NCBI RefSeq assembly: GCF_000622245.1
Contig: NZ_JHXW01000013.1
Coordinates: forward strand, 1-61,184
Length of the DNA stretch: 61,184 nucleotides
Reading direction: 5' to 3'
Origin: Fusobacterium perfoetens ATCC 29250
GTDB lineage: Bacteria; Fusobacteriota; Fusobacteriia; Fusobacteriales; Fusobacteriaceae
Shown: positions 1 through 61,184 of the stretch, one piece after another
Layout of the letters: the number at the start of each line of letters is the position of its first letter
Numbering within the stretch: position 1 is the first letter of the stretch
Position numbers and translations under genes: made by a program
The notes under the pieces: model-generated
Seen by the model: only the letters and a program-made list of their open reading frames with translations
Told to the model about the DNA's origin: nothing
Database searches by the model: none

Positions 1-131
1 CATCTAAGCGGGAAACTGACTTTAAGATAAGTACTCTATAGACAACTTCGAGACTAGGAGTTAGATAGGTTGGGAGTGTAAGTGAAGTAATTCATTAAGC
101 GGACCAATACTAATAAGTCGGAATCTTAATC
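1..131 (+). rRNA. rrl: 23S rRNA, 3' end (partial)
   Basis: The sequence matches the conserved 3' end of bacterial large-subunit rRNA, including the segment around 100-115 that corresponds to the GGTACTAAT motif near the end of the E. coli gene. The gene begins before the window. The end is set by analogy at the C at 131 and could be off by a few bases. A 49-base spacer separates it from 5S rRNA. Confidence 0.93.
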
Positions 132-180
132 AAGAGAAATTACTATGTAGTATTGAGTGTTTAAAAACTCAAAATATAAG

Positions 181-294
181 TTGGCAAGAAAAGCTACGAG
201 GGTACACCTAGTAACATACCGAACCTAGCAGTTAAGCTCGTAAACGCTGAAAGTACTTGGGGGCAGCCCTCTGGGAGGATAGGAACTTGCCAAC
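181..294 (+). rRNA. rrf: 5S rRNA
   Basis: The roughly 114-base gene has complementary ends (TTGGCAAG at 181-188 and CTTGCCAA at 286-293) that form helix I, plus the conserved CCGAAC segment near 219-224. A T-rich run directly follows at 295-307 and probably ends rRNA transcription. It is the last gene of an rrn operon. Confidence 0.95.
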
Positions 295-666
295 TTTTTT
301 TATTTTTTGAAAAAATATATAAAAATATATATTTGAAATGAGATATTAAATTAAAAGATATTATATGCAATTATAATCATAAAAAGTTTAAAAAATTTAG
401 ATAAAATTACAGAAAAAAGAATAGATTACAATATTTTTTTTTAAAATATTAAGAAATATAGAAAAAATATATGAATTAAAGATAAAAAAATATTTTTATG
501 ACTGATATAATTCTTTATAAAATAAAGGAGTAAAAAATTAAAATAAATATTTTATATATCATTTTTATAAAATGAACTAGATAAATAAAAAAGATAAAAA
601 AACACTTGAAAAAACTATATAAAGGTAGTAAAATAAATAAAATATTTTAATAGATGATGGAAATAT
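295..666. other. Intergenic region between rrn operon and secretion operon
   Basis: This stretch of about 370 bases is extremely AT-rich and I see no gene in it. The one feature I can support is a possible promoter near its right end, listed separately. Confidence 0.6.
606..634 (+). promoter_or_regulatory. Possible promoter of the pseudopilus/secretion operon
   Basis: TTGAAA at 606-611 and TAAAAT at 629-634 are 17 bases apart, a sigma-70-like arrangement. The predicted start of transcription near 641 lies about 25 bases before the first gene. In such AT-rich DNA similar matches arise easily by chance. Confidence 0.45.
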
Positions 667-1260
667 TTGAAAATGGATAAAGTTAATAAAAAAAGAGGAT
701 TTTTCTTATTTGAATTTTTAATTATTTTAAGTATAATATTATTAATATTTTCTTTTGGATATATAAGAATTTTGAAAGTTAAAGAGGAAAAAGATTTAGA
801 AAAAGCTGTATTAGTTATTTCAAAAACTTTAGAAGAATATTCTACTAATAGTTTATTAACAACTATAAAATACAAAATAAGACTAGAATATAATAATAAT
901 AAAATAGAAATACAAAAAAAATCTGAAAATAAAATGTTAGAAGAAATTATCCAATTACCAAATAAATTAAAATATAGAATTCCCTATACAATAAATAGTA
1001 ATTTAAAACTATTGGATAGTATGGAAGTAGAAACCACAATAAATGGAAATCTTTCTGATTCCTTTACAACTTATATTTTAGATTATAGTGGAAATATAAA
1101 ATACAGAGTCGCTGTTTATAGTTTTCAAGAAAATAAATTAGTAAAAATAAATATTTATAAAAAAATATCTGGGAAAAAAATTTCGGAAGATAAATTATTG
1201 GATTATCATCAAAGGCTATTTGAAGAAGAGGAGCTAGGAAATGATTGGAGAAAGTGGTAA
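667..1260 (+). CDS. GspH-like minor pseudopilin
   Basis: The 197-residue protein starts with a short basic leader, then a class III prepilin signature: KKRG, the likely cleavage site after Gly, FFLFEF with Glu at +5, and about 20 hydrophobic residues. This is the hallmark of pilins and pseudopilins processed by prepilin peptidase. The globular part ends in a beta-rich stretch (YILDYSGNIKYRVAVY) typical of GspH/FimT-like proteins. It is first in an eleven-gene operon and overlaps the ATPase gene by 20 bases. The longest frame starts with TTG at 667; ATG at 673 is equally possible, and no strong ribosome binding site decides between them. Confidence 0.75.
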   Translation: MKMDKVNKKRGFFLFEFLIILSIILLIFSFGYIRILKVKEEKDLEKAVLVISKTLEEYSTNSLLTTIKYKIRLEYNNNKIEIQKKSENKMLEEIIQLPNKLKYRIPYTINSNLKLLDSMEVETTINGNLSDSFTTYILDYSGNIKYRVAVYSFQENKLVKINIYKKISGKKISEDKLLDYHQRLFEEEELGNDWRKW

Positions 1261-2464
1261 TAAAAAAGAAAAAATTAAATTTGTGAATGCTGCTTTTTCT
1301 TCTAATGAAAATTCTAGAATAGAAATTTTTATGAATAATATTTTTATTGATGGAATAAATTTAAATGCTAGTGATATTCATATAGAAACTTATAAGGATT
1401 ATTTCAGAATAAGATATAGGATAGATGGAATATTGATTGAAAAAGGGCGATATAAAATTCAAGATGTTGCTCCTTTGATTTCAAGAATAAAAATTTTATG
1501 TAATTTAGATATTACAGAAAAAAGAATACCACAAGATGGGAGAGTAGATGGTCTATATAAAGGGAGAGAATTAGATTTTAGAGTATCTATTGTCCCAACT
1601 TATTTTGGTGAAAAAGTAGTTATAAGAATTTTGTATAAAGAAACTGCCAAAAAAACTTTGGAAGAATTGGGATTTAAAAAAGAATATTATTCAAAATTGT
1701 TTGAGATAATAAAAAGAAAATCAGGAATGTTAATTATTTCAGGACCTATGGGAAGCGGAAAAACTACTTCAATGTATGCAATATTAAATGAAATAAATGA
1801 AGTAGAGAAAAATATAACAACTATTGAAGATCCTATTGAATATACTTTAGAGGGAATAAATCAAATTCAGTGTAAAAATGATATTGGATTAGATTTTTCA
1901 ACTGTTTTAAAATCAATATTAAGACAAGATTCTGACGTAATTATGATAGGTGAAATAAGAGATAGGGAAACAGCAGAAATTGCCATAAAAGCTTCTTTAA
2001 CAGGACATTTGATTATTTCAACTTTACATACAAAAAATTCTGTAAGTGCAATAAAAAGATTGATGAGTTTGGGAATAGATTCATATATGATATCAGCTGG
2101 TCTTAAAGGAATACAAAATCAAAGACTTGTTAGAAAATTATGTCCTTATTGTAAAACAGAAGATAATAATTTAGAAGAAAAATTAAAAATTTTAGGTATA
2201 GAAAATAATAAAATTTTTAATAATAAGATTTATACTGCAAAAGGTTGTGAACATTGTAATTATACTGGGTATAAAGGAAGAATTTTAGTTGGAGAATTTT
2301 TATACATAAATGATGAGATAGAAAATCTAATCACATCTGATTTTAGTACTTTAGAATTAGAGAATAGATTGAAAGAATTAGGGATAAAAACTATAGTAGA
2401 AAATGGTTTAGAATTTGTTAAACAAGGTTTAACTTCATTAGATGAGTTAATAAGAGAGTGTTAA
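1241..2464 (+). CDS. gspE: GspE/PilB-type secretion (pseudopilus assembly) ATPase
   Basis: This 407-residue AAA-type ATPase would power pseudopilus extension at the cytoplasmic face of the inner membrane. Visible motifs are ASDIHIE near the N-terminus, Walker A GPMGSGKTT near residue 168, the Asp box (TTIEDPIEY), Walker B (DVIMIGEIRD), the His box (GHLIISTLHT) and a CxxC...CxxC zinc element (CPYC, CEHC) in the C-terminal part. It is shorter than usual GspE/PilB (about 500-570) because the N-terminal docking domain is absent, giving a ComGA-like size. No PilT-like retraction ATPase lies in the window. Start ATG 1241 lies inside the preceding gene after GAGGAGCTAGGAA. Confidence 0.93.
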   Translation: MIGESGNKKEKIKFVNAAFSSNENSRIEIFMNNIFIDGINLNASDIHIETYKDYFRIRYRIDGILIEKGRYKIQDVAPLISRIKILCNLDITEKRIPQDGRVDGLYKGRELDFRVSIVPTYFGEKVVIRILYKETAKKTLEELGFKKEYYSKLFEIIKRKSGMLIISGPMGSGKTTSMYAILNEINEVEKNITTIEDPIEYTLEGINQIQCKNDIGLDFSTVLKSILRQDSDVIMIGEIRDRETAEIAIKASLTGHLIISTLHTKNSVSAIKRLMSLGIDSYMISAGLKGIQNQRLVRKLCPYCKTEDNNLEEKLKILGIENNKIFNNKIYTAKGCEHCNYTGYKGRILVGEFLYINDEIENLITSDFSTLELENRLKELGIKTIVENGLEFVKQGLTSLDELIREC

Positions 2465-2466
2465 TT

Positions 2467-3615
2467 ATGAAAATATTTTTTTATTTAGTATGTGATAAGA
2501 TAGGAAATAAAAAAATAGGTTTTTTAAAGGGGCAATCTAAAAATGAAGTTGAAAATTTTTTGAGAAAAAAAGGTTATTTAATTATAAAAATAAAAAAGAT
2601 AATTTTTATTCAAAGTGAAATCTCAAAAGTAGAATTAAAAGATTTTTTTATGAAATTAAAATTGTTTGTAAAAAATGGATATCAATTTTATAAAATTATT
2701 GAGATTTTTCAGGGGAATGAAAAATTAGATTTTTATATAGAAAGAATGAAAAAATCTATTAATGAAGGAAGAGATTTACATAGCATTTTTGAAGAAAGTG
2801 GTTTGCCTTTAAAAGAAGTTGATATATTTATACTAAGAGCAGGAGAAGAAACAGGAAAATTATATAATTCTTTTGAAGGAATAGAGGAAAGAATTTCTCA
2901 AGAGATTGAAAAACAAAAGAGGATAAAAAAGATTTTGTTTTATCCAATTTTAGTGTTATCAATAGTTATAGTATTATTAATATTTTTAGGAAAATTTATA
3001 TTACCTGATTTTGTAAATATTATAGGAAAAGATAGAATTCCAATTTTTACAAGGGTAATAATTTTTTTAGCAAATAATATTATATATGTTTTTTTATTTT
3101 TGATTATCTTTTTTATAGGGATAAAAAAATTATATAAGAATAAAAAAGAGAGAATAATAAAATTTTTCTTGAAAAATAAAATATTATCAAAAATAATTGT
3201 AGGAAATTTTATATTATATTTTTCAAAAATTTTAGTTATACTTTTGGAATCTGGAATAAGTTTAAGTGATGCTATATCTATAATAATAGATTCTATAAGT
3301 AATGATTTTTTTAGAAAAAAATTATTAATAGCTAAAAATCATCTTATAAAAGGAAAAGATATATTTTATTCTTTGAAGTCTATGGATATATTTGATAAGG
3401 TAGAATTAGAATTTATAAAAACAGGAGAACAAAGTGGAGAATTGTCCTCTATGTTTCAACTGATATACGAAAGAAAAAAAGAAGTTTTAGATGAAAAAAT
3501 AGATAGATTTATAAAATTATTGGAACCAACCTTGATTTTAGTTATTGGGATTATTGTAGGAGGAATATTTTTAGGAATATATGGTCCTATATTAGAAATG
3601 ATGAACAATATATAA
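2467..3615 (+). CDS. gspF: GspF/PilC-type inner-membrane platform protein
   Basis: About 382 residues with the repeated T2SSF layout: two cytoplasmic helical domains (around residues 60-150 and 260-350) and three hydrophobic segments, one pair in the middle (LVLSIVIVLLIFLG; IIYVFLFLIIFFIG) and one at the C-terminus (LILVIGIIVGGIFLGIYGP). The conserved FILRAGEETGKL and FIKTGEQSGELS repeats identify the family. The protein is the inner-membrane platform on which the ATPase acts. The frame is open from GTG 2458, but ATG 2467, just after the stop of gspE, is preferred. Confidence 0.9.
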   Translation: MKIFFYLVCDKIGNKKIGFLKGQSKNEVENFLRKKGYLIIKIKKIIFIQSEISKVELKDFFMKLKLFVKNGYQFYKIIEIFQGNEKLDFYIERMKKSINEGRDLHSIFEESGLPLKEVDIFILRAGEETGKLYNSFEGIEERISQEIEKQKRIKKILFYPILVLSIVIVLLIFLGKFILPDFVNIIGKDRIPIFTRVIIFLANNIIYVFLFLIIFFIGIKKLYKNKKERIIKFFLKNKILSKIIVGNFILYFSKILVILLESGISLSDAISIIIDSISNDFFRKKLLIAKNHLIKGKDIFYSLKSMDIFDKVELEFIKTGEQSGELSSMFQLIYERKKEVLDEKIDRFIKLLEPTLILVIGIIVGGIFLGIYGPILEMMNNI

Positions 3616-3639
3616 CAATATAATAAAGGGGGAAGTGTT

Positions 3640-4152
3640 ATGAGCAATAAAGAAAAAGGTTTTTCTTTAATTGAAGTTTTAGTAGTGTTGGGGATAATAG
3701 GATTATTTGCTAGTTTTTTAACACCGAAAGTATCAAATTATTTGGCTCTAGGAAAAGATACAAAGGCTATTACTACTTTACAAAATTTAAGAACTGCTTC
3801 TGAAATGTATTATTTTACAACTGGAGAAACTTTAGGAAAGGATAAATTAGATGGTAATTTATCAAGTACAGAATTAGAAAAATTAAAAGATTATATTTCA
3901 GGTGGATATAAGGAACTTTTAAATAGTAGTGAGGGAGAGGGAAAAGAGATAGTTTGTGAAATAGGTGGAAGTAGAAATGAAAAAATAGATGCTCCAGGAG
4001 AAGTAGACTCTGTTATAACTTATGGAGGTAAGGTCAAATTTACTTTTAAAGCTCCTGAAGGAGAAAAATCTGATGGAATAAAATTATGGATATTACCAGA
4101 AAATGGGGTAGGAGCTTACACAATAAAAGGAGAAAAATGGACAGAGTTATAA
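3640..4152 (+). CDS. gspG: GspG-like major pseudopilin
   Basis: The 170-residue protein carries a textbook prepilin N-terminus: short leader KEKG, then FSLIEVLVVLGIIGLFASF with Glu at +5. It resembles major pseudopilins (GspG/ComGC) and is probably the main pseudopilus subunit. A good ribosome binding site (AAGGGGGA) precedes ATG 3640. The C-terminus overlaps the prepilin peptidase gene by 16 bases, suggesting translational coupling between the substrate and its processing enzyme. The globular part holds no cysteine pair; one cysteine is visible (IVCEIGG). Confidence 0.88.
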   Translation: MSNKEKGFSLIEVLVVLGIIGLFASFLTPKVSNYLALGKDTKAITTLQNLRTASEMYYFTTGETLGKDKLDGNLSSTELEKLKDYISGGYKELLNSSEGEGKEIVCEIGGSRNEKIDAPGEVDSVITYGGKVKFTFKAPEGEKSDGIKLWILPENGVGAYTIKGEKWTEL

Positions 4153-4577
4153 TAGAAATATTATTTTTTATAGTATTATTTCTAATAGCTTTTATAGATT
4201 TAAAGAAAAAAATAATTCCAGATTCTTTGACAGGATTATTATTCTTATTCGGAGTTTTTAGAATTTTTTTATTTAAGGAAAGTTTTGAAAATAAAATAAT
4301 AGGAATGAGTCTATTTCCTATATTCTTTTTAATTTTATATGGATATGGAGAAAGTCTATTCAAAAAAGAGGTAGTAGGTTTTGGGGATATAAAATTATTG
4401 TGGACAATAGGATTTTTTATAGGTTATAGAGGAATATATGAATTATTGATATTTTATAATATAATTTTTTTAATAGCACCATTATATGGATTTTTATATT
4501 ATAAGTTTAAAAAGAAAAAAGAAGTTCCATTTGCTCCAATATTGGCAATAGGAACTTTTATTTTTTATATTTTTTAA
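4137..4577 (+). CDS. gspO: Prepilin peptidase (A24 family), minimal form
   Basis: A roughly 146-residue membrane aspartyl protease that would cleave the leader peptides of the pseudopilins in this operon. The two catalytic aspartates of the A24 family are visible: Asp21 in FIDLKKKIIPD and the Asp of GFGDIKLL near residue 84. Several hydrophobic segments span the protein. It lacks the N-terminal cysteine-rich methyltransferase domain of full-length PilD/GspO, so it is a peptidase-only version. ATG 4137 follows AAAGGAG at 4127-4132 at proper distance; a longer frame from 4086 would include an implausible charged extension. Confidence 0.88.
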   Translation: MDRVIIEILFFIVLFLIAFIDLKKKIIPDSLTGLLFLFGVFRIFLFKESFENKIIGMSLFPIFFLILYGYGESLFKKEVVGFGDIKLLWTIGFFIGYRGIYELLIFYNIIFLIAPLYGFLYYKFKKKKEVPFAPILAIGTFIFYIF

Positions 4578-4588
4578 AGGAATTTTTT

Positions 4589-5023
4589 ATGAAAAGAAAA
4601 GGTTTTTTATTGATAGATTTGATTGTATCTATTTTTTTATTTGTTAATGTAATTTTGGGATTACTTTTATTGTTGAATAAAAATAATGATAAAACAAGAA
4701 GATTATTGGTAGAAACTGATGAAAAAAGATTGATTTTTAATATAGAAAATATTATTGAAAGAGATTTAAAAAAAGATTTTTCAATAACTAAATATCAATT
4801 AATTCAAAAAGATGAAATATTTTATTTAGAAAATCTATCAAAAAATAATGTTACAAAAATTGGAAGATATAAATATTTAAAGTTAGAGGATATAAAAAAT
4901 ATAAAAACTTTAAAAAAAGAAGTTTTATTAGAAAACCAAGTTATAGGAGAAGTATATATTGCTTATTTGGAATTAGAAAATAAAAAAATCGAAAAAATAA
5001 TAGAGGGAGTTTATGAAAAATAA
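4589..5023 (+). CDS. Minor pseudopilin, GspI/GspJ-like, with Asp at +5
   Basis: 144 residues with a prepilin-type N-terminus: MKRKG, then FLLIDLIVSIFLFVNVILGLLLLL. Position +5, normally Glu, is Asp, a conservative but unusual change. The remainder is charged and lysine-rich with beta propensity. It lies 11 bases after the peptidase gene behind AAAGGAA and overlaps the next pseudopilin gene by 11 bases. Position in the operon suggests a GspI- or GspJ-type tip subunit, but the exact subtype cannot be told by eye. Confidence 0.72.
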   Translation: MKRKGFLLIDLIVSIFLFVNVILGLLLLLNKNNDKTRRLLVETDEKRLIFNIENIIERDLKKDFSITKYQLIQKDEIFYLENLSKNNVTKIGRYKYLKLEDIKNIKTLKKEVLLENQVIGEVYIAYLELENKKIEKIIEGVYEK

Positions 5024-5450
5024 AGGTTACTTTATTTTAGAAGGGATTGTTGTATTAGGAATTTTTACAACAATACTTACAGTTAGTTTTTCTATTTTTT
5101 CAAACTCAATGAAGATAAAAAATAATCTTTTAAATATATCAAATATAGAGATAAATTATAGAAGAAATATTGATTATATGTTAAAAGAGATAAAAAATGG
5201 AAAAGAATTAAATTTGGATATGGATAGATTGAAATTTAGAAAAAATATTATTGAAAATAATATTTCTAAAGAGATAGAAATAACTTATTATTTTTCGGGA
5301 ACTTCTCTATTAAGAAAAGCAAGTAATTCTGAAAAGTATGAAAGTTTTTTAGAAAATATAAAGGGGGAATTTTCTTTTAAAGAAAATCTTTTGAATCTAC
5401 TATTAAAATTTAAAGATAGAGAGGAAGAATATGTGGTGTATATCCAATAA
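5013..5450 (+). CDS. Minor pseudopilin, GspJ-like
   Basis: 145 residues. MKNKG precedes YFILEGIVVLGIFTTILTVSFSIF, with Glu at +5, then a globular region rich in Lys, Asn and Glu. The ATG lies inside the end of the preceding pseudopilin gene and the 3' end overlaps the next gene by 20 bases, so translation of the minor pseudopilins is probably coupled. Assignment to GspJ rather than GspI is a guess based on order. Confidence 0.75.
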   Translation: MKNKGYFILEGIVVLGIFTTILTVSFSIFSNSMKIKNNLLNISNIEINYRRNIDYMLKEIKNGKELNLDMDRLKFRKNIIENNISKEIEITYYFSGTSLLRKASNSEKYESFLENIKGEFSFKENLLNLLLKFKDREEEYVVYIQ

Positions 5451-6069
5451 AAAAAGAGGAAGCCTTTTGATTTTAGTTATATCTCTTTTATCTGTTATTA
5501 GTTGGAGTATATTTACAGTTAGTTTTATAATTCAAAAAGAATTTAAAAAGAAAAGTTTAGAAAAACAATTTGAAAAAAGAGTGGAAAAAGAAAAGATTTC
5601 TAAAATTTTTATTAAACTTTATACAAATTATATAGGAGAGGAGATAGGTAAAAATTCTGATTTAGAAGATAGGATAGACTATCTCTTATTTTTTAATGGA
5701 AAAAATATTGTAGAAAATAATTTTGGAGATAAGGAAGTAATATCAGATAGTGGATACTATATAGAGAAAATTTATTTAAAGAAATCTTATGAAGATGATA
5801 ATTTATACAAAGAGATTTATTCTAAAGATAGAGGGCAAAAAAATAATTATAGAGGAATAATAAATAATTTTTCTTATATAAATAACTATAATCAAATTAA
5901 AGTAAATTTAAAAAAAATAGAAAGTATAGTGGAAATTAATAATAAAATTTATAAAACCGATATTTTGGGAATAGTAGAAATAAAATATTTTTTTAAAGGA
6001 AGCAATTATCCTTGGGAAAAGTTTGAGAAAATTAGAGGAGATATAGATGTATACTTTTATGAAAAGTAA
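5431..6069 (+). CDS. GspK/PilX-like minor pseudopilin without Glu5
   Basis: 212 residues with leader SNKKRG followed by SLLILVISLLSVISWSIFTVSF. Unlike the other four pilin-like proteins here, position +5 is not acidic, which is a property of GspK, the pseudopilus tip subunit that lacks Glu5. It is shorter than classical GspK (about 300 residues) and I see no clear match to the GspK globular domain. Start ATG 5431 has GAGGAAG upstream and overlaps the previous gene by 20 bases; the end overlaps the next gene by 23. Confidence 0.65.
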   Translation: MWCISNKKRGSLLILVISLLSVISWSIFTVSFIIQKEFKKKSLEKQFEKRVEKEKISKIFIKLYTNYIGEEIGKNSDLEDRIDYLLFFNGKNIVENNFGDKEVISDSGYYIEKIYLKKSYEDDNLYKEIYSKDRGQKNNYRGIINNFSYINNYNQIKVNLKKIESIVEINNKIYKTDILGIVEIKYFFKGSNYPWEKFEKIRGDIDVYFYEK

Positions 6070-6985
6070 AAGATTAATAGTAGAAATAGGAGAAAATCAA
6101 ATAAAAATCTTATTAAATGATGAAGAAGTTGAAAAAATTAATAGAACTTTTAGTTATTTGGATGAAGATTTAAAAAAAATAAAGAAAATATTCCTTAGGA
6201 AAAAAGTAAATTTTATTTTTAAAGATGATTTCTTTATAAAAAAAGAATTATTGGATAAAGAAAAATTAGAATATATTGATGTAAAAAGATATATAAAAAA
6301 TGAACTTTTAGAGAATTTGGAAAAGGAAAAAGATTTTTATTCTGTGAATTATTTTTACAATGAAAATGAAGAGTGTGAAATTTTTATATATGAAGAGGGA
6401 ATTATATCAAATTTCATAGAATTTTTGTTGAAAGAAAATATAAATGTTGAGGAGATATATTTTTCTGAAAAGTATATTTTAACTGATTATAAAGAAGTTC
6501 TAAAAAATAATAAAAAAGATAATATATTTTGGATAATTTTAATAATAGGGCTTGTATTAGGGATTAGTTATGGGGGAAATCTTTATTGTAAAAAAGTTTT
6601 GGAGACACAATTAGAAGAAATAAAAAATAATTTTTATAGTAAAGAAAAAATTTTGAATGATAAAAAAACAGAGTTAGAAAGTATAAAAACTGAAATAGAA
6701 TTTTTAAAAAAAGAAATCAGTAAAAATAATATAAAAAATAAAAAATTTTTAAATGAAATTATGTGGATAATAAATATTGCTCCAAATTCCTTAGGATTTA
6801 ATAAGGTTTATTGGGAAAAAGGAAATATAATAATAAATGGGGCTGGAGATAGATTAGAAGATATATTGTATTTTATTAAGTTGTTAGAAAATGATGAGCG
6901 AATAGAAAAATTGAATTATGATTATATAATTAAAAAGGAAAATATTTATGATTTTATATTGGAGTTGAAAGTTTTTTATGAATGA
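6047..6985 (+). CDS. GspL-like (PilM/PilN-like) inner-membrane assembly protein
   Basis: 312 residues in three parts: a cytoplasmic domain of about 155 residues beginning RLIVEIGENQIKILL, which recalls the actin-like domain of GspL/PilM; a single membrane span near 160-180 (IFWIILIIGLVLGISYGG); and a periplasmic part starting with a coiled coil (about 185-230) and ending with a small alpha/beta domain as in GspL/PilN. GspL couples the ATPase to the pseudopilus in the inner membrane. ATG 6047 follows AGAGGAG at 6034-6040 with good spacing. Sequence similarity is weak, so the call rests mainly on topology and operon position. Confidence 0.68.
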   Translation: MYTFMKSKRLIVEIGENQIKILLNDEEVEKINRTFSYLDEDLKKIKKIFLRKKVNFIFKDDFFIKKELLDKEKLEYIDVKRYIKNELLENLEKEKDFYSVNYFYNENEECEIFIYEEGIISNFIEFLLKENINVEEIYFSEKYILTDYKEVLKNNKKDNIFWIILIIGLVLGISYGGNLYCKKVLETQLEEIKNNFYSKEKILNDKKTELESIKTEIEFLKKEISKNNIKNKKFLNEIMWIINIAPNSLGFNKVYWEKGNIIINGAGDRLEDILYFIKLLENDERIEKLNYDYIIKKENIYDFILELKVFYE

Positions 6986-7706
6986 TTTAGATTTAAAAAA
7001 TAAAATAATTTTATTAATTGTTATTTTAGGAGGGGTAATTTCTTTTTTTATAACTCCATTAGAGAAAAATCTATCTTTGAAAAAGGAGATTAAAAATTAC
7101 TCATACAAATTGAAGAATAGCGATAAAAAAATATCCATAGTTAAAAATAAACTTTTGGAAGTAGAAAAAGAACTTGGAAATCTTCAAATTGAAGAAAAGA
7201 GTATGGAAGAAAAAGTTTATAAATTTAATAGTACCTCTCAAGGAAATCTCTATATAAATAATTTAATTGAAAAAAATAATTTGGAAGTTTTAGAAATCGG
7301 AAGAATAGAAAGAATGGAAAAAAGTATTTTTATACCATATAAAATTATTGGTAGAGAGGAAAATATAATAAAGTTTATAGAGAAAGTAGAAAATGAAAAT
7401 AAAATTTTTCTTTTAAATAGTAGTTTTGAACTTTTAAAAGAGAATGAATTATTAAAAATTAGTTTTAGAGGGAATTATTTTGTAGAGAAAAATGAAAAAA
7501 TAATCAATGAGGGGGAGAGAAAAAATTTAAGTGGTAAAAAATTTTGGGTAGAAAAAGTAGAATTTATAAATGATAATGTGGGGATAATAGAATTGTTAGA
7601 TAAAAAAATTTATATAAATAGAGAGAAAATAATAGAAATTTATGGGAATAACTATATATTTAGAATAGAAAATAAAAAATTAACTATTGGGGAGAAAATA
7701 TTATGA
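6978..7706 (+). CDS. GspM/PilO-like protein with C-terminal PilP/GspC-like tail
   Basis: 242 residues. An N-terminal membrane span (IILLIVILGGVISFFI) is followed by a coiled coil (about 30-75) and a ferredoxin-like domain (about 80-165), the layout of GspM/PilO. Residues about 180-242 form an extra beta-rich segment (VEKVEFINDNVGIIELLDKKIYI) that resembles the small periplasmic HR-type domain of GspC/PilP, the piece that contacts the secretin. No separate gspC or pilP gene is present, so this tail may supply that link. The gene overlaps its neighbours by 8 and 4 bases. Confidence 0.62.
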   Translation: MNDLDLKNKIILLIVILGGVISFFITPLEKNLSLKKEIKNYSYKLKNSDKKISIVKNKLLEVEKELGNLQIEEKSMEEKVYKFNSTSQGNLYINNLIEKNNLEVLEIGRIERMEKSIFIPYKIIGREENIIKFIEKVENENKIFLLNSSFELLKENELLKISFRGNYFVEKNEKIINEGERKNLSGKKFWVEKVEFINDNVGIIELLDKKIYINREKIIEIYGNNYIFRIENKKLTIGEKIL

Positions 7707-9307
7707 AAAAAATAATTATTGGGATTGTATTCCTAGTCTTTTCTGTATTTTTATTTGGAAAAGATGAAAATATAAAAAAATTGGGAACTGTTTATTATTC
7801 TAATGAGATAAATGTTAAAGATATAAGTTTAGAAAACTTTTTGTTATTTTTATCTGAAGAAAGTGGAGTAACTGTTATATCATCTCAAAAAATAAAAAAT
7901 GATAAAATATCTTTATATATTAATGAGAATAAAAATTTTTTTGAGATTTTAGATATTTTATGCAATTCACAAGAATATATGATAAAGGATAGAGGAAATT
8001 ATATTTATATATGTTCTAGGTTTGAGAATAAAGAAAATAAAGGAATTTTAGTAGGGAGAGTTTTATCTGATGATTTTGGCGAAAATTTAGAAAAGGTAAA
8101 AATTACTCTTTTAGATGGATATTCAAAACCAAATTATACTTCTAGTGATGGAGTATATAAAATAGATGATATCTCTTATGGAGTCTATTTTTTGAGGGTG
8201 GAAAAAGAGGGGTATGATACAGTTGGAGAAATAATCACTATAGATAAATCTTATAATATTTTAAATATTAATTTAAAAAAGAAATATCAAGTGATAAACA
8301 AACAAGAAATTTCTAAAAAACAATTTGTGGTTAAAAAAGTTAAAATTGGGGATTTAGAAAATTTAAAAGTAGAAGAATTTATTTCAGATGAATTAAGAAA
8401 TAGTGTGAAATTTACAAGAGATAATAAGAAAAATATTTTATATATAAGTGGAAGTGAAGAAAAGGTTGATATAGTAAAAGAAAATATAGAAAAAATTTGT
8501 CATTCAAATAAAGGGATAAGAATATCAGCTCAAATTTTAGATATAACAGATAATTTATTTGAAGAACTTGGTTTTTCTTGGATATATGGAAATAATGAAG
8601 AGGGATATAAAGATAATCAACTTGTAGGAAGTTCTTTAAATAATAGTTATATAGGTGGAATTGGTAGTATTTTTACTACCACTTTCAATTATATAAAAAC
8701 TTTTAAAAATAACGAAGATTATTTAAATTTTGGAATAAATTTATTAAAATCAACACAAGATTTAAAGATAAGTTCTACTCCTGTAATAGTTACAAGTAAT
8801 GGGGAAGAAGCTAGTTTAAAGGTAATATTAGAACAAATTGTTGGTCAAGAAAGAGTTGAAAATACAGATAATAATCAAAATACATATATTCCTATTTTTA
8901 GGGAAGCTGGAGTAATTCTTAAAGTTTTACCAGAAATTTTAGATGATGAATATATCTCTTTAAAAGTTAGTATAGAAAGTAGTGATTTTAAAATTTTAAA
9001 TGAAAATACTTCTTCTGAAACTGATGGAGAAAATAATTATGGAGGAAAAGTTTCGAGAAATATTGAATCAACTTTGAGAATAAAAAATGGAGAGACAGTA
9101 TTTTTAAGCGGTTTAAAGAAAGGGATTGTTCAAAAAAATCAGAGTAAAGTACCTTTTATTGGAGATATTCCTGTGATTGGTTTCTTTTTTAGCAATAATA
9201 AAGATATAAAACAAGTGACAGATTTATATATAAGGCTTAGAGTAGATGTAATAGAAAATAAAGGATTTCAAGGAATTGATATGAAAAATTTTGAAAAAAT
9301 TAACTAA
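7703..9307 (+). CDS. Secretin (GspD/PilQ-like) with an inserted beta-sandwich domain
   Basis: 534 residues. A signal peptide (IIIGIVFLVFSVFLFG) is followed by an N0-type domain (about 35-105), a carboxypeptidase-regulatory-like beta-sandwich (about 113-195, with SSDGVYKIDDISYGVYFLRV and EGYDT), one N1-like KH domain (about 208-272) and the secretin C-domain (about 273-525). The last carries the signature region VPFIGDIPVIGFFF and a terminal beta strand. It would form the outer-membrane pore. Only one KH domain is visible where GspD has three. No pilotin or lipoprotein signal is seen. The gene closes the operon; its ATG overlaps the preceding stop. Confidence 0.9.
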   Translation: MKKIIIGIVFLVFSVFLFGKDENIKKLGTVYYSNEINVKDISLENFLLFLSEESGVTVISSQKIKNDKISLYINENKNFFEILDILCNSQEYMIKDRGNYIYICSRFENKENKGILVGRVLSDDFGENLEKVKITLLDGYSKPNYTSSDGVYKIDDISYGVYFLRVEKEGYDTVGEIITIDKSYNILNINLKKKYQVINKQEISKKQFVVKKVKIGDLENLKVEEFISDELRNSVKFTRDNKKNILYISGSEEKVDIVKENIEKICHSNKGIRISAQILDITDNLFEELGFSWIYGNNEEGYKDNQLVGSSLNNSYIGGIGSIFTTTFNYIKTFKNNEDYLNFGINLLKSTQDLKISSTPVIVTSNGEEASLKVILEQIVGQERVENTDNNQNTYIPIFREAGVILKVLPEILDDEYISLKVSIESSDFKILNENTSSETDGENNYGGKVSRNIESTLRIKNGETVFLSGLKKGIVQKNQSKVPFIGDIPVIGFFFSNNKDIKQVTDLYIRLRVDVIENKGFQGIDMKNFEKIN

Positions 9308-9385
9308 AAAGATTGATATTATTCAAGTTTGTTAGTAAAATATTAGTATGTGATACAGATTATCAGGTATATCCATGGAGGAAAA

Positions 9386-10372
9386 ATGAAAAAAGAAAGA
9401 TTAATAGAGATAATTTCAAATTTTAGAAAAGTAAAATTAGCTGTTATAGGAGATATAATGTTAGATGATTATCTAATAGGGAGTGTAGATAGAATTTCTC
9501 CTGAAGCTCCAGTACCAGTAGTTTTAATAAAAAAAGAAAAATTTGTTTTAGGAGGAGCTGGAAATGTTATAAATAATCTAGCTACTTTAGGAGCAAAAAG
9601 TTACTGTTATGGAGTAGTTGGTGATGATATAGATGGAGATCGTTTAATGAAATCTATGAAAAATTTAGGTGTAGATGTAAGTGGAATAATAAGAAGTGAA
9701 GAAAGACCAACTATTGTAAAAAGGAGAGTTTTAGGTGGTAGTCAACAACTATTAAGACTTGATTGGGAAGACCCAACAGACATAAATGTTATATTAGAGG
9801 AGGCTATATTAGAGAGATTTTCTCAAGCTCTTGACAATATAGATGGAATAATATTATCTGACTATGATAAAGGTGTTTTAACTCCAAAAGTGTCTAAAGA
9901 AATAATAAAAATGGCTAGAAAAAACGGAAAAATAGTAGTAGTAGATCCAAAACCATCTAATGTAGAAAATTATATAGGAGCTTCTTCAATGACACCAAAT
10001 AGAAAAGAAGCTGAACTTTGCTTAGGAAAACCTAAAAAGAAAACAATAGATGAAATAGGAACAGAGATAAGAGAAAAAATAAAATTAGAAAATCTACTTA
10101 TGACTAGAAGTGAAGAAGGAGTAAGCCTTTATGAAGAGAATAAAATAACAAATATTCCTACATTTGCTAAAGAAGTTTATGATGTAACAGGAGCTGGGGA
10201 TACAGTTATATCAGTATATACATTAGCTAAGGTAGCTGGAGCTACTTGGGAAGAAGCTGCTAAGATAGCTAATACAGCAGCTGGAGTTGTTGTTGGAAAG
10301 ATAGGAACTTCTACAGTAACTGTTGAAGAAATTATAAATTTTTATGATGAAATTTATAAGGAGTGGAATTAA
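9386..10372 (+). CDS. hldA: D-glycero-beta-D-manno-heptose-7-phosphate kinase (HldE domain I type)
   Basis: About 328 residues of the PfkB/ribokinase fold. Visible are the start of the RfaE kinase domain ([24 protein letters not shown]), the GGAGNV substrate loop and the C-terminal PfkB signature DVTGAGDT containing the catalytic Asp. The enzyme phosphorylates heptose 7-phosphate at O1 for the LPS core. The nucleotidyltransferase half of bifunctional HldE is absent, so it is a stand-alone kinase. ATG 9386 has GGAGG at 9377-9381; a longer frame from 9350 has no such site. It lies 78 bases after the secretin and its stop is 2 bases before the ispF start chosen here. Confidence 0.88.
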
Positions 10373-10374
10373 AA

Positions 10375-10851
10375 TTGTATAGAATAGGAAATGGTTATGA
10401 TGTTCATAAATTAGTAGAGGGAAGAAAATTAATTTTAGGTGGAGTAGAAATCCCTTATGAAAAGGGGTTATTGGGACATTCAGATGCTGATGTTTTAGTT
10501 CATAGTATAATGGATGGAATATTAGGAGCTTTAGCTTTAGGAGATATTGGACAACATTTTCCAGATAATGATAATAAATATTATAATATTGATAGCATGA
10601 TTTTGTTAAAAAAAGTTAAAGAGTTAATGAATGAAAAAGGATATCAGATAGAAAATTTAGATTCAATTATTGTTGCTCAAAAACCAAAATTAAAAGATTA
10701 TATTTTAGAAATGAGAAAAAAGGTATCAGAAGTTTTAGAAACTGATATAGAAAATATTAGTATAAAGGCAACAACAGAAGAAAAACTTGGATTTACAGGA
10801 AATGGAGATGGAATGAAATCATATTCTGTTGTGTTATTAAAAAAATATTAA
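10375..10851 (+). CDS. ispF: 2-C-methyl-D-erythritol 2,4-cyclodiphosphate synthase
   Basis: About 158 residues. The IspF hallmarks are complete: metal-binding [36 protein letters not shown], and [14 protein letters not shown] near the C-terminus. It catalyses the fifth step of the MEP isoprenoid pathway. The frame is open from GTG 10363, but that codon overlaps the ribosome binding site AAGGAG at 10358-10363, so TTG 10375 (protein beginning YRIGNGYD) is the more likely start. It sits directly after the heptose kinase gene. Confidence 0.95.
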
Positions 10852-10864
10852 GGAGGAAATTATT

Positions 10865-11182
10865 GTGCCATTTGTAAAAATTAGTGGAATTTCAAAAGAA
10901 AAAGTAATTGAAATAAGTGAAGATTTAAAGAATATAATTGTAAAAGAAACTGAAACTCCAAAAGAAAGAATAAGAATATTTTATGATAATGTTGTTGAAA
11001 TTTTTAACCAAAAAGAAATAAATAATAGGATAATAATAGATATTCAATGGTTACCACGTCCAAAAGAGATGAGAGAAAAAGTATCACAAGCTTATTTTTC
11101 TTATTTTGAGAATCTTGGGTATAAGAATATTAAAATTTATTTTGAAGATATAAATAGAGAATATTATTTTGTAAAAAATTAA
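10865..11182 (+). CDS. DUF1904 / tautomerase-like small protein
   Basis: 105 residues starting MPFVKISGIS, so the mature protein would begin with Pro, as in the tautomerase superfamily. The rest (IIDIQWLPRPKEMREKVSQ) fits DUF1904, a small uncharacterised family related to tautomerases; I recall this family from memory and did not search. GTG start at 10865 with a perfect AGGAGG at 10851-10856. It follows ispF by 13 bases and is probably cotranscribed. The biochemical function is unknown. Confidence 0.65.
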   Translation: MPFVKISGISKEKVIEISEDLKNIIVKETETPKERIRIFYDNVVEIFNQKEINNRIIIDIQWLPRPKEMREKVSQAYFSYFENLGYKNIKIYFEDINREYYFVKN

Positions 11183-11211
11183 CCTTAAAATAAAATAAAT
11201 AACTTTTCTTT

Positions 11212-11257
11212 AAAAAATACCGTCTTTATTAACAAATAAATGAAGATGGTATTTTTT
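11212..11257 (+). terminator. Terminator after the ispF/DUF1904 genes
   Basis: A 15-base stem (11212-11226 with 11243-11257, one G-U pair) has A-rich and T-rich ends, so it could work in both directions. It lies 30 bases after the preceding stop. Confidence 0.8.
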
Positions 11258-11513
11258 ATTGTTAAGTGATGAAAAAAATGATAAAAAAAAGAGCTAAAAA
11301 AATATTAAAATGTTATTTTAATATTATTGATATAAAAAATGTATTAAAAAAATATAAAAAATATATTTTTAAAGTTGATAAAATTGGTCTATAATACTAA
11401 ATATCAAATAAAAAGATGTCCCAATAAATACAAAATAATAAAGTAAAAAAGCAATTTTAAAACAAAGTATCAAAAATTAACCGAAAATAATTTAAATTAA
11501 AGGGGGATATATA
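11258..11513. other. Upstream region of crt-hbd
   Basis: AT-rich gap without a gene. TATAAT at 11390-11395 is a plausible -10 element for crt, but I find no good -35 at 16-18 bases; TTGATA at 11375-11380 is too close. Transcription from there would give a leader of about 110 bases. Confidence 0.4.
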
Positions 11514-12290
11514 ATGGAATTTGTAACATATGAACAAGAAGGATTTGTTGGAATAGTAACTATTAATCGTCCAAAGGCTTTAAATGCTTTAAACAGTAAA
11601 GTGTTAGAAGAAATTGATGAAGTTTTTTCTAATGTAAATTTAGAAGAAACAAGAGCCTTAATACTTACAGGAGCAGGAGAAAAATCTTTTGTTGCTGGAG
11701 CTGATATAGGAGAAATGAGTACTCTTACAAAAGAACAAGGTGAGGCTTTTGGTAAAAAAGGGAACGATGTATTTAGAAAAATAGAGACATTCCCAATTCC
11801 TGTAATTGCAGCAGTTAATGGATTTGCTCTTGGTGGAGGATGCGAAATTTCAATGAGCTGTGATATAAGAATTTGTTCAGAAAATGCTGTATTTGGACAA
11901 CCAGAGGTTGGATTAGGAATCACTCCAGGATTTGGAGGAACTCAAAGACTTGCTCGTATAGTTGGAGTTGGAAAAGCAAAAGAAATGATATATGCAGCTA
12001 CAAATATAAAAGCTGATGAAGCTTATAGAATAGGACTTGTAAATGCAGTATATCCTCAAACAGAATTGATGGAGATGGCTAAAAAATTAGCAAATAAAAT
12101 ATCAAAAAATGCTCCTATTGCTGTTAGAGCTTGTAAAAAAGCGATAAATGAAGGTTTAGATGTTGATATGGATAAAGCTATTGTAATAGAGGAAAAAGCT
12201 TTTGGAAGTTGTTTTGAAAGTGAAGATCAAAGAGAAGGAATGAATGCTTTCTTGGAAAAAAGAAAAGTAGAAGGATTTAAAAATAGATAA
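11514..12290 (+). CDS. crt: Crotonase (3-hydroxybutyryl-CoA dehydratase)
   Basis: 258 residues of the enoyl-CoA hydratase fold. Visible are NRPKALNALN at the start, the oxyanion-hole regions (FVAGADIGEM; GFALGGGCE) and both catalytic glutamates of hydratases, in GGGCEISMSCDIRI and FGQPEVGLGITPGFGGTQRL. It interconverts 3-hydroxybutyryl-CoA and crotonyl-CoA in butyrate formation. A strong ribosome binding site (AAAGGGGGA) precedes ATG 11514. It is paired with hbd 48 bases downstream; thl and bcd-etfBA follow in separate units, so the whole acetyl-CoA to butyryl-CoA route is encoded here. Confidence 0.94.
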   Translation: MEFVTYEQEGFVGIVTINRPKALNALNSKVLEEIDEVFSNVNLEETRALILTGAGEKSFVAGADIGEMSTLTKEQGEAFGKKGNDVFRKIETFPIPVIAAVNGFALGGGCEISMSCDIRICSENAVFGQPEVGLGITPGFGGTQRLARIVGVGKAKEMIYAATNIKADEAYRIGLVNAVYPQTELMEMAKKLANKISKNAPIAVRACKKAINEGLDVDMDKAIVIEEKAFGSCFESEDQREGMNAFLEKRKVEGFKNR

Positions 12291-12338
12291 ATTATATTTA
12301 GGACTTAATTAAATTAAGATAGATGAGGAGGATTTAAA

Positions 12339-13178
12339 ATGAAAATAGGAGTTATTGGAGCAGGAACAATGGGGTCTGGAATTGCTCAAACATTTGCACA
12401 AACAGAAGGATTTGAAGTAATGTTATGTGATATAAATCAAGAATTTGCAGCAAATGGTAAAAAGAAAATAGCTAAAGGATTTGAAAAAAGAATTGCTAAA
12501 GGAAAAATGGAACAATCAGTAGCTGATTCAATATTAGCTAAAATAACAACAGGAACAAAAGAGATTTGTGCTGATTGTGATTTAGTAATAGAAGCTGCTA
12601 TAGAAAATATGGAAATCAAAAAACAAACTTTTAAAGAATTAGATGAGATTTGCAAACCAGAAACAATTTTCGCTACAAATACATCTTCTTTATCAATAAC
12701 TGAAATAGGAGCTGGACTTTCAAGAGCAGTAATAGGAATGCACTTTTTTAATCCAGTACCAGTAATGAAATTAGTAGAAGTAATAGCTGGGCTTAATACA
12801 CCAGTAGAAATTGTAGAAAAAATAAAAGAAATTTCTGAAACAATAGGAAAAGTTCCAGTACAAGTAGAGGAAGCTCCAGGATTTGTTGTTAATAGAATAT
12901 TAATACCAATGATAAATGAAGCAATAGGAATTTATGCTGATGGAGTAGCTTCAGTAGAGGGAATAGATGCTGCAATGAAATTAGGAGCAAATCATCCAAT
13001 GGGACCATTAGCTTTAGGAGATTTAATAGGTCTAGATGTATGTTTAGCAATAATGGAAGTTTTATATAATGAAATGGGAGATACAAAATATAGACCTCAT
13101 CCATTATTAAGAAAAATGGTTCGTGGAAAACAATTAGGAATGAAAACAGGAAAAGGATTCTACGACTATACTAAATAA
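12339..13178 (+). CDS. hbd: 3-hydroxybutyryl-CoA dehydrogenase
   Basis: 279 residues. The N-terminal Rossmann domain has [13 protein letters not shown] for NAD(H) binding; [16 protein letters not shown] contains the catalytic His, and [17 protein letters not shown] marks the C-terminal dimerisation domain. It reduces acetoacetyl-CoA to 3-hydroxybutyryl-CoA, placing it between thiolase and crotonase. GAGGAGG precedes ATG 12339. It forms a two-gene unit with crt and is followed by a strong terminator. Confidence 0.95.
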
Positions 13179-13204
13179 TAGTTGCTACAGAGATTAACTT
13201 TCTT

Positions 13205-13229
13205 TAAGCTCGAAAATTTTTCGAGCTTA
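13205..13229 (+). terminator. Terminator after hbd
   Basis: TAAGCTCGA and TCGAGCTTA form a perfect 9-base stem with a short AT loop, followed by TTTTA. It lies 26 bases after the hbd stop. Confidence 0.85.
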
Positions 13230-13240
13230 TTTTATAAAAA

Positions 13241-13280
13241 ATATTAAATATTAAATATTAAATATTAAATATTAAATATA
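13241..13280. repeat. Heptanucleotide tandem repeat (ATATTAA)x5
   Basis: Five exact head-to-tail copies of ATATTAA (13241-13275) and a partial sixth copy lie between the hbd terminator and the thiolase gene, about 170 bases before the thl start. Such short repeats can change copy number by slippage. Confidence 0.9.
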
Positions 13281-13448
13281 AAAAAATGAAAAAATAATAT
13301 ATAAAATATATTTTAAAAAAAATAAAATATGAATTATAATAAAATATATAAAAAATGATGGTTTTTATATCAAAAGGTTTAAAATAAAACATAAATTATA
13401 AAAAGAAATTTGATAAAAAACCTAAATAATAAAAATCAGGAGGAAAAC

Positions 13449-14657
13449 ATGTCAAAAGTATATTTAGTAAAAGCAAAAAGAACTCCAATAGGAAGTTTTC
13501 TAGGAAGTTTAAAAGATGTTAAACCTGGAGATTTAGGAGCATTAGTTGTAAAAAATATAATTGAAGAAACAGGAATTAACCCAGCAGACTTAGATGAAGT
13601 TGTAATGGGAAATGTACTTCATGCAGGACATAAACAAGGAATAGGAAGACAAGTAGCTATAAAAGCTGGAATTCCACAAGAAGTACCAGGATACTCAGTA
13701 AATATGATTTGTGGTTCTGGATTAAAATCAGTTTATTTAGCTTATTGTGGAATAAAATCTGGACAAGCTAATATGATAATAGCTGGAGGAGTAGAATCTA
13801 TGTCTCAAGCAGGATTTGTTTTACCAGCTTCTGTTAGATCTGGAGTAAAAATGGGAGACCTTAAATTAGTAGACCACATGATATCTGATGGATTAACAGA
13901 TGCTTTCCATGAATATCATATGGGAATTACAGCTGAAAATATTGCTGAAAAATATGGAATCACAAGAGAAGAACAAGATGAATTTGCAATAAATTCTCAA
14001 AGAAAAGCAATAGCAGCTGTTGATTCTGGAAGATTTGCTGATGAAATAGTTCCAGTACCAGTAAAAATCAAAAAACAAGAAGTTTTATTTGATAAGGATG
14101 AGCATCCAAATAGAAAATCAACACCAGAAGTTTTAGCAAAATTAAAAACAGCTTTCAAAAAAGATGGAACAGTAACAGCAGGAAACGCTTCTGGATTAAA
14201 CGATGGAGCTTCAGCAGTTTTATTAGCATCAGAAGAAGCTGTAGCAAAATATAATTTAAAACCAATGGCAGAAGTTTATGCTGTAGGACAAGGTGGAGTA
14301 GACCCAGCATATATGGGATTAGGACCAGTTCCAGGAATTAGAGATGTGTTGAAAAAAGCAGGATTAAAAATAACAGATATAGATTTGTTTGAGTTAAATG
14401 AAGCTTTTGCAGCTCAATCTTTAGGAGTTTTAAGAGAAGTATGTGAAGAACATGGAGTAACAAAAGAATGGATGTTAGAAAGAACAAATGTAAACGGAGG
14501 AGCAATAGCATTAGGACATCCAATCGGAGCTTCTGGAAACAGAATTCTTACAACATTAGTTTATGAAATGGAAAAAAGAGATTTAACTTATGGACTAGCA
14601 ACACTATGTATTGGTGGAGGAATGTCTGTAGCTGTAATATTAAAAAGAAATAAATAG
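13449..14657 (+). CDS. thlA: Acetyl-CoA acetyltransferase (thiolase)
   Basis: About 402 residues. All thiolase signatures are present: the nucleophilic Cys in NMICGSGLK near residue 90, NGGAIALGHPIGASG with the catalytic His, and CIGGGMS with the second catalytic Cys near the C-terminus. It condenses two acetyl-CoA to acetoacetyl-CoA, the entry step to butyrate. Start ATG 13449 has AGGAGG at 13438-13443; an upstream in-frame extension from 13410 lacks a binding site. It appears to be a single-gene unit between two terminators. Confidence 0.95.
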   Translation: MSKVYLVKAKRTPIGSFLGSLKDVKPGDLGALVVKNIIEETGINPADLDEVVMGNVLHAGHKQGIGRQVAIKAGIPQEVPGYSVNMICGSGLKSVYLAYCGIKSGQANMIIAGGVESMSQAGFVLPASVRSGVKMGDLKLVDHMISDGLTDAFHEYHMGITAENIAEKYGITREEQDEFAINSQRKAIAAVDSGRFADEIVPVPVKIKKQEVLFDKDEHPNRKSTPEVLAKLKTAFKKDGTVTAGNASGLNDGASAVLLASEEAVAKYNLKPMAEVYAVGQGGVDPAYMGLGPVPGIRDVLKKAGLKITDIDLFELNEAFAAQSLGVLREVCEEHGVTKEWMLERTNVNGGAIALGHPIGASGNRILTTLVYEMEKRDLTYGLATLCIGGGMSVAVILKRNK

Positions 14658-14665
14658 TAAATTTA

Positions 14666-14701
14666 AATAGCTTATTAGTGTTATGGCACTAATAAGCTAT
14701 T
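14666..14701 (+). terminator. Hairpin terminator after thiolase
   Basis: A perfect 15-base stem (14666-14680 with 14687-14701) and 6-base loop lie 9 bases after the stop. No good T-run follows, so it may act as a processing or weak termination site. Confidence 0.7.
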
Positions 14702-14716
14702 ATATAGAACAAAAAC

Positions 14717-14814
14717 TTATCATTTTATGATAAAAATAGATTCATTATTTAAAAAAACGTAAAAAAAGTGGAAAAATGGTTGATTTTACATACAATTTTA
14801 TTATAAAATGATAA
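14717..14814. promoter_or_regulatory. Paired dyad operator candidates over the bcd-etfBA promoter
   Basis: TTATCAT-N3-ATGATAA, a perfect 7+7 dyad, lies at 14717-14733. A second copy with one mismatch, TTATTAT-N3-ATGATAA, lies at 14798-14814. They are 64 bases apart, and the second covers the -10 of the promoter called here. The left arm of the first and the right arm of the second also form a 13-base inverted pair. Two equal dyads flanking a promoter suggest a dimeric repressor, possibly with looping. The regulator is unknown. Confidence 0.55.
14780..14807 (+). promoter_or_regulatory. Possible promoter of bcd-etfB-etfA
   Basis: TTGATT at 14780-14785 and TATAAA at 14802-14807 are 16 bases apart. 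The -10 lies inside the second dyad described above. The distance to the bcd start is about 50 bases. Confidence 0.55.
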
Positions 14815-14857
14815 GTGACAAAGTTTAGCTAAAAAATCAGTAGGAGGATTAGATAGA

Positions 14858-16003
14858 ATGGAATTCAATATACCTAAAACACATGAACTTTTCAGACAAA
14901 TGATAAGAGAATTTGCTGAAAAAGAAGTAAAACCTTTAGCTGCAGAGGTTGATGAAGAAGAAAGATTCCCAATGGAAACTGTTAAGAAAATGGCAGAAAT
15001 AGGAATAATGGGAATACCAATTCCAAAAGAATATGGAGGAGCTGGAGGAGATAACTTAATGTATGCTATGGCTGTTGAAGAGTTATCAAGAGTTTGCGCA
15101 ACTACAGGAGTTATAGTATCAGCACATACATCTTTAGGAACTTGGCCAATTCTAGCTTTTGGAACTGAAGCTCAAAAGCAAAAATATTTACCAGGTCTAG
15201 CAAAAGGTGAATTAATAGGTGCATTTGGATTAACAGAACCTAATGCTGGAACAGATGCTGCAGGGCAACAAACAACAGCAGTGTTAGATCCAGAAACAAA
15301 TGAATGGATTATTAATGGTTCAAAAATATTTATAACTAATGCTGGATATGCAGATGTTTATGTAATATTTGCTATGACAGATAAAAGTTTAGGACTAAAA
15401 GGAATTTCTGCTTTCATAATTGAAAAAGGAACACCAGGATTTACTATTGGTAAAAAAGAGAAAAAACTTGGAATTAAAGGATCTGCAACTTGTGAATTAA
15501 TATTTGAAAATGCAAGAATACCAAAAGATAACCTATTAGGACAAGAAGGAAAAGGATTTAAAATTGCTATGATGACTCTTGACGGAGGAAGAATAGGAAT
15601 TGCATCTCAAGCTTTAGGAATAGCTCAAGGAGCTTTAGATGAAACAGTAGCATATACAAAAGAAAGAAAACAATTTGGAAAAGCTATTGCTAAATTCCAA
15701 AATACTCAATTCCAATTAGCTGATCTAGATGTAAAAGTAGAAGCATCAAGATTATTAGTTTATAAAGCAGCTTGGAAGAAAAGTGCAGGATTACCATATT
15801 CAGTAGATGCAGCAAGAGCAAAATTATTCGCTGCTGAAACAGCTATGGAAGTAACAACAAAAGCAGTTCAATATCATGGAGGATATGGATACACTAGAGA
15901 ATATCCAGTAGAAAGAATGATGAGAGATGCTAAGATAACTGAAATTTATGAAGGAACTTCAGAAGTTCAAAGAATGGTAATAGCAGGACACTTATTCAAA
16001 TAG
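14858..16003 (+). CDS. bcd: Short-chain acyl-CoA (butyryl-CoA) dehydrogenase
   Basis: 381 residues. FAD-contacting GAFGLTEPNAGTDA, FITNAGYADVYVIFA and the catalytic Glu region YEGTSEVQR near the C-terminus identify an acyl-CoA dehydrogenase; size and linkage to etfBA indicate butyryl-CoA dehydrogenase. In anaerobes Bcd-EtfAB reduces crotonyl-CoA with NADH while reducing ferredoxin by flavin-based bifurcation; that this complex does so is inferred from the family and gene set. AGGAGG precedes ATG 14858. Confidence 0.94.
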   Translation: MEFNIPKTHELFRQMIREFAEKEVKPLAAEVDEEERFPMETVKKMAEIGIMGIPIPKEYGGAGGDNLMYAMAVEELSRVCATTGVIVSAHTSLGTWPILAFGTEAQKQKYLPGLAKGELIGAFGLTEPNAGTDAAGQQTTAVLDPETNEWIINGSKIFITNAGYADVYVIFAMTDKSLGLKGISAFIIEKGTPGFTIGKKEKKLGIKGSATCELIFENARIPKDNLLGQEGKGFKIAMMTLDGGRIGIASQALGIAQGALDETVAYTKERKQFGKAIAKFQNTQFQLADLDVKVEASRLLVYKAAWKKSAGLPYSVDAARAKLFAAETAMEVTTKAVQYHGGYGYTREYPVERMMRDAKITEIYEGTSEVQRMVIAGHLFK

Positions 16004-16049
16004 GAAACTTTAGGTAAAAAACATATTGAAAAATATTGGAGGACAAAAA

Positions 16050-16838
16050 ATGAAAATAGTAGTTTGTATAAAACAAGTTCCAGATACAACAGAGATAAAA
16101 TTAGATCCTGTAAAAGGAACACTTATAAGAGATGGAGTTCCTAGTATCATGAACCCTGATGATAAAGGTGGATTAGAAGAAGCTTTAAAATTAAAAGACA
16201 TGTACGGAGCACATGTAACAGTTATAACAATGGGACCTCCTCAAGCTGATGCTATATTAAGAGAAGCATATGCTATGGGAGTTGACAGAGCTATACTATT
16301 AACAGATAGAAGATTTGCTGGAGCAGATACATTAGCTACATCAAATGCTTTAGCAGCAGCTTTAAGAGAATTAGATTATGATTTAATAATCGCAGGAAGA
16401 CAAGCAATTGACGGAGATACAGCACAAGTAGGACCACAAATTGCTGAACATTTAGGAATACCTCAAATATCTTATTTAAAAGAAATGAAATACAATGAAG
16501 AAGCTAATACAATAACAGTAAAAAGAGTTATAGAAGATGGATACTATCTATTAGAAACTCAATTACCAGCACTAGTAACAGTTTTATCTGAAGCTAATAC
16601 TCCAAGATATATGAGAGTTGGAAATATTGTTGATGCATTCGATAAAGAAGTTGAAGTTTGGACAGTAGACAACGTAAAAATAGAAGTTGAGAAACTTGGA
16701 TTAAAAGGATCTCCAACACAAGTTAAAAAATCATTTACTAAAGGAGCTAAACAAGCTGGAAAAGTATTTGATGACTTAGATACTAAACAAGCAGTAGACT
16801 TAATTGTAGAAAAATTAAAAGAAAAATTCGTTATATAA
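16050..16838 (+). CDS. etfB: Electron transfer flavoprotein beta subunit
   Basis: About 262 residues beginning MKIVVCIKQVPDTTEIKLD, the classic EtfB start, with the beta-subunit signature region VKRVIEDGYYLLETQLPALVTV further on. It pairs with EtfA and Bcd. ATG 16050 follows TGGAGGA; the frame is open upstream from 16026 but without a ribosome binding site. It is 46 bases after bcd and 41 before etfA, in one operon. Confidence 0.95.
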   Translation: MKIVVCIKQVPDTTEIKLDPVKGTLIRDGVPSIMNPDDKGGLEEALKLKDMYGAHVTVITMGPPQADAILREAYAMGVDRAILLTDRRFAGADTLATSNALAAALRELDYDLIIAGRQAIDGDTAQVGPQIAEHLGIPQISYLKEMKYNEEANTITVKRVIEDGYYLLETQLPALVTVLSEANTPRYMRVGNIVDAFDKEVEVWTVDNVKIEVEKLGLKGSPTQVKKSFTKGAKQAGKVFDDLDTKQAVDLIVEKLKEKFVI

Positions 16839-16879
16839 TTAATACGAATATAAAACCTTAAGATAAAGGAGATAGAATA

Positions 16880-17896
16880 ATGAATTTAAGCGATTATAAA
16901 GGAATAGCTGTATTTGCTGAACAAAGAGATGGGCAATTACAAAATGTAGGATTAGAATTATTAGGAAAAGCAAGAGAATTAGCAGAAAGCTTAGATAATA
17001 AAGAAGTAACTGCTATATTAATAGGAAGCGAAATCGAAGGATTAGCAAAAGAATTAATAGCTTATGGAGCAGATAAAGTTTTAGTAGTAGATAAACCAGA
17101 ATTAAAATACTACGATACAGAAGCTTATACACAAACTTTTAAAGCTATAATAGATACTAAAAAACCAGAAATAGTATTATTTGGAGCAACAACTTTAGGA
17201 AGAGACTTAGCTCCAAGAGTATCTTCAAGAATGACAACAGGACTTACTGCTGACTGTACAAAACTTGAAATTTCTGCAGATGAAAATAAAAGATTAGAAA
17301 TGACAAGACCTGCATTTGGTGGAAACTTAATGGCAACAATCATTTGTCCTAACCATAGACCACAAATGTCAACTGTAAGACCAGGAGTTATGCAAAAAAT
17401 AGCTAAAGATGAAACTAGAGAAGGAATAGTAGAAAAATTCGACTTTGCTTTAGATTCATCTAAATTAAAAGTAAAAGTATTAGAAGTAGTAAAAGAAGAG
17501 AAAAATAAAATAGATATTACAGAAGCTAAAATATTAGTTTCTGGAGGAAGAGGAATTGGTTCAGCTGAAAACTTCAAAAATCTAGAAGCTGTTGCAAAAG
17601 AAATTGGAGCAGAAGTATCTGCATCAAGAGCAGCTGTAGATGCTGGATATATGGACCATGATAGACAAGTAGGACAAACTGGTAAAACAGTTAGACCAGA
17701 TATTTACTTTGCATGTGGAATTTCAGGAGCTATCCAACACGTTGCTGGTATGGAAGAATCTGAATACATAATTGCTATCAACAAAGATAAATATGCACCA
17801 ATATTTGGAATAGCAGATTTAGGAATAGTTGGAGATGCAAATAAAATAGCTGTATTATTAGCTGAAGAATTAAAGAAAGCAAAAGCAGCAAAATAA
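16880..17896 (+). CDS. etfA: Electron transfer flavoprotein alpha subunit
   Basis: 338 residues. The C-terminal FAD-binding signature is visible: VSGGRGIGSAENF, GYMDHDRQVGQTGKTVRPD, YFACGISGAIQHVAGM. The N-terminal half has the EtfA domain I layout (FGATTLGRDLAPRV). It forms the electron-bifurcating complex with EtfB and Bcd. A strong terminator follows directly. Confidence 0.95.
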   Translation: MNLSDYKGIAVFAEQRDGQLQNVGLELLGKARELAESLDNKEVTAILIGSEIEGLAKELIAYGADKVLVVDKPELKYYDTEAYTQTFKAIIDTKKPEIVLFGATTLGRDLAPRVSSRMTTGLTADCTKLEISADENKRLEMTRPAFGGNLMATIICPNHRPQMSTVRPGVMQKIAKDETREGIVEKFDFALDSSKLKVKVLEVVKEEKNKIDITEAKILVSGGRGIGSAENFKNLEAVAKEIGAEVSASRAAVDAGYMDHDRQVGQTGKTVRPDIYFACGISGAIQHVAGMEESEYIIAINKDKYAPIFGIADLGIVGDANKIAVLLAEELKKAKAAK

Positions 17897-17912
17897 TAAA
17901 CTTTGTCAAATT

Positions 17913-17942
17913 AAAAGCTAGGAGTTAATCCTAGCTTTTTTT
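17913..17942 (+). terminator. Terminator after etfA
   Basis: AAAAGCTAGGA (17913-17923) and TCCTAGCTTTT (17929-17939) form an 11-base stem with a 5-base loop and T-run, a standard Rho-independent terminator. Confidence 0.92.
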
Positions 17943-18083
17943 AATTATTAGTATTTAATATAACGTAAGTATTATAAAATATAGAGAGTATATTTTTAGT
18001 ATATTCCCTATATTTTATATTAAAATTATGGTTATTATGAAAATTATAATTTAAAATAACTTAATGGAAAATTATTATAATTA

Positions 18084-18728
18084 TTATGGTAAAACTTCTA
18101 TAGTAACTCTTCTATTTGCTTTTCTTCCTTCCAAAGTACTATTAGAGGCTATTGGCATATCAGGTCCTTTTCCTACTATTGAGAATCTATTAGGAGCAAC
18201 TCCTCTAGAAACTAAATAATTTCCAACTGTAAGAGCTCTTTTTTGAGAAAGAGTCATATTATATTCACGAGAACCTGTAGAATCTGTATGTCCAGTAACA
18301 ATAACATTTGATTTAGGATAGTTATTTAAAACAGTGGCAATACCATCTAGATGTTTAATGAATTGAGGTTTTAAAGATGAACTATTTAGATTAAATGTTA
18401 ATCCCTCAGGAATATTTAACAAAATAGAAGAACCTGTATTAATAATTTCTACACCAGAATTATATAAAATATTTCTAAACTCATTTTCTTGTTGTTGTAA
18501 ATGAGCTCCTATTGCAGTACCAATAAGTGCACCAGCAGCAGTACCAATAAGTGTTCCTTTAGTATTACCTCCAATTAGTTGACCAGCTAAAGCTCCAGCA
18601 GCAGCTCCACTTAAAGCACCACCAGAAGTATATGACATAGAACCTTCTGGTCTTACAAAATTAGAAGTACATCCAGATATTAAAATCGCTGAAATAAAAA
18701 GTCCGACTACAATTTTTTTTGTTTTCAT
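18084..18728 (-). CDS. OmpA-family lipoprotein with glycine-zipper segment
   Basis: 214 residues. The signal peptide ends in the lipobox LISGC, so Cys20 is probably lipidated. Residues about 35-75 form an alanine/glycine-rich zipper (SGAAAGALAGQLIGG, GTAAGALIGTAIG), and the C-terminal half is a peptidoglycan-binding OmpA domain (FNLNSSSLKP, VTGHTDSTGSREYNMTLSQKRA, ANRRVTIEV). It probably anchors the outer membrane to peptidoglycan, as Pal or YiaD-like proteins do. It stands alone between the butyrate genes and the tRNA cluster and is read toward etfA. AAGGAGG precedes the ATG. Confidence 0.92.
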   Translation of the reverse strand: MKTKKIVVGLFISAILISGCTSNFVRPEGSMSYTSGGALSGAAAGALAGQLIGGNTKGTLIGTAAGALIGTAIGAHLQQQENEFRNILYNSGVEIINTGSSILLNIPEGLTFNLNSSSLKPQFIKHLDGIATVLNNYPKSNVIVTGHTDSTGSREYNMTLSQKRALTVGNYLVSRGVAPNRFSIVGKGPDMPIASNSTLEGRKANRRVTIEVLP

Positions 18729-18787
18729 AATGAAACCTCCTTAAAAATTTTAGTAAAATAAAAAAAGTAAACAAAGCTTCTATTTAA

Positions 18788-18816
18788 ATTATAACTTATA
18801 TATAAAAACTAAGCAA
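18788..18816 (-). promoter_or_regulatory. Promoter of the OmpA-like lipoprotein gene
   Basis: On the minus strand TTGCTT (18816-18811) and TATAAT (18793-18788) are separated by 17 bases, about 60 bases before the start codon. Confidence 0.6.
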
Positions 18817-18896
18817 ATTTTTTAAAAAAATAAAAAATAAAAATCATTGAAAATAAAAGAAAAAATAAAAAAATAAAAAATATTTTAAAAAAAGTG

Positions 18897-18925
18897 TTGA
18901 CAGAAATTGGATATTATGATATTAT
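18897..18925 (+). promoter_or_regulatory. Promoter of the tRNA operon
   Basis: TTGACA at 18897-18902 and TATTAT at 18920-18925 are exactly 17 bases apart, close to the sigma-70 consensus and about 15 bases before the first tRNA. A strong promoter is expected for stable RNA. Confidence 0.85.
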
Positions 18926-18946
18926 TATTCTTGTCTTAAGGGACGT

Positions 18947-19023
18947 CGGAATATAGCGCAGTCCGGTAGCGCACTTGCCTTGGGAGCAAGGGGCCGCAAG
19001 TTCGAATCTTGCTATTCCGACCA
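18947..19023 (+). tRNA. tRNA-Pro(TGG)
   Basis: 77 bases with encoded CCA. Acceptor arms CGGAATA/TATTCCG pair, and the anticodon loop CTTGGGA carries TGG at 18981-18983. It is the first tRNA of a six-gene cluster. Confidence 0.97.
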
Positions 19024-19027
19024 TTAA

Positions 19028-19103
<76 letters not shown>

Positions 19104-19116
19104 TTTTTATGTTAAT

Positions 19117-19193
<77 letters not shown>

Positions 19194-19198
19194 TATAT

Positions 19199-19275
19199 GG
19201 TGACTGTAGTTCAGTTGGTAGAGCGCCAGTTTGTGGCACTGGTTGTCGCGAGTTCGAGCCTCGTCAGTCACCCCA
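19199..19275 (+). tRNA. tRNA-His(GTG)
   Basis: 77 bases including the extra G at position -1 (19199), paired with C73, the identity element of tRNA-His, and encoded CCA. Acceptor arms GTGACTG/CAGTCAC; anticodon GTG in loop TTGTGGC. Confidence 0.97.
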
Positions 19276-19281
19276 ACAAAT

Positions 19282-19357
19282 GCGTCATTAGCTCAGTAGG
19301 TAGAGCACACGACTTTTAATCGTGTTGTCACTGGTTCAAATCCAGTATGACGCACCA
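19282..19357 (+). tRNA. tRNA-Lys(TTT)
   Basis: 76 bases with encoded CCA. Acceptor arms GCGTCAT/ATGACGC pair; anticodon loop CTTTTAA with TTT. Confidence 0.97.
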
Positions 19358-19368
19358 TATTTATTAGT

Positions 19369-19452
19369 GCGAGGATGGCGGAATTGGCAGACGCGCTAGA
19401 CTTAGGATCTAGTGTCTCCGACGTGAGGGTTCAAGTCCCTCTCTTCGCACCA
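19369..19452 (+). tRNA. tRNA-Leu(TAG)
   Basis: 84 bases with the long variable arm typical of tRNA-Leu and encoded CCA. Acceptor GCGAGGA pairs with TCTTCGC (one G-U). Anticodon stem CTAGA/TCTAG encloses CTTAGGA with TAG. Confidence 0.97.
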
Positions 19453-19486
19453 TTTTTTTATATAAAAATAAATAATTCAAATAATA

Positions 19487-19514
19487 AAAGGGCTACTACG
19501 GTAGTCCTTTATTT
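19487..19514 (+). terminator. Terminator of the tRNA operon
   Basis: AAAGGGCTAC (19487-19496) and GTAGTCCTTT (19501-19510) form a 10-base stem with one G-U pair and a TACG loop, followed by a T-rich stretch. Confidence 0.88.
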
Positions 19515-19591
19515 ATATAAAAAATATTTTAAAGTTTTTTGATTTATGTTATAATGACTTTGAATAAATTTTTATAATTAGGAAATCAAAA

Positions 19592-20149
19592 ATGGATATA
19601 TTTGATATAAAAGAAAAAACTAAAATAAATTTTCAAAAAACCCAAAGTGAAAAAAATCTTTATCTAGGAGAATTTAAAGAAAATGTAATTTCAGCTTTGA
19701 GAAAACAAGATATAGATGAAAATATTCAATATAGATTTTTAGAATTAATGAAAGAAAAGAATGCTAAATTATTAAAAATTAGTAGAGAATTAGAAATGAA
19801 AAAAATAAAAAAATATATTGAGTATGCTGAAAAAATCAATTTAAATTATAGATTGGTTGATGGAATTTTTTATACAGGAGATATAGGAATGGTAATTGTA
19901 TCTCAAACTCCTATTGAGGAAGAGAGAGATGTAATTTTTAAAAATGAAAATGAGATATATAAAGAAAAAAAATTATCTCCTTTTTATTGGGAAGCTGAGG
20001 GTAAAAAAATTTGTAATTTTCATTATAAGCAATTAGAAAAAAAATTTAAAGAAAAAGAAAATAAATTTAAAAAGATGGGAATATTAGATAAAATTTTAGG
20101 ATATAAATGTCCTATATGTGAGAAAGAAAAAAGAAAAGGAGATATGTGA
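19592..20149 (+). CDS. DUF1694 (YueI-like) protein with C-terminal CxxC tail
   Basis: 185 residues. The segment [19 protein letters not shown], the hydrophobic [13 protein letters not shown] and the block [19 protein letters not shown] follow the pattern I remember for DUF1694 proteins such as B. subtilis YueI, whose function is unknown. An added tail holds Cys-rich elements ([10 protein letters not shown] and [10 protein letters not shown]) that could bind zinc. The stop codon overlaps the murA start (ATGTGATGG), so the two are translationally coupled. Confidence 0.62.
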
Positions 20150-21426
20150 TGGGAGTAGGAGCTTTTAAAATAATTGGAAATAAAAAATTAGAAGGGATAT
20201 TAGAAGTAGAAGGTTCAAAAAATGCTTCATTACCAATTTTCATAGCAACTCTTATAGAAAAAGGAACATATATATTAAAAAATATTCCTGATCTTATGGA
20301 TATAAGAACTTTAATCAAATTATTAGAAAGTTTAGGGCTTGAAATAGAAAAATTAGATAAAAATTCTTATAAAATTATAAATAATGGAATTACTAATATA
20401 GAAGCTTCTTATGAGTTAGTAAAAAAAATGAGAGCTTCATTTTTAGTAATGGGACCAATGTTAGCTCATTGTGGAGAGGCTAAAGTTTCATTACCTGGAG
20501 GATGTGCTATAGGAGCTAGACCTGTTGATTTACATTTAAAAGGCTTTGAGAATTTAGGTGTTGAAATAAAAATAGAGCATGGATATGTTTATGGTAAAGT
20601 AAAAGATAATGAGTTGAAAGGAAATAAAATAGTTTTAGACTTTCCAAGTGTTGGAGCTACAGAAAATATAATAATGGCTGCTGTAAAGTCTAAAGGGACA
20701 ACTATAATTGAAAATGTAGCTAGAGAACCAGAAATAGATGATTTATGTAATTTTTTAAATAAAATGGGAGCTAAAATAGAAGGAATAGGAGAGGGAAGAT
20801 TAATTATAGAAGGAGTGGAGAAACTATATCCTTGTGAATATGAAATAATTCCAGATAGAATAGTGGCAGGGACTTTTATAATAGCAGCTATTATGTTTGA
20901 AGGAATAAAAGTAAAGGGAGTTTGTGTAGAACATTTAGAAAGTTTCTTAATGAAATTAAAAGAAATGGGAGTTACATATGAAATAGATAAAGATGGATTA
21001 TTTGTAGTAACTTCTAAGTTAGAAGATTTAAAAGGTGTAAAAGTAAAAACTATGCCTTATCCTGGATTCCCTACAGATTTACAATCTCCAATTATGACAT
21101 TAATGTGTTTAGCTAAAGGAAGTAGTGAAATAAAAGAAACAATATTTGAAAATAGGTTTATGCATGTTCCAGAATTAAATAGAATGGGTGCAGAAATAAC
21201 AACAGAAAAGAATATAGCAGTAATAAAAGGAATAAAGAATTTTTCTTCAGCTCAAGTAATGTCTAGTGATTTAAGAGCAGGAGCAGCTCTTGTTTTAGCA
21301 GCTTTAAAATGTGAGGGTGAAAGTATTGTAAATAGAATTTATCATATAGACCGTGGTTATGAGGATTTAGATAAGAAATTAAGAAACATTGGAGCAGATA
21401 TAGAAAGAGTTAAAGAAGAGATATAG
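20149..21426 (+). CDS. murA: UDP-N-acetylglucosamine 1-carboxyvinyltransferase
   Basis: About 425 residues. The EPSP-synthase-like fold is seen in [10 protein letters not shown] at the N-terminus (Lys22-type residue) and the catalytic Cys in [15 protein letters not shown] near residue 119. [13 protein letters not shown] and [16 protein letters not shown] complete the family pattern. It transfers enolpyruvate from PEP to UDP-GlcNAc, the first committed step of peptidoglycan synthesis. GTG 20146 is possible, but ATG 20149 is better spaced from AAGGAG at 20136-20141. Confidence 0.96.
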
Positions 21427-21434
21427 GGAGAATT

Positions 21435-22145
21435 ATGGAGAAAATAATAGGAATAAATCCAGTAATGGAAATATTAGAAAATAAAGAGAAAAATATTGAA
21501 AAAATAGAAATATTTCAAGGGATAAAAGAAGAAAAGGCAAATATTATTAGAAAAAAAGCTTCTGAAAGAAATATAAAAGTTCAATATATAAAAAAGAAAT
21601 TAGAAAATTCTCAAGGAGTAATAGCTTATATTAGTTCTTATGATTATTATAGAGAATTTGGTGAATTTTTAGAAAAAATTGCTCCTAAAGAAAAAGATAT
21701 TATATTAGTACTTGATGGAGTTCAAGACCCTAGAAATTTTGGGGCTATAATAAGAAGTGCTGAAATTTTTGGAGTTTCAGGGATAATTATTCCAGAAAGA
21801 AATTCTGTAAGCATAAATGAAACTGTAATAAAAACTTCAACAGGAGCTATAGAATATGTTGATATAGTTAAAGTTACTAATATAACAGAAGCTTTAAAAG
21901 GATTAAAAAAATTAGGATATTGGGTTTATGGAGCTGAAGGTGATGGAGAAAAAAAATATTTTGAAGAAAGATATCCTAATAAAACTGTTGTAGTATTAGG
22001 TAGTGAAGGCTTTGGAATTAGAAAAAAAGTTAAAGAAAATTGCGATATTTTGGTAAAAATTCCAATGTATGGAAAAATAAATTCTCTAAATGTTTCTGTT
22101 GCAGGAGGAATACTTTTGGCAGAAGTAGCAAAGGATATATACTAA
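21435..22145 (+). CDS. rlmB: SPOUT-family rRNA 2'-O-methyltransferase (RlmB-like)
   Basis: 236 residues. The N-terminal substrate-binding domain (IIGINPVMEILEN) precedes the SPOUT knot motifs: VLDGVQDPRNFGAIIRSAEIFGV (broken here by motif boundaries), VVVLGSEGFGI and IPMYGKINSLNVSVAGGI. RlmB methylates G2251 of E. coli 23S rRNA; the target here is inferred. The gene is followed by a sigma factor gene, matching the rlmB-(yacP)-sigH order of Firmicutes. Confidence 0.9.
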   Translation: MEKIIGINPVMEILENKEKNIEKIEIFQGIKEEKANIIRKKASERNIKVQYIKKKLENSQGVIAYISSYDYYREFGEFLEKIAPKEKDIILVLDGVQDPRNFGAIIRSAEIFGVSGIIIPERNSVSINETVIKTSTGAIEYVDIVKVTNITEALKGLKKLGYWVYGAEGDGEKKYFEERYPNKTVVVLGSEGFGIRKKVKENCDILVKIPMYGKINSLNVSVAGGILLAEVAKDIY

Positions 22146-22163
22146 AAATAATGAGGTGTGGGG

Positions 22164-22748
22164 ATGGATGCATCAGAATTAAATATTTTGATGAAGGCAA
22201 AAGCTGGTGATAACGAAAGTTTTGAGATTCTTTTAAAAAAATATGAAAAATATATTTATATGAATACTAAGGGATATTATCTTGCTGATGGAGAAAGAGA
22301 GGATTTAATACAAGAAGGGATAATAGGACTTTTAAAAGGAATAAAAAGTTATGATAGTGAAAGAGAAGCTTCTTTTAAAACTTTTGTTATAATGTGTATG
22401 AGAAGACAAATTATATCAGCTATAAAATCTTCAAATAGTAAAAAGAATAAGTTTATTAATAATTTAAATAATGATTTAGAAGCAGGATATATAGATAATA
22501 ATTATGTGGAGAGATCTCCTAATGCAGAAGAAATATATATATATAAAGAGTTAATGGAAGAATTTAGAGAATATACTAAAGAACATTTTAGTGATTTAGA
22601 AAAAAAAGTATTAGAAAAGTTAATACAGGGTTATAATTATGGTGAAATAGCTAAGATTTTAAATAAATCTCCAAAAGTAATAGATAATACATATCAAAGA
22701 ATAAAAAATAAAGTAAAAAAATGGTTAAATGAATTTAGAAATATCTAA
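22164..22748 (+). CDS. SigH-like sigma-70 family factor
   Basis: About 194 residues. Region 2 is seen in [23 protein letters not shown] and [15 protein letters not shown] followed by the -10 recognition helix area ([14 protein letters not shown]). Region 4 is a helix-turn-helix ([28 protein letters not shown]). Size and position directly after rlmB match SigH of Firmicutes, which controls sporulation and competence there. ATG 22164 follows GAGGTG; GTG 22158 overlaps that site. The target promoters are unknown; the pseudopilus genes at 667-9307 and cinA are possible but untested targets. Confidence 0.85.
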
Positions 22749-22776
22749 AAATAAAAATAGAGAGAAAGGGGAAAAG

Positions 22777-25374
22777 ATGAAAGAGTATAATTTCAAAGAA
22801 ATTGAAAAAAAATGGCAAGTAAAGTGGGAAAATAATGTACTCTTTAAAACAGAAGATAAAGTAGAAGGAAAAGAGAATTATTATGTACTTGTAATGTTGC
22901 CTTATCCATCTGGAAAATTACATGTAGGACATGCTAGAAACTATACAATAGGAGATGTAATAGCTAGATATAAAAGAATGAAAGGGTATAATGTTCTTCA
23001 TCCAATGGGATGGGATTCATTTGGATTACCAGCTGAAAACGCAGCTATACAACATGGAGCACATCCAGCTATATGGACAAAATCAAATATTGAAAATATG
23101 AAAAGACAATTAAAATTAATGGGACTTTCATATGATTGGGATAGAGAAGTAGCAACATATACTAAAGAATATTATAGATGGAATCAATGGATATTCAAAA
23201 AACTTTATGAAAAAGGATTAGTATATAAAAAAGTATCTACAGTAAACTGGTGTCCAGAATGTCAAACTGTATTAGCTAATGAACAAGTTGAAGATGGAAA
23301 ATGTTGGAGACATTCAAATACTCAAGTAATTCAAAAAGATTTAGAGCAATGGTTCTTTAAAATAACAGATTATGCAGAAGAATTATTAACAGGTCATGAG
23401 GAATTAAGAGAAGGATGGCCTGAAAAAGTATTAACAATGCAAAAGAACTGGATAGGAAAATCTTTTGGTACTGAAATAGTATTTACAGTTGCTGAAACTG
23501 GTGAAAAATTACCTATGTTTACAACAAGAATAGATACTATTCATGGAGTAACATATTGTGTTGTAGCTCCTGAACATCCAATAGTTTCTAAAGTAATAGA
23601 AGTAAATCCTTCTATAAAAGAAGCAGTTAATAATATGAGAAATATGGATATAATTGAAAGAACTGCTGAAGGTAAAGAGAAAAATGGAATAGCTACTGGT
23701 TGGCATGTAATAAATCCAGTTACAGGAGATAAAGTTCCTTTATGGATAGCTGATTATGTATTAATGAATTATGGTACAGGAGCAGTAATGGCAGTACCTA
23801 CTCATGACGAAAGAGACTTTGCTTTTGCTAAAAAATATAATCTTCCAATGAAGGTTGTAATAAACCCAATAGGACAAGAAGAAATATTAAATCCTGAAAA
23901 TATGACAGAAGCCTTTACAGAAGTAGGAGTAATGGTAAATTCAGGAGAATTTAATGGTCTAAATTCAAAAGAAGCTTTAGAAAAAATAGCAGACTATGTT
24001 CAAGAAAAAGGATATGGAGAAAAAACTGTAAAATATAGATTAAAAGATTGGGGAATCTCAAGACAAAGATATTGGGGAACACCTATTCCTGTATTATATT
24101 GTGATAAATGTGGAATGGTTATGGAAAAAGATGAAAATCTTCCAGTAGAATTACCTACAGATGTTAAATTTACAGGAAATGGAAATCCAATAGAAACATC
24201 AGAAGAATATAAACATGCTGTTTGTCCAGTTTGTGGAGGACCAGCAAGAAGAGAAACTGATACAATGGATACTTTCGTAGATTCTTCTTGGTACTATTTA
24301 AGATATTGTGACCCTAAAAATACAAATTTACCATTTGATAAAGAAAAAGCAGATGCTTGGACTTCTGTTGACCAATATATTGGTGGAGTAGAACATGCTG
24401 TAATGCACTTATTATATGCAAGATTCTTCTATAAAGCATTAAGAGATTTAGGATTAGTAACAGCTAATGAACCATTCAAGAGATTATTAACTCAAGGTAT
24501 GGTACTTTCTGATTCTTATTATTCACCAACTGAAAATAGATTTGTTTTTGCTGAAGAAGTTGAAGTAAAAGGAGAAAAAGCATTCTTAAAAACTACTGGA
24601 GAAGAGCTAGTTGTTAAGATGGAAAAAATGTCTAAATCTAAAAATAATGGTGTAGACCCTGAAGAAATTATGGATAAATATGGAGCTGATGCTACAAGAT
24701 TATTTATAATGTTTACAGCTCCACCTGAAAAAGAATTAGAATGGAATGAAAATGGATTAGCAGGAGCAGTAAGATTTTTAAATAGAGTTTGGAGAATTGT
24801 TATAGAAAATAAAGAGTTTATTAGTGATGAAAAAATAGATTATTCTAAAATTTCTAAAGAAGATAAAGGATTAATAAGAAAATTACATCAAACTATCAAG
24901 AAAATAACAGACTCAATAGAAGACAATTATCACTTTAATACTGCTATTGCAGGAACAATGGAATTAATAAATGATGTTTATGAATATAGAGCTAATATAT
25001 TAGGAACAGAAAAAGAAACTACAGAATCTAAAAAAATATTTGGACAAGTAATAGAAAATATTATAATAATGCTTTCTCCATTTACTCCACATTTCTGTGA
25101 TGAGTTATGGAAAGAAATAGGAGAAAAAGGATTCTTATTTAATTCTGAATGGCCTCAATATGATGAAAAATTAATTGTAGCTGATGAAGTAACAATAGCT
25201 GTTCAAGTAAATGGAAAAGTTAGAGGTTCTTTAGTAATAGATGTAAATGCAACTAAAGAAGAAGTAGAAAAAGCTGCTTTTGAAATTGAAAATGTTCAAA
25301 AACATGTTGAAGGAAAAACAATAGTAAAAGTAATAGTTATTCCTAAAAAAATAGTAAATATTGTTGTAAAATAA
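22777..25374 (+). CDS. leuS: Leucyl-tRNA synthetase
   Basis: About 865 residues, normal for bacterial LeuRS. The class I motifs are [12 protein letters not shown] (HIGH type) near residue 45 and KMSKSKNNG near 620; the CP1 editing domain has [16 protein letters not shown]. Zinc-type Cys pairs (CPEC; CDKC and CPVC) are visible. Start ATG 22777 follows GAAAGGGGA; the longer frame from 22729 overlaps the sigma factor gene. A strong terminator follows. Confidence 0.97.
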
Positions 25375-25385
25375 TCTAATTTATA

Positions 25386-25425
25386 ATGCACTACCCAAAA
25401 TAAGAAATTGTGTAGTGCATTTTTA
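25386..25425 (+). terminator. Terminator after leuS
   Basis: ATGCACTAC (25386-25394) and GTAGTGCAT (25412-25420) pair perfectly, followed by TTTTT. Confidence 0.9.
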
Positions 25426-25540
25426 TTTTTGATAAAATAAATTGCTTTAAAAAATATTGAAAAATATATATTTTTTTTAAAAACTGTAGTATAATAAGAG
25501 AGTTAATAGAAAAATAATAAAAATAGAAGGAGATGATAGT

Positions 25541-26182
25541 ATGAATATCATGTTATTTGGAGCACCAGGAGCTGGAAAAGGAACTCAAGCAAAATATATT
25601 ATAGAAAAGTATGGAATTCCTCAAATTTCTACAGGGGATATATTAAGAGCAGCAGTAAAAGAGGGAACTCCTATGGGATTAGAAGCTAAAGCTTGTATGG
25701 AGGCTGGAAAATTAGTTTCTGATGAAATAATTATAGGAATAATAAAAGACAGATTAGCAAAAGATGATTGTAAAAAAGGATTTATCTTAGATGGATTCCC
25801 AAGAACTATAGCTCAAGCTGAAGCTTTAGAAGCTTTAATGAAAGAAATGAATATAAAATTAGACAAAGTAATTTCTTTAAATGTACCAGATGAATTAATC
25901 GTAGGAAGAGTAGTAGGAAGAAGAGTATGTAAAGATTGTGGAGCTTCTTTCCATGTTGAGTTTAATCCACCAAAAGTAGAAGGAGTTTGTGATTTCTGTG
26001 GTGGAGAGTTAGTTCAAAGAAAAGATGACTCAGCTGAAACAGTAGGAAAAAGATTAAATGAATATCATGCACAAACAGCACCATTATTTGATTTCTATAT
26101 GGAAAGAGGAATTTTAGCTGATATTGATGGAACAAAAGAAATAGATGAAATAACAAAAGAAATATTTAATATTTTAGGATAA
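25541..26182 (+). CDS. adk: Adenylate kinase
   Basis: 213 residues. P-loop GAPGAGKGTQA at residue 7, the LILDGFPRT-type motif (FILDGFPRTIAQA) and a zinc-binding LID with four cysteines (CKDC and CDFC) are all visible. It interconverts ATP+AMP and 2 ADP. It begins the adk-map-infA-rpmJ-rpsM-rpsK-rpsD-rpoA-rplQ block found at the end of the spc and alpha ribosomal operons. TATAAT at 25490-25495 is a plausible -10 upstream; no secY is present directly before it. Confidence 0.97.
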   Translation: MNIMLFGAPGAGKGTQAKYIIEKYGIPQISTGDILRAAVKEGTPMGLEAKACMEAGKLVSDEIIIGIIKDRLAKDDCKKGFILDGFPRTIAQAEALEALMKEMNIKLDKVISLNVPDELIVGRVVGRRVCKDCGASFHVEFNPPKVEGVCDFCGGELVQRKDDSAETVGKRLNEYHAQTAPLFDFYMERGILADIDGTKEIDEITKEIFNILG

Positions 26183-26206
26183 ATTTTATAGAAGAAAGGA
26201 TGGAAT

Positions 26207-26977
26207 ATGGCAGTTATAATAAAAACTCCTGAAGAAATAGAAGGAATAAAAAAAGCCAATCAAATAATAGCTAGATTATACAAAGAAATATTACCTCCTC
26301 ATATTAAACCAGGAATTTCTACCAAAGAAATAGATAAAATAGTAGATGATTATATTAGGTCACAAGGAGCTATTCCAGGTTGTATTGGAGTTCCGGGACC
26401 TTATGGACCATTTCCTGCAGCAACTTGTATATCTGTAAATGAAGTAGTAGTCCATGGAATTCCTAGTGAAAAAATAATATTAAAAGAGGGAGATATAGTT
26501 AGTATAGATACTGTAACTATATTAGATGGATTTTATGGAGATGCCGCTATAACTTATCCTGTTGGAGAAATTGATTCAGAAACTAAAAAATTATTAGAAG
26601 TAACTGAAAAAGCAAGAGAAATAGGGATAGAAATGGCAGTGGTAGGAAATAGATTAGGAGATATAGGACATGCTATCCAATCTTTTGTAGAGAAGAATGG
26701 TTTTTCTGTAGTGAGAGATTATGCAGGACATGGGGTAGGAAAAGAAATGCATGAAGACCCTTGTGTAGCAAACTATGGAAGAAAAGGAAGAGGAATAAAA
26801 ATAGAAGAAGGAATGGTTTTAGCTATAGAGCCTATGGTTAATATGGGAAGTTATAAAATTGGAATGTTAAATGATGGTTGGACAGTAGTAACAAGAGATG
26901 GAAAAAAATCAGCTCATTTTGAACATTCTATAGCTATAGTAAATGGAAAACCATTGGTACTTAGTAAATTAGATTAA
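26207..26977 (+). CDS. map: Methionine aminopeptidase, type I
   Basis: 256 residues. All five metal ligands of the M24A family are visible: Asp residues in IDTVTILDGFYGDAAITY, His in GHGVGKEMHEDP, Glu in AIEPMV and Glu in HFEHSIAI; VVHGIPSE carries the substrate-contacting His. It removes the N-terminal Met of nascent proteins. AAAGGATGG precedes ATG 26207. It is 24 bases after adk. Confidence 0.97.
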   Translation: MAVIIKTPEEIEGIKKANQIIARLYKEILPPHIKPGISTKEIDKIVDDYIRSQGAIPGCIGVPGPYGPFPAATCISVNEVVVHGIPSEKIILKEGDIVSIDTVTILDGFYGDAAITYPVGEIDSETKKLLEVTEKAREIGIEMAVVGNRLGDIGHAIQSFVEKNGFSVVRDYAGHGVGKEMHEDPCVANYGRKGRGIKIEEGMVLAIEPMVNMGSYKIGMLNDGWTVVTRDGKKSAHFEHSIAIVNGKPLVLSKLD

Positions 26978-27006
26978 AAAATTTTTTAAAAAATATAAAA
27001 AAAGTG

Positions 27007-27035
27007 TAGACTTTTAGTGTAAAATATGGTATCAT
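27007..27035 (+). promoter_or_regulatory. Promoter before infA
   Basis: TAGACT at 27007-27012 and TATCAT at 27030-27035 are 17 bases apart, and TGG directly before the -10 gives an extended -10. It lies about 30 bases before infA, so the ribosomal block may also be transcribed separately from adk-map. Confidence 0.65.
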
Positions 27036-27065
27036 ATTATGAATTTCTGTTCGATAGGAGGAGAT

Positions 27066-27284
27066 ATGTCAAAAAAGGATGTTATCGAATTAGAAGGAAC
27101 TATTTTAGAAGCCCTTCCAAATGCGATGTTTCAAATTAAATTAGAGAATGGGCATACTATTCTAGGTCATATTTCAGGAAAAATGAGAATGAACTATATA
27201 AAAATATTACCTGGAGACAAGGTAACAGTTCAAATTTCTCCATATGATTTATCTAGAGGAAGAATAGTTTATAGAAAAAAATAG
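27066..27284 (+). CDS. infA: Translation initiation factor IF-1
   Basis: 72 residues, the standard length, with the S1/OB-fold pattern [20 protein letters not shown] and [17 protein letters not shown]. The ATG at 27066 follows AGGAGGAGAT; the frame is open upstream to 27039, but that extension has no ribosome binding site. It assists 30S initiation. Confidence 0.97.
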
Positions 27285-27314
27285 TTTTTTTACATCACGA
27301 AAAAGGAGGTAGAG

Positions 27315-27428
27315 ATGAAAGTAAGAACATCAATTAAACCTATTTGTGACAAATGTAAAGTAATCAGAAGACATGGTAAAATAAGAGTTATTTGTGAAAA
27401 TCCAAAACATAAACAAGTTCAAGGATAA
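27315..27428 (+). CDS. rpmJ: Ribosomal protein L36
   Basis: 37 residues, starting [19 protein letters not shown]. The zinc ligands of the C+ form are present: Cys11, Cys14, Cys27 and His near 32. AAAGGAGGT precedes ATG 27315. It lies between infA and rpsM as in most bacteria. Confidence 0.96.
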
Positions 27429-27622
27429 TTAATAAACTTATTTGGAAACTAGATTATTTTACTAACAGGAACAAATTTAGTACTGACATTGGAAGTACTG
27501 TAAAGATATGTGTGGCTGTAGGGCCTTTTCTTAGGTTATTCTAAGGCATATCGAGGAAAGTGTTGGCTAACCACAGATGTTAGCGAATATATAAAAATTT
27601 TTGTGAATAGGAGGAATCAGAT
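27429..27622 (+). ncRNA. Structured leader upstream of rpsM (candidate r-protein autoregulatory RNA)
   Basis: This 194-base interval is richer in G and C than other gaps and has several exact pairings: AGTACT 27479-27484 with 27494-27499; GATATG 27505-27510 with CATATC 27547-27552; CTTAG 27530-27534 with CTAAG 27541-27545; GCTAAC 27566-27571 with GTTAGC 27579-27584. The loop of the last hairpin (CACA, 27572-27575) is complementary to TGTG at 27511-27514, which would form a pseudoknot. In other bacteria S4 represses the rpsM-rpsK-rpsD-rpoA operon by binding a pseudoknotted leader. That this RNA is such a leader is inference. Confidence 0.6.
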
Positions 27623-27979
27623 TTGGCTAGAATCGCTGGAGTAGACATTCCTAGAAATAAGAGAGTAGAAATATCTTTAACTTATATCTATGGAATTGGA
27701 AGAAAAACTTCTCAAGACATTTTAACTCAAGCAGGAGTTAATTTTGACACAAGAGTAAAGGACTTAACTGAAGAAGAATTAAACAAAATTAGAGGTATCA
27801 TTGATGGATTAAAAGTAGAAGGAGACTTAAGAAAAGAAGTTAGACTTTCTATAAAAAGACTTTTAGACATTAGATGCTACAGAGGATTAAGACACAAAAT
27901 GAACTTACCAGTAAGAGGACAAAGATCTAAGACTAATGCTAGAACTAGAAAAGGTCCTAAAAAAATGGTAAAAAAATAA
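27623..27979 (+). CDS. rpsM: Ribosomal protein S13
   Basis: 118 residues, [20 protein letters not shown] start and [22 protein letters not shown] near the end, both diagnostic of S13. The start codon is TTG at 27623, placed 8 bases after AGGAGG at 27609-27614. It opens the alpha-type operon and follows the structured leader, so the weak start codon may matter for regulation. Confidence 0.97.
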
Positions 27980-28048
27980 GATTAACTTAAAAGTTAATTA
28001 TGTCATATTTTAGATGAAGAGAGAATTAGGAGTAAGGAGGGAGCTCAA

Positions 28049-28435
28049 TTGGCTAAAAAAGTAGCTAAAGTTAAAAAGAAATTAAAAAATATTCCTAGCG
28101 GAGTAGCTCATATACATTCAACATTCAATAACACAATTATTGCTATTACTGACCCAGAAGGAAGAGTAGTAAGTTGGAAATCAGGTGGAACTTCAGGTTT
28201 CAAAGGAACTAAAAAAGGAACTCCATTTGCAGCTCAAATTGCAGCAGAACAAGCAGCTGGAATAGCTATGGAAAATGGAATGAAAAAAGTTGAAGTTAAA
28301 GTAAAAGGACCTGGTTCAGGAAGAGAAGCTTGTGTAAGATCATTACAAGCAGCTGGATTAGAAGTTACAAAAATAACTGATGTAACACCAGTTCCACACA
28401 ATGGATGTAGACCACCAAAAAGAAGAAGAGTGTAG
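28049..28435 (+). CDS. rpsK: Ribosomal protein S11
   Basis: 128 residues with the S11 signatures [29 protein letters not shown] and [13 protein letters not shown] at the C-terminus. It also starts with TTG (28049), preceded by AGGAGGGAG. It sits between rpsM and rpsD. Confidence 0.97.
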
Positions 28436-28488
28436 TCACTTAATATTTATTTAAGTATGAGAAAAAAGTAAGGAGGAATATTCGAGAA

Positions 28489-29076
28489 ATGGCAAGAAAT
28501 AGACAGCCTATATTAAAAAAATGTAGAGCACTTGGAATTGAGCCTATGATTTTAGGAGTAAACAAAACTTCAAAAAGAGGGTTCAGACCAAATGCAAATA
28601 AAAAACCTACAGAATATGCAGTACAATTAAGAGAAAAACAAAAAGCTAGATTTATATATAATGTAATGGAAAATCAATTCAGAAAACTTTATGAAGAAGC
28701 AACTAGAAAAGATGGAGTAACAGGTTTAGTTTTAGTTGAATTCTTAGAAAGAAGATTAGAAAACGTTGTTTACAGATTAGGATTTGCAAAAACTAGAAGA
28801 CAAGCTAGACAAATCGTTTCTCACGGACATATCGCTGTAAATAGAAGAAGAGTAAACATTGCTTCTTACAGAGTAAAAGTAGGAGATGTTATATCTGTAA
28901 TCGAAAATTCTAAAAATATAGAAATAATAAAAGAAGCTATCGAAGGAGCTACAGTACCAGCTTGGTTAGAATTAGATAGAGCAGCATTTGCTGGTAAAGT
29001 TCTTCAAAATCCAACAAAAGAAGATTTAGACTTTGATTTAGATGAAGCCTTAATAGTTGAGTTCTATTCTAGATAA
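28489..29076 (+). CDS. rpsD: Ribosomal protein S4
   Basis: 195 residues. The S4 RNA-binding domain RRLENVVYRLGFAKTRRQARQIV is visible, followed by GHIAVNRRRVNI. The N-terminal zinc cluster seen in some S4 proteins is absent (C- form). Besides building the 30S subunit, S4 is the autoregulator of this operon in E. coli and B. subtilis, which makes it the first candidate ligand of the leader at 27429-27622. Confidence 0.97.
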   Translation: MARNRQPILKKCRALGIEPMILGVNKTSKRGFRPNANKKPTEYAVQLREKQKARFIYNVMENQFRKLYEEATRKDGVTGLVLVEFLERRLENVVYRLGFAKTRRQARQIVSHGHIAVNRRRVNIASYRVKVGDVISVIENSKNIEIIKEAIEGATVPAWLELDRAAFAGKVLQNPTKEDLDFDLDEALIVEFYSR

Positions 29077-29102
29077 TAAGCCTTTTAATAGGAGTTGATC
29101 AA

Positions 29103-30080
29103 ATGTTAAAAATTGAAAAACATGCTAGAGGTATAAACATAACAGAAGTAAAAGAGAGTGAATTTAAAGGACAATATATAATTGAACCTTTATATAGAGG
29201 GTATGGAAATACAATTGGAAATGCTCTAAGAAGAGTTTTACTTTCTTCTATACCTGGTGCAGCAATAAAAGGTGTCAAAATTGAGGGTGTTTCTAGCGAA
29301 TTTTCAGTTATGGAAGGGGTAAAAGAACCTGTTACAGATATTATCCTTAACATAAAAGAAATAGTAGTTAAAACAGAATCTGTTGGAGAGAGAAAAATGA
29401 CTCTTTCTGTTAAAGGGCCAAAAATAGTTACAGCAGCTGATATTATTCCTGATATTGGACTAGAAATAGTTAATCCTGATCAAGTTATCTGTACAATAAC
29501 TACAGATAGAGAAGTTGAAATGGAATTTTTAGTAGATGTTGGAGAAGGATTTATAGTATCAGAAGATATAGATAAAAAAGATTGGCCAATTGGATATATA
29601 GCAGTAGATGCTATATATACACCAATTAGAAAAGTATCTTACTCTGTTGAAGCAACTATGGTTGGAAGAATGACAGACTTTGACAAATTAATAATTAATA
29701 TAGAAACAGATGGAAGTGTTGCTATAAGAGATACTGTTTCTTATGCAGTTGAACTTCTAAAACTATATTTAAATCCTTTCTTAGATTTAGGAAATAGAAT
29801 GGAATATTTAAGAGATGAATCTGAAGAAGAGGAAGAAGAAGTAGAAAAACAAGAAAAAGATGGAAATATTTTAGAAACTAAGATAGAAGAGTTAGACTTA
29901 ACAGTTAGATCATTTAACTGTTTAAAGAAAGCTGGAATAGAAGAAGTTGGACAACTTGCTAGATTAAGTATGAATGACCTTCTAAAAATAAAAAATCTTG
30001 GAAGAAAATCTCTTGACGAAATCCTTGAAAAAATGAAAGAATTAGGATTTGACCTTAATCAGAATGAATATTCTGAATAA
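29103..30080 (+). CDS. rpoA: RNA polymerase alpha subunit
   Basis: 325 residues. The N-terminal dimerisation domain (GNTIGNALRRVLLSSIPGAA) and C-terminal DNA/activator-binding domain (LTVRSFNCLKKAGIEEVGQL, IKNLGRKSLDEI) are intact, joined by a very acidic linker around residues 238-255 (run of Glu). GGAG precedes ATG 29103. Located in the conserved place between rpsD and rplQ. Confidence 0.98.
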   Translation: MLKIEKHARGINITEVKESEFKGQYIIEPLYRGYGNTIGNALRRVLLSSIPGAAIKGVKIEGVSSEFSVMEGVKEPVTDIILNIKEIVVKTESVGERKMTLSVKGPKIVTAADIIPDIGLEIVNPDQVICTITTDREVEMEFLVDVGEGFIVSEDIDKKDWPIGYIAVDAIYTPIRKVSYSVEATMVGRMTDFDKLIINIETDGSVAIRDTVSYAVELLKLYLNPFLDLGNRMEYLRDESEEEEEEVEKQEKDGNILETKIEELDLTVRSFNCLKKAGIEEVGQLARLSMNDLLKIKNLGRKSLDEILEKMKELGFDLNQNEYSE

Positions 30081-30104
30081 TATCGATGAGGAGGAAGCTA
30101 ACTA

Positions 30105-30455
30105 ATGAATCACAATAAATCATATAGAAAGTTAGGAAGAAGAGCTGACCACAGAATGGCTATGCTTAAAAACTTAACAATCTCATTAGTAAAAGAAGAA
30201 AAATTAGAAACTACAGTTACTAGAGCTAAAGAACTTAGAAAATTTGCTGAAAGAATGATAACTTTAGGTAAAAAAGGAACTTTAGCTGACAGAAGAAGAG
30301 CTTTTGCTTTCTTAAGAGATGAAGAAGCAGTAGCAAAATTATTCAATGATTTAGCACCAAAATATGCTGAGAGAAATGGTGGATATACTAGAATAATTAA
30401 AACTTCTGTAAGAAAAGGTGACTCTGCTGAACTAGCTATAATAGCTTTAGTATAA
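30105..30455 (+). CDS. rplQ: Ribosomal protein L17
   Basis: 116 residues with the L17 signature [17 protein letters not shown] and the ending [30 protein letters not shown] precedes the ATG. It is the last gene of the ribosomal block and is followed by a terminator. Confidence 0.97.
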
Positions 30456-30468
30456 TTAAAATAAAATT

Positions 30469-30497
30469 AAGAGACTTTTAGGAGTCTCTTTTTTTTT
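30469..30497 (+). terminator. Terminator after rplQ
   Basis: AAGAGACT (30469-30476) and AGTCTCTT (30483-30490) form a perfect stem, followed by a long T-run. Confidence 0.93.
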
Positions 30498-30546
30498 ATT
30501 TGAAAATATAGTATAATGTAATATAACTTATAAGGAGGTATATTAT

Positions 30547-31119
30547 ATGAATACAAAATTATTTTTAGCAGGATTGACTTTAGCCTCTTCAATAGCTTTT
30601 GGGGCTGGACCTCAATTTTCTATAGCTCCAGGAATACAATTTGGAGCAACAAAATATGATACAATAACAAATTTTAGTTTTAACTTATTAGGAGCAGAAA
30701 ACCAAAATATGTCAGGATTAGATATATCATTAGTTGGATATAGAAAAATTAATGGAAATTTTAGTGGTGTACATTTTCCTATATTTGGATTAGAAGCTTT
30801 TAGAGTTGGTGGAAATATGGAAGGGGTTTCTATATCTTTATGGAATGATATACAAGGAAATTTAAATGGAGGAACTTTAGGAATAGTTAATACTGTTGGA
30901 GGAGACTCTACATTTAACTTTGGTGGAGTAAACTATGTTGAAGGAAGAGCTATGGTACAATTAGGACTTGTAAACTATTCACAATCAGTAGGAGGAATTC
31001 AATTAGGTTTTGTAAATGCTACACAAAATTTAGATGGAATTCAAGTTGGATTTATAAATTATGCTGCTAATGGAATTTTACCAGTTTTACCAATCATAAA
31101 CTTTAAAAAATCTTTTTAA
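30547..31119 (+). CDS. Secreted repeat protein (LA_2272-like surface repeat)
   Basis: 190 residues with a clear signal peptide (LFLAGLTLASSIAFGAG). The mature part has repeated short units with hydrophobic alternation: GLVNYSQSVGGIQLGFVN, TQNLDGIQVGFIN and earlier FSGVHFPIFGLE and MEGVSISLW. I associate such units with the LA_2272 surface-repeat group; the role is unknown. It is probably exported across the inner membrane and may sit at the outer membrane. TATAAT at 30512-30517 and AAGGAGG before ATG 30547 support independent expression. Confidence 0.65.
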   Translation: MNTKLFLAGLTLASSIAFGAGPQFSIAPGIQFGATKYDTITNFSFNLLGAENQNMSGLDISLVGYRKINGNFSGVHFPIFGLEAFRVGGNMEGVSISLWNDIQGNLNGGTLGIVNTVGGDSTFNFGGVNYVEGRAMVQLGLVNYSQSVGGIQLGFVNATQNLDGIQVGFINYAANGILPVLPIINFKKSF

Positions 31120-31231
31120 AATTATAGAATGAAAATAGAAAAGACTGTTATAAATTATTGATTTACTAAAAAAATAATGAAAACAGTCTTTTTGTAAAAA
31201 TAAAATAAAATAACATTTTAATAAAAAAAAC

Positions 31232-31260
31232 TTGCATTTTTTTATAAAAAATGTTATCAT
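31232..31260 (+). promoter_or_regulatory. Promoter of the hydrogenase-rubrerythrin gene
   Basis: TTGCAT (31232-31237) and TATCAT (31255-31260) are 17 bases apart, about 50 bases before the start codon. Confidence 0.65.
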
Positions 31261-31308
31261 ATATTTACAAATATGAAATGATTACAATTTTGAAGTTTAG
31301 GAGGAATC

Positions 31309-33348
31309 ATGGGAAAACACTTATCTACGGACATAAGAGTAGCTATAGAAAAAAATAATTTTTCTATAATGAGAGATGAAGAGAAATGTGTAAAATGTGG
31401 TTTGTGTAAGGAAATTTGTAATAATTATATAGGAGTAAATAATAGATATTCTCTAAAAAATACAAATGATGAAGCTATTTGTATAGATTGTGGGCAATGT
31501 TCAAATGTATGTCCAACTTCTAGTATAACAGAAAAATATGATTATAAAAAATTAAAAGAGATTATAAAAGATAAAGATAATATTGTAATCTTTTCTACAT
31601 CACCAGCTGTAAGAGTTTCTTTAGGAGAGGAATTCAATTTAGAAGAAGGAAGTTTTATTGAAGGAAAGATGGTTTCCTTATTAAGAAAATTAGGAGGAAG
31701 TTATGTCTTAGATACTAACTTTTCTGCTGACTTAACTATAATAGAGGAAGCTAGTGAATTGATTGATAGAATAACAAAGAAAAAAGTATTACCTCAGTTT
31801 ACAAGTTGTTGTCCAGCTTGGATAAAATATGCTGAAATTTTTTATCCTGAAATATTACCTAATATATCTACAGCTAAAAGTCCAATAGGAATGCAAGGAC
31901 CGACTATAAAAACATATTTTGCTAGTAAAATGGGATTAGATCCTAAAAAAATAGTAAATGTGGCAGTAACACCTTGTACTGCTAAGAAATCAGAGATAAA
32001 AAGAGATGAAATGAATGCTTCAGCAAGATATCATAAAATTGATGATATGAGAGATATGGACTTTGTTATTACAACTAGAGAACTAGCTTTGTGGGCTAAA
32101 GAGGAAAATATTGATTTCAATGTTTTAGAGGAAAGTTCATATGATAATTTAATGGGTAAAGCTTCCGGAGCTGGAGTAATATTTGCCAATACAGGTGGAG
32201 TTATGGAAGCAGCCTTAAGAACAGCTTATTATTATATAACTAAAACAAATCCTCCTCAAGAACTTTATAATTTAACAGAAATAAGAGGAATGAAAGGAGT
32301 AAAAGAAGCTTCTTTAAAAATAGGAGATTTAGAATTAAATATAGCTGTTATTTATGGAACTGATAATGCTGGAAAATTTATTGAAAGTTTAGATAAATTA
32401 GATAAGAAATATCATTTTATAGAGGTTATGACTTGTCCAGGTGGATGTATTGGTGGAGGAGGACAACCAAAACCAAAAGATGGAGACATGGATAAAGCTA
32501 GATTAAAGAGAATAGAAAGCATTTATAATAGAGATTCTCAGTTAAAAATTAGAACAAGTCATGAAAATGAGGAAATAATAACTTTATATAAAGAATTTTA
32601 TAAGGAACCGTTAAGTGATATAGCAAAAGAAATGCTACACACTATTTATTTTAATAAAAGTAATCAATTAGGAGGGAAAAAAATGAAAAAATATCGTTGT
32701 ACAATATGTAATTATATTCATGAAGGAGAGTTAACAGAAGACTTTGTATGTCCAATCTGTAAACAACCAGCTTCTGTATTTGAAGAAATAGTAGAGAAAA
32801 AAGAAGAAGGAAAAAATAAATATTCAGGAACTAAAACAGAAAAAAATCTTTTAGAAGCTTTAGCAGGAGAATCAATGGCTAGAAATAAATATACTTTCTT
32901 TGCTAGTGTTGCAAAAGCTGAAGGATATGAGCAAATTCATAATTTATTTATAAAAACTGCTGACAATGAAAGAGAACATTCAAAATTATGGTTTAAAGAA
33001 TTAGGAATGTTAGGAGATACTAGTGAGAACTTATTACATGCAGCTGAAGGAGAAAACTACGAATGGACAGATATGTATGATAAATTTGCTAGAGAAGCTG
33101 ATGAAGAAGGATTCCATGATTTAGCATTAAAATTCAGAGCTGTAGCAAAAATAGAAAAAGCTCATGAAGAAAGATATAGAAAATTATTAAGTAATGTTGA
33201 AATGAAAAAAGTATTTGAGAAATCAGAAGAAACTATGTGGGAATGTATAAACTGTGGTCATTTAGTAATGGGTAAAAAAGCTCCTGAAAGTTGTGAAGTT
33301 TGTGGATATGCGCAAGGATTCTTTGAAGTAAGAAGCGAAAACTATTAA
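31309..33348 (+). CDS. [FeFe]-hydrogenase fused to rubredoxin-rubrerythrin
   Basis: 679 residues in one frame. Residues 27-69 hold two ferredoxin-like 4Fe-4S motifs ([22 protein letters not shown]). Residues about 90-400 are the H-cluster domain with TSCCPAW (L1), TPCTAKK (L2, Thr replacing the usual Met) and [11 protein letters not shown] (L3). Residues 459-500 are a rubredoxin (CTIC...CPIC), about 510-630 a ferritin-like diiron rubrerythrin ([15 protein letters not shown]), and 645-670 a second rubredoxin (CINC...CEVC). The natural reading is hydrogen-dependent peroxide reduction by electron flow from H-cluster to diiron site. An internal AGGAGGG (32670-32676) and ATG 32683 could also yield free rubrerythrin. 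Confidence 0.9.
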
Positions 33349-33357
33349 AAATAAATT

Positions 33358-33387
33358 AGAGGGTATTGAAATTTTTCAATACCCTCT
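33358..33387. terminator. Bidirectional terminator between hydrogenase and MATE genes
   Basis: A 14-base perfect stem (33358-33371 with 33374-33387) lies between two convergent genes, 9 bases after one stop and 12 before the other. Confidence 0.85.
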
Positions 33388-33399
33388 ATTAATTTTATA

Positions 33400-34734
33400 T
33401 TAAAAAACTTTATCTTTAGTTTTAAAGAAATTATAAATATGAAAACTTGAAATAGCTATCCAACCAATACCTGTAGCCCAAGCAACTCCACCAAGTTTTA
33501 AAGAATCTATAAAGAAATATGAAAGAACAACTCTTATTATAATTTGTAATGTAGTTCCTATAAATGGAATATTTAAAATACTAGTTCCTCTAAAATATCC
33601 AACAAAAGCACTTCCATTAAAACATAGAATATAGAAATAAGAAATTATTTTTAAATATTCAACTCCATTATTAACAGTTTCTTCATTTGCATTTTCAAGT
33701 AACATTTTTATAAAAGGGTTAGCTCCTATATACATAAATAAAGCCATTATAATTCCTAAAGAATACATTAAAATAAGACTAATTTTAAATCCATCATAAG
33801 CTCTTTTTTTATTTCCAGCTCCTATATTTTGAGCAATAAAAACAGAAATAGCTTCAGTACCACTTATAGCAAAGGTATTAGCTATTCCTTCTATTCTACT
33901 AGTAGCTGTATAAGCAGCTATACCAAAAGTTCCTAGAGTATTTACAGCTCCTTGAACTAATATTTTACCTATATAAAGACTAGATTGATGTAAGGCCGAA
34001 ATTGAAGAAAAATAAATAGTTTTTTTAAGAAGTTCACTATCATATTTCATATCATTTTTAGAAATAATACATTCAGAGAAATTTTTTCTTAGATAAATAA
34101 AACATAGAAAAGCAGATATTCCTTGAGAAATTACAGTTGCCCAACCAGCTCCAGCTATTCCTAAATTTAAAAATTTTATAAAAATAATATCTAAAAAAAT
34201 ATTACAAATCATAGAAATAATTAAGAAAATAAGAGCATATTTTGTATTTCCCATTGACCTTAATTGTGAAGCAAATAAATTATATAAAAAAGTAACAAAT
34301 AAGCCTATAAATATTACAACTAAATATTGAGTAACATACATAGTTAATTCTTCTGGAGTATTAATGATGTTTAAAATACTAGATAACAATATAATAGAAA
34401 TTATACTTAAACTTATTGTAAATATTAAACCAAATGTTAAAGCCAAAAAAGATTCTTTTCTATAGGAGGCTAAATCTTGTTTTCCATAAAAAGTAGAAAG
34501 TATAATGGATACTCCTGTACAACATCCACCTATTAAGAAAATAAAAAGATTCATAACACTTCCAGCTATTCCTAAGGCAGCAAAGGCATTTTCACCAATA
34601 TATTTTCCTACAATAATTGTATCAACTAGATTATAGAATTGTTGGAAAATATTTCCTATCAAAAGAGGAAGAGCTAAATATATAAGTTGAGATTTTATAT
34701 TTCCTTCTGTTAGTATATAAGTATTTTTTTTCAT
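33400..34734 (-). CDS. MATE family multidrug/toxin exporter
   Basis: 444 residues with about twelve hydrophobic segments in two halves. Motifs typical of the MATE/DinF class are visible: PLLIGNIFQQFYNLVDTIIVG near the N-terminus, NLFASQLRSMGNTKYAL, and IAQNIGAGNKKRA in the second half. It exports cationic or other compounds across the inner membrane by Na+ or H+ antiport; the substrate cannot be inferred. It is transcribed away from the M24 gene; on the minus strand TTAACT (34794-34789) and TATAAT (34771-34766) at 17-base spacing form a possible promoter. AGGAG precedes the ATG. Confidence 0.9.
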   Translation of the reverse strand: MKKNTYILTEGNIKSQLIYLALPLLIGNIFQQFYNLVDTIIVGKYIGENAFAALGIAGSVMNLFIFLIGGCCTGVSIILSTFYGKQDLASYRKESFLALTFGLIFTISLSIISIILLSSILNIINTPEELTMYVTQYLVVIFIGLFVTFLYNLFASQLRSMGNTKYALIFLIISMICNIFLDIIFIKFLNLGIAGAGWATVISQGISAFLCFIYLRKNFSECIISKNDMKYDSELLKKTIYFSSISALHQSSLYIGKILVQGAVNTLGTFGIAAYTATSRIEGIANTFAISGTEAISVFIAQNIGAGNKKRAYDGFKISLILMYSLGIIMALFMYIGANPFIKMLLENANEETVNNGVEYLKIISYFYILCFNGSAFVGYFRGTSILNIPFIGTTLQIIIRVVLSYFFIDSLKLGGVAWATGIGWIAISSFHIYNFFKTKDKVF

Positions 34735-34821
34735 TATAATCTCCTAATAAATAAAATATAATTAAATTATAACATATAAAAAAATAAAAGTTAATATAAA
34801 TAAAAGATAAAGATGAAATAA

Positions 34822-34849
34822 TTGACATCTTTTTAACATATGATATAAT
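34822..34849 (+). promoter_or_regulatory. Promoter of the M24-LysR unit
   Basis: TTGACA (34822-34827) and TATAAT (34844-34849) are 16 bases apart, both consensus hexamers, about 35 bases before the M24 start. Confidence 0.8.
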
Positions 34850-34884
34850 TTATCTATAATAAATTAATAAAGAAAGGGATTGTT

Positions 34885-36072
34885 ATGAGTATATTAATAG
34901 AGTGTATAAAGAAAAGAATAGAAAACTTAACAAAATTTATGAAAGATAAAAATATAAATTTTATTATAATAAATAATCCTGAAAACATATTCTATTATAC
35001 TAATTTTAATCCTATTTTATACAGTAATCCTCCTTTTGTAATAATAAAAGATAACGGAGAATGTATAATACTATTACATTCTATAAGAGAATTTCATGCT
35101 AAAGGAACAAAAGATTTATATGGTAAAATGTTATTTTATGGATTTTGGGGAGAAACAGAAGTTATTGGAAGAACTTTTCAAGAAGCAATACTAAAAATTT
35201 TAGGAATGAAAAAAATAAAACTTGGTATAGAAATGGAAAGCTTTAATTTAAAGACATTCTTTGAATTAAAAGAAAAATTAAATATTGAAAATATTTTTGA
35301 TATTACAGAATTTATAAAATATCAAAGAATGATAAAAGATATTTATGAGATTGCTTGTATAAAAAAAGCTGCTGAATTAAGTGATTTAGGGGTTCAAACA
35401 GTAATAAACTTTCTTGAAAAAGGATATTCAGAAATGGAAGCTTGTACAGAAGCACATTATAAAATGAGAAAAAAATGGCAAGAAAAATATTTTGATTATG
35501 AAATAAGTGGTTTTGGAAGTAAAGAAAATGGACAAATTGATTCTTTAAATGTATGGTGTATGTCAAATGAAAGGATAATATATGGATGTGATTGTCCTAT
35601 AAATTATAAAGTGAAGAGTGGAGATTTGGTTTTGCCTATGGCATGGGCAAGAATAGGTGGATATGCAGCAGAAACAGAAAGAACAATTTTTATTGAAGAA
35701 TTAACAGAAGAAAAAAATAAACTTTATGAAACAGTTTTGGAAGTAAGAGAAAAAGTATTTTCCATGATAAAACCAAATATTATAATTGAAAATTTATATA
35801 TAGAAGCAATAAAAATTTTTAGAGAAAAAGGATTTAATAAATTTTTACCTGGAAGAATAGGACATGGAATTGGTTTATCAACTCATGGATTTCCATCTAT
35901 TACTTTAGGAAATAAGGAAGTATTGAAAGAAAATATGATATTAACTATAGAACCAGGGATAATGATGAAAGAATATGGAATTAGACATTCTGATACAATC
36001 TTAATAACAAAAGAAGGATTTGAGTTTTTAACTAAATTAGAGAGAGGAAAAATAAAAATAAATAAGGAGTAA
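34885..36072 (+). CDS. M24 (creatinase/prolidase-like) protein with altered metal site
   Basis: 395 residues with an N-terminal creatinase-type domain (about 1-150) and a pita-bread M24 domain (about 155-390). Of five canonical metal ligands only the His (GRIGHGIGLSTHG) and one Glu (IEPG) are kept. The first Asp position reads VLPMAWA instead of a DAGA-like motif, the second Asp is Glu (AAETERT), and the last Glu is Ser (GIRHSDT). Creatinase has the same fold and works without metal, so a C-N hydrolase is more likely than a peptidase; the substrate is unknown. LysR follows 2 bases later, and a transporter island lies downstream. Confidence 0.75.
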   Translation: MSILIECIKKRIENLTKFMKDKNINFIIINNPENIFYYTNFNPILYSNPPFVIIKDNGECIILLHSIREFHAKGTKDLYGKMLFYGFWGETEVIGRTFQEAILKILGMKKIKLGIEMESFNLKTFFELKEKLNIENIFDITEFIKYQRMIKDIYEIACIKKAAELSDLGVQTVINFLEKGYSEMEACTEAHYKMRKKWQEKYFDYEISGFGSKENGQIDSLNVWCMSNERIIYGCDCPINYKVKSGDLVLPMAWARIGGYAAETERTIFIEELTEEKNKLYETVLEVREKVFSMIKPNIIIENLYIEAIKIFREKGFNKFLPGRIGHGIGLSTHGFPSITLGNKEVLKENMILTIEPGIMMKEYGIRHSDTILITKEGFEFLTKLERGKIKINKE

Positions 36073-36074
36073 AT

Positions 36075-37031
36075 ATGAATTTTACAAATTTAGAATACTT
36101 TCTTTTATTAGCAGAAGAATTAAATTTTACTAAAGCAGCGAATAAATTATATATTTCACAACAATCTTTGAGTGTTCATATAGCAAAATTGGAAAAATAT
36201 TTTAATATAAGGTTATTTGATAGAAATAATCCAATAACTTTAACTCCAGCTGGAAAATGTTTGTATATTAGGGCAAAAGAGATATTCGAAACAAAAAGCA
36301 TTTTAGAAACAGAAATGAATAATATAAAAAATAATATAATAGATGAAATAACAATAGGAGCGACAATTTCAAGAGGATCTTTAATATTGCCATTTATAAT
36401 AAAAAAATTTCAAGAAGAGTATCCTTTTACTAAAATAAATATTTTTCAAGAGAGTTCTTCAAAAAAGTTAGAAGAAGCTTTATATAAAGGAAAAGTTGAT
36501 ATTATAATTGGATTTACTCCAAGTGATATAACAGCAATAACTAGTGTATTTTTTTGTAAAGAAGAATTTCTTATAGTAATTCCTAAAAAAATACTTGAAA
36601 AATATTTTCCTAATAAAGAAGGAAAGATTATGAAAGAATTTCAAAAAAATTTAGATTTTAATTTATTAAAACAATGTCCTTTTATAAAAATGGATTCAAA
36701 AACTTATGCTGGAAAAGTTTTTGATGATATTTTTAAAGAAAGAAAAATAAAGCCAAATGTTCACATAAATATTTCAAATATAGAAACAATGTTATCTTTA
36801 TGTGAAGAAGGATTAGGAATAATTATTATTCCTAAAATATTTATTACTACACCATTAAGAGAAAAAAATAGAGGAAATTTTGAAGAAAAAAATTATTATT
36901 TTTCAATCCAAATCCCAGAAAATAATTTTACAATTTCATTAAGTTATTTAAAAAAGAAAAAATTATCATTTAATGGTAAAGAATTTATTAGAATAGCAAA
37001 AGAACTAGCAAAAGAATATAATTTAGAATAA
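36075..37031 (+). CDS. LysR-family transcriptional regulator
   Basis: 318 residues. The N-terminal winged helix is canonical: FLLLAEELNFTKAANKLYISQQSLSVHIAKLE (read as helix-turn-helix plus wing), then RLFDRNN and LTPAGK. The C-terminal part is a periplasmic-binding-protein-like effector domain (DIIIGFTP; EGLGIIIIPK). It is in the same transcription unit as the M24 gene and probably controls that unit and/or the URO-D-TctCBA genes downstream; it may sense the imported substrate. GGAG lies 9 bases before ATG 36075. Confidence 0.92.
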   Translation: MNFTNLEYFLLLAEELNFTKAANKLYISQQSLSVHIAKLEKYFNIRLFDRNNPITLTPAGKCLYIRAKEIFETKSILETEMNNIKNNIIDEITIGATISRGSLILPFIIKKFQEEYPFTKINIFQESSSKKLEEALYKGKVDIIIGFTPSDITAITSVFFCKEEFLIVIPKKILEKYFPNKEGKIMKEFQKNLDFNLLKQCPFIKMDSKTYAGKVFDDIFKERKIKPNVHINISNIETMLSLCEEGLGIIIIPKIFITTPLREKNRGNFEEKNYYFSIQIPENNFTISLSYLKKKKLSFNGKEFIRIAKELAKEYNLE

Positions 37032-37054
37032 TATATATGTTTTTAATATTTAAT

Positions 37055-37092
37055 AAGCTATTAGTATTAAACAAAGACTAATAGCTTTTTTT
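37055..37092 (+). terminator. Terminator after LysR gene
   Basis: AAGCTATTAGT (37055-37065) pairs perfectly with ACTAATAGCTT (37077-37087), followed by a T-run. Confidence 0.9.
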
Positions 37093-37201
37093 ATTAACAA
37101 CTAAAAGGTTGTAGTTTGATTAAAGATAAAAATGTTGGATTTATTTATTTTTTTGTCATAAAATAGATTATAAAGTTTATTAAAATTATATAATATTAAT
37201 A

Positions 37202-37213
37202 TTTCTGCAGAAA
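37202..37213. promoter_or_regulatory. Palindrome upstream of the URO-D/Tct operon
   Basis: TTTCTGCAGAAA is a perfect 12-base palindrome 45 bases before the operon's first start codon. It stands out in very AT-rich surroundings and could be a LysR or other operator. No clear promoter hexamers can be placed with confidence. Confidence 0.35.
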
Positions 37214-37257
37214 CTTTATTATTATAGTTATTATTAATCTATAATATGGAGGAAAAA

Positions 37258-38256
37258 ATGAATAAAATAGAAAGAATAAAAGCAGCTATTTCAGGAGAAA
37301 AAGTAGATAAACTTCCATATGCTTTTTGGAGTCATTTACCAGGAATAGATTTAGACCCAGAAAGATTGGCAAAAGAAACATATGATTTTTATAAAAAATA
37401 TGATATAGATTTTGTAAAAACCATGAATAATGGAATGTATTCTATTGAAGATTTTGGATGTAAAGTAGATTATTCACAAGTTCCATTAGGCGGAGTAGCA
37501 AAGATTGTAGAAACACCAATTTCTTGTGGAGATGATTGGAAAAAAATAAAAGCTGTTAATATAACAGAAGGATCTTTAGCAAGAGAACTTTATTCTTTAG
37601 AAATACTTCTTGATATGCTAAAAAATGAAGAGGTTCCTGTTGTATTTACTGCTTTCAGTCCATTGACTACTGCAGAAAAGTTATCTTCTAAAATGATAAG
37701 AAAACATATACAAGAAGGAAAAGGAGAACTTATTCATAAAGCTTTAGAAGAAATAACAAAAACAACTTGTGAATTAGTGAAAAAAGCTATTGAAATGGGA
37801 GCTTCTGGAATCTTTTTGGCTTCTCAATTAACTACATTTGACGAAATGACGGAAGAAGAATATCTTGAATATGGAAAACCATATGATTTAAAAGTATTAG
37901 AAGCTGCATCAGAAGGGTGGTTTAATGTTATTCATGCTCATGGGAATAATATTATGTTCGATATATTAAAAGATTATCCAGTACAAGTTTTTAACTGGCA
38001 TGCTTGGGAAACTTTACCAGAAGTAGAAGAAGCTAAAGATTTAACTCATAAGTGTTTAATGGGTGGAATAAAAAGAATGGATATTACAAATTGTAATAAA
38101 AATGAAGTTCGGAATCAAATTTATAAATCTATAAAAATATTAAATAGAAAAAGTCATATTTTAACACCTGGTTGTGTTATTAGATACCCATTAAATGAAG
38201 AAATGTTAAAATTTGTAAAAATAATTAAAGATGAAATAGAAAATAATCTTAGTTAG
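37258..38256 (+). CDS. Uroporphyrinogen decarboxylase-family protein (methyltransferase-like)
   Basis: About 332 residues with the URO-D-type TIM barrel pattern: start NKIERIKAAISGEKVDKLPY, mid EMGASGIFLASQLT, later FNVIHAHGNN and FNWHAWE. The arginine-rich N-terminal motif of HemE is absent, so heme synthesis is unlikely. Its relatives include corrinoid- or methyl-transfer enzymes (MtaA/MtbA/CmuA group) that bind zinc by His and Cys; HAHGN and TPGC could supply such ligands, with His where MtaA-type proteins have Cys. Start ATG 37258 follows GGAGG; an ATG at 37246 overlaps that site. First gene of an operon with TctCBA. Confidence 0.75.
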   Translation: MNKIERIKAAISGEKVDKLPYAFWSHLPGIDLDPERLAKETYDFYKKYDIDFVKTMNNGMYSIEDFGCKVDYSQVPLGGVAKIVETPISCGDDWKKIKAVNITEGSLARELYSLEILLDMLKNEEVPVVFTAFSPLTTAEKLSSKMIRKHIQEGKGELIHKALEEITKTTCELVKKAIEMGASGIFLASQLTTFDEMTEEEYLEYGKPYDLKVLEAASEGWFNVIHAHGNNIMFDILKDYPVQVFNWHAWETLPEVEEAKDLTHKCLMGGIKRMDITNCNKNEVRNQIYKSIKILNRKSHILTPGCVIRYPLNEEMLKFVKIIKDEIENNLS

Positions 38257-38293
38257 ATAATAAATATAATTGAATATATATAGGGAGGTTTTT

Positions 38294-39271
38294 ATGAAAA
38301 TTAAAAAAAGAATTTTGGCATTACTTTTATCTATTTTTACAATATTTGGATTAATTGGTTGTTCTCAAGGAAAGGAAGTAAAAGTTGATCCTAAATATCC
38401 TAAGAAACCAGTAGAGGTTATAGTTGGATTTTCTGCTGGTGGAGGAACAGATGCTTGTGCAAGACTTGTATTTCAATATGCTGGAAAATATTTTGGACAA
38501 AAATTTGCTATTGTTAATAGACCAGGAGCTTCTGGAGAAATTGCTTGGACTGAATTATCAAAAGCACCTACTGATGGTTATACAATAGGGTTTATTAATC
38601 CTCCAACTTTTAATTCTCATCCAGTACAAAGACCAGGATGTAAATATTCTATGGATAGCTTTAAAATAATTGCAAATATGGTTACAGATCCTGCTTGTTT
38701 TGTTGTTAGAGCTAATAGTCCAATTAATTCTGTAAATGATTTGTATGATATGGCAAAAAATAAAAATATTTCTATTGGATATTCAGGACCAGGAACATCT
38801 GAATCATTAATGTTAAGACAAATAGAAGAAATAAAAAAAATAAATCTTGATAAAATACCTTATGACGGATCAGCACCTTCAGTAGTAGCTTTATTAGGTG
38901 GACATGTGGATTCAGTTGTAATGAATGTATCTGAAGCTATTACTTATACAGTAGATGGTTCTTTAAAACTTATTGCTGTTTCTTCAAGAGATAGAGTAGA
39001 AGCATTTCCAGAAGTTTCAACATTAGCTGAGCAAGGATTAGAAGTTTATAATGAAGCTTATAGAGGAGTAGCTGCTCCTGCTGGGATACCAGATGAATAT
39101 ATAGCTAAAATAGAAGACTCAATAAAAAAGGCATTACAAGATCCAGAATTTATATCTAAAGCAAAAACTCAAAACTTACCACTAGATTATATGGGATCTG
39201 AAGAGTTTACAAATATTATTTTAGGAATAGATTCGACTTTAAGAGAAGAATTTAAAAAAGGAGAATGGTAA
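38294..39271 (+). CDS. tctC: TctC-type tripartite tricarboxylate transporter binding lipoprotein
   Basis: About 325 residues. A lipoprotein signal (ALLLSIFTIFGLIGC) is followed by the Bug/TctC fold: YPKKPVEVIVGFSAGGGTDACARL and NRPGASGEIAW near the N-terminus, then APAGIPDEYIAKIEDSIKKAL. Bug proteins usually bind small carboxylates or amides; the ligand is unknown. ATG 38294 follows GGGAGG; the frame is open upstream without such a site. A palindromic hairpin follows at 39263-39283, which may set different levels for binding protein and membrane subunits. Confidence 0.92.
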   Translation: MKIKKRILALLLSIFTIFGLIGCSQGKEVKVDPKYPKKPVEVIVGFSAGGGTDACARLVFQYAGKYFGQKFAIVNRPGASGEIAWTELSKAPTDGYTIGFINPPTFNSHPVQRPGCKYSMDSFKIIANMVTDPACFVVRANSPINSVNDLYDMAKNKNISIGYSGPGTSESLMLRQIEEIKKINLDKIPYDGSAPSVVALLGGHVDSVVMNVSEAITYTVDGSLKLIAVSSRDRVEAFPEVSTLAEQGLEVYNEAYRGVAAPAGIPDEYIAKIEDSIKKALQDPEFISKAKTQNLPLDYMGSEEFTNIILGIDSTLREEFKKGEW

Positions 39272-39283
39272 AATTTACCATTC
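39263..39283 (+). other. Hairpin between tctC and tctB
   Basis: GAATGGTAAA and TTTACCATTC are perfect complements around one central base and overlap the tctC stop. No T-run follows, so it may protect the upstream mRNA or weaken read-through. Confidence 0.5.
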
Positions 39284-39311
39284 TTCATAAATAAAAAATA
39301 AGGAGATATCA

Positions 39312-39749
39312 ATGGAAAAATTTCAAAAAAAATATATAGCAGTAATTATAATATATATTGTTACTTTTTCTTTTTTCATTCAATCTTTTTCATTAATAAA
39401 AGATGCAGGATTATTTCCAAGATTAATATCAGGAGTATTAATTTTTCTTAATACTCTTTATGCTTTGGAGATATATAGAGGAAAAGATAATAAAAAGAAG
39501 AAAAAAGATGATATGTTACCTAATAAATTAGTTGGAATTATAGTTCTTTCTACATTATATGTTATACTTGTTAATTTTTTAGGATATGTTATTACAACAT
39601 TAATTTATTTACCAGTAACTATGAAATATTTAGGAATAAAAAATAATAAGATTATATTCTTATCCTCTATAATAAGTGTTGTTGTTATTTATTTGTGTTT
39701 TGTTACATTGCTTGATGTTCCTATTCCTACAGGAATATTAGGTATATAA
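39312..39749 (+). CDS. tctB: TctB-type small membrane subunit
   Basis: 145 residues with four hydrophobic segments (about 8-25, 35-50, 72-92, 110-140), the size and topology of the poorly conserved TctB subunit. The first loop KDAGLFPRLISGVL matches the family's LFPRxIG-like pattern. It lies between tctC and tctA. AAGGAG precedes the ATG. Confidence 0.85.
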   Translation: MEKFQKKYIAVIIIYIVTFSFFIQSFSLIKDAGLFPRLISGVLIFLNTLYALEIYRGKDNKKKKKDDMLPNKLVGIIVLSTLYVILVNFLGYVITTLIYLPVTMKYLGIKNNKIIFLSSIISVVVIYLCFVTLLDVPIPTGILGI

Positions 39750-39765
39750 GGAGGTATTACGATAA

Positions 39766-41250
39766 ATGGAACATTTTTTTAATGCAATACCTTTGGTATT
39801 CAATTTTTCAGCTATTCTTATTTCTCTTTTAGGAGTTGTTTTAGGAATTATTATAGGAGCTTTACCAGGATTATCTTCTACAATGGGAGTAGCTCTTTTT
39901 ATACCTGTAACATATATGATGAAACCTTCTACAGGATTAGTATTTTTAGGAGCTATATACATGGCTTCAACTTATGGAGGGTCAATATCAGCTATTTTAA
40001 TTAATACACCAGGAACACCTTCAGCTGTAATAACAGCTCTTGATGGATTTGAATTAACTAAACAAGGAAAAGGAGGAGAAGCTTTATCAATGGCGACAAT
40101 AGCTTCTGGAATTGGTGGAATTATATCTGTTTTTGCTTTAATGTTTATATCCCCACCACTATCAAAACTTGTTATAAAATTTGGAGCTGCAGAAATGTTT
40201 TTATTGTCTATTTTAGGATTGACAATAATTGTAAGTTTATCTAAAGATTCTTTAGTAAAAGGATTAATGGTTGGATTATTTGGAATGTTAATATCTGTTG
40301 TAGGAATAGATGGAATAACAGGTGAATACAGATATACTTATGATATTCTTTCTCTTTTTGGTGGGGTAAATACAGTAGCTACAGTTATTGGAGTTTATTC
40401 AACATCACAGGTTTTTAAGCTTGCTGCTCAAAAGAGAAGTACTATTCAATATGACTATGATGGGTCAGCAAAACTTAATTTAGTAGGAATAAAAGATATA
40501 ATAAGAAATTCTTTTAATTTTATTAGATCAGGAATAATAGGAACAATAGTAGGAATTTTACCAGGAGCTGGAGTAAGTATAGCCTCTGCTTTAGCTTATA
40601 ATGCTTCAAAATCTACTTCAAAAACTCCAGAGCTTTATGGAGAGGGAAGTATAGATGGATTAGCAGCTTCTGAATGCGCTAATAATGGGGTTGTTGGAGG
40701 ATCACTAGTACCATTATTAACTTTAGGAATACCAGGAAATACAGTATCAGCTGTATTTTTAGGAGGATTAATAATACATGGACTACAACCAGGTCCACAG
40801 TTATTTACAAAACATGGAGATATAGCATATGCTTTATTTATAGGATTATTTTTCGCAACAATTTTAATGACAATAGTGGGACTATCAGGAGCAAAAATAT
40901 TTGCTAAGATATCAGTTATGCCAACTAATGTTATAGCACCTATTATAATGGCTCTTTGTGTAATTGGAGCATTTTCAATTAGTAATAATAGTTTTAATAT
41001 TTATGTTATGTTCTTCTTTGGACTTTTAGGTTTAGCAATGTCCGAACTAAATTTTTTCCAAGCACCATTTGTTTTAGGATTAGTTTTAGGACCTATAACA
41101 GAGCAAGAATTTAGAAGAGCTCTTTTAATTAGTAAAGGAGATTATGGAGTATTTGTAGGAAGTCCTATTTCAATACTATTAGTAATTTCTATTATTGGAT
41201 TTCTTGTATATCCATATATAAGAGAAGCTAAATTAAAAAAACAAAAGTAA
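39766..41250 (+). CDS. tctA: TctA-type large membrane subunit
   Basis: 494 residues with about 11-12 membrane spans. The family motifs are visible: GALPGLSSTMGVALFIP near the N-terminus, YGGSISAILINTPGTPSA, and the second-half mirror GILPGAGVSIASALAYN plus PLLTLGIPGNTVSAVFLGGL. It is the translocating subunit of a secondary transporter that takes substrate from TctC. It ends the operon; a large bidirectional terminator follows. Confidence 0.95.
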   Translation: MEHFFNAIPLVFNFSAILISLLGVVLGIIIGALPGLSSTMGVALFIPVTYMMKPSTGLVFLGAIYMASTYGGSISAILINTPGTPSAVITALDGFELTKQGKGGEALSMATIASGIGGIISVFALMFISPPLSKLVIKFGAAEMFLLSILGLTIIVSLSKDSLVKGLMVGLFGMLISVVGIDGITGEYRYTYDILSLFGGVNTVATVIGVYSTSQVFKLAAQKRSTIQYDYDGSAKLNLVGIKDIIRNSFNFIRSGIIGTIVGILPGAGVSIASALAYNASKSTSKTPELYGEGSIDGLAASECANNGVVGGSLVPLLTLGIPGNTVSAVFLGGLIIHGLQPGPQLFTKHGDIAYALFIGLFFATILMTIVGLSGAKIFAKISVMPTNVIAPIIMALCVIGAFSISNNSFNIYVMFFFGLLGLAMSELNFFQAPFVLGLVLGPITEQEFRRALLISKGDYGVFVGSPISILLVISIIGFLVYPYIREAKLKKQK

Positions 41251-41270
41251 TATCTTAAATATTATAGAGA

Positions 41271-41311
41271 AAAAGGCTTTATAAATCATATGATTTATAA
41301 AACCTTTTTTA
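41271..41311. terminator. Bidirectional terminator between tctA and asnA
   Basis: A 24-base perfect palindrome (41278-41301) is extended by AAAAGG/CCTTTT after one mismatch, with T-runs on both strands. The flanking genes converge here. Confidence 0.93.
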
Positions 41312-41314
41312 TTT

Positions 41315-42310
41315 TTATAAGAAATGAGCCCCTAATTTTGCAAAGTCTTCTATCATCTCATCAGGCCAAACAGAAGCTTGAACCTCACCAATATGTAATT
41401 TTTCTAAAAAGAACATACATATTCTTGATTGTCCAATTCCTCCACCAATTGTATAAGGAAGTTCTTTATTAAGAAGAGCTTTATGGAAAGGTAATTCTTT
41501 TCTTTCTTCATGTCCAGATAATTTTAATTGAGATTCTAAACTTTCTTCACTTACTCTAATTCCCATAGAAGAAATTTCAAGAGCACGCTCAAGAACAGGA
41601 TTCCAAACAAGAATATCTCCGTTTAAATCCCAATCGTCATAGTCTGGAGCTCTACCATCATGTTTTTCTCCTGATTTTAAAATTTTTCCAATTTGAGAAA
41701 TAAATACAGCTTTATGTTCTCTAGTAATAGCATCTTCTCTTTCTTTTGGAGTAAGAGTTGGATACATATCTTCTAATTCTTGAGAAGTTACAAAGAAAAT
41801 ATCATAAGGAAGTTTTTTAGAAAAAATAGGGTATTCTCTTATTAAATATTCTTCAGTTTTTCTTAATGCTTTATAAATATCTTTAACTATAGTTTTTAAA
41901 GTTTCCATAGTTCTTTCTTCTTTTTTTATAATTAATTCCCAATCCCATTGATCAACATACATAGAATGAATATAATCTAAATCCTCATCCCTTCTTATAG
42001 CATTCATATCTGTATAAAGTCCTGTATGAATAGGAAAGTTATATCTTTTTAAAGCCATTCTTTTCCATTTAGCAAGAGAGTGAATAACTTGGAATTCTTC
42101 ACTTTTATCCCATTTAGTATCAAAAATAACAGGTCTTTCCACACCATTTAAGTCATCATTCATTCCAGAAGATCTTCTAACATAAAGTGGTGCTGAAACC
42201 CTTGTTAAATTTAATTCATATGCTAGAGTTCTTTCAAAGTAATCTTTTACTTTTTTTATAGCTACTTCTGTTTCATATAAATCTAGTTTGCAATCATAGT
42301 TTTGTATCAT
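41315..42310 (-). CDS. asnA: Aspartate-ammonia ligase (asparagine synthetase A)
   Basis: About 331 residues of the class II aaRS-like AsnA fold, with APLYVRRSSGMNDDLNG near the N-terminus, MNAIRRDEDLDYIHSMYVDQWDWE in the middle (given only as a marker), and the C-terminal GGGIGQSRICMFFL. It makes asparagine from aspartate, ammonia and ATP. ATG 42310 is 8 bases after AAAGGAG; GTG 42319 overlaps that site. The mRNA has a leader of about 240 bases with an Asn-rich peptide and a terminator, which suggests control by Asn-tRNA supply. Confidence 0.95.
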   Translation of the reverse strand: MIQNYDCKLDLYETEVAIKKVKDYFERTLAYELNLTRVSAPLYVRRSSGMNDDLNGVERPVIFDTKWDKSEEFQVIHSLAKWKRMALKRYNFPIHTGLYTDMNAIRRDEDLDYIHSMYVDQWDWELIIKKEERTMETLKTIVKDIYKALRKTEEYLIREYPIFSKKLPYDIFFVTSQELEDMYPTLTPKEREDAITREHKAVFISQIGKILKSGEKHDGRAPDYDDWDLNGDILVWNPVLERALEISSMGIRVSEESLESQLKLSGHEERKELPFHKALLNKELPYTIGGGIGQSRICMFFLEKLHIGEVQASVWPDEMIEDFAKLGAHFL

Positions 42311-42345
42311 ATATATCACTCCTTTAAAATTTATTTTTTAATCAT

Positions 42346-42549
42346 TAAAAAAAGCCATTCGTTTATACCCGAATGGCTTGTATCTTAAGAAGGTCGGGTA
42401 CAAATCATTTTAAATGGAAAATGGATTTGTACCTGAAGTAAATATTACTTAAGTCCAAATCCCGACATATTATTATTGCTATTATTTATTTTATCATTTA
42501 AAACAATAACATGTACCTTCATAAACTCTCCTCTAAATCAATTTTGTAT
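42346..42549 (-). promoter_or_regulatory. asnA transcription-attenuation leader
   Basis: Between the promoter and asnA the minus strand has a leader peptide, competing stems and an intrinsic terminator. The terminator pairs AAGCCATTCG (42379-42370) with CGAATGGCTT (42361-42352) and ends in a T-run. Upstream, GGTACAAATC (42433-42424) pairs with GATTTGTACC (42406-42397); GGATTTG (42462-42456) pairs alternatively with CAAATCC (42429-42423), GTCGGG (42466-42461) with CCCGAC (42398-42393), and TACCCG (42400-42395) with CGGGTA (42371-42366) in the terminator. The exact switching order is not clear to me. No T-box motif is present. Confidence 0.78.
42445..42522 (-). CDS. Asn-rich leader peptide of asnA
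   Basis: A 25-codon frame with ATG at 42522 and GGAG 5 bases before it. It encodes six Asn, five of them at codons 13, 14, 16, 17 and 18 (INNSNNNM). A run of codons for the product amino acid of the downstream enzyme is the classic sign of ribosome-stalling attenuation. It ends just before the competing stems of the leader. I regard it as regulatory rather than a functional protein. Confidence 0.8.
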   Translation of the reverse strand: MKVHVIVLNDKINNSNNNMSGFGLK

Positions 42550-42555
42550 GTGATT

Positions 42556-42584
42556 AGAATACACCTTTTTTTCATAAAAGTCAA
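42556..42584 (-). promoter_or_regulatory. Promoter of the asnA leader
   Basis: Minus-strand TTGACT (42584-42579) and TATTCT (42561-42556) are 17 bases apart. Transcription would start near 42549, about 27 bases before the leader peptide ATG. Confidence 0.75.
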
Positions 42585-42674
42585 TATTTTTTTTATTTTT
42601 TTAAATATTGGAAGTAAAAATCATTGATATTAAAATATATTTTTAAAAAAAATATAATTTTTTAAAAAAATAGT

Positions 42675-42703
42675 TTGACAAACTAAGTTTTTTATGATAC
42701 TAT
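42675..42703 (+). promoter_or_regulatory. Promoter of intergenic small RNA
   Basis: TTGACA (42675-42680) and TACTAT (42698-42703) are 17 bases apart; an overlapping TATAAT at 42701-42706 would have 20-base spacing. Predicted RNA start near 42710. Confidence 0.7.
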
Positions 42704-42709
42704 AATATC

Positions 42710-42860
42710 AAGAAAGAAATATTTCTTCTTTGAAATGATGGTGATAAATTTCAAAGTTATCCGATTTATCTCTCCTAAAATAAATCGGTTCCTACCCTAA
42801 ACTTTTAAAAAATTGTAGAAAAAGCTGGCTAGTGACGGAGTACAGCTTTTTCTATTTTTT
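42710..42860 (+). ncRNA. Candidate small RNA with three hairpins and CUCUCCU loop
   Basis: The interval has no coding frame but folds into three exact hairpins: CTTTGAAAT/ATTTCAAAG (42728-42736, 42748-42756), CCGATTTAT/ATAAATCGG (42761-42769, 42780-42788), and a 12-base terminator stem (42816-42827 with 42843-42854) followed by six T. The second loop (42770-42779) contains CTCTCCT, complementary to Shine-Dalgarno sequences such as AGGAGAG. Both neighbours lie on the minus strand, so this is an independent plus-strand transcript, probably a base-pairing regulator. I do not recognise it as a known RNA family. Confidence 0.7.
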
Positions 42861-42887
42861 GGAAAAATTAATTTATAACTTATAAAA

Positions 42888-42923
42888 AAGAAGATATTAG
42901 TATGTTATACTTAATATCTTCTT
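42888..42923 (-). terminator. Terminator after the pyridoxal kinase gene
   Basis: AAGAAGATATTA (42888-42899) and TAATATCTTCTT (42912-42923) form a 12-base stem with T-rich continuation on the minus strand, just after the stop at 42930. Confidence 0.8.
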
Positions 42924-42929
42924 TAATTT

Positions 42930-43823
42930 TTATTTTTTTCTATTTAAGATTTCATATCCATTTGAAATTACAGGCATATTTAAAATACCCAACATTCTTT
43001 CTAATAATATACCTTCTCTAGGTTGATATTTAAATCCATAACTAGCTCTTATACATTGAGTTATAAATTGTGTTCCTCTATCAATAGCTATTGGTAAACT
43101 ATCTCCTTGTAAAAGGCTACCAATAACAACACTAGTATAACAATCTCCTGTTCCAGGATAAGAAGCAGGAATGTATTTACATCTTATTTTCCAGAAAACA
43201 TCATTTTCTCTATCATATGCAATAACATTAGAATATTTTTCATTAGCTATAGTTTCACTTTCAGGTACACTAGTAGCAATAACTATCTTAGGACCTACCT
43301 TTGATAATTGGATTAAATAATCTTTTACTGTTTCTTCATCAATATTTTCTACATACTCTTTATTAAGTAATAAACAAACTTCAGTAAAGTTAGGAGTAAT
43401 TATATCAGCTTTAGTAATTAATTTTTTCATTTCTTCAACCATTTCATTACCCATTGTACTATATAATTTTCCACTATCACCAAGAACAGGGTCAATAACA
43501 GTAAGATTATTTTTATGTCCAAAACGGTCTATAAACTTAGAAACTATATCTATTTGTTTATGAGAACCTAGGAACCCAGAATAGATACAATCAAATTCTA
43601 GATCTAATTTAGACCAATGTTCCATCATCTTTTCCATATTATCAGTTAAATCAATGAAACTAAAATCAGTAAATCCTCCTGTATGAGTAGATAAAATTGC
43701 AGTAGGAAGAGGGCAAACTTGAATTCCCATAGTTGATAAAATAGGTATAATATTTGTAAGGGAAGCTCTTCCAAAACCAGATAAATCGTGAATAGCAGCA
43801 ACTTTTTTTACTATTTTTTCCAT
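42930..43823 (-). CDS. Pyridoxal/pyridoxine kinase (PdxY/PdxK-like)
   Basis: 297 residues of the ribokinase fold. IHDLSGFGRASLTNIIPILSTMG and the TAILSTHTGGF segment are typical of bacterial pyridoxal kinases, and the C-terminal anion hole and catalytic Asp are in GTGDCYTSVVIGSLL. It phosphorylates B6 vitamers (salvage). AGGAGATATT precedes the ATG, 8 bases after the stop of the radical SAM gene, so both form an operon. Confidence 0.9.
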   Translation of the reverse strand: MEKIVKKVAAIHDLSGFGRASLTNIIPILSTMGIQVCPLPTAILSTHTGGFTDFSFIDLTDNMEKMMEHWSKLDLEFDCIYSGFLGSHKQIDIVSKFIDRFGHKNNLTVIDPVLGDSGKLYSTMGNEMVEEMKKLITKADIITPNFTEVCLLLNKEYVENIDEETVKDYLIQLSKVGPKIVIATSVPESETIANEKYSNVIAYDRENDVFWKIRCKYIPASYPGTGDCYTSVVIGSLLQGDSLPIAIDRGTQFITQCIRASYGFKYQPREGILLERMLGILNMPVISNGYEILNRKK

Positions 43824-43831
43824 AATATCTC

Positions 43832-44758
43832 CTATTTAACTCTATAAGTTTTTATTCCTTTATAATTGATTATATTAAATTTAGAATCCTTTTCAATTTT
43901 ATTTATCATTTTATCAATTTCAGTAACTTTTCTGCTTTCTAAAAAACTTCTTAATTCAAATTGATTCATAGGATGTCTTTTACAAAGACTTAATACAGCC
44001 TCATAATCATCTAGTATTTCACTAAAGAAAGAGCCAGAACTTAACATATCAATAGATATTCCACCTAATTCTTCAACAGCATATTGCATTTTTTCTTTAC
44101 TAATCATATTAACATCTGGTTCAGCAGGTGGTCTAACACAAGTATTAAGATAAACTCTTGTATATTTTATTTTTTCTAATAATTTTTTATATTCAGCAAT
44201 AGATTCTTTACTATCATTAATACCATCAAGTAACATAATTTCTAACCAAAGTTCACCTTCATATAGATGAGAAAATTCGATAATTCCTTTAAGAGTTTCA
44301 TCAAATTTTATTTTTCCATAAGGTCTATCTATTTTTTTAGAAATTTCTTCATTGTATCCATTGATAGATGGTAAAACTATATCAGCTTCCATTAAATCTT
44401 CTTGAACTTTTTTATCGTTTAATAAAGCGCCATTAGTAATAACAGCTACAGGTTTATCAGTTAATTTTTTTAATTCTCTGACAAGTTCTCCTAATCTAGA
44501 ATAAAGAGTTGGTTCTCCCTCTCCTACTACAGTTACTACATCAAAAACATCTGAATTTTTAAGATAAACCTTAAATTCATTAATAATATCTTCTAATTTA
44601 AAAAACTCTTGTCTTTCATTAGTCATTTTGTTAGTTCTTCCTAATTGACAATAAATACAAGAATAATTACAAGTTTTCTGAGGTATAGGACTAACTCCTA
44701 GAGATTTTCCTAGTCTTCTAGAAGGAATAGGACCATATACAAATTTTAAAGTTTCCAT
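43832..44758 (-). CDS. Radical SAM protein (COG0731-type) with C-terminal winged helix
   Basis: 308 residues starting KFVYGPIPSRRLGKSLGVSP, followed by the cluster motif CNYSCIYC (CxxxCxxC) that binds the 4Fe-4S cluster for S-adenosylmethionine cleavage. GEGEPTLY is the glycine-rich SAM-binding stretch. Residues about 235-308 look like a winged-helix tail (MNQFELRSFL, VTEIDKMINKIE). The family lacks an assigned substrate as far as I know. It is first in an operon with pyridoxal kinase. AGGAGG precedes the ATG. Confidence 0.85.
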   Translation of the reverse strand: METLKFVYGPIPSRRLGKSLGVSPIPQKTCNYSCIYCQLGRTNKMTNERQEFFKLEDIINEFKVYLKNSDVFDVVTVVGEGEPTLYSRLGELVRELKKLTDKPVAVITNGALLNDKKVQEDLMEADIVLPSINGYNEEISKKIDRPYGKIKFDETLKGIIEFSHLYEGELWLEIMLLDGINDSKESIAEYKKLLEKIKYTRVYLNTCVRPPAEPDVNMISKEKMQYAVEELGGISIDMLSSGSFFSEILDDYEAVLSLCKRHPMNQFELRSFLESRKVTEIDKMINKIEKDSKFNIINYKGIKTYRVK

Positions 44759-44864
44759 ATTTTCCTCCTTTAAATAAATATCATTTCGCTCAATTATATC
44801 ACAGAGTTACTAAAAAATCTATAATATAAATTTTAGGAAAAAATATTTTTTATCAAGAATTTAA

Positions 44865-44886
44865 TTTTAGTACAAAAGTACTAAAA
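44865..44886. promoter_or_regulatory. Perfect inverted repeat upstream of the liv operon
   Basis: TTTTAGTAC-N4-GTACTAAAA, a 9+9 perfect dyad, lies about 150 bases before livJ. It has the form of an operator for a dimeric regulator. TTGAAA at 44931-44936 downstream may be a -35 element; a matching -10 is poor (TAAAGT at 44954). Confidence 0.5.
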
Positions 44887-45032
44887 AAATGTGCCATATT
44901 TATTCAATAGAAAAGAAATAAAAAAAAAGCTTGAAATTCCTATAAAAAAGTGATAAAGTATCATCAATCTTTAATTTAAAGACAAATGTTCTTAAAATAG
45001 AAACATAAATTTTAAAAGGGGAAGTGATTTTT

Positions 45033-46187
45033 ATGAAAAAGAAATTTTTAGCATTAATTTTAGCTTTAGGAGTCATATCAGGAATTTTGACAGGTTGTGG
45101 TGGAAAAGAAGAAGTTAAAGAAGATGTTATTAAAATAGGAGTTTTTGAACCTCTTACAGGAGAAAATGGTGGAGGAGGTTCTCAAGAAGTTGATGGAATA
45201 AAATATGCAAATAAAGTTTATCCAGAAGTTTTAGGAAAAAAAGTAGAATTAGTTATAGTTGATAATAAATCTGATAAGGCTGAGGCTTCAGTAGCAGCTA
45301 CTCGTTTGGTAGAAAAAGAAAAAGTTGCTGCTGTAATAGGTTCTTATGGATCTGGAGTTTCAATAGCAGCTGGAGATATATTTAAAAATGCCAAAGTTCC
45401 AGCTATGGGAGCTTCTTGTACAAATCCAATGGTAACAGAAGGAAACGAATTTTATTTCCGTACTTGTTTCTTAGACCCATTCCAAGGTAAAGTTATGGCA
45501 CAATATGCTATTGAAAAAGGAAATAAAAAAGCAGCTATAATAACTCAAATAGGAGATGATTATTCAACAGGATTAGGAAATTTCTTTAAAGAAGCCTTTA
45601 CAAAATTAGGAGGAGAAATAGTTTATCATGGAGAATTCCAAACAAATGAACAAGATTTTAACTCAATATTAACAAATGTAAAAGCTTCAGGAGCTGAAGT
45701 AATATTTGCTCCTTCATCAATAGCTTCAGCTGGATTAATTATAAAACAAACAAGAGCTTTGGGTATTGAGGCTCAAATAATGGCTGGGGATACTTGGGAA
45801 AATATAGCAATAATAGATGTAGCTGGAGAATCAGCTGAGGGAGTTGTAATTTCTACATTCTTTGATGAACATAATACATTAGCTACAGAAGAAGCTAAAA
45901 AATTTGTCAAAGGATTTAAAGAATATTTAGGTGGACCAGATGAAATAATTCCAGCTGTAGCTTCTTTAGGATATGATGCTTATGTAGTAATATTGAATGC
46001 TATAAAACAGGCTGGAAGTACTGATGGAGAGGCTATAAGAAAGGCTTTAGTAGATATGAAAGGTGTAGAAGGAGTAACAGGAGTTTATTCATTTGATGAA
46101 AATGGAGATGCTAAAAAAGATATGGCAGTAATAAAAATAGTAAAAGATGGAAAATTCCAATATATAGATACAGTAGTAGTCAAATAA
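45033..46187 (+). CDS. livJ: Branched-chain/neutral amino acid ABC transporter binding lipoprotein
   Basis: About 384 residues. A signal peptide ends in lipobox LTGC; then the LivJ-type fold: IKIGVFEPLTGENGGGGSQEVDG (N-terminal lobe start, given in part), VAAVIGSYGSGVSIAAGD and AALIIKQ-like helices. It captures amino acids, probably Leu/Ile/Val-like, for LivHMGF. GTG 45024 is in frame, but ATG 45033 behind AAAGGGGAAG is preferred. It is separated from livH by a GC-rich hairpin. Confidence 0.92.
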   Translation: MKKKFLALILALGVISGILTGCGGKEEVKEDVIKIGVFEPLTGENGGGGSQEVDGIKYANKVYPEVLGKKVELVIVDNKSDKAEASVAATRLVEKEKVAAVIGSYGSGVSIAAGDIFKNAKVPAMGASCTNPMVTEGNEFYFRTCFLDPFQGKVMAQYAIEKGNKKAAIITQIGDDYSTGLGNFFKEAFTKLGGEIVYHGEFQTNEQDFNSILTNVKASGAEVIFAPSSIASAGLIIKQTRALGIEAQIMAGDTWENIAIIDVAGESAEGVVISTFFDEHNTLATEEAKKFVKGFKEYLGGPDEIIPAVASLGYDAYVVILNAIKQAGSTDGEAIRKALVDMKGVEGVTGVYSFDENGDAKKDMAVIKIVKDGKFQYIDTVVVK

Positions 46188-46192
46188 ATTAA

Positions 46193-46218
46193 AACCCCCT
46201 CTTTTAAGAGAGGGGGTT
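46193..46218 (+). terminator. Hairpin between livJ and livH
   Basis: AACCCCCTCT (46193-46202) pairs perfectly with AGAGGGGGTT (46209-46218). It is very GC-rich for this genome and no strong T-run follows, so it is likely a partial terminator or RNA-stabilising hairpin giving more livJ than permease mRNA. Confidence 0.7.
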
Positions 46219-46243
46219 CTTAAATATATTAGGGAGGGAAAAT

Positions 46244-47137
46244 ATGGACCTATCAACACTTGTACAACATATTATAAATGGTATTTCATTGGGAAGTCTT
46301 TATGCTCTTATAGCAATAGGATATACAATGGTATACGGAATTTTATTACTTATAAATTTTGCTCATGGAGATATTTTTATGATGGCAGGTTATTTTATGA
46401 TATTTTCAGTAATAAATTTTGGTTTACCATTTTTTATAGCTATTCCTTTAGTATTAATATTAACAGTATTATTAGGGATAATATTGGAAAGAACAGCTTA
46501 TAGACCTCTTAGAAATGCTCCAAGAATGTCGATAATGATATCAGCTATAGGAGCTTCTTATTTTTTAGAGAATTTAGCTACATATTTATTTACAGGAGTA
46601 CCAAAAAGATATCCAGAAATTACTTGGTTAACAAAAATAGTTACTTTTGGTGATGTTTCTTTTCAAGTAGTTACAATAATAACTCCTATAGTAACAATGA
46701 TTTTGTTATTTGGATTGATGACATTAGTTAATAAAACAAAGGTTGGTATGGCCATGAGAGCAGCCTCTAAAGATTATGAGGCAGCTAGATTAATGGGAAT
46801 AAAAATAAATTGGATAATAGGAATAACTTTTGTAATAGGGTCATTTTTAGCAGCAATTGGTTCTATATTATGGGGAAGCAAATATCCAAGTGTTTATCCT
46901 TTAGTAGGAATGATGCCAGGATTAAAATGTTTTATAGCAGCTGTTTTTGGAGGAATAGGAAATATTCCAGGAGCTGTATTAGGAGGATTAACTTTAGGAT
47001 TAGGTGAGGCTTTATTAGTGGCTTTTATACCTAGTATGACAGGATATCGTGATGCATTTGCTTTCATATTATTAATTATAATATTAATAGTTAAACCTAA
47101 TGGATTATTAGGTGAAAAAGTAACTGATAAGGTGTGA
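46244..47137 (+). CDS. livH: Branched-chain amino acid ABC transporter permease LivH
   Basis: 297 residues, mostly hydrophobic. IINGISLGSLYALIAIGYTMVYG and LINFAHGDIFMMAGY at the start, and AAVFGGIGNIPGAVLGG near the C-terminus are standard LivH sequences (the last is the ATPase-coupling EAA-like region). It forms the channel with LivM. AGGGAGGG precedes ATG 46244. livM follows 4 bases after the stop. Confidence 0.95.
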   Translation: MDLSTLVQHIINGISLGSLYALIAIGYTMVYGILLLINFAHGDIFMMAGYFMIFSVINFGLPFFIAIPLVLILTVLLGIILERTAYRPLRNAPRMSIMISAIGASYFLENLATYLFTGVPKRYPEITWLTKIVTFGDVSFQVVTIITPIVTMILLFGLMTLVNKTKVGMAMRAASKDYEAARLMGIKINWIIGITFVIGSFLAAIGSILWGSKYPSVYPLVGMMPGLKCFIAAVFGGIGNIPGAVLGGLTLGLGEALLVAFIPSMTGYRDAFAFILLIIILIVKPNGLLGEKVTDKV

Positions 47138-47141
47138 TATT

Positions 47142-48275
47142 ATGGAAAAAAAATTATCAAATAAGATAAAAAATATATGTACAATAATTTTAGTTATTTT
47201 AAGTATTTTTATATTATTTCTTTTTGATAGAGAAATAATAGGAGATGCTTATTTAAGAAGAATATTAAATTTATCAGCTATCTATGCAATAATAAGTGTA
47301 TCTATGAATTTAGTTAATGGATTTACAGGATTATTTTCATTGGGACAAGCTGGATTTGTGGCTATTGGGGCTTTTAGTGTGGCTGTATTTACAGTTCCAG
47401 AAAAATATATACAATCTATATTTTATATAAAACCTATGGCGCCATGGTTAGTAGAAATGAGATTACCTTTTGTAGTAGCTTTACTTATTGGAGGCTTAAT
47501 AGCTGGAATTTTGGCCTTTTTAATAGGATATCCTATTCTTAGATTAAAAAGTGATTATTTAGCTATAGCTACTTTAGGATTTTCAGAAATTATAAGAATA
47601 GTACTAACAAATATGCAAACTATAACAAATGGAGCTTTGGGAATAAATAGAATACCTCCTATGAGATCTATGTTCATACCTTTTGGAATAGCTGTAATTT
47701 GTATAGGAATGATGGTTTTATTAATAAATTCAAGTTATGGAAGAGCTTTTAAGGCTATAAGAGAGGATAATATAGCAGCAGAATCTATGGGAATAAATTT
47801 AGCTTTACATAAAAATTTATCTTTTGCCATAAGTGCCTTTTTTAGTGCCATAGCTGGGGGACTTTATGCTGCTTTACTTACTACAGTAGACCCAAAACAA
47901 TTTTATTTCACTTTTACATATAATTTCTTATTAATAATTGTTTTTGGTGGAATAGGAAGTGTAACAGGTTCAGTAATAGCTTCATTTGTAGTAACTTATG
48001 GTTTAGAGTGGTTACGTATATTTGATGAACCGTTGATAATCGGTGGAGTCACAATACCGTTTTTTAGAGCTGGACTTAGAATGGTAATATTTTCATTATT
48101 ATTAATGATAATAGTTTTATTTTTTAGAAAAGGACTTATGGGAAATAAAGAATTTTCATGGGATGGAATATATAATTTCTTGTTAAGAATAAAAATATCT
48201 ATAAAACAAAAAAGATATGATAAGATGAGAGTTTATGTAAGAAAACCCTTAAAAAATAAGGGAGGGGATAAGTAA
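47142..48275 (+). CDS. livM: Branched-chain amino acid ABC transporter permease LivM
   Basis: 377 residues with about ten hydrophobic spans. LVNGFTGLFSLGQAGFVAIGA, LRLKSDYLAIATLGFSEIIR and IIVFGGIGSVTGSVI are diagnostic of LivM. An additional basic tail of about 40 residues follows the last span (KISIKQKRYDKMRVYVRK). Its stop overlaps the livG start codon by one base (TAATG). Confidence 0.94.
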   Translation: MEKKLSNKIKNICTIILVILSIFILFLFDREIIGDAYLRRILNLSAIYAIISVSMNLVNGFTGLFSLGQAGFVAIGAFSVAVFTVPEKYIQSIFYIKPMAPWLVEMRLPFVVALLIGGLIAGILAFLIGYPILRLKSDYLAIATLGFSEIIRIVLTNMQTITNGALGINRIPPMRSMFIPFGIAVICIGMMVLLINSSYGRAFKAIREDNIAAESMGINLALHKNLSFAISAFFSAIAGGLYAALLTTVDPKQFYFTFTYNFLLIIVFGGIGSVTGSVIASFVVTYGLEWLRIFDEPLIIGGVTIPFFRAGLRMVIFSLLLMIIVLFFRKGLMGNKEFSWDGIYNFLLRIKISIKQKRYDKMRVYVRKPLKNKGGDK

Positions 48276-49108
48276 TGAGTGTACTAAGATTAAATGATAT
48301 AACAATGCAATTTGGAGGAGTAGTAGCAGTAAATAACTTATCCTTAAATGTAGAAAAAGGTGAAATAGTAGCTTTAATAGGTCCAAATGGAGCTGGAAAA
48401 ACAACAGCTTTTAATGTAATTACAGGAGTTTATTCTCCTACAAATGGAGAAATTTCATTTAATGATAATTGTATAATAAGTAATTTTCCTAAAGGAAATA
48501 TGAAAAAAAATTATAGAGGTGAAAATTTAGGAAAATATACAAAAACTATAGAATATACTCCAGATAAAATAACAAAACTAGGAATAGCTAGAACATTTCA
48601 AAATATTAGACTTTTTAAAAATTTAACAGTATTTGAAAATGTATTAATAGCTACTCATATGAGGTCAAAAGCTAATTTAGTTTCAGCCATTTTTAGATTA
48701 AATTATAAAGAAGAAAAGAAAAATAGAGAAGAAACTTTGAAACTTTTAGAAATAGTAGGATTATTAAGTGTAAAAGATGAAATAGCCAGTTCCTTACCTT
48801 ATGGAAAACAAAGAAGATTAGAAATAGCTAGAGCTCTAGCTACAAAACCAGAACTTTTATTACTTGATGAACCAGCAGCTGGAATGAATCCACAAGAAAC
48901 AAATGAATTGACCAAATTTATAAAAGATATAAAAGAAAAATTTGATTTAACAGTCTTTATGATAGAACACCATATGGATTTAGTAATGGAAATATCTGAT
49001 AGAATATATGTTTTAGATTTTGGAAAATTAATAGCTTCAGGAACTCCTAAAGAAATTCAAAATAATAAAAGAGTAATAGAGGCATATTTGGGGGTAGAAA
49101 ATGAATAA
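48275..49108 (+). CDS. livG: Branched-chain amino acid ABC transporter ATPase LivG
   Basis: 277 residues. Walker A GPNGAGKTT, the LivG-type signature SLPYGKQRRLEIARALA and Walker B LLLLDEPAAGMNP are all present, followed by EHHMD (switch His). An insertion of about 25 residues after the first beta sheet (FPKGNMKKNYRGENLGKY) lengthens it slightly compared with usual LivG (about 255). GGGAGGGG precedes the ATG. Confidence 0.95.
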   Translation: MSVLRLNDITMQFGGVVAVNNLSLNVEKGEIVALIGPNGAGKTTAFNVITGVYSPTNGEISFNDNCIISNFPKGNMKKNYRGENLGKYTKTIEYTPDKITKLGIARTFQNIRLFKNLTVFENVLIATHMRSKANLVSAIFRLNYKEEKKNREETLKLLEIVGLLSVKDEIASSLPYGKQRRLEIARALATKPELLLLDEPAAGMNPQETNELTKFIKDIKEKFDLTVFMIEHHMDLVMEISDRIYVLDFGKLIASGTPKEIQNNKRVIEAYLGVENE

Positions 49109-49817
49109 TGAATTATTAAAAATAACAAATTTAAGTGTAACTTATGGTGGGATTGAAGCTGTTAAGGATATAAGTTTTTCTGTACCAGAGGGAAAAATTG
49201 TGACTTTAATAGGAAGTAATGGAGCTGGAAAAAGTTCTACTCTTAGGTCAATTGTAGGACTGGAAAAACCCAAAACAGGAAAAATAGTTTTTGATGGATT
49301 AATATTAAATAATTTTACAACTGATGAGATAGTTGGCGAAGGTATAACATTAGTTCCAGAGGGAAGAAGAGTTTTTGATAATTTAACTGTAGAAGAAAAT
49401 TTAAAAATAGGAGCTTATTTAAGAAAAGATTCTATAAAAGAGGATTTAGAATGGGTATATGGAATATTTCCTAGATTAAAAGAACGTTTATGGCAAAAAG
49501 CTGGAACTTTATCAGGTGGAGAACAACAAATGTTGGCTATAGGTAGAGCCTTAATGCTTAGACCTAAACTAATAATGATGGATGAGCCGTCTCTTGGATT
49601 AGCTCCCATTGTTGTTCAAGAAGTTTTTAAAATAATAAAAGATATAAGTAAACAAGGTGTAACTATTTTGTTGGTAGAACAAAATGCTAATCAAGCCTTA
49701 AAAGTAGCTGATATAGGTTATGTTATGGCTACAGGAAAAATAGTTATGAAAGGAAGTGGAAAAGAATTATTAGATAATGAAGAAATTAAAGAAGCTTATT
49801 TAGGAAAGAAAAAATAA
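49101..49817 (+). CDS. livF: Branched-chain amino acid ABC transporter ATPase LivF
   Basis: 238 residues. Walker A GSNGAGKSS, signature LSGGEQQMLAIGRAL, Walker B LIMMDEPSLGLAP and switch region LVEQNA are visible. It overlaps livG by 8 bases and ends the operon. No clear terminator follows. Confidence 0.95.
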   Translation: MNNELLKITNLSVTYGGIEAVKDISFSVPEGKIVTLIGSNGAGKSSTLRSIVGLEKPKTGKIVFDGLILNNFTTDEIVGEGITLVPEGRRVFDNLTVEENLKIGAYLRKDSIKEDLEWVYGIFPRLKERLWQKAGTLSGGEQQMLAIGRALMLRPKLIMMDEPSLGLAPIVVQEVFKIIKDISKQGVTILLVEQNANQALKVADIGYVMATGKIVMKGSGKELLDNEEIKEAYLGKKK

Positions 49818-50168
49818 AAAGATATGTATAATAGTAATAATTAAAAAGATTTAAGTTAAAAAAAGAAATAAAATGGTATAAATTAAAATATTGTATTAAA
49901 AAAAAACGATTAATACTTTAAATAAAAAAAGTGTGGAAAAATCTAAAAAAATACTAAAAATATTAGATATAAAAAATAAATAAGTTATCTTTGGTTAAAT
50001 ATAAAAAATATATATTGAAATAAAATTCAAAAAATAAATAAAAATCATTATAAAAATTTATGTATATATAAAACATTTAATTATAATACTTTATATATAA
50101 AAAAGAAATAAAACTAAGAGGTTGTCTTAAAAAAAACAAAAAAAGTTTAAAAAAAAACAAAAAAAAGG
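49818..50168. other. AT-rich gap before the invertible porin locus
   Basis: About 350 bases with almost only A and T and no frame, RNA or repeat that I can support. It separates the liv operon from the porin promoter. Confidence 0.5.
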
Positions 50169-50197
50169 TTTACAAAATATAAAAAATAATGTATCAT
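50169..50197 (+). promoter_or_regulatory. Promoter of the expressed porin (outside the invertible segment)
   Basis: TTTACA (50169-50174) and TATCAT (50192-50197) are 17 bases apart. Transcription would start near 50204, about 60 bases before the ATG, with AAGGAGG at 50249-50255. Promoter, ribosome binding site and first four codons all lie left of the inverted repeat and are therefore fixed. Confidence 0.78.
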
Positions 50198-50265
50198 TAA
50201 GTTAAAGATGGAAAAAATAACACATCTTAAAATAAATTATGATAATTTAAGGAGGAAATTTAATT

Positions 50266-51114
50266 ATGAAAAAATTAGCACTTTTATTAGCAGCAGTTGG
50301 AATGGTATCAGCAGTAGCTTACGCAGCACCTGAATTAAAAGTTACATCAGTAGGACAAGAAATTGAAATAGAAAACTGGTCAAATGGTCCAGATTTAGAT
50401 GAAGTTAACTTATTTAATAATGTTGGATTAGCTTATGGAGATTGGACATTTGGTTTACAAGCTGGTAAACAATGGGCTATAAACTTTGATGATACTAAAG
50501 ATGTAACTAGTAAAAATCATAGATTACAAATAGATGTTTGGAAAAAAGTAACTGATGATTTAAAATTAGGATTTAGATATAGAGGAACTTCTTCTTATGA
50601 TAGATACTATGCTAGATGGGACTGGTCAAATGGAATGTTATGGTCAGCTGGAGATGTTTGGTATGAATCATATAACGGAAATAAAACTGACTGGTTAAAA
50701 ACAGAAATATTCCCAATTGGATTAAAATATGGAGTATTTAAAGTAGGATATTTCTTAAATTATAATACTTTAATGGGTGGAGCAGATGTTAATGATAATG
50801 ATGAATATATTGAACATCAAATAAGAGCATATGCTACTCTTTATAAAACAGATAGATTAACTTTAACAGCTGAAGGTAGATTTACTATTTCTGCTGATGA
50901 AAAATATAATGGAGTAAAACCTCATAGAGAATATGATGATTTTGGAAGAAATAGATTATATTTAGGTGCTGATTATAAAGTTACTGAAAATTTAAATGTT
51001 TATGGAAAATTTGGATATGAATATAGAGAATGGAGATTAGAAGATAACGCAATAGACGACCATACTCAAAAAATATATCAAGATATCATAGTTGGATGGT
51101 CTTATAAATTCTAA
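50266..51114 (+). CDS. Major outer membrane porin A (expressed orientation)
   Basis: 282 residues. Signal peptide MKKLALLLAAVGMVSAVAYA is followed by APELKVTSVGQ and a beta-barrel region of alternating hydrophobic/aromatic residues, ending in GWSYKF; a C-terminal Phe is the usual signal for outer-membrane barrel assembly. It resembles the fusobacterial major outer membrane protein group. Strong AAGGAGG and a promoter precede it. Codons 5-23 lie in a 55-bp sequence repeated in inverted orientation at the start of porin B, so the gene is a fusion point of the invertible segment. A terminator follows at 51128-51155. Confidence 0.9.
   Translation: MKKLALLLAAVGMVSAVAYAAPELKVTSVGQEIEIENWSNGPDLDEVNLFNNVGLAYGDWTFGLQAGKQWAINFDDTKDVTSKNHRLQIDVWKKVTDDLKLGFRYRGTSSYDRYYARWDWSNGMLWSAGDVWYESYNGNKTDWLKTEIFPIGLKYGVFKVGYFLNYNTLMGGADVNDNDEYIEHQIRAYATLYKTDRLTLTAEGRFTISADEKYNGVKPHREYDDFGRNRLYLGADYKVTENLNVYGKFGYEYREWRLEDNAIDDHTQKIYQDIIVGWSYKF
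50279..50333 (+). repeat. Left 55-bp inverted repeat (IR-L)
   Basis: Identical over all 55 bases to the reverse complement of 52866-52920. It begins at the second base of codon 5 of porin A and encodes most of its signal peptide. Identity stops abruptly at both edges (G versus C before, A versus G after), though the next 25 bases stay similar because the proteins are related. Confidence 0.95.
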
Positions 51115-51127
51115 TAAAAAATAAAAG

Positions 51128-51155
51128 GAGAGGAAATTTATTTTCCTCTCTTTTT
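51128..51155 (+). terminator. Terminator after porin A
   Basis: GAGAGGAAA (51128-51136) and TTTCCTCTC (51142-51150) form a perfect stem followed by TTTTT. Confidence 0.92.
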
Positions 51156-51191
51156 CCTAATATACTATGTGAAAGTAATTAAAATAATTTT

Positions 51192-51218
51192 GGTAACATC
51201 TCTTTTGTTACCTTTTTT
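51192..51218. terminator. Second terminator between porin A and invertase
   Basis: GGTAAC (51192-51197) and GTTACC (51207-51212) form a short stem followed by T6 on the plus strand; on the minus strand it follows the invertase stop and may serve that gene also. Confidence 0.7.
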
Positions 51219-51230
51219 ATTTTAACTATG

Positions 51231-51827
51231 TTATTTTTCAATATAATTTTTTATAAATTTTGATAATGTTCCTCTGTCTACTTTTAATTTTCGAGCTATT
51301 TCACTTTTAGAAACTTTTTCTTTTAAAAGTTTTTTTATAGTTTCTTCTTTTCCTGTTAATTTAACTTTTTTAGCCTTTCCTAAAGGACGCCCCAATCTAA
51401 TTCCTTCAGCTTTTTTCCTAGCTAAAGCTTCTTTTGTTCTTTGACTTATAAGATTTCTTTCTATTTCAGCTGATAATCCAAAGGCAAAAGCTAAAACTTT
51501 GCTTTGAATATCATCCCCTAAGCGATAATTATCTTTTATAGTCCATACTCTGCACTCTTTAGTCATACAAATATTTAAAATTTCCATTATCATAAAAAGA
51601 TTTCTTCCAAGTCTAGAAAGTTCAGAATAAATTATTAAATCTCCTTTTGTTACTTTTTTCAAAAGTCTTCCTAATTTTCTTTTGTCATAATTTTTTGTTC
51701 CACTAATAGTTTCTTCAATCCATCCATTAATAGTTAGTTTTTCTTTTTGACAAAACTTAATTATTTCAAATCTTTGATTTTCAACAGTTTGTTTATCACT
51801 ACTAACTCTTATATATCCATATACCAT
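51231..51827 (-). CDS. Mpi-type serine DNA invertase/resolvase
   Basis: About 198 residues. The N-terminal catalytic domain begins MVYGYIRVSSDKQTVENQ, with the nucleophilic Ser in the YIRVS motif; ELSRLGRN holds a conserved active-site Arg, and FAFGLSAEIERNLISQRTKEAL is the long E helix region (described in part). Residues about 155-198 are a helix-turn-helix (SKSEIARKLKVDRGTLSKFI). Size and wording of the N-terminus resemble the Mpi invertase of Bacteroides fragilis. Start ATG 51827 follows AAAGGTGGGGAA; a longer frame starts at 51842. It lies between the two porin genes and is the natural enzyme for the 55-bp repeats. Confidence 0.9.
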   Translation of the reverse strand: MVYGYIRVSSDKQTVENQRFEIIKFCQKEKLTINGWIEETISGTKNYDKRKLGRLLKKVTKGDLIIYSELSRLGRNLFMIMEILNICMTKECRVWTIKDNYRLGDDIQSKVLAFAFGLSAEIERNLISQRTKEALARKKAEGIRLGRPLGKAKKVKLTGKEETIKKLLKEKVSKSEIARKLKVDRGTLSKFIKNYIEK

Positions 51828-52029
51828 TTCCCCACCTTTCACATAGTTATTATATATTTTAATATTTTTTTGATAAAAATAAAATATATAAATTTATGTA
51901 AATATAAGTTATTGCCTATTATTAGCATTAATTTGGAAATGGCTAATTGTTATTTTGTAACTTTGAATTTTTACTGAATATGGATATCTAGAATTTTAGT
52001 TATAAGTTTAAATGAATAACAAGAGAAAA

Positions 52030-52049
52030 AGAGAGACCGAAGTCTCTCT
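52030..52049 (-). terminator. Terminator after porin B body
   Basis: AGAGAGAC (52030-52037) and GTCTCTCT (52042-52049) pair perfectly; on the minus strand the loop is TTCG and a T-run follows. It ends 33 bases after the porin B stop. Confidence 0.9.
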
Positions 52050-52081
52050 AATATTTTCCCTTATATTAAATTTTAATTAAA

Positions 52082-52936
52082 TTAGAATTTATATGTCCAT
52101 CCAAATCCTAATTCTCCATAATAGTCATCAGCTTTAGGAGCTACTTCATGTTCGTCATATTTATTGAACTCATATTGATAGTATCCAGAAAGAGTTAAAT
52201 TTTCTGTTAAAGTATAAGCTGCATTTGCTATAACGATATGTCTATTATTTTCAACTCCATCTTTTCCTTCTGGTGTTTTTACATCTTGTAAAAATTGATA
52301 TCTATATTCAGCACCAACTTTTAAATTTTCTGTAGTATAAATAGTTCCTCTTACTCTAATTTGATTTCTATAATCATGAGCAGAAGCATCTCCAGTATAT
52401 TTTGTATATTCTAACCAATAAGCTAATTGAACAGGACCATATGTTATTTGTAATGGTTCTCCATCCATAAAGAATGCATCTTGCCCTCCAGTAGTATTAT
52501 TAAATTGATATCCTGGAGCTATATTTCCAGTAAACATTCCAAATTTATAAGAAACTGGTATTTGGAATCTATCATAATCTTTTTGAGCTCTCCATTTTAA
52601 TCCTGCTGAATAATCTCCTATTTTTTTAGAAGCAACTATTTCTAATCTATGATTTGAAGAATTAAATCCATCAGAAACAGTTTCCCCTTTAGAATTTTTC
52701 CAATCTTCTGTAGAAACAGACCATCCTTTTCTAGCTAATAAATTAAAAGACCAATCATCATATGCTAAATTTACTTTATTAGCAATATAAACATTTTCTC
52801 CTATATTTTCATTTCCAGAAGTATTTTCTACTACGAAATCTTGTCCTACTGATGTTACTGTTAACTCAGGTGCTGCGTAAGCTACTGCTGATACCATTCC
52901 AACTGCTGCTAATAAAAGTGGGTTTATTTTTATCAA
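52082..52936 (-). pseudogene. Silent porin B cassette (no start codon, SD or promoter)
   Basis: The open frame encodes about 284 residues of a second porin: LLLAAVGMVSAVAYAAPEL, then TVTSVGQDFVVEN and a barrel region ending in GWTYKF. The body differs strongly from porin A. The frame lacks a true start: upstream of the repeat it reads INP with only a TTG at 52936, no Shine-Dalgarno sequence and no convincing promoter. It is not decayed: there are no stops or frameshifts and it has its own terminator. After inversion it would gain MKKLA and the porin A promoter in frame (about 283 residues). It is best seen as a stored alternative allele. Confidence 0.87.
52866..52920 (-). repeat. Right 55-bp inverted repeat (IR-R)
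   Basis: Exact reverse complement of 50279-50333. It covers the signal-peptide codons of porin B. The flank to the right (52921 onward) is AT-rich and leads into the coaE promoter. Confidence 0.95.
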
Positions 52937-52988
52937 TTTTTATAATAATTTTTCAAAAAATAAAATAACACTTTTTGATATTTTTTTA

Positions 52989-53017
52989 TTGAAAAATTAT
53001 AAAAAAACAATTAAAAT
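52989..53017 (+). promoter_or_regulatory. Promoter of coaE
   Basis: TTGAAA (52989-52994) and TAAAAT (53012-53017) are 17 bases apart, outside the invertible segment, about 30 bases before coaE. Confidence 0.55.
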
Positions 53018-53045
53018 ATACTGATAAATATTATAGGAGGAAAAA

Positions 53046-53639
53046 ATGATAATAGGTCTTACAGGTGGGATAGCTAGTGGAAAATCAACAGTAAGTAATA
53101 TTTTAAATAAAATTGGAATAAAAATAGTAGATGCTGATAAAATTTCAAAAGAATTATCCAATAGAGAAGATGTAATAAAAGAAATTCAAGAAAAAATTTC
53201 CATGGATGTATTAAATGATGAAAATAAATTAGATAGAATAAAATTAAAAAATATAGTTTTTAATAATAAAGAAAAATTAAATATTCTTAATGAAATTTTT
53301 CATCCTAAAATAAGAGAAGAATTTAAAAAAATCAAGTTAAATTCTCATAAACGTGATATAATAATATTTGATGTACCTTTACTATTTGAAACTGGAATGT
53401 ATAAATTATGTGATAAAAATATATTAGTTTATGTAGATAAAGATATTCAAATTAATAGATTGATGTTAAGAGATAACATTACAAAAGAACTTGCTGAAAA
53501 AATAATAAATTCACAAATGAGTTTAGAAGAAAAAAAAGAAAAATCAGATATTCTTATAAATAACAATAAAACTATTGAAGAATTGGAAATAAAAGTTATG
53601 AAAATTTATAATATTTTATTAAAAGAGATAGAGGAATAA
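53046..53639 (+). CDS. coaE: Dephospho-CoA kinase
   Basis: 197 residues. P-loop GLTGGIASGKST at the N-terminus, VDADKIS and FDVPLLFE motifs are diagnostic for CoaE, which phosphorylates the 3'-hydroxyl of dephospho-CoA in the last step of CoA synthesis. AGGAGG precedes the ATG. The U32 peptidase gene starts 11 bases after its stop. Confidence 0.96.
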   Translation: MIIGLTGGIASGKSTVSNILNKIGIKIVDADKISKELSNREDVIKEIQEKISMDVLNDENKLDRIKLKNIVFNNKEKLNILNEIFHPKIREEFKKIKLNSHKRDIIIFDVPLLFETGMYKLCDKNILVYVDKDIQINRLMLRDNITKELAEKIINSQMSLEEKKEKSDILINNNKTIEELEIKVMKIYNILLKEIEE

Positions 53640-53650
53640 TTGGAGGAAAA

Positions 53651-55819
53651 ATGAAAATAGTAGCCCCAGCAGGTAATTTAGAAAGATTTTATTCAGCAGT
53701 TAATGCTGGAGCAGATGAAATCTATATGGGAATAAAAGGATTTGGAGCTAGAAGAAATGCTCAAAATTTTACTTTAGAAGAATATAAAGAGGCTATAGAC
53801 TATGCCCATAAAAGAGGGAGTAGAATATTTCTTACTCTTAATACATTGATGAAAAATGTAGAGATAGATTTTTTATATACAAATTTAAAAGCTTTATATG
53901 AATATGGATTAGATGCTATTATTGTTCAAGATTTAGGATATTTTAGATTTATAAAAGAAAATTTTCCAGATATAGATATTCATGGAAGTACTCAGATGAC
54001 AGTGGCCAATCATGTAGAAGCAGAATATTTAAAAAGTTTAGGATTTAAAAGGGTTGTATTACCAAGAGAGATGACTTTTGAAGAGATAAAAAGTATAAGA
54101 GAAAAAACAGATATAGAACTAGAAGTCTTTGTTTCAGGAGCTCTTTGTATATCTTATTCTGGAAATTGTTATATGAGTAGTTTTATAGGTGGAAGAAGTG
54201 GAAACAGGGGAATGTGTGCCCAACCTTGTAGAAAACTATATACAAAAGATAGTAAATGTAACTTTTTATTAAGCCCTAAAGACCAACTTATGGGATTAGA
54301 AGAGATACAAAAATTAAAAGAGATAGGTATAAATAGTATAAAAATTGAAGGAAGAATGAAAGAAAAAACATATGTTAATGAAGCAGTAACATATTTTAGA
54401 GATATGATAGATAATATAAATAGAGAAGAAAAGCTTTCTAAGATTTTTAATAGAGGATATTCAAAAGGATATTTTTATAAAGAGACTGTTTCAGAAGATA
54501 TTATGAATAAAAATTATTCTGCTACAATAGGAAATCCTATTGGAATAATTAGTGGTAAAGAATTATTATTAGAAGATAGAATAATGTTAGGTGACGGAAT
54601 AACATATCTTTCAAAAGATTATGAAATTTTAGGTGGAGAATACATCAATAGAATAGAAAAGAAAAATCAAAAAGAGAAATATAAAGAGGCAGTAGAGGGA
54701 GAAAAAATAATTTTGAAAAATGCTCCTAAAGGGTCTAAGTTTATATTTAAGAATTTTGATAAAAAAGTAATAGATGAAGTTACTGCTAGATTAAAAGAGG
54801 AAAATAAAAAAGAAAATGTTGAGTTAACTTTTGAAGGAAGATTAGGAGAAAAACCTCTTTTAAAAGGAAAAGTAATAAATAGTAGAGGGCAAGAAATTTA
54901 TAGTGAAATTATAGGAGAGAGTTTAATAGAAGTAGCAAGTAAAAAAAGTGCTGATTCTAAAAATATTGAAGAAAAACTTTGTGAAACTGGAGAAACAGTA
55001 TTTAAAGTTTCTAAATGTAATGTGTATATAGATAATAATATTTTCTTGCCTATATCAATTTTAAAAGAACTTAGAAGAAATTTATTAAAAGAATTAGAAG
55101 AAAAATTAGTATTAAGTTATAGAAGAAATTTAGGAGAAAGAGAAATATTTAAGATTCAAGTTGAAAAAGATGAAATAAAAACTCCTGAAATTTCAGTTAT
55201 GGTAACAACAAAAGAACAAGAAGAAATTGTAAAAGAATTAGGAATAGAAAAAATTTATCATAGAGGATATGATGTAGCAAAAGAGGGAAATTTAAAATAT
55301 ATTAATATAAATGAAAAACTTGCTACAAACCTTTATCAAATATTAAAAAATACAAATAAAGATGTAACAGTAGGTTGGAATTTAAATGTTGGAAATATTT
55401 ATTCTCTAAATGAGTTTGCTAAGATTCCTAATGTAAAAACTATTATAATTTCTCCAGAGTTAAAATATGAAGAAATAGAAAATATTGGAAAAGTTCCTGT
55501 AAGAAAAGCAATGTTAGGATATTCTAAATTAAAGGGAATGTATATTGAATTAGATATATTAAAAGATAAAGAAACATTTAAAAATGAACAGGAAGATTTA
55601 TTTATTTCAAGAATAAATCCTTTAGGAAATAATGAGATTTATTTCAATAAACCTTTAAATGTTTTGAGTCAAGTAAAAAGGTTAGGAAAACTTGGTATAG
55701 ATGAAGTTGTTATAGAACTTTTAGATGAAATTAAAGAGGAAATAGAGGAAATAATCAGAAATATAGATAAAAAAGAAAATATATATAGTCCATATAATTA
55801 TGAGAGAGGAGTATATTAA
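53651..55819 (+). CDS. Peptidase U32 family protein (RlhA/TrhP-like)
   Basis: 722 residues. The N-terminal U32 domain starts KIVAPAGNLERFYSAVNAGADEIYMG and carries the family's cysteine signature around residues 165-200 (CISYSGNCYMS, RGMCAQPCRKLY). Long U32 members with a second C-terminal module are involved in RNA hydroxylation (RlhA, TrhP) or are annotated as collagenase-like proteases; I cannot choose with certainty. The cysteines may bind an Fe-S cluster. It is in a close series coaE-U32-pgpA-cinA. Confidence 0.85.
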   Translation: MKIVAPAGNLERFYSAVNAGADEIYMGIKGFGARRNAQNFTLEEYKEAIDYAHKRGSRIFLTLNTLMKNVEIDFLYTNLKALYEYGLDAIIVQDLGYFRFIKENFPDIDIHGSTQMTVANHVEAEYLKSLGFKRVVLPREMTFEEIKSIREKTDIELEVFVSGALCISYSGNCYMSSFIGGRSGNRGMCAQPCRKLYTKDSKCNFLLSPKDQLMGLEEIQKLKEIGINSIKIEGRMKEKTYVNEAVTYFRDMIDNINREEKLSKIFNRGYSKGYFYKETVSEDIMNKNYSATIGNPIGIISGKELLLEDRIMLGDGITYLSKDYEILGGEYINRIEKKNQKEKYKEAVEGEKIILKNAPKGSKFIFKNFDKKVIDEVTARLKEENKKENVELTFEGRLGEKPLLKGKVINSRGQEIYSEIIGESLIEVASKKSADSKNIEEKLCETGETVFKVSKCNVYIDNNIFLPISILKELRRNLLKELEEKLVLSYRRNLGEREIFKIQVEKDEIKTPEISVMVTTKEQEEIVKELGIEKIYHRGYDVAKEGNLKYININEKLATNLYQILKNTNKDVTVGWNLNVGNIYSLNEFAKIPNVKTIIISPELKYEEIENIGKVPVRKAMLGYSKLKGMYIELDILKDKETFKNEQEDLFISRINPLGNNEIYFNKPLNVLSQVKRLGKLGIDEVVIELLDEIKEEIEEIIRNIDKKENIYSPYNYERGVY

Positions 55820-55820
55820 A

Positions 55821-56318
55821 ATGAAAACAATGACAATTAGAAATTTAGCTACTTGGTTTGGGCTAGGAGATATGCCTAAGGCACCAGGAACTTTTGGGAC
55901 TTTAGGAGCAATTCCTTTATATATAGGAATAAATTTTTTAAGAAATATTTTTCCAAATATAACTTTGTATAATTCATTTTATTTTATGTTTTTAATGACT
56001 TTTTTTGCATTATCAGTTTATGTGTCAGATATTAGTGAAAGAGTTATATTTCAAAAAGAAGATCCACAACAAGTTGTAATAGATGAAGTTTTAGGGTATA
56101 TGACTACTTTATTCTTAGTTAATCCTGTAGGAGTGAAAGAATTTTTAGTAGCTATTGGTTTGGCCTTTGTTATTTTTAGATTTTTAGATATAACAAAAAT
56201 AGGACCAATAGATAAAGTACAAGACTTAAAAGATGGAATAGGTGTCACAATGGACGACTTCTTAGCTGGAGTTATAGGAAACTTTATATTACTTTGTATA
56301 TGGACATTTATATTTTAA
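55821..56318 (+). CDS. pgpA: Phosphatidylglycerophosphatase A
   Basis: About 165 residues with GLGDMPKAPGTFGTLGAIPLY at the N-terminus, DPQQVVIDEVLGYM and KDGIGVTMDDFLAGVIGN, the three conserved PgpA blocks with metal-binding acidic residues. It dephosphorylates phosphatidylglycerol phosphate in the inner membrane. ATG 55821 follows GAGAGGAG; upstream in-frame ATG 55800 overlaps the U32 gene. Confidence 0.94.
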   Translation: MKTMTIRNLATWFGLGDMPKAPGTFGTLGAIPLYIGINFLRNIFPNITLYNSFYFMFLMTFFALSVYVSDISERVIFQKEDPQQVVIDEVLGYMTTLFLVNPVGVKEFLVAIGLAFVIFRFLDITKIGPIDKVQDLKDGIGVTMDDFLAGVIGNFILLCIWTFIF

Positions 56319-56338
56319 GATAAAAGGGAGATAGTGAT

Positions 56339-57544
56339 ATGAAGGCTAGTATAATTCTTGTAGGAACAGAACTATTAAGTGGTGGAACTGTAGATACAAA
56401 TAGTATATTTATGGCAGAAGAACTTAATAAATATGGGATAGAAATAAAATATAAACTGACAGTAAAAGATACAATAGAAGATATTATGATAGCTTTAGAA
56501 TTTGCTAGAAAAAATAGTGATTTAATAATAACTTCTGGGGGGGTAGGACCAACTATTGATGATATAACAAAAGATGCTGTAGCAAAATTTTTAGGAAAAA
56601 GAATTATTGTTGATGAAGAAGATTTCAAAGTAATGAAACAAAAATTTGATGAAAGAAAATTAAAATATACTCCAAATAATATAAAACAAGTGGAAAAACC
56701 AGAAGGAGCAGTATCAATAGAAAATCAAGTTGGAATGTGTCCAGCTGTTTATGTAGATGATATAGTATCTTTTCCAGGAGTTCCATCAGAAGTATATGAT
56801 ATGTTTCCTAGATTTTTAAAATGGTATGCAGAGGAAAAGAAACTTCTTATAGATGAAATATATATAAAAGATTTATTGGTATATGGTTTAGGAGAATCTT
56901 ATCTTGACCAACAAATAAGTGAACTTTTTACAGAAGAAGGAATTGATTATGAATTCTTAGTGAAAGATTTTGGTATAATTATCAGATTACAAGGAAAAAA
57001 TAGTAATAAAAACATAGTAGAAAAAATTTCTGAAAAGATATATAATATAATAGGCGACAATATTTTTGGAGAAGGAAATGATAGATTAGAAAACTTAGTT
57101 ATCACCAAACTAAAAGAGAAAAAACTATCACTTTCAGTTGCTGAATCTTGTACAGGAGGATTACTTGCAGGAAAAATTGTCAGTGTTTCTGGAGCTTCAG
57201 AAGTATTTAAAGAGGGGTTAGTAACTTATAGTAATGAAGCTAAAATGGAAAAATTAGGAGTTAAAGAGGAAACATTAAAAAAATATGGAGCTGTAAGTGA
57301 AGAAACAGCTTTAGAAATGGTTAAAGGACTAAAAACTGATGTAGGAGTTTCTGTGACAGGAATAGCAGGGCCTTTAGGGGGAACAAAAGAAAAACCAGTA
57401 GGTTTAGTTTATTTTGGACTAAAAGTAAAAGATAATTTTAAGGTTGAAAAAAGAATATTGGTAGGGCCAAGAAATAAGATTAGGGAAAGAGCAACATTAC
57501 AAGGTTTATTTTATTTAAATAAAATGTTGAAAGGAAATGCTTAA
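56339..57544 (+). CDS. cinA: CinA-family protein (nicotinamide-nucleotide amidase fused form)
   Basis: 401 residues. N-terminal molybdopterin-binding-like domain (ASIILVGTELLSGGTVDTNS, TSGGVGPTIDDITKDAVA) plus C-terminal amidase domain (VAESCTGGLLAGKIVSVSGAS, SVTGIAGPLGG). CinA deamidates NMN for NAD recycling and in some bacteria is induced with competence. AAGGGAGA precedes ATG 56339. The next gene starts 2 bases after its stop. Confidence 0.94.
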   Translation: MKASIILVGTELLSGGTVDTNSIFMAEELNKYGIEIKYKLTVKDTIEDIMIALEFARKNSDLIITSGGVGPTIDDITKDAVAKFLGKRIIVDEEDFKVMKQKFDERKLKYTPNNIKQVEKPEGAVSIENQVGMCPAVYVDDIVSFPGVPSEVYDMFPRFLKWYAEEKKLLIDEIYIKDLLVYGLGESYLDQQISELFTEEGIDYEFLVKDFGIIIRLQGKNSNKNIVEKISEKIYNIIGDNIFGEGNDRLENLVITKLKEKKLSLSVAESCTGGLLAGKIVSVSGASEVFKEGLVTYSNEAKMEKLGVKEETLKKYGAVSEETALEMVKGLKTDVGVSVTGIAGPLGGTKEKPVGLVYFGLKVKDNFKVEKRILVGPRNKIRERATLQGLFYLNKMLKGNA

Positions 57545-57546
57545 TT

Positions 57547-58092
57547 ATGACTATAGGAGAAAAAATAAAAAAACATAGAACAGAAAAAGGTTTTTCACTA
57601 AGAGAATTGGCAAAAAAAGTCGATTTGTCAGCTAGTTTTTTATCACAAATAGAGCAAGGAAAAGCTTCACCATCAATAGAAAATTTAAAAAAAATAGCTA
57701 ATAATTTAGAAGTAAGAGTGAGTTATCTTATAGAAGAAGAGGAAAAATTAGAAACTTTTCATGTAAAAAAAGAAGATATAAAATATGTAGAAAGTATAGA
57801 TTCTAAGACTTCTATAGGACTTTTAACATCATCTAAATTAGAAAAAGATATGGAACCAATTATATATGAAATAAAACCTGGCGGAGAAAGTGGAAGAGGA
57901 TTTTTTAATCATCATGGTGAAGAATTTATTTATATAATAGAGGGAAATTTAGATATTTATATAGAAAATCAGGTTACTACTTTAAATGAAGGAGATAGTT
58001 TTTATTTTAAATCTACTTTGAATCATAGATTTAAAAATAATGGAAAAAAATTAACAAGAGCTATTTGGGTAGTAAGTCCACCTACATTTTAA
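57547..58092 (+). CDS. XRE-family regulator with C-terminal cupin
   Basis: 181 residues. Helix-turn-helix GFSLRELAKKVDLSASFLSQIEQGKASPSI (about 15-45) is typical of XRE repressors; residues about 110-175 are a cupin barrel (HHGEEFIYIIEGNLDIYI, LNEGDSFYFKSTLNHRF). Such proteins often sense small ligands such as amino acids, polyamines or sugar acids. It begins 2 bases after cinA, so it is cotranscribed; target and ligand are unknown. Confidence 0.92.
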   Translation: MTIGEKIKKHRTEKGFSLRELAKKVDLSASFLSQIEQGKASPSIENLKKIANNLEVRVSYLIEEEEKLETFHVKKEDIKYVESIDSKTSIGLLTSSKLEKDMEPIIYEIKPGGESGRGFFNHHGEEFIYIIEGNLDIYIENQVTTLNEGDSFYFKSTLNHRFKNNGKKLTRAIWVVSPPTF

Positions 58093-58114
58093 TAATTAAA
58101 AATTTGGAGGAAAA

Positions 58115-60628
58115 ATGGAGTTAAAAATAGAAGTTTTAAATGCAATGAGATTAACTAAACTTCTTATTGCAGCAAGTAGATGGTTATCAAGACATGCTGA
58201 TGTATTAAATGATTTAAATGTATATCCAGTTCCAGATGGAGATACTGGTACAAATATGTCAATGACATTACAAGCAGTAGAAAACCAACTTGTAAAACTA
58301 AATTATGAGCCAAAAATGGCAGAACTTTGTGAAATAGTATCAGAATCAATTTTACTTGGAGCTAGGGGGAACTCTGGAACAATTTTATCTCAAATTATTC
58401 AAGGGTTTTTAATGGGAATTCAAGAAAAAGAAGAAGCTACAGTAGAGGATGTAATTAGAGCTTTTGGACAAGCTAAAGAAAAAGCTTATAAAGCGGTAAG
58501 TAATCCTGTAGAAGGAACAATTTTAACAGTAATAAGAAAAGTAGCAGAAGCAGCTGAAAATTATGAAGGAGATAAAAAAGATTTTATTCCATTTTTAATT
58601 TATTTAAAAAATATTTCAGCAGAAGCTGTAGAGGAAACACCAACTCTTTTACCAAAATTAAAAGAAGCTGGAGTAGTTGATGCTGGTGGAAAAGGAATTT
58701 TCTATATTCTAGAAGGATTTGAAAAATCTATTACAGACCCTCAAATGTTAGAAGATTTAGAAAGAATAATACAATCTCAATCTAAAAGAAGAGAGATGTT
58801 AGATTCTACAGCAATGGAAATGGAAGATATAAAATTTAAATATTGTACAGAATTTATAATAGAAAATGGAAGTTTTAATTTAGAAGAATACAAAGAAAAA
58901 ATAAGTCAATATGGAGATTCTATTGTTTGTGCTCAAACTTCTAAAAAAACAAAAACACATATTCATACAAATAATCCAGGTATCATACTAGAAATAGCTT
59001 GTGCTTTAGGAAGTTTATCTAATATGAAAATAGAAAATATGGAAATTCAACACCATAATAATAAATTATTCAAAGAAGAAGACTACACTTTAGTACAACA
59101 AAATATCTTAATTAGAAATGAGAATGCTAGACCAGTAGGATATTTTGCCATAGCAGATACTAAAGAAATGGGAGAAATTTTCTTAAATATAGGAGCAGCT
59201 GGAGTTTTAATAGGAGGACAAACAAATAATCCAAGTGTAGCTGATATTGAAGAGGGAATTAAAAAATTAGATGCTCAAAAAATAATTGTTTTACCAAATA
59301 ATAAAAATATAATCTCAGCAGCTAAGATAGCAGCTGAAAGGTCAAATAAAGAGGTTACAGTTTTAGAAACTAAATCTATGCTTGAAGGTCATTATTTAAT
59401 AAAAAATAAAGATTTAAAAATAGAAAGTGTTATTGAACATTTAAGTGTAAATACTTCTATTGAAATTACAAAAGCTGTTAGAGATACAAGAGTAGATAAT
59501 TTAGAAATAATTAAAGGAAATTATATAGCTATTGTAAATGGAAAAATAAAAGAAACTAATTCAAGTTTACAAAATTTAATATTGACATTAAAATCTAAAT
59601 ATTTGACTGAAAATACTTTAAATGTATTAGTATCTTTAGGAAAAAATGTAGATGAAGAAATGACAGTAGAGTTAAAAGATGTTCCTCAAGGAATTAGATA
59701 TGAAGAAATTAATTGTAAACAGGAAAATTATTACTATTATATTTATATAGAAAATAGAGATCCTAAATTACCAGAAATAGCTATTGTAACAGATTCTACG
59801 TCTGACTTATCAGAGGAAATGATAAGAGAATATCCTAACTTGGAAATAATACCTTTAAAAGTTAAGTTAGATGGAGATAATTATTATAGAGATGGAGTAG
59901 ATATCAGTAAACAAGAATTTTGGAAAAAAATAGTAGAAGGTGGGCAATTACCAAAAACTTCTCAACCATCTCCAGCAGAATTTAAGTCTCTTTATGAAAA
60001 ATTATTTGCAAAAGGATATAAGAAAATTATATCAATTCATATTTCAGGAAAATTAAGTGGAACCCAACAAGCTGCTAGAGTAGCAAGAGGAATGTTAAAT
60101 AGAGAGGAAGATGTAGTTATCTTAGATTCTAAAACTGTTACATTTGCTTTGGGACATCTAGCAATAGAGGCTTCAAAAATGGCTATGGAGAAAAAATCTT
60201 TAAAAGAAATTATAGATTGGTTAGAAGAATCTAAAGAATTAATGAAAGTTTATTTTGTTGTAAAAGATTTAGACTATTTACAAAGAGGTGGAAGAATAGG
60301 TAGGGCCTCAGCTCTTATAGGTGGAATATTTAGAGTGAAACCTGTTCTTAAAGTTGAAAATGGAGAAGTTTCTGTAGAAGCAAAAGTTTTAGGAGAAAAG
60401 GGAGCTCTTCTTCATATGGAGAAAATTATTAAATCAGCTAAAACTTCAATAATTTTATACACAGGTTGGGGTGGAAATCAAAGTTGTTTAAGCAGTGCTG
60501 ATAGTTTAAAAACTATAGCTGAAAGATTTAAAAAAGTAGATTATAGAGGAAGAGTTGAAATAGGAGCTGTAATAGGTTCGCATGCAGGTCCTGTATATGG
60601 AATAGGAATAATGGATAAAATTAGATAA
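58115..60628 (+). CDS. Fatty acid kinase FakA fused to DegV (FakB-like) protein
   Basis: 837 residues. Residues about 1-205 are a DAK2 (dihydroxyacetone kinase L-type) domain with the ATP/Mg2+ motif NVYPVPDGDTGTNM and GARGNSGTILSQI. Residues about 210-540 match the FakA middle and C-terminal parts. Residues about 553-837 are a complete DegV domain: IVTDSTSDLSEEM, PKTSQPSPAEF, HISGKLSGTQQ and GRIGRASALIGG. In other bacteria FakA phosphorylates a fatty acid held by separate FakB (DegV) proteins; here kinase and carrier are one chain. It would feed exogenous fatty acid to phospholipid synthesis. Confidence 0.88.
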   Translation: MELKIEVLNAMRLTKLLIAASRWLSRHADVLNDLNVYPVPDGDTGTNMSMTLQAVENQLVKLNYEPKMAELCEIVSESILLGARGNSGTILSQIIQGFLMGIQEKEEATVEDVIRAFGQAKEKAYKAVSNPVEGTILTVIRKVAEAAENYEGDKKDFIPFLIYLKNISAEAVEETPTLLPKLKEAGVVDAGGKGIFYILEGFEKSITDPQMLEDLERIIQSQSKRREMLDSTAMEMEDIKFKYCTEFIIENGSFNLEEYKEKISQYGDSIVCAQTSKKTKTHIHTNNPGIILEIACALGSLSNMKIENMEIQHHNNKLFKEEDYTLVQQNILIRNENARPVGYFAIADTKEMGEIFLNIGAAGVLIGGQTNNPSVADIEEGIKKLDAQKIIVLPNNKNIISAAKIAAERSNKEVTVLETKSMLEGHYLIKNKDLKIESVIEHLSVNTSIEITKAVRDTRVDNLEIIKGNYIAIVNGKIKETNSSLQNLILTLKSKYLTENTLNVLVSLGKNVDEEMTVELKDVPQGIRYEEINCKQENYYYYIYIENRDPKLPEIAIVTDSTSDLSEEMIREYPNLEIIPLKVKLDGDNYYRDGVDISKQEFWKKIVEGGQLPKTSQPSPAEFKSLYEKLFAKGYKKIISIHISGKLSGTQQAARVARGMLNREEDVVILDSKTVTFALGHLAIEASKMAMEKKSLKEIIDWLEESKELMKVYFVVKDLDYLQRGGRIGRASALIGGIFRVKPVLKVENGEVSVEAKVLGEKGALLHMEKIIKSAKTSIILYTGWGGNQSCLSSADSLKTIAERFKKVDYRGRVEIGAVIGSHAGPVYGIGIMDKIR

Positions 60629-60637
60629 TAAAATTTT

Positions 60638-60662
60638 AAGGACTCGTTAAGAGTCCTTTCTG
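60638..60662 (+). terminator. Terminator after FakA-DegV gene
   Basis: AAGGACTC (60638-60645) and GAGTCCTT (60651-60658) form a perfect 8-base stem with a 5-base loop and short T-run. Confidence 0.85.
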
Positions 60663-60696
60663 TATTTAATTATAATAGATGTTTGGAGGAGAAAGT

Positions 60697-61184
60697 ATGT
60701 TAATGTTAATTGGTATACTAATCTTTTTGGTTACTTTCTATTTTATTATAACAGAAAAATATCCAAAATCTTTAGTGTCTATTATTGGTGGTGGACTAAT
60801 GGTTGTTATCAGAATTTTAAATGAAGAACAAGCATTAGAAGTTGTTGGTTATAATCTTGAAATTCTAGTTCTTTTAATTGGAATGATGATTATTGTTGAA
60901 ATTATGTCTGAAACAGGAATTTTTCAGTGGATAGCTATAAAATTAGCTCAAGTAGTTAAAGGAGACCCTATTAAAATTTTGGTTCTTCTATCTATTGTTA
61001 CAGCTACTTGTTCAGCTTTTTTAGATAATGTTACCACTATTCTTTTAATAGTTCCTGTAACTATTTTCTTAGCTAATAGGTTAAAATTAGACCCTAAACC
61101 ATTTGTATTAATGCAAATATTTATGTCTAATATTGGTGGAACAGCTACAATGATAGGAGACCCACCTAACTTAATTATTGGAAG
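60697..61184 (+). CDS. ArsB/NhaD (ion transporter superfamily) permease, partial
   Basis: The first 162 residues are in the window; the gene continues past the edge. Hydrophobic spans alternate with short loops, and the family motifs CSAFLDNVTTILLIVPV and NIGGTATMIGDPPNLIIG are present, as in ArsB, NhaD and P-protein-type transporters. The substrate cannot be told. ATG 60697 follows GGAGGA at 60685-60690. Confidence 0.88.
   Translation, partial: MLMLIGILIFLVTFYFIITEKYPKSLVSIIGGGLMVVIRILNEEQALEVVGYNLEILVLLIGMMIIVEIMSETGIFQWIAIKLAQVVKGDPIKILVLLSIVTATCSAFLDNVTTILLIVPVTIFLANRLKLDPKPFVLMQIFMSNIGGTATMIGDPPNLIIG

Follow-up and report, generated by a model that had tools for sequence, protein, structure and literature searches.

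Two opposed porin genes, a perfect 55-bp inverted repeat and an embedded serine invertase form a predicted gene-altering switch in Fusobacterium perfoetens

The window analysed here is an entire contig of 61,184 bases (GC 27%) from the 2.1-Mb draft genome of Fusobacterium perfoetens ATCC 29250 (hereafter G000). It carries two opposed porin genes with an invertase gene between them. Porin A (50266..51114, plus strand; 282 aa) occupies the expression position and is predicted to form a 14-stranded OmpG-like barrel; it is followed by a near-symmetric terminator-like hairpin at 51128..51150, called on the minus strand. An Mpi-family serine DNA invertase is encoded on the minus strand at 51231..51842, with its likely true start at the ATG at 51827, which is preceded by AAGGTGGGG and agrees with the start of its orthologues. 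The body of porin B (52082..52933, minus strand) lies beyond it, and a symmetric terminator-like hairpin at 52030..52049 follows that gene.

The beginnings of the two porin genes share an inverted repeat, of which the left arm (50279..50333, plus strand) falls within the signal-peptide coding region and the right arm (52866..52920, minus strand) within the signal-peptide coding region of porin B. A preliminary description of this DNA had called a perfect 55-bp repeat that begins inside codon 5. We confirmed both points: the arms are identical at 55 of 55 positions as reverse complements, and the first base of the repeat is the second base of porin A codon 5. When the surrounding 12 kb was shuffled (n = 20), the longest dispersed inverted repeat was 17 bp, compared with 55 bp in the real sequence. 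Since the porin A and porin B bodies are merely 30% identical in protein, the perfect 55-bp stretch is not accounted for by common descent alone. From the arms we infer an invertible segment of 2642 bp (50279..52920), to the left of which 13 constant bases (50266..50278, plus strand), comprising codons 1–4 and the first base of codon 5, would stay with the promoter. Inverting this segment in silico gave an intact reading frame, an uninterrupted porin B of 283 aa read from porin A's ATG, as expected from the in-frame exchange of bodies that had been proposed.

Next to the left arm, and outside the invertible segment, lie the expression signals of porin A. A promoter-like site (TTTACA-17-TATCAT) is found at 50169..50197 on the plus strand, and the Shine-Dalgarno sequence AGGAGG (50250-50255) and the ATG (50266-50268) together occupy 50250..50268 on the same strand. 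These signals recur in three related genomes that carry the invertase (G002, G003 and G006): each has the TTTACA hexamer paired with TATCAT or TATGAT at equal spacing upstream of its left porin, and AAGGAGGAAA..TTATG before the left porin is conserved in four genomes. On the right, the porin B body has no Shine-Dalgarno sequence, ATG or promoter-like site upstream and is presumed silent as now oriented. The preliminary description, which placed these signals on the left only, was thus accurate. It had also named a working start and promoter for porin B as what would refute a switch; sequence signals offered none, except for a TTG at 52936 without a Shine-Dalgarno sequence, which is the sole upstream start in the open frame (52082-52936, minus strand).

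We count this TTG against a switch, since in principle it could start porin B where it now stands. Porin B would then be made in place from a weak promoter of its own, and both porins would be produced together. The open frame does reach the TTG, but there is no Shine-Dalgarno sequence, we found no promoter-like site on the minus strand from the right arm to coaE, and in G006 the right-end porin (porin Y) has an in-frame TAA two codons before its arm, so that no start codon upstream of that stop is usable and such a start is excluded there. We consider production of porin B in place to be barely credible. Where the right-end cassette presumably once had its ATG, the codon is now ATA in G000, TTG in G002 and CTG in G006, from which we infer repeated loss of an unneeded start. 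The dN/dS of porin B, calculated against its orthologue in G006, is 0.37, which by this measure is moderate constraint only and counts as a further point against a switch.

The arrangement meets three criteria for a gene-altering inversion system, namely inverted repeats inside the coding sequence with bodies that exchange in frame, a recombinase encoded inside the segment (51231-51842), and signals for expression confined to a single, fixed end. The last of these is judged from sequence signals, and expression itself is inferred. On a fourth criterion, the presence of both orientations in a population, the evidence is limited to differences in orientation between species.

We modelled porin A with AlphaFold, with aligned porins of the locus family as input. 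The model has 14 strands (pLDDT 85.5), and its best match in the PDB is E. coli OmpG (2iwv; E 7e-11, TM 0.67), and a sequence profile also gave a weak match to OmpG (E 8e-4). As modelled, porin A meets the criterion for an OmpG-like 14-stranded monomeric porin, a statement that applies to the fold only, with channel function being inferred. The AlphaFold model of porin B is also a beta-barrel. When the two proteins were compared with the FomA-family porin model NF049910 (cut-off 125 bits), porin A scored 47.4 bits and porin B gave no match; by that profile they are distant FomA relatives and not members of the family. Variation among the porins of the locus (n = 8) is concentrated in alternate hairpin connections (mean entropy 1.68 vs 1.12), which fits one side of the barrel being exposed to selection. 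We take this as supporting evidence only, because in barrels generally the long loops tend to be the more variable parts.

The invertase scored 336.3 bits with NF009949 (curated cut-off 272), so that the Mpi-type invertase previously proposed to lie inside the segment, between the porins, is indeed a member of that family. PF00239 matched at 7-147 with 113.7 bits, HTH_23 matched at 171-200 under its cut-off, and RVSS and SRLGR motifs were seen by eye; the protein meets the criterion of a resolvase catalytic domain with a C-terminal HTH in about 200 aa. Its dN/dS between G000 and G002 is 0.045, indicative of strong purifying selection. Given this value and the 0.37 of porin B, neither looks like a dead gene.

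Mpi of Bacteroides fragilis has the site motif ARACGTWCGT and carries out global inversion of many promoters. The exact motif is absent from the window, including the arms, and matches with one mismatch numbered two where 1.0 was expected, in a search confined to this contig. With no exact motif in the window, a global Mpi of the B. fragilis type is not supported, at the scope of the contig and locus and not of the whole genome. Nor did we detect a dyad that would mark the crossover within the arms: the best candidate matched at 7/12, a value reached by 40% of shuffles and not significant. Scanning the arm sequence against IMG/VR gave no match.

We then compared the locus with those of relatives, examining seven genomes of the genus and surveying 61 Fusobacteriaceae genomes for the family. 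The invertase is present in only four of the 61 (G000, G002, G003 and G006), all of one genus, and each time it lies beside a porin; closely opposed porin pairs occur only in invertase-carrying genomes among those surveyed. G002 has the same arrangement, orientation and outer arm boundary as G000. Between the two, the flanking genes are 91-97% and the invertase 96% identical in amino acids, compared with 64% for the left porin and 39% for the right porin, which is not an orthologue of porin B. The left porin has a dN of 0.25, against 0.02 for livG and 0.04 for coaE, at a comparable dS (0.38 vs 0.28 and 0.26). On these alignments the porin bodies, unlike the flanking genes, diverge fast and are swapped between species.

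The locus of G006 is larger and reads, in order, promoter, porin X (+), invertase (+), a HipA/HTH pair (-), porin M (+), porin Y (-) and coaE. Porin M is a third cassette with its own arm and is 76% identical to porin B, to which it is orthologous. The invertase of G006 is reversed relative to the promoter when compared with G000. In G003 a porin is followed by an invertase in the same direction as in G006; the contig ends 35 bases past the invertase, and the second porin was not recovered. The preliminary description had suggested a search for inverted order in assemblies of related strains; among related species, the invertase is reversed in G006 and G003, and G002 has the same orientation as G000. 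The comparison is between species only, with no further assembly of this species to show the segment reversed, and this counts against the reading as a switch. The opposite orientation in G006 and G003 is as expected if the segment flipped during evolution, and this difference between species is the closest that we come to an observed flip.

Another genome of the genus, G005, lacks the invertase and has two tandem porins at the coaE site, each with its own Shine-Dalgarno sequence and ATG (L122:2702-4905), which is likely how the locus looked before the switch arose. No porin occupies the coaE site in G001 or G004. On the right, coaE adjoins the porin locus in G000, G002 and G006 alike. The left neighbours differ, being a branched-chain amino-acid ABC transporter in G000 and G002 (window 45024-49817) and, by eye, acyl-CoA dehydrogenase-like and radical-SAM-like genes in G006 and G003 (L095:1085-4274, L094:2144-5373).

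The outer edge of the arms, CACTTTTATTA, is identical in G000, G002 and G006. The edge is kept even at the right end, whose bases beyond the crossover would go untranslated whichever way the segment lay. Mismatches between arms within a genome number 0 in G000, 2 in G002 and 1-2 in G006, compared with 6-11 between the two species pairs (6-8 for G000 vs G006). Being closer within a genome than between species pairs, the arms appear to evolve in concert, which fits a switch. Recent gene conversion could also have kept the arms alike in a relic, that is, in a pair of opposed paralogous porins of which one is decaying and between which there is no present switching. Porin B, which has neither ATG nor Shine-Dalgarno sequence in place and whose dN/dS is above that of housekeeping genes, could be such a decaying copy. 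However, a relic sits poorly with start-less cassettes that retain intact frames in three species, with an invertase dN/dS of 0.045, with orientations that are opposite between species and with the replacement of a cassette between sister genomes, and we find it very improbable.

To place the invertase, we retrieved 80 relatives (71-80% aa identity) from Bacteroidota, Clostridia, Spirochaetota and others. In at least 21 of the 80, about a quarter, the invertase adjoins a pair of TaqI-like specificity regions encoded on opposite strands; these are apparently specificity-switching type IIG loci spread across several phyla. The restriction-modification (R-M)-associated loci are L017, L023, L026, L027, L036, L037, L041, L044, L047, L050-L052, L054, L056, L065, L066, L077, L082, L086, L087 and L090. 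Pfam searches found Eco57I and TaqI_C in the long gene of L086 and TaqI_C alone in its short opposed gene. In most of the R-M loci, inverted repeats with a sharp outer edge, GAGCGWTTTYGTGCAGCA, adjoin the invertase. Because its relatives adjoin inverted R-M specificity bodies, the enzyme of the window is no less similar to local gene-altering invertases than to a global promoter invertase.

The porin locus and the type IIG (Eco57I/TaqI_C) loci are alike in that the arms lie at the edge of the coding body with a sharp outer boundary, and in that a full gene faces a stored, opposed body. They differ in the target, which in the type IIG loci is a restriction specificity domain, in the position of the invertase, which there sits next to the inverted segment and not within it, and in the start of the arms (GAGCGWTTTYGTGCAGCA in the type IIG loci, CACTTTTATTAGCAGCA in the porin locus). 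In a tree of the 80 invertases, the four fusobacterial enzymes form one clade (100/99) with an unresolved sister group, and the R-M association is scattered over the tree, so neither the donor nor the direction of transfer is settled.

A weight matrix built from the R-M arms had its best position in each porin arm at the outer boundary, although the match was weak: the two arms ranked 58 and 91 of 122,332 positions, which corresponds to a p of about 0.04 for a single arm, a value that cannot be combined across the arms as if they were independent. The top match in the window, at 26404, is within an unrelated reading frame and is presumably due to chance. The crossover is thus not pinpointed, there being no dyad, no Mpi consensus and only a weak match to the R-M arms, and we count this against the switch. 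Inversion might instead rely on homologous recombination through RecA, or on a different recombinase supplied in trans, with the embedded invertase a passenger or acting elsewhere. Such a route would suit arms that are longer than a typical serine-invertase site and have no detectable dyad, and the homogenised arms do point to some gene conversion. It leaves unexplained, however, why the invertase is under strong purifying selection, why every occurrence has a porin next to it, why the 57 other family genomes lack it, and why its relatives directly adjoin gene-altering inverted repeats. We regard this route as unlikely.

We are strongly inclined to conclude that the locus is an invertible gene-altering switch of a surface protein. 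Its anatomy, its conservation and remodelling across species, the intactness of its coding sequences and the patterns of selection are observed, and the earlier reading of a phase- or antigenic-switch architecture draws support from the anatomy and the comparative data, although the flip itself is inferred. In the mechanism that we propose, the promoter, the ribosome-binding site and codons 1–4 would stay fixed to the left of the segment while the serine invertase recombines the inverted arms, within the part that codes for the signal peptide, and thereby reverses the 2.6-kb segment. That the invertase acts on these arms is an inference, as is the reversibility of inversion within a strain. 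After a flip, a different OmpG-like 14-stranded porin would be made from the same start, and the other porin body would be stored without promoter, Shine-Dalgarno sequence or start codon. With the three arms of G006, successive inversions could bring each body to the expression site, the middle porin needing two; two of these arms are in direct orientation, so that deletion would also be possible. The three cassettes of G006 indicate that a small shufflon is one form that the system can take. The benefit, also inferred, would be a changed surface receptor or antigen, with the altered porin affecting phage, antibody or solute selectivity.

Several systems of this kind are known. In Dichelobacter nodosus, the outer-membrane protein genes of the omp1 system reportedly have one 5' end in common and come as several cassettes, and site-specific inversions are said to assort different bodies to one expressed start. 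The likeness drawn here is one of working only; the fusobacterial locus belongs to a different phylum, concerns a different protein and holds an Mpi-family serine invertase inside its segment. In the tail-fibre genes of Mu and P1 (Gin/Cin) and in the R64 shufflon, sites also lie inside the coding sequence, the N terminus is constant and the rest is swapped; Gin and Cin are serine invertases with a Fis enhancer, and the shufflon Rci is a tyrosine recombinase. The targets there are phage or plasmid adhesins, whereas here they are porins. The omp1 inversion system was described by Moses et al., 1995, as cited in PMC5903667, which likewise cites Coyne et al., 2003, for Mpi of B. fragilis. That enzyme reportedly inverts at least 13 scattered regions. 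The fusobacterial enzyme belongs to the same curated family (NF009949), but is local and, as inferred here, exchanges coding bodies. The preliminary description offered precedents from Bacteroides and enterics only; the closer parallel, Omp1 of D. nodosus, was not named there.

It had further been stated that no fusobacterial porin case was known, and our search of the open literature likewise found no description of an invertible fusobacterial porin, with a survey of gene-altering inversions (Milman et al., 2023) being outside its scope. As far as we searched, then, a switch of OmpG-fold porins in fusobacteria is new, and the kind of mechanism is already known from Dichelobacter Omp1, the Mu G segment and shufflons.

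We further propose, in a scenario on which we are evenly divided, that a gene-altering invertase from the lineage that shuffles type IIG restriction specificities in Bacteroidota of the gut, in Clostridia and in other bacteria was acquired by a single genus of Fusobacteriaceae and came to sit between tandem porins. The outcome would have been a porin shufflon that can expand and that has its bodies replaced from one species to the next, so varying a surface channel in the face of phages or host antibodies. The proposed switch would equip Fusobacteriaceae with a programmed change of a porin as antigen or receptor, and would suggest that one class of invertase can serve both restriction-specificity and surface-protein genes. 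From a single start, the locus is predicted to yield two or three distinct porin states, a clear prediction that, together with its small size, makes it easy to test; the invertase-free relative with tandem porins provides a natural comparison.

Among the loci of the retrieved relatives, metagenome and draft contigs end about 150 bases or less from the invertase stop codon in L018, L020, L029, L035, L039, L040, L043, L053, L070, L083, L084 and L092, which may reflect breakage of assemblies by repeats or by active inversion. The enlarged segment of G006 contains a HipAB-like toxin-antitoxin pair (L095:6615-8061; Pfam HipA_C, Couple_hipA and HTH_3). At L095:9130-9540, a short hydrophobic minus-strand frame, ending in WWWHSNK by eye, is followed by two 71-base near-repeats, an arrangement that resembles a type I toxin-antitoxin.
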